From the NCBI GenBank assembly GCA_025057195.1, contig JANWWX010000010.1, positions 1 to 14,365 of the forward strand: 14,365 bases of DNA, read 5' to 3'. The notes under the pieces are model-generated. The model had not been told where the DNA came from. It saw only the letters and a list, made by a program, of their open reading frames with translations, and made no database searches. The position numbers were made by a program, and so were the translations under genes. Positions 1 to 14,365 of the stretch are shown in pieces. This DNA comes from Leptospiraceae bacterium. GTDB taxonomy: Bacteria > Spirochaetota > Leptospiria > Turneriellales > Turneriellaceae. Numbering within the stretch: position 1 is the first letter of the stretch; every line of letters starts with the position of its first letter.

Positions 1-164
1 TGCGCAGGCGTTGTGGCCAGGATGCGCGGATTCTGTTTGGCGCCACGGCCAGAGATGCTATTGGCCGGCGGGGCAAAGCGTTCAAAGCCCTGTTGGCAGG
101 CAAGCGTGGCAAAGGACAGCCATGCCATGATGGGAAAAGAATGGAATTTTATGGGGACTTTCAT
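1..164 (-). CDS. Putative lipoprotein, N-terminal part only (runs off the left edge)
   Basis: Only the first 54 codons are in the window and the frame stays open to the edge. The protein begins MKVPIKFHSFPIMAWLSF and continues ATLAC. This is a type II signal peptide: a basic start (K2, K6), a hydrophobic core, and a lipobox ending at Cys23. Lipidation at Cys23 would anchor it in the inner or outer membrane facing the periplasm or surface. What follows (QQGFERFAPPAN and on) is a polar linker with no recognisable domain. The ATG at 164 is preferred because it places the signal peptide at the extreme N-terminus and has a purine-rich AGAAGA just upstream. An in-frame ATG at 185 would add MLLEEIS and spoil the signal. 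Function is unknown. The dyad at 318-337 lies upstream in the same orientation, after a leader of roughly 120-130 bases. Confidence 0.6.
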   Translation of the reverse strand, partial: MKVPIKFHSFPIMAWLSFATLACQQGFERFAPPANSISGRGAKQNPRILATTPA

Positions 165-439
165 GGATATTTCTTCTAATAGCATAAAGCCAGGTTGGGG
201 AGAATCGTGCCAAAAATTTAGTAAACATGTGTTTTCTAAAATCTTGCTGTCTTGTCCTTTTCCTTCGCCCACTTCTGCTTTGTCTGGCTATAATGTGGAA
301 CACCAGCAAATTGTGATTTTTTCACTTTTTGGAAAAATTTTTTCGGACGGTGACTCCTTGGGCTTTACATAGCATACTGCGGGTGGCTTGTTATGCTTTT
401 TTCTACACTAAGATTTGGGCATTTACCCGCGAAGTGAGA
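165..439. other. Intergenic region between rfbB and the lipoprotein gene
   Basis: There is no convincing gene here. Open frames exist on both strands, but they shadow the lipoprotein gene or lack a start signal or family resemblance. The stretch holds an AT-rich dyad at 318-337 (listed separately). It also holds a weak six-base inverted repeat, AGCATA at 371-376 and TATGCT at 392-397, with a 15-base loop and a T run on the plus strand. The rfb transcript coming from the right must end near here, but no strong GC-rich hairpin with a T tract is visible on the minus strand. Confidence 0.5.
318..337 (-). promoter_or_regulatory. AT-rich dyad resembling the operators of paralogs A and B
   Basis: On the minus strand, TTTTTC and GAAAAA arms are separated by 8 bases, inside a longer A/T tract. 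The flanks align with the regions in front of the two small paralogs: a GTGAAAAAA-type right arm, then a TCxCAATTT stretch, CTGGT, and a final TTATAG. A possible -10, CATTAT, lies at 295-290. Unlike the other two copies, no start codon follows immediately; the next likely gene is the lipoprotein starting at 164. A shared regulator is inferred from the alignment only. Confidence 0.45.
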
Positions 440-1477
440 TTAGGACTTTTTATCTGCCCAGCGTTCTAAATACCACGCGACGGTCTTACGGATCCCCGTT
501 TCGAAATTCTCGTTGGCCCGCCAGCCCAGCTCGGTTTCGATTTTAGTGGCATCGATCGCATAGCGTCGGTCATGACCGGGCCGGTCCGGCACAAAGGTGA
601 TCAAATCGCGGTAGTGCGCGACCGTGAGGCCACGCGAGGATGGCGGTGCAAGTTCCTGCAGCAAAGCGGTGATGGTGTGTGCTATTTCCAGATTGTTGCG
701 CTCGTTGCGCCCACCGATGTTATAGGTCTCACCGGCTTTTCCTTTGTGGAATGCCAGGTCAAGGCCACTGCAGTGGTCGCGCACATAGAGCCAGTCGCGC
801 ACATTCTTGCCGTCGCCATAAATGGGGATAGGCTCTCCGGCCAGTGCTTTGCGGATAATGGTTGGAATCAATTTCTCGGCATGCTGGTGTGGTCCATAGT
901 TATTCGAGCAATTGGTAATGACCGTATTGAGACCATACGTGTGGTGCCAGGCGCGCACCAAAAAATCGCTGCCTGCTTTGGATGCGCTATAAGGGCTATT
1001 CGGAGCATAGGGTGTGTCTTCGCGGAAAAAGCCGGTCTCCCCCAGCGAGCCATAGACCTCGTCGGTGCTCACGTGGTGGAAGCGGCAATGTTCATAGCCC
1101 GCGCGCGGTTTTTGTGGGGATTCAAACCAATGCGCCCGCGCTGCCTCCAGCAAAGTAAAAGTGCCTTTGATATTGGTTTCAATGAAAATTTCCGGCCCGC
1201 GGATGGAGTTATCGACATGCGATTCTGCTGCGAAGTGCAGGACGCCGCGGATGTCGTAGTCGCGAAAAAGTTTTTGCACCAATGCGGCGTCGCGGATGTC
1301 GCCTTGGATAAAAACATAGCGCGGATCATTCTCCACACTTTTGAGGTAGCTAAGGTCTGCCGCGTAGGTCAGCTTGTCGAGGTTGATGAGGCGGTAGTTG
1401 GAGTATTTTTCTAAAAAATACAGGATGAAATTGGAGCCGATGAAGCCGGCCCCGCCGGTGACAAGCAGTGAGGTCAT
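440..1477 (-). CDS. rfbB: dTDP-glucose 4,6-dehydratase (RmlB)
   Basis: Cytoplasmic enzyme that converts dTDP-D-glucose to dTDP-4-keto-6-deoxy-D-glucose, the second step of dTDP-L-rhamnose synthesis. It belongs to the extended short-chain dehydrogenase family. Visible features are the NAD-binding GGAGFIG at residues 8-14, the STDEVYG segment with the catalytic Thr138-Asp139-Glu140 triad, and the YxxxK pair Tyr163-Lys167 in SPYSASK. The substrate-binding NNYGPHQHAEKLIP segment follows near 192-205. Length (345 aa) is normal for the family. The ATG overlaps the rfbD stop as ATGA, so translation is probably coupled. It is the last gene of the rfbACDB set and of the long leftward operon. The identification is firm. 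Confidence 0.97.
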   Translation of the reverse strand: MTSLLVTGGAGFIGSNFILYFLEKYSNYRLINLDKLTYAADLSYLKSVENDPRYVFIQGDIRDAALVQKLFRDYDIRGVLHFAAESHVDNSIRGPEIFIETNIKGTFTLLEAARAHWFESPQKPRAGYEHCRFHHVSTDEVYGSLGETGFFREDTPYAPNSPYSASKAGSDFLVRAWHHTYGLNTVITNCSNNYGPHQHAEKLIPTIIRKALAGEPIPIYGDGKNVRDWLYVRDHCSGLDLAFHKGKAGETYNIGGRNERNNLEIAHTITALLQELAPPSSRGLTVAHYRDLITFVPDRPGHDRRYAIDATKIETELGWRANENFETGIRKTVAWYLERWADKKS

Positions 1478-2358
1478 GGTTTTTGCTCCTCGCGTAGGTT
1501 TTGGTAGGCAGCGACGGCAGAAACCAGCGCTGCACGCCAGTGGCGTATGCTAAATGAAAATTCTTGGGCGAAGCGGCGCGGCCACAGCGCACTAAAGGCC
1601 GGCCGTGGCGTCGGCAGTGGGTATTCGTGCGTCAAAATGGGAAAAACGGGTGTTTGGCTGCCGGCTAGTTCCAAAATCGCGCAAGCAAAGTCATACCAAC
1701 TGGTGACACCATAATTACTGAAATGCCAGACCTGCATGGGGCAGGGCTGCTCGCTGCGCTGCTTTAGCATGTGCCAGAGCGCCTCTGCCAGATCCCCAGC
1801 ATAGGTGGGTGAACCACTCTGGTCTGCGACCACGGAAAGCTGCGGCCGCTCTTGGGCGAGGCGCAACATCGTCTTCATGAAGTTATGGCCGAATTCAGAA
1901 TAAAGCCATGCTGTGCGCACGATCGCTCCCTCCACGCCCGAGGCCAAGACAGCCCTTTCTCCGGCAAATTTGCTTTCGGCATAGACCCCGCGTGGCAGAG
2001 GCGGTTGGTCTTCGGCAATGGGCCGGTTAAAATTGCCATGGAAAATGAAATCTGTAGAGATGTGCAAAAGCCGGATACCGGCGCTGCGGCAAATCTGCGC
2101 CAGGGCGGCCACCGCGCGGTGGTTGATGGCATCAGCCGCTTCGGGCTCTTTTTCTGCGGCATCGACTTTAGTGTAGGCAGCGGTGTTGATGACCCAATGC
2201 GGACGGAGGTCTTTTATTTTTTGGCCGAGCGCCGCCTCATCCGTGATGTCGAGCTCGTTGCGCGCAAAATAATGCGCGTTAACCCCTTGTGGCTGGCATT
2301 TTTTGAGGCATGAGGCTAACTGTCCCCCACCCCCTGTGATGACAACACGCAGCGCCAT
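1474..2358 (-). CDS. rfbD: dTDP-4-dehydrorhamnose reductase (RmlD)
   Basis: Catalyses the final NAD(P)H-dependent reduction of dTDP-4-keto-L-rhamnose to dTDP-L-rhamnose in the cytoplasm. Visible features are the nucleotide-binding GGGGQLA at residues 9-15, NTAAYTKVDAAE near 58-69 (typical of RmlD), STDFIFHG at 101-108, the catalytic Tyr126 and Lys130 in YAESK, and the C-terminal TPRPAFSAL signature. A TTG at 2361 would also open the frame, but the ATG at 2358 is the better start. It shares one base with the rfbC stop (TGATG), and [10 protein letters not shown] is the expected N-terminus. Length (294 aa) is typical. It sits between rfbC and rfbB, overlapping both. The identification is firm. 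Confidence 0.96.
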   Translation of the reverse strand: MALRVVITGGGGQLASCLKKCQPQGVNAHYFARNELDITDEAALGQKIKDLRPHWVINTAAYTKVDAAEKEPEAADAINHRAVAALAQICRSAGIRLLHISTDFIFHGNFNRPIAEDQPPLPRGVYAESKFAGERAVLASGVEGAIVRTAWLYSEFGHNFMKTMLRLAQERPQLSVVADQSGSPTYAGDLAEALWHMLKQRSEQPCPMQVWHFSNYGVTSWYDFACAILELAGSQTPVFPILTHEYPLPTPRPAFSALWPRRFAQEFSFSIRHWRAALVSAVAAYQNLREEQKP

Positions 2359-2900
2359 CAATCAAAAAATTCCGCCTCTGGCCAAAAAGGTAGTGTTTGG
2401 TCTTTTGCCGAGACAATGCGCTGGTTAGGTGGGATTTGCCAATCAATATTTAGCGTGGGATCGGCGTGGTGGATGCCACGCTCGCTGGCTTTGTCATAAA
2501 AATTATCTACCTTATATTGAAAGATGGCTTTTTCGGAAAGCACAGCAAAGCCATGCGCAAAGCCACGGGGGATGAAAAGCAGGTGTTTTTTTTGGTCGTC
2601 GAGAATATAGCTATAGATTTTGCCAAAATGCGGCGAGCTGCGGCGGATATCGACCGCAACATCGAGCACGCGGCCAGTGACGACGCGGACGAGCTTGGCC
2701 TGGGCCATCGCACCAATCTGGTAGTGCAGCCCGCGCACGACACCATAACGGGAAAGCGATTCGTTGTCCTGGACAAAATCTGCCGTGATTCCGAATTCGC
2801 GGCGCAACAGCTCGCGGTTGTAGGGTTCAAAAAAATAGCCTCGCTCGTCAGAAAAAATTTTGGGTTCAACCAAAATTGGTTCTGGGTAGTGTTCAGACAC
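2358..2900 (-). CDS. rfbC: dTDP-4-dehydrorhamnose 3,5-epimerase (RmlC)
   Basis: Cupin-fold epimerase that inverts C3 and C5 of dTDP-4-keto-6-deoxyglucose, the third step to dTDP-L-rhamnose. Visible features are [10 protein letters not shown] at 16-25, the catalytic His59 in VVRGLHYQ, Asp84 in VAVDIR, the PRGFAHGF segment at 111-118, and Tyr129 in FQYKVDNFY near the active-site tyrosine position. The open frame extends upstream to 3026, but that part is the C-terminal end of rfbA read in another frame. The GTG at 2900 gives 180 residues, the usual RmlC size, starting [13 protein letters not shown]. This start overlaps the rfbA stop by eight bases (GTGTCTGA), matching the overlaps elsewhere in the operon. 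Confidence 0.95.
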
Positions 2901-3777
2901 GGTGTTTTTCAGCCAACCGCAAGAGGTAGCGGCCATACTCCGTTTTTTCGAGTGGCTTGGCCAGTTCGACCAGGTTTTCTGCGCTGATATAGTTTTTGAA
3001 AAAGGCAATTTCTTCAATGCAGGCAATCTTGAGGCCCTGGCGTTTTTCGATCAGGCTGACAAAGTGTGCGGCATCCAAAAGCGATTCGTGCGTGCCAGTA
3101 TCGAGCCAAGCAAAGCCGCGGCCCATGACACTCACCCGCAGCGTTCCCTCGTGGAGATACAAACGATTGAGGTCTGTGATTTCAAGCTCACCACGGGCGG
3201 AGGGTCGCAGTGTTTTCGCTTTTGCCACAACGGTGGCGTCATAAAAATAGAGTCCGACCACCGCATAATTGCTTTTGGGTTTCTGTGGCTTCTCTTCGAT
3301 GCTCAGCGCCCGCATGTTATGGTCGAATTCGACCACGCCGTAGCGTTCAGGATCATGCACTGCATAGGCAAAGATTTCTGCCCCACCATTTTGTTCTGTG
3401 CGTGCCGCGGCGCGGAGCAAAAGTTCGGTTAGGTCATGGCCATAAAAAATGTTATCGCCCAGCACCAACGCCACTGGCGAGTTGCTGATGAAATTTTCAC
3501 CGATCAAAAATGCCTGGGCCAAACCCTCCGGCACCGGCTGCACAGCATAAGAAAACTTTAACCCTAACTTTTCGCCAGAACCTAAAAGCTTCTCAAAGCG
3601 CGGCAAATCCTCTGGCGTCGAGATGATCAGAATCTCGCGGATGCCGGCAAGCATCAAAACCGAAAGTGGATAATAAATCATCGGTTTATCATAAACCGGC
3701 ATCAGTTGCTTCGACACCACTTGGGTGATGGGATAAAGCCGGGTGCCCGAGCCCCCGGCCAGGATGATTCCTTTCAC
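2893..3777 (-). CDS. rfbA: Glucose-1-phosphate thymidylyltransferase (RmlA)
   Basis: Joins glucose-1-phosphate and dTTP to give dTDP-glucose and pyrophosphate, the committed and usually feedback-inhibited step of dTDP-rhamnose synthesis. The N-terminus [16 protein letters not shown] is the nucleotide-binding signature of sugar-phosphate nucleotidyltransferases (GGSGTRLYP at 8-16). It is followed by the lysine motif [10 protein letters not shown] at 28-37, VLGDNIFYG with the metal-binding Asp108, and IEEKP at 160-164. The C-terminal part ([16 protein letters not shown]) is as in RmlA. The start is a GTG whose bases form GTGA with the stop of the upstream CcmD-like gene. Length of 294 aa is normal. 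The gene order A-C-D-B makes the pathway complete within about 3.3 kb. Confidence 0.97.
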
Positions 3778-4256
3778 CGCCTTTTCGTGCCGCGGCGCTG
3801 TGGTTTTTGCTGTGATTTTTTAGCGGGTTGGCTAATCTCTTGTGGTGGGGCCGGTGGCGGCACCGGTGCAGTGGACTTGGCAAGTTGCCGTGCTCGGCGG
3901 TAGGTGAAAATAGCAAAGATCAATAGGACTGCAACGGCAGCCAAAACGGCAGCGTAGAGATAGTAGATTCGCTCCTGGGCAACGCGTTCCGCATTGCGGC
4001 GGTAGAATTCCTCGCTCAGCCAAAAAAGCCGTTGTTCAGAGGTGCTGTGGCTTTTTTTGAAAGCTTGGCTGATTTTTTCAAGTTCCGCATCGCTGAATTG
4101 CGCAAGCGTGCTGCGCGCCTCAGCAGTTTCGGCTTCCAAAAATTTTTCCACACGCGGCCTTAACGTGGCAGGCAGTTCGTCTGTGTCAAATTCGGCCACC
4201 AATGGCAAAACCACCACCAAGGGCATTGCGAAATAAAGCAGTATTTTTTTAAGCAT
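3774..4256 (-). CDS. Single-pass membrane protein, possibly an extended CcmD-like protein
   Basis: I do not recognise a full-length family. The 160-residue protein starts with a hydrophobic export signal (about 1-21, possibly ending at VLPLVA). A charged, mostly helical region (22-96) follows, then a transmembrane segment (about 98-118, [21 protein letters not shown]). It ends in a cytoplasmic tail rich in proline then lysine/arginine (130-160). The helix followed by an arginine-rich stretch (YYLYAAV...TYRRARQL) looks like CcmD, a small haem-export accessory protein, and it directly follows ccmC. CcmD is normally about 60 residues, so the exported N-terminal domain would be an extension. The ATG overlaps the ccmC stop by eight bases (ATGCTTAA). 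The CcmD link is an inference from topology and position. Confidence 0.75.
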
Positions 4257-4917
4257 GGTCTTTAACCTCCACTTCTTCTAAAGTCAGTTGGGCAAGGAAA
4301 ATGACAATAAAAAGTAGCATAAAAGAACAAAACATGCTCCAAAAAGCAAGCCGCATTGCCGGGTTTGCCAAGCCAGTGCCCTCAGCGCGGAAGAGCACCG
4401 GGCCAGGGTGTGACACCGTCTTCCAAATATAGATTGCGGTCACCACCAAAACAGCGTTGGCAAGTGCTAAAATCGAAAGCACGGCGCCGATGCGCGCGGC
4501 TTTTTGCCGATCCGCAATGGTCGCACGCAAAAGCAGGTATGCGGAATAGAGTAACCACATGACAAAAAACGAAAGTAGCCTTTCGTCGCCCCAGTTCCAA
4601 AAAACGCCCCACACTGGGCGTGCCCACAGCGGCCCCGTCACCAAAACGGTGGAGGTAAATGCCCAGCCGGTTTTGACAAATGCCACTGCCCGCACATCGT
4701 GTGCCAAATTGCGCGTGATGAGATACAAAACCCCAGAGACCGTGCCACCGATAAACGCCAAAAACGAGACCCAGGCCAGAGGCACATGGAAATAGAAGAT
4801 GCGCTGGACATTGCCCTGCACAGCATCCGCTGGCACGGCCAAAAGCGCTGCATAGGTGGAAACAGCAATGGCCACAAATGCCATTCCCGCAAGCGCGCTG
4901 AAAGCCACAACACTCAC
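4249..4917 (-). CDS. ccmC: Haem exporter/handling protein CcmC (cytochrome c maturation)
   Basis: Integral membrane protein of the CcmC/CcmF/CcsA haem-handling superfamily. It presents haem on the periplasmic face for transfer towards apocytochrome c, classically through CcmE. About six hydrophobic segments are visible. The tryptophan-rich WWD-type motif is at 103-114 (WGVFWNWGDERL). It is flanked by likely haem-ligand histidines, His44 in FYFHVP and His170 in TVSHPGPVL, the usual CcmC arrangement. Length of 222 aa fits CcmC and is far too short for CcmF. The GTG start forms GTGA with the mtnA stop. No ccmA, B, E, F, G or H is present in the window, so the rest of the system must lie elsewhere. 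The WNWGDE segment differs slightly from the common WWxWD form. Confidence 0.88.
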   Translation of the reverse strand: MSVVAFSALAGMAFVAIAVSTYAALLAVPADAVQGNVQRIFYFHVPLAWVSFLAFIGGTVSGVLYLITRNLAHDVRAVAFVKTGWAFTSTVLVTGPLWARPVWGVFWNWGDERLLSFFVMWLLYSAYLLLRATIADRQKAARIGAVLSILALANAVLVVTAIYIWKTVSHPGPVLFRAEGTGLANPAMRLAFWSMFCSFMLLFIVIFLAQLTLEEVEVKDHA

Positions 4918-5951
4918 TCGAGCGTTTCCTCTTCGCTGAAAATGGCAGTGATGTAATTATGGGGGGTGATGTCGAAACTAAAGTTGACCACCGGCACTTT
5001 GGGGGCAATCGGGCGGCCGGCAATTTCGAGCACCTCTGAGGCATCGCGCTCCTCGACCACGATTTTATCCCCGCTTTCCAAAGTGGTGTCAAAAGTAGAA
5101 CGCGGTGCCACAACAAAAAATGGGATGCGGTGTGCGCGCGCCAGCACTGCCAAGGTGAACGTGCCGACTTTGTTGGCAACATCCCCGTTGGCCGCCACGC
5201 GGTCAGCACCAACAAAAACTGCATCCACCATTTTCTTTTGCATGAGGAATCCGGCCTGCGCATCCACGGTCAGAGTCACAGGAATTTTTTCCCGCTGCAG
5301 TTCCCAGGCGGTGATGCGTGCTCCTTGCAAATACGGGCGTGTTTCGGTGGCATAGACCATGTTCAGTTTGCCTTTCTCTTGCAGAAGCCGTATCACTCCC
5401 AACGCAGTACCGATTCCGCCTGTAGCCAACGAACCGGTGTTGCAATGGGTAAGGATATTGTATTTTTCTTTGGGGTAGCCGGCCAAAAGGTGGCGGACCG
5501 CGTTTTGCGCCATTTTGAGGCATCGCTCCGCATCATCCTCGTGGATTTGGCCGGCCTTTTCGTAAAGCTTTGCCACGAGTGCAGCCGCTGCGTCTTTCGC
5601 CTTGGCAGCTTCCGTCGCCCAAAACGCTGTTGCCGTGTTCAGCATTTCTTGTGTCGCCCAGGAAAGGTTGACTGCGGTTGGGCGGGTTGCGTCCAAAAGC
5701 TGTTTTTGTTTTTTTAGGTATTCTACGGTGGGCTTCTTGTTTTTTTTGTGAGCCTCACAAGCTGCCAAATATATGCCATACGCGGCGGTGATACCTATTG
5801 CCGGCGCCCCACGCACCACCATATTTTTTATCGCTTTCGCCACGTCGCTTGCGGTGCGGCAGGTCACATACTCCATTTTGTGCGGCAGAAGTTTTTGGTT
5901 GAGTAGCTCGATTTTTTCCTTGGCTGGTTTGATAAAAGACAGTCGCGTCAT
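4914..5951 (-). CDS. mtnA: S-methyl-5-thioribose-1-phosphate isomerase (MtnA)
   Basis: Aldose-ketose isomerase of the methionine salvage pathway, converting methylthioribose-1-phosphate to methylthioribulose-1-phosphate. It is related to eIF2B subunits. Visible features are VVRGAPAIG at 45-53, the catalytic Cys170 in THCNTGSLATGG, and the catalytic Asp250 in VGADRVAANGDVANKVGT. Length from the chosen start is 345 aa, typical of MtnA. The start is a judgement: an ATG at 5984 overlaps the lysS stop as ATGA but has no visible ribosome-binding site. The ATG at 5951 has AAGGAG nine bases upstream and gives an N-terminus of normal length. No other methionine salvage gene is nearby, so its place between lysS and ccmC looks metabolically unrelated. 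Confidence 0.95.
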   Translation of the reverse strand: MTRLSFIKPAKEKIELLNQKLLPHKMEYVTCRTASDVAKAIKNMVVRGAPAIGITAAYGIYLAACEAHKKNKKPTVEYLKKQKQLLDATRPTAVNLSWATQEMLNTATAFWATEAAKAKDAAAALVAKLYEKAGQIHEDDAERCLKMAQNAVRHLLAGYPKEKYNILTHCNTGSLATGGIGTALGVIRLLQEKGKLNMVYATETRPYLQGARITAWELQREKIPVTLTVDAQAGFLMQKKMVDAVFVGADRVAANGDVANKVGTFTLAVLARAHRIPFFVVAPRSTFDTTLESGDKIVVEERDASEVLEIAGRPIAPKVPVVNFSFDITPHNYITAIFSEEETLE

Positions 5952-5980
5952 GGTGATGTTCTCCTTGGCAGTCATGGCTG

Positions 5981-7513
5981 TCATGGATTTTGTTTTGGGC
6001 GCAAAAGCGGGAACAGGATGACGTCTTTGATGCTCGATTTATTGGTAAAAAGCATCGCCATGCGGTCAATGCCCAACCCCAGTCCACCGGTCGGCGGCAT
6101 GCCGACTTTGAGCGCAGTGATAAAGTCGTCATCGGTTGCCATCGTTTCCTCAGCCCCCTGTTCTTTTTGTCGCAGCTGCTCGCGGAAACGTTCCTCCTGC
6201 TCGAAGGGGTCGTTGAGTTCGCTGAAGGCATTGCCCATTTCACGCCCCGCGATGTAGGGCTCAAAGCGCTCCACCAGATGCGGGTTGCCTGGCATTGCCT
6301 TGGCCAATGGCGAAACAGCTTTTGGATAATTCATCACCATCGTCGGTTGGATCAGCTGCGGCTCGACTTTTTCGGAAAAAACCAGTTCGACCACCTCCCA
6401 AAAGGTGTTGAGATGCGTGGCGTCAACACCACACTCAGATGCGAGTTTTCTGGCTTCAGCAAGCGGTGGTTCTTCCTCTGATAAGAAAACCGTAAAATCA
6501 ATGCCAGTAAAATCGCGGATGCTTTCCAAATAACCCACTTTTTGCCAGGGCCGCGCCAAATGGATGGTGTGGGAACCATAGGGAATATCCGTTTTTCCCA
6601 AAAGTTCCAGCGCCAGGTGTTCAAAGAGCTCCTCAGTGAGTTCCATCATCGTGTGGTAGTCTGCATAGGCCTGATAGATTTCAATCATGGTGAATTCGGG
6701 ATTGTGGCGGGTGCTAATCCCTTCGTTGCGAAAGTTGCGGTTGAGTTCGAAAACCTTTTCGAAGCCACCGACGATCAAGCGTTTGAGATAAAGCTCCGGG
6801 GCGATGCGCAAAAACAGGTCCATGCCCAGCGTGTTATGGTGGGTAATGAAGGGGCGAGCAGCAGCGCCCGAGGCCACAGCCTGCATCATCGGCGTTTCCA
6901 CCTCGATGAAACCGCGCCGGTGCAAAAATTCCCGTATTTCTTGGACCATCTTGGAGCGCAACCGGAATGTGGCGCGGGTGTCGGCATTGACCGCCAAATC
7001 GATATAGCGTTGCCGGTAGCGCTGTTCTGTGTCGCTGAAGCTGTCAAAAACCTCGCCTTCTTTTTCTTTGACTACCGGTAAGGGATAAAGATTTTTTGCC
7101 AAAAGCACCAGTCGGCTCGCCTCAATCGTCGGCTCTCCGGTTTTGGTCCGGAACGGCCGACCGGTAACTCCCACAATGTCTCCCAGGTCCAACTGGCGCA
7201 GCAAAAAATACTCATCTTCATTGAGGGTTTTATTGCTGGCATAGATTTGGATCTTGCCAGTGGCATCCTGCAATTCCAAAAATTGTGCCTTACCCATGTC
7301 GCGGATGGCGACCACCCGTCCGGCAGTTGTCACCGCGGCTGCATCCGCAGGCGGAGTACGGTCATTGTCTTTTCCAAAGTGCTCGATCCGAAGCTGGGCA
7401 ATGTCCTCTTTGCCGGCAAAGCGCACCGGATAGGGATCGATGCCGCGCTGGCGGATGGCCTGCAACTTTTGCAGACGCTGTGCTTCCAGCGCTGATGGCG
7501 CTTCGGCATTCAC
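5981..7513 (-). CDS. lysS: Lysyl-tRNA synthetase, class II (LysS)
   Basis: Charges tRNA-Lys with lysine in the cytoplasm. The order of parts is classic for class IIb. An N-terminal helix (QRLQKLQAIRQRGIDPYP) precedes the OB-fold anticodon-binding domain (about 63-140). Motif 1 is around GFIEVETPMM (201-210). Motif 2 is RNFRNEGISTRHNPEFTMIE (259-278). Motif 3 contains GGLGLGIDRMAML (from 475). The frame is open to a GTG at 7579, but residues upstream of the GTG at 7513 (LTRRGPCSNPLHDV and on) are not like LysRS. Starting at 7513 gives 510 aa, near the usual 490-510. No clear ribosome-binding site marks either start. It is the first gene of the leftward operon, 122 bases downstream of paralog A. 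Confidence 0.95.
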   Translation of the reverse strand: MNAEAPSALEAQRLQKLQAIRQRGIDPYPVRFAGKEDIAQLRIEHFGKDNDRTPPADAAAVTTAGRVVAIRDMGKAQFLELQDATGKIQIYASNKTLNEDEYFLLRQLDLGDIVGVTGRPFRTKTGEPTIEASRLVLLAKNLYPLPVVKEKEGEVFDSFSDTEQRYRQRYIDLAVNADTRATFRLRSKMVQEIREFLHRRGFIEVETPMMQAVASGAAARPFITHHNTLGMDLFLRIAPELYLKRLIVGGFEKVFELNRNFRNEGISTRHNPEFTMIEIYQAYADYHTMMELTEELFEHLALELLGKTDIPYGSHTIHLARPWQKVGYLESIRDFTGIDFTVFLSEEEPPLAEARKLASECGVDATHLNTFWEVVELVFSEKVEPQLIQPTMVMNYPKAVSPLAKAMPGNPHLVERFEPYIAGREMGNAFSELNDPFEQEERFREQLRQKEQGAEETMATDDDFITALKVGMPPTGGLGLGIDRMAMLFTNKSSIKDVILFPLLRPKQNP

Positions 7514-7635
7514 ATAGCCAAAAAGGATTTTTGCGACGTCGTGTAAAGGATTGGAGCAAGGGCCACGCCTGGTAAGCACCCAACGATGGGTGGTGCAAAC
7601 CGTCTGGGCTGATCCTATCAGGAAATGTAGAATTG

Positions 7636-8103
7636 CTATTTTCTACTGTGTTGTGCCACTGGCTTGGCGGTGTTGGGTGGCTTAGAGGATGAAAAAAGCA
7701 AAAATTCTGTGTAAATATACCCGGCAGCACCCCACATTTTGATTTTCATGTCGTAATTACTGAAAAACATTACCCGGTCTTCAGGTTCTAGATTCTCCGC
7801 CCCGGGAACAATCCCCTCTTCAGCCAAGCATAGCATCACGAAAATGAGATACGACACCGACCAACGCAGGGCAAAAGCCAGGCTATGCAGCGAGTTATAC
7901 GTGCGCATGTCCCAATAGACCTGCACAATAATGATGCCCTCGCTGCCATCGTTGTGTGTGCGGAGTTTTTGCCGGGATGGCTGGTGCCGGCGCAAATAGC
8001 GCAGGTAAAATGCTAAGTTGGCCATGACGGTGGCATAGTGTTTATCACAAAGATTTTCCGCCGGCGCCGGCAAAGAAATGCTAGTTTTCCGTTTTTCGTC
8101 CAT
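7636..8103 (-). CDS. Small paralogous protein A, DUF1564-like / ribbon-helix-helix-like
   Basis: A 155-residue soluble protein with no signal peptide. It begins MDEKRKTSISLPAPAENL. The middle (about 57-97) reads as a strand (IIIVQVYWD), a helix (MRTYNSLHSLAFALRW), a serine turn (S82-S84) and a second helix (LIFVMLCLAEEG). This is the layout of a ribbon-helix-helix DNA-binding unit and, from memory, resembles the Leptospira DUF1564 paralogs. The C-terminal 30 residues are polar and probably flexible. Over the first 125 residues it matches the protein starting at 13989 at 107 positions, without gaps. The start is well supported by GAGGG four bases before the ATG, and the same leader precedes paralog B. 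It has its own upstream dyad (8143-8161). Function is not known; a DNA-binding role is an inference. Confidence 0.85.
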   Translation of the reverse strand: MDEKRKTSISLPAPAENLCDKHYATVMANLAFYLRYLRRHQPSRQKLRTHNDGSEGIIIVQVYWDMRTYNSLHSLAFALRWSVSYLIFVMLCLAEEGIVPGAENLEPEDRVMFFSNYDMKIKMWGAAGYIYTEFLLFSSSKPPNTAKPVAQHSRK

Positions 8104-8130
8104 AGTCCCTCTATATATTTAATACCAGAA
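8104..8130 (-). promoter_or_regulatory. Promoter, short leader and ribosome-binding site of paralog A
   Basis: On the minus strand, a -10-like TATTAA at 8124-8119 sits 15 bases before the ATG and is followed by TATATAGAGGGACT. GAGGG is the ribosome-binding site. The mRNA leader would be only about 8-10 bases. The last 14 bases before the start codon are identical to those in front of paralog B. No good -35 hexamer is visible; the dyad at 8143-8161 occupies that area. Confidence 0.5.
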
Positions 8131-8142
8131 AATTGCGGATTT

Positions 8143-8161
8143 TTTTCACTTTTTTTGAAAA
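8143..8161 (-). promoter_or_regulatory. Putative operator of paralog A (TTTTCA-N7-TGAAAA)
   Basis: Perfect six-base inverted repeat with a seven-base spacer of A/T character, embedded in long A and T tracts. It lies 18 bases upstream of the likely -10, which covers or abuts the -35 position. Paralog B has the same arms, spacer length and position (19 bases upstream of its -10). Conservation of sequence and spacing supports a protein-binding site; which protein binds is unknown. Confidence 0.5.
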
Positions 8162-8191
8162 TTTTTGCTGTGGTTTTGTTTTAACAACCAA

Positions 8192-8256
8192 TGCTTGGGG
8201 GCTTACGCCCGAGCAAGGGTTTTTTAAATAACAAAGCACTAGCCGGTTAGCCGGCT
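8192..8256. terminator. Two hairpins after the hydrolase gene, probable termination region
   Basis: The first hairpin directly follows the hydrolase stop codon: AGCCGG at 8241-8246 pairs with CCGGCT at 8251-8256 around a TTAG loop. The second pairs TGCTTGGG (8192-8199) with CCCGAGCA (8208-8215), including one G-T pair. Its plus-strand copy is followed by a run of six T at 8220-8225. On the minus strand, where the hydrolase transcript arrives, it is followed by the less perfect TTGGTTGTT. The region probably ends the fadD-hydrolase transcript before paralog A. The stronger T tract on the plus side would block rightward read-through. Confidence 0.5.
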
Positions 8257-9237
8257 TTACTCCGCATCACGGGCGTTGATCCACTCGAGTGCTTTCGGCC
8301 AAACCTCCTGTGGGGCACTTTTGCCGCAGACTAAATCCATGTGGCCATAGCTGGTGGCGCTGCCGTACTCTTTGCCAAAGACGATTAGCTTGCGTTCGCA
8401 GTTGAGCTCGTGGTAGGTCCATTCGACACCGTCGAGGGCACAGATCCAGTCGCGGTCACCGGCGAGCATTAGCACCGGCACCCGGATGCGGCGGTCGTCT
8501 GCGCGGTGCGGGAAGCCACCCGAAAGCCGTGGCATGCCCTCTGCTGAGGAGATGAGCTTGATCTGGTTCCACTCGTTGACTGCAATTGGCTCGATCATCT
8601 CATTGAGGATCTTGCGGCCGATTTCTGGGTCCATATTTTCTGGGTTCCACAAAAAGCGATTCCAAAAAGTGTCGAGGTGCGCCAGCGGCACCATCGGCTG
8701 CCAGAAATAACGCAGCGGATAAAACTGCAGCGCGCTGATGTAGTCGAGCAACGTGCGGAAATGGTTGATTGTGGAATACGTGTAGTTGAGTGCGGTGGCA
8801 AAAGTCGTCAGGCTTTGCAGGTTGGCTGCCTTATGCCGGATTTGGTAGAAAAAGCCTAAAATACCACCCATGCTGTGCCCGACCCAGTGCATCCGTTCTG
8901 TGCCATGTTCGGCAATAATATGTTCGACCACGGCTGGCAGGTCACAGAGTAGGTAGTCGTCGATCGACCACTGCAGGCCACGGCCGGTGTGTGGGCCATC
9001 GCTGCCACAGCGCCCGCGCAGATCCATCGCATAGACAGCATAACCTTGGGCAGCAAGATAACGGGCAAAACTGTATTTGGCCACGCCAAAGTCCCACACG
9101 CGGTGGTTGGAGGCAATGCCATGGAGCAAAAGCACCGGATAGCGCCGCGTGGTGTTTTCCGGCAGGTAGCGATAGACTGCAAGGCGCCAGTGGTCAGGGG
9201 TTTCGATATGGTATTGTTTTATTTTAATCTCGGCCAT
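8257..9237 (-). CDS. Alpha/beta-fold hydrolase (lipase/esterase-like)
   Basis: A 326-residue serine hydrolase without a signal peptide. Visible features are the oxyanion-side LLLHGIASNHRVWD (37-49) and the strand MDLRGRCGSDGP (71-82). The nucleophile elbow is GHSMGG with Ser122, the acid is probably Asp261 or Asp263 in LAGDRDWIC, and the base is His299 in YGHMDL. The insert between about 150 and 245 (LRYFWQPMVPLAHLDTFWNRFLW and on) is rich in aromatic residues and probably forms a lid over a hydrophobic substrate pocket. The substrate cannot be read from the sequence. The ATG at 9237 lies one base after the stop of the acyl-CoA synthetase gene; the ATG at 9261 would overlap that gene and adds no family residues. 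The pairing suggests lipid or fatty-ester turnover, with the ligase activating released acids. Confidence 0.88.
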   Translation of the reverse strand: MAEIKIKQYHIETPDHWRLAVYRYLPENTTRRYPVLLLHGIASNHRVWDFGVAKYSFARYLAAQGYAVYAMDLRGRCGSDGPHTGRGLQWSIDDYLLCDLPAVVEHIIAEHGTERMHWVGHSMGGILGFFYQIRHKAANLQSLTTFATALNYTYSTINHFRTLLDYISALQFYPLRYFWQPMVPLAHLDTFWNRFLWNPENMDPEIGRKILNEMIEPIAVNEWNQIKLISSAEGMPRLSGGFPHRADDRRIRVPVLMLAGDRDWICALDGVEWTYHELNCERKLIVFGKEYGSATSYGHMDLVCGKSAPQEVWPKALEWINARDAE

Positions 9238-9238
9238 G

Positions 9239-11125
9239 CTATTCCCGGAACATCTCAGCAATCAACGCAGCGTATTTTTGCTGGACCACATTGCGTTTGA
9301 TTTTCATCAGCGCGGTGAGTTCTTCCCCTACACGCAACTTTTGCGGCAGGAAGCGCACGTGCGCGATGCGTTCAAAACTTTTGAAACCATTTTTTTCGTT
9401 AATCAACTCATGGCAGATCTGCTTGAAAATCGCGATCAGCTCCGGATGGCGGTTCAGATCGTCTTCGGGATTGAATTCTGACACCGCAAAGCCGGCGTCG
9501 TTGAGCCGGTCATAGTCCGGCCAGATCAGGACGCCGAGATTTTTTTGGTCCTGTCCCACCACCACTGCCTGTTCGATCAGGGGGTGTTGCACGAGCAGTG
9601 TTTCGATGGGCACTGGTTCGAGGTTTTCTCCCGAAAGGAGCACAATGGTATCTTTGGCGCGGCCGCAGATCTTGAGCGCCCCGCTCGGGGTGAAATAGCC
9701 CAAATCGCCGGTGTTGATCCAGCCATCCTGCAGCACCTTGGCAGTGGCCTCTGGATTTTTGTAATAGCCCTGCATCACCCCAGGGCCTTTGACAAAGATC
9801 ACACCACGCTCGCCAGGCGGCAACGTTTTGCCTGTTTCCTCGTCACGGATTTCGACCTGCGTGCCCTCGGGGGGGAATCCCACAGTGCCAAGGATAACCT
9901 TACCGGGACGGCGCATGGCGATGAGTGGGGCAGTTTCGGTCATGCCATAGCCCTCATAGACGGGGATGCCGATGGCGTTGAAAAATTCGTCTATGTGAAG
10001 GGGCAGCGCACCACCGCCGGAAATGGTACCACGCAGCTCGCCGCCCAGCATCGCGCGCACGCGTACCAAAAAAATCGCATCCATATAAAGATCGGGCGCG
10101 GCCAGTGCCCCAAGCGAAACGAGCGAAAGTGCCTTATGCACGAATTGTGCCAATGGGTTTTGGCCACTTTTGCTGTCGTCTAAACCTGCCAGGGCGTTTT
10201 TCGCACGGTTGAGCCGCTGCTTGATGCTGTAGGAGAGGTCAAAAAGTTCGCGGTTGAATGCTTCGGTTTTGTCGATGCGTTCGCGCAGCTTCTGGTAAAT
10301 TTGCTCCCACAGCCGCGGCGCCGAGGCCATCAGCGTGGGCTTGGCACGGATGAAATCTTCCATTAAGTCTTTTTTATTGGAGTAGTAGTAGTGGCAACCC
10401 GAGTAGAGTGCACAGTAGAGCATAAAACGCTCAAAAATGTGCCACACCGGCAAGATTGAAAGAATGCGATCGTGGGGCGACATCTGCAGCACTGCTGGCG
10501 CCACCTGCAGTTGGTAAAGCATGTTGGCGTGCGAGAGCATGACACCTTTAGGTTCCCCCGTGGTGCCCGAAGTGTAGATGATGGTAAAGAGATCTTGCGG
10601 CGAAATGCGGTGGCAAATGGTGTCGAGTGTTTTTTCCTCAGCGTCGTTGATGGGTGGCAAATCGTGCAAAAGCTGCGGTAGCAGGGTGAGATTTTCCTCT
10701 TGCGCAAGTTTTTTCGGGAAATCGGGATCGAGCACGATGGTCGGGATCTGCCGTTTGCGCAGCACATCGCGGATTTTTTTGTAAAGCCGCAAATGCTCCA
10801 CAAAGCACAGTTTGGCTTCAGCGTGTTCCAAAATAAAACCCAGTTCTTGTGCCGTCGAGTCAGCACCGCGCGGCACAACGATCGCTCCGGCCATCTGGAT
10901 TGCCATGTCGCTGATCAGCCACTCGACCGAGTTTTCAGCAAAGATCGCGACACGGTCACCGGGTTTGACCCCTTGTTGGATGAGGTATGCCGCCAGCGCC
11001 TGTGCACGCTCGTGCAGCATCGAAAATTTGGCTGGTTTGAAAAATTTGTGCGAATCTTTGGTATAAAATTTTTGTTCTGGGTAAAGCCGGGCGCTGCGCG
11101 CAAAAACCTCGACTAGGTTTTGCAT
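9239..11125 (-). CDS. Long-chain fatty acid-CoA ligase, AMP-forming
   Basis: Activates fatty acids to acyl-CoA through an acyl-adenylate, feeding beta-oxidation or phospholipid synthesis. The 628-residue ANL enzyme shows the P-loop YTSGTTGEPKG (184-194), the adenine-binding YEGYGMTET (390-398), TGDLG (472-476, ribose-binding Asp), the hinge GRAKD (488-492), and a C-terminal catalytic-lysine region (ELTALMKIKRN). The inserted helical stretch at about 275-345 and the overall length match the long-chain subfamily (FadD15/FAA type) rather than acetyl-CoA synthetase. It has no signal peptide; membrane association is usual in the family. The ATG at 11125 is the only good start, though its ribosome-binding site is weak. 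It heads a two-gene unit with the hydrolase. Acyl chain preference cannot be told. Confidence 0.94.
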   Translation of the reverse strand: MQNLVEVFARSARLYPEQKFYTKDSHKFFKPAKFSMLHERAQALAAYLIQQGVKPGDRVAIFAENSVEWLISDMAIQMAGAIVVPRGADSTAQELGFILEHAEAKLCFVEHLRLYKKIRDVLRKRQIPTIVLDPDFPKKLAQEENLTLLPQLLHDLPPINDAEEKTLDTICHRISPQDLFTIIYTSGTTGEPKGVMLSHANMLYQLQVAPAVLQMSPHDRILSILPVWHIFERFMLYCALYSGCHYYYSNKKDLMEDFIRAKPTLMASAPRLWEQIYQKLRERIDKTEAFNRELFDLSYSIKQRLNRAKNALAGLDDSKSGQNPLAQFVHKALSLVSLGALAAPDLYMDAIFLVRVRAMLGGELRGTISGGGALPLHIDEFFNAIGIPVYEGYGMTETAPLIAMRRPGKVILGTVGFPPEGTQVEIRDEETGKTLPPGERGVIFVKGPGVMQGYYKNPEATAKVLQDGWINTGDLGYFTPSGALKICGRAKDTIVLLSGENLEPVPIETLLVQHPLIEQAVVVGQDQKNLGVLIWPDYDRLNDAGFAVSEFNPEDDLNRHPELIAIFKQICHELINEKNGFKSFERIAHVRFLPQKLRVGEELTALMKIKRNVVQQKYAALIAEMFRE

Positions 11126-11170
11126 GGCCTATAACCTTAGGCGGTGACAGCGTGTCGAGAATATCAAAGT

Positions 11171-11182
11171 GAACATTTGTTC
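11171..11182. promoter_or_regulatory. Dyad GAACATTTGTTC upstream of the acyl-CoA ligase gene
   Basis: Five-base arms around a two-base centre. The sequence fits GAAC-N4-GTTC, the core of the LexA (DinR) box of Bacillus and relatives. It lies about 46-57 bases before the ligase start codon. A twelve-base dyad can arise by chance, and an SOS site before a fatty acid activation gene would be unexpected, so the LexA reading is only a possibility. Confidence 0.3.
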
Positions 11183-11209
11183 GGTTTTATCGGCTGCCGC
11201 CAACGCTTA

Positions 11210-11225
11210 GTGAATAACTATTCAC
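11210..11225. promoter_or_regulatory. Perfect dyad GTGAATA-AC-TATTCAC, possible regulator binding site
   Basis: Seven-base perfect arms around a two-base centre, about 85 bases upstream of the acyl-CoA ligase start. The arms resemble the TGAAT...ATTCA type of palindrome bound by TetR-family fatty acid regulators such as Bacillus FadR. No regulator gene is present in the window, so the assignment is by shape and context only. Confidence 0.4.
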
Positions 11226-11435
11226 CGCACGCACAATTACTCCATGAAAGTCAAAATATGGGTCACTAAGGGGTTATTTACGCCGAATTTTTACGATTTT
11301 CACCCACAAAACCACCATCCGCCATCACGCCAAGCAACGCGAAGCGATAGAAGTAAGCACATAGCATTAGTGCAGAAACCAGAAACAAAAAATACCTTTG
11401 TGGTTTCTAAATAATCCTCATTTCCTTGGGTGATT

Positions 11436-11819
11436 ATGCAAAAACAGTTTACAATGGCCACAGCCGGGCGAATTACAAGAATGCGCAAAGCACGGATTGG
11501 CAAAAGTGGAGAGGAGCTCGCAGCACGCTTTGCTCGGCTTTGCGGTTTAGTGGTGCTTTCGCGCAACGACCGTCGCTTCGGTGGAGAAATAGACCTTCTC
11601 TGTCGGGATCGCAATGGCAGCTTGGTTATTCTAGAAGTGAAGTTGCGCCACCGCCATATCGGCTATCCAGTGATTTCTGCAAGCCAGCGCGCACGGTTAT
11701 CTGCGGCCGCAGCTGCGCTAGAACAAACAAAAGGTGAATTCTGCTGTTTTAGTTTTTTTGTTTTAGTAGCTGATCCCCAAAAGCAGGCAATTGAGCCGAT
11801 ACCCTTTGCCGTTTTTTGA
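11436..11819 (+). CDS. yraN: YraN/UPF0102 family protein (endonuclease-like fold)
   Basis: Small protein of the UPF0102 family, which has a Holliday-junction-resolvase/restriction-endonuclease-like fold and no firmly established role. Diagnostic parts are ARIGKSGEELAARF (19-32), the core GGEIDLLCRD (49-58) with Glu51 and Asp53, and ILEVKLRHR (65-73) with Glu67 and Lys69. These acidic residues and lysine form the typical nuclease-like metal site. Length from this start is 127 aa, normal for the family. The start is uncertain: GTG 11430 and ATGs at 11436, 11454 and 11481 are in frame. None has a well-placed ribosome-binding site; GGTGAT lies very close before 11436. The gene is alone on the plus strand, divergent from the acyl-CoA ligase gene, with its stop 23 bases from the citrate synthase stop. 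Confidence 0.85.
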   Translation: MQKQFTMATAGRITRMRKARIGKSGEELAARFARLCGLVVLSRNDRRFGGEIDLLCRDRNGSLVILEVKLRHRHIGYPVISASQRARLSAAAAALEQTKGEFCCFSFFVLVADPQKQAIEPIPFAVF

Positions 11820-11856
11820 TGGATCAGCGCTTTTCAAATGGATCAGCGCTTTTCAA
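11819..11856. repeat. Tandem duplication of a 19-base unit at the yraN/citrate synthase junction
   Basis: The unit ATGGATCAGCGCTTTTCAA occurs twice back to back (11819-11837 and 11838-11856) with no mismatch. The right copy contains the last codons and stop of the citrate synthase gene. The left copy starts at the last base of the yraN stop. The duplication forms nearly the whole spacer between the two convergent genes. It alters neither reading frame. Confidence 0.9.
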
Positions 11857-12982
11857 GAGGGACATACTGCAGGTCCTTTTTCCCTGTGTAGATTGCCCGC
11901 GGGCGGATGAGTTTATTTTCTTGGTATTGCTCTGCGATGTGGGCTAAATAGCCGGCGGTGCGGGACAGGGCAAAAACACAGGTGAACAGATCCGAACTCA
12001 GACCCAGAAGATAAAAGGCTAAACCACCATAAAAGTCAACATTGGGGTAGAGATTTTTTTCTTTGAGCATAATGGCCTCTGCGCGCTCAGCAGTGGCAAT
12101 TAGCTTTTCCTGGCCACTCTTTTTGGCAAGTTCGATGCACATGCGTTTGAGCACGGGCACGCGTGGGTCACCTTTTTTGTAAACACGGTGGCCAAAGCCC
12201 ATGATGATCTCTTTGCGCCGGAGCCGCGGTAGGATATAGTCCTCAACATTTTCTGGGCTGCCGATGGTGAGCAGCATTTCCAAAGCTTGCTGGTTGGCAC
12301 CACCGTGTAGCCCGCCTTGGAGGGTGCTGACTGCAGTCACAATGCACGAATAAGTGTCGGCAAGCGTGGCAGCGGTCACGCGTGCGGCAAAGGTCGAGGC
12401 GTTGAGTTCATGCTCTGAATAGAGGATGAGCACGGTTTCCAAGAGGCGTGCCGTTTCTTTATCCGGCACCTCTCCATACAGGCTATACAAAAAGTTGGCG
12501 GCAATGTCGAGCTCTGGGTTAGGTGTGATATAGCTACGCGCGTTACGGTGGCGGGCAATAGCCGCGACCAAAAGCGGCATTTTGGCCAAAAGCCGGATCG
12601 AGCAGCGGCGTAAAGCCGGCGGGGAATTATCTGATGCTTCCGGATCATAGAGTCCGAGTGAGGAGACAAGCGTGCGCAGCACCGCCATTGGGTGTGCTTC
12701 GCGCGGCACGTGGTTGATGTGCTCGATGATTTCGCGTGGCAGAGAGTATTCTGCGCGCAGCGCCGACTTGAAATCCTGTAGGGCTTGGCTGGAAGGCAAT
12801 GCGTCGTTCCATAGCAAATAGACCACCTCTTCAAAGCTGGCGTTGGCTGCCAGATCAATGATATTGTAACCACGCAAGGAAAGCCGATCCTGGCGGATGT
12901 CACAGATTTTAGAGGGCAGGACTTCGACATCCTCAAGCCCGGCGTGGTGGTCGGTGGACATGCTGCCTTTTACAACATTCAT
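11843..12982 (-). CDS. gltA: Citrate synthase (or 2-methylcitrate synthase)
   Basis: Condenses acetyl-CoA with oxaloacetate to give citrate at the entry of the TCA cycle. Catalytic residues are visible: His226 in GGLHGGANQQ, His265 in MGFGHRVYKKGDPR, and Asp316 in NVDFYGG. SEHELNAST (189-197) and ISRTAG-like LSRTAGYLAH near the C-terminus are also as expected. The 379-residue length matches the short bacterial type, which also includes 2-methylcitrate synthases. No prp genes are adjacent, so citrate synthase is the more likely reading. The ATG at 12982 has GGAG seven bases upstream. A second ATG at 12961 (MSTDHHAG) with AAAAGG upstream is a credible alternative. It follows the methyltransferase gene by 18 bases and is probably co-transcribed with it. 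Confidence 0.93.
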   Translation of the reverse strand: MNVVKGSMSTDHHAGLEDVEVLPSKICDIRQDRLSLRGYNIIDLAANASFEEVVYLLWNDALPSSQALQDFKSALRAEYSLPREIIEHINHVPREAHPMAVLRTLVSSLGLYDPEASDNSPPALRRCSIRLLAKMPLLVAAIARHRNARSYITPNPELDIAANFLYSLYGEVPDKETARLLETVLILYSEHELNASTFAARVTAATLADTYSCIVTAVSTLQGGLHGGANQQALEMLLTIGSPENVEDYILPRLRRKEIIMGFGHRVYKKGDPRVPVLKRMCIELAKKSGQEKLIATAERAEAIMLKEKNLYPNVDFYGGLAFYLLGLSSDLFTCVFALSRTAGYLAHIAEQYQENKLIRPRAIYTGKKDLQYVPLEKR

Positions 12983-13000
12983 ATATAGCTCCGGTTATAC

Positions 13001-13831
13001 CTATTTTCCAGACATTGGATCTGCGGAAACGGCAACGGTGTTCGCATTCGCCGGTGCCGTGAGATAGGTCTTAATGACAAAGGGTTTTTCCACCAGAAAA
13101 TAAAAAGCATAAACGCAAAGTTGGTTAATAGCACTGGCCATGATGCCATAAAACGAATTATTGTAGATTGCCACTGCATAACCGGGCAAGTGCCCCACAC
13201 CGTAAATGGGATTGCTAAAAATCCGATATGGCCCCGCAACAACAAACTCGCTGACTTTGTGCCCGACAAAGATGTCTTTCCAATAATAAACTGGGATTCC
13301 AATGAGCATGGTGGACCATAACTTCACCATAAGCCCCAAGGCAAAAAGCACTGCCGCGCTACCCCAAACCAACCACAGCGGCAACCCACCCCAAAAACCG
13401 GTACCAGGGGAACTTTCGCTCATGAAGCCGACGCTGGCGCCGTTGTGGAAGAAGAGGAATGCGAGGACCCCCTCATAGATCCGGTATGCTTTTTCCTCGC
13501 CAAAACGGCGAATGAGGAGTTGCCTGCCACCATTTGGGCGCAACATGTAAAAGAGAAAGAAGAGATAACTGACAAGACCTAATAAAAAATACACGCTCGC
13601 GAAATATACCTCTTTGTGCTGTGGCAAAAACCAGAAAAAAAAGAGTAAGGAAGGGACCATAAAAATAGCCCGCACAATGGTCATATTTTCTGGGATGAAA
13701 CCGACCATGCCGCTGAGCGTATGGGCAATACGCAAAAGGGTACGGAAAAAACTCCTGACCACTTGCGGCAATGGCATGAAACCGGGAAAGGCCTGAAGGA
13801 GGCCAGTGTTGGCAAGCAATTTATACCACAT
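13001..13831 (-). CDS. Membrane-bound methyltransferase of the PEMT/ICMT type
   Basis: A 276-residue polytopic membrane protein with several hydrophobic helices (about 52-70, 77-97, 121-136, 150-183, 214-246). The C-terminal part has the layout of phospholipid N-methyltransferases and isoprenylcysteine carboxyl methyltransferases. GPYRIFSNPIYGVGHLPGY (200-218) is the RxPxY-type SAM-binding segment, followed by two hydrophobic stretches and Glu248 in VEKPF. Typical substrates are phosphatidylethanolamine or a prenylated group; which one applies here cannot be read from the sequence. Only the C-terminal third shows the motif and the N-terminal helices look specific to this protein. The ATG at 13831 is the furthest start and has a weak ribosome-binding site. 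It is the first gene of a unit with citrate synthase. Confidence 0.78.
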   Translation of the reverse strand: MWYKLLANTGLLQAFPGFMPLPQVVRSFFRTLLRIAHTLSGMVGFIPENMTIVRAIFMVPSLLFFFWFLPQHKEVYFASVYFLLGLVSYLFFLFYMLRPNGGRQLLIRRFGEEKAYRIYEGVLAFLFFHNGASVGFMSESSPGTGFWGGLPLWLVWGSAAVLFALGLMVKLWSTMLIGIPVYYWKDIFVGHKVSEFVVAGPYRIFSNPIYGVGHLPGYAVAIYNNSFYGIMASAINQLCVYAFYFLVEKPFVIKTYLTAPANANTVAVSADPMSGK

Positions 13832-13926
13832 TTTGTAAGTACCTAAGCAAAGGTATCAAAAAACACAAGCGGCACAGCACACTGAGTTCTATGTAAAAGC
13901 CCTTCAAAACACAGCCCGCCAAAAAA

Positions 13927-13947
13927 TTTTTCAGAAAAACTGAAAAA
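13927..13947 (+). promoter_or_regulatory. Putative operator of paralog B (TTTTTCAG-AAAAA-CTGAAAAA)
   Basis: Perfect eight-base inverted repeat with a five-base A spacer, the best of the three related dyads in the window. It sits 19 bases before the TATAAT at 13967-13972, so it overlaps the -35 position (about -52 to -32 from the likely start of transcription). That location suits either a repressor or an activator contacting polymerase. It also lies between the divergent methyltransferase gene and paralog B, so it could act on both. Confidence 0.55.
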
Positions 13948-13966
13948 ATTCCGCGGTTTTTAGGTA

Positions 13967-13988
13967 TATAATATTATATAGAGGGACT
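13967..13988 (+). promoter_or_regulatory. -10 element, short leader and ribosome-binding site of paralog B
   Basis: A consensus TATAAT at 13967-13972 is followed 16 bases later by the ATG. Transcription would start near 13979, giving a leader of about ten bases that contains GAGGG as ribosome-binding site. The run TATATAGAGGGACT before the ATG is identical to that of paralog A. No -35 hexamer is evident at 17 bases. Confidence 0.55.
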
Positions 13989-14365
13989 ATGAACGAAAAA
14001 CGCAAAACTAGCATTTCACTGCCGGTGCCGGCAGAACATCTGTGCTACAAACACTACGCCTTTATTATGGCAAACTTAGCATTCTATTTGCGCTACCTGC
14101 GCCGGCACCCACCATCCCGGCAAAAACTCCGTACGCACATCGATGGCAGCGACGGCATCACCATTGTGCAGGTCTATTGGGACATGGAAACCTACGGTTC
14201 TCTACACACTCTCGCGTTTTCATTGCGTTGGTCGGTGTCACATCTTATATTCGTGATGCTATGCTTGGCTGAGGAGGGGATCGTTCCAGGGGCGGAACAT
14301 CTGGAAGCTGAAGACCGGGGAATGTTTTTCAGTAATTACGACATGAAAATCAAAATGTGGGGCAC
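13989..14365 (+). CDS. Small paralogous protein B, DUF1564-like / ribbon-helix-helix-like (runs off the right edge)
   Basis: The open frame of 125 complete codons continues past the window edge. It starts MNEKRKTSISLPVPAEHL and matches paralog A at 107 of 125 positions with no gap. The strand-helix-helix stretch is conserved (IVQVYWDMETYGSLHTLAF, then SLRWSVSHLIFVMLCLAEEG). So is the block NYDMKIKMWG just before the edge. Differences cluster on polar positions, and many codon differences are synonymous, which points to two working genes held under selection. The start is fixed by GAGGG and the leader shared with paralog A. Role unknown; a DNA-binding regulator is an inference from the fold pattern and the adjacent dyad. 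Confidence 0.85.
   Translation, partial: MNEKRKTSISLPVPAEHLCYKHYAFIMANLAFYLRYLRRHPPSRQKLRTHIDGSDGITIVQVYWDMETYGSLHTLAFSLRWSVSHLIFVMLCLAEEGIVPGAEHLEAEDRGMFFSNYDMKIKMWG

Follow-up and report, generated by a model that had tools for sequence, protein, structure and literature searches.

The window, the whole 14,365-bp stretch analysed here, belongs to a genome of the Turneriella family (1.38 Mb in 282 contigs, 54% complete) and harbours two copies of a gene for a small protein. The original prediction gave the coordinates of both open reading frames correctly and regarded their products as paralogues, which agrees with an identity of 107 of 125 residues and of 313 of 375 bases, copy 2 being truncated by the contig end so that the comparison covers its 125 visible codons. 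Each gene lies within a larger unit, with the following features:

7572..8206, minus strand: element copy 1, 635 bp from inverted end to inverted end (homology stops near the ends, terminal inverted repeat pattern)
8187..8206, minus strand: 5' terminal inverted repeat of copy 1 (GTAAGCCCCCAAGCATTGGT), 1 mismatch
8143..8161, minus strand: dyad of copy 1 (TTTTCA-N7-TGAAAA), its right arm within the control motif (sequence)
8107..8148, minus strand: regulon-type control motif of copy 1 (TGAAAAAA ... TGGTATTAAATATATAGAGGG), core with 1 mismatch, 39-mer with 2 mismatches
7636..8103, minus strand: copy 1 gene for a tandem-RHH-like protein of 155 aa (open reading frame, own-genome matches, model, structure match)
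7572..7591, plus strand: 3' terminal inverted repeat of copy 1 (GTAAGCACCCAACGATGGGT), 3 mismatches
13835..14365, plus strand: element copy 2, cut by the contig end (terminal inverted repeat pattern, copy comparison)
13835..13854, plus strand: 5' terminal inverted repeat of copy 2 (GTAAGTACCTAAGCAAAGGT), 2 mismatches
13927..13947, plus strand: dyad of copy 2 (TTTTTCAG-AAAAA-CTGAAAAA) (sequence)
13941..13985, plus strand: control motif of copy 2, with the spacing from -10 to ribosome site 3 nt longer (sequence)
13989..14365, plus strand: second gene copy, 125 codons visible (open reading frame, alignment)

The longest lysS reading frame overlaps with its start the 3' inverted end of copy 1 (window 7513-7591); judged by eye, the true lysS start is probably about 65 bp further in. 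A YraN-like (UPF0102) protein at window positions 11430-11819 was recognised by eye only.

A search of the genome from which the window derives returned 54 matches to the protein in 1.38 Mb, a repetition far beyond chance that bears out the earlier suggestion of a family spread through this genome. Nearly the whole protein was covered in 15 of these matches, and many others stopped at contig ends, as would be expected where an assembly is fragmented by repeats. Among the nearest proteins, some carry the name of a Turneriella sp. metagenome-assembled genome, and no close relatives of the window protein were retrieved from the genome_contigs collection. Comparison of the first 140 codons of 15 intact copies (105 pairs) indicated that the protein is under purifying selection, with a median dN of 0.09, dS of 0.73 and dN/dS of 0.11, and with 40, 27 and 104 variable sites at the first, second and third codon positions, respectively.

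The protein was modelled (pLDDT 78) as a single chain with two ribbon-helix-helix (RHH) units, near residues 5-37 and 57-95, having the strand-helix-helix order of that superfamily. The RHH-type fold originally proposed was thus retained, whilst the proposal of one RHH unit in need of a partner gave way to a predicted tandem in one chain. Arc (1b28) aligned at residues 56-96 (E 0.095), and a match to RHH_5 (1.5e-4) was obtained within the family. The best structure match was to the F-plasmid relaxosome, in a chain that is probably TraY, and the low identity to this chain (9-15% among the matches listed) distinguishes the window protein from the tandem RHH accessory proteins TraY and VirC2. From the model we infer a DNA-binding, tandem RHH protein.

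Resemblance to the DUF1564 proteins of Leptospira had also been proposed, and survives as a probable distant kinship rather than as a Pfam-level match. The window protein gave no Pfam hit at E up to 10 and thus fell short of the PF07600 gathering cut-off, and the proteins of its genome gave no match to PF07600 at E up to 1. Weak matches to DUF1564 were found for 8 of 38 family members (best E 0.002) in a set of 38 chosen sequences, eight of them from the window family, and hhalign aligned the family with PF07600 over 111 columns (probability 83.7, E 8e-6). On these profile comparisons the family is probably a distant relative of DUF1564 and not a Pfam-level member. DUF1564 proteins model to the same predicted tandem strand-helix-helix order and also occur as many DNA-similar copies within one genome; they differ in that the upstream regions of the copies examined in G018, a genome from another family of the class, look unlike those of the window type, and in that the single core-motif match in G018 precedes an IS91-type gene.

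DUF1564 matches numbered at least 48 in each of G018 and G035, and 38 in G025. Amongst 20 copies from G018, 276 pairs matched, the strongest 45 of them having 0.7-1.06 kb of DNA in common at 75-96% identity, and modular 5' repeats (CGTGCAAAAATGTGGGAACTCCA) were discerned by eye; on account of this long shared DNA and these repeats, the DUF1564 copies too look mobile. Literature searches found neither 'DUF1564' nor Leptospira in combination with MITE terms, and excerpts of PMC3493377, PMC3746428, PMC6299819 and PMC4319587 do not treat the genes described here.

Similarity among the copies at the DNA level dropped sharply outside the gene, and inverted ends (GTAASCACCCAAGCAWWGGT) were found at these stops. 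The repeat is hence a unit of 0.62-0.71 kb with inverted ends of approximately 20 bp (GTAASCACCCAAGCA...), window-type units measuring 623-710 bp where both ends are clear. With three mismatches allowed, the near-identical end pattern occurred 74 times in the genome, against once for the reversed control. The left end matched at 15 or more of 20 positions in 19 of 23 copies and the right end in 11 of the 16 copies with enough sequence, a level reached by none of 400 shuffled windows. A second gene, encoding a 158-aa protein approximately 30% identical to the window type, is preceded by a similar 5' region and lies in a 775-bp unit with the same kind of ends. Terminal inverted repeats on both sides are typical of DNA transposons and MITEs, and the unit appears, from its sequence organisation, to be mobile-element-like.

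Nested and deleted forms were also encountered. One unit (L135) consists of an element within an element of another type, L015 and L019 have a common junction, and the deletion forms comprise a 204-bp foldback unit and a unit with an internal deletion. In three units on different contigs (L021, L140 and L020), a hairpin insertion of approximately 54 bp (TGTGTGC...GCACACA GGTAAC...GTTACC) breaks the gene at one and the same position, and is doubled in L140. Its presence in three dispersed copies suggests that units with a broken gene can still spread, although insertion may have occurred repeatedly. No target-site duplication was seen in 12 of 13 elements, and one of 2 bp was seen in the remaining element. 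The units resemble MITEs and REPINs in being short, dispersed and nested, in their terminal inverted repeats and in their deletion and foldback forms; they are unlike them in that window-type units carry a gene under purifying selection and that no parent transposase was found.

Several other origins were considered and rejected. A TA target duplication of the IS630 kind is contradicted by three nested junctions, at which the next bases in the uninterrupted copy are not GTA (by eye), and integron cassettes by the dispersal, inverted ends and own promoter of the units (by eye). Viral origin was dismissed as no close relative was present in the viral_contigs collection.

Short palindromes were observed in other genomes. 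In G007, palindrome-like GGGGGTAACTATCCCC repeats precede the gene at L100, L106 and L112, with a similar stretch inside the gene. In G003, short palindromes (TTCAGGAATTCCTGAA and GGGGAATTCCCC) are densely packed at loci L194-L197, where a unit of 412 bp bounded by GTAACCACCC ends has no open reading frame of 90 aa.

That the gene itself encodes a plain transposase was rejected, since the window proteins gave no significant match in Pfam, NCBIfam or PHROG, only weak ones (E 0.045 and worse). No HUH or DDE motif was seen in them by eye, and no transposase gene lay between inverted ends in the loci read, which represent part of the 74 ends in this 54% complete genome. The units could instead be REPIN-like and be moved by a Y1 (RAYT/IS200-type) transposase, each end being composed of GTAA and a small hairpin. 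Some ends do read CCAA-GCA-TTGG, the absence of target duplication fits such an enzyme, and a search of 18 genomes detected Y1 genes in 10, including G004, G007, G008 and G010; yet none was detected in the window's own genome (54% complete) or in G003, G005 and G009, and many 5' ends break the hairpin, and we consider this origin very improbable.

According to the original description, dyad, spacing and leader are the same before the two gene copies. Their upstream regions do match, but the likeness was overstated: the spacing from -10 to ATG is 3 nt longer in copy 2, the dyads are unlike (TTTTCA-N7-TGAAAA versus TTTTTCAG-N5-CTGAAAAA), and the inverted end lies 103 bp from the ATG in copy 1, as against 154 bp in the other copy. 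A conserved upstream element is nevertheless present, as revealed by motif searches of this and related genomes, in the form of a 39-bp motif, TGAGAAAA-N9-TTTN-TGGTATTTANTANNTAGA. The 39-base pattern was matched 39 times in the window's own genome (G000; the control motif of copy 2 is not among these matches), and 20, 36, 13 and 8 times in G004, G007, G012 and G011, respectively; none was found in G001, G003, G005, G013 and G016, and controls gave no match in any of these 10 genomes. The core alone (TGGTATTTAATATATAGAGGG, 3 mismatches) was present in 11 of 21 genomes, with 40 matches in the own genome, 13 in G004, 35 in G007, 12 in G008, 42 in G009, 33 in G010, 7 in G012 and one each in G005, G011, G018 and G020, against a single match over all 21 genomes for the reversed core. 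Across 90 distinct sites, mostly in relatives, TGAGAAAA was found at a fixed distance of 21 bases upstream of the core, and an A-tract replaces the T-tract in 17 of 150 distinct sites.

The genes behind the motif were read at all sites in G004 and G011 and at part of those in the other relatives. In the T. parva-like genome G004, with 20 motif sites and none for the reversed control, the motif precedes recA, two ssb genes, comM, an IS91-family transposase gene, a gene for a 304-aa protein without an assigned family, and 14 RHH-type genes. The family assignments were RecA, SSB, Mg-chelatase/YifB (which we take to be ComM, YifB being the NCBIfam name) and Y2_Tnp/IS91. Seven of the 14 RHH-type genes are of the window type (one assigned only by a weak DUF1564 match, E 0.0038), four of an MKC..QP type and three of a longer type. 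Homology to the window family was established for the longer type (probability 96.5) and is not supported for the MKC..QP type (RHH family B; probability 8), which is RHH-like by eye, with one member weakly matching RHH_1 at 0.0013. In the own genome, 36 of the 39 motif sites were distinct and read downstream, and lead to 33 visible RHH gene starts, one gene cut after two codons, one ssb (C9) and one 124-aa gene (C225). All eight sites of G011 were read, and precede recA, two ssb genes, comM and four longer-type RHH genes; as the window protein found no match in G011, the regulon is independent of window-type elements. Overall, ssb was found under the motif in G000, G004, G007, G008, G010, G011 and G012, recA in G004, G007, G010, G011 and G012, comM in G004, G007 and G011, and dprA in G007 only, among five genomes in which a full dprA was read.

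A conserved protein of approximately 304-313 aa with a signal-like start (by eye) is encoded under the motif in five genomes (L241, L254, L270, L272 and L321), and L241 has no Pfam or NCBIfam match. No recognised gene follows the motif at L237 (G007) and L276 (G012), and a metallopeptidase gene follows it at L268 (G010).

The upstream element had been advanced as evidence of self-regulation, and the simplest such account is a plain paralogous family of RHH repressors, each binding the dyad before its own gene. The predicted fold is of the RHH type and good dyads occur in many own-genome copies; against this, recA, ssb and comM lie behind the same control region, the units have mobile-element-like ends, and inverted arms of 6 nt are present at just 22 of 150 distinct sites, so that the dyad is not a general feature. 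We regard this account as unlikely. Judged by its distribution, the motif is promoter-like and not a private operator, and so does not speak for self-regulation, and the dyad is apparently a by-product in most motif sites; self-regulation is possible, without support from the dyad.

The presence of recA, ssb and comM under one promoter motif is a trait of competence regulons, and RecA, SSB, ComM and DprA together constitute the inner machinery of natural transformation, hence a competence-like regulon is our best guess. The RHH genes would accordingly belong to a recombination regulon that is similar to the inner half of a competence regulon. In the sharing of one motif by recA, ssb, comM and, in one genome, dprA, this set recalls the membership of the late-gene regulons of Streptococcus (ComX) and Haemophilus (CRP-S), whose motif differs from the 39-bp motif; unlike those regulons, the G004 set has no uptake gene among its 20 sites (up to 3 mismatches) and consists mostly of RHH-type genes. 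The lack of uptake genes among these sites would suit a DNA-damage regulon with the RHH genes as repair-linked passengers, recA and ssb being common damage-response genes. The same 20 sites include no lexA, uvr or umu gene, and comM and, in G007, dprA are transformation genes; a damage regulon therefore seems doubtful to us, though it deserves consideration. We know of no described competence regulon in spirochaetes, and a literature search, judged by titles, found none; one genome announcement, as excerpted (PMC4319587), only infers the competence of a Spirochaeta from a comEC gene.

The motif also bears on the enzyme that moves the units, as it precedes IS91-type transposase genes in G004, G007 and G018, and a transposase under the same promoter might act on the units in trans. 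A rolling-circle HUH enzyme is not expected to generate target duplications, in line with their absence here; the IS91-type copies and the RHH units, examined by eye, have a promoter in common but no common ends, and we regard this source of mobility as quite improbable. The G018 copy (L215, G018:C1:1180451) is a transposase gene with the exact Turneriella-type regulon core in another family of the class, which suggests that L215 was acquired by horizontal transfer.

The explanation that we favour, and consider reasonably probable as a whole, is that the window contains two mobile-element-like units with a recombination-regulon promoter, a TraY-like role for the RHH protein and a mover acting in trans. 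Each unit would consist of an inverted end, the promoter, one gene and an inverted end. On entry of the cell into a state of recombination or DNA uptake, RecA, SSB, ComM and the RHH genes may be switched on together by a single transcription factor or sigma factor, and the RHH proteins would in that state bind to double-stranded DNA in a TraY-like role, accessory or feedback. Since the units carry no recognisable transposase gene, and since those whose own gene is broken have been dispersed as well, the enzyme that spreads them would be provided in trans. It is also conceivable, if rather speculative, that a class of selfish units of Turneriella-type spirochaetes took on the promoter of natural transformation or recombination, so that production of the DNA-binding protein and copying of the unit coincide exactly with the handling of single-stranded DNA by RecA, SSB and ComM; the same-promoter IS91-type transposase would be included in this scenario, with Leptospira DUF1564 as an ancient branch.

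These findings supply the uncharacterised DUF1564 families with a predicted fold, and a recombination regulon of spirochaetes with a sharply defined motif of 39 bp. They also connect mobile repeats with a programme of DNA exchange in a way that can be tested, in that mobile genes seem to have been wired into a DNA-exchange or repair programme in this spirochaete.
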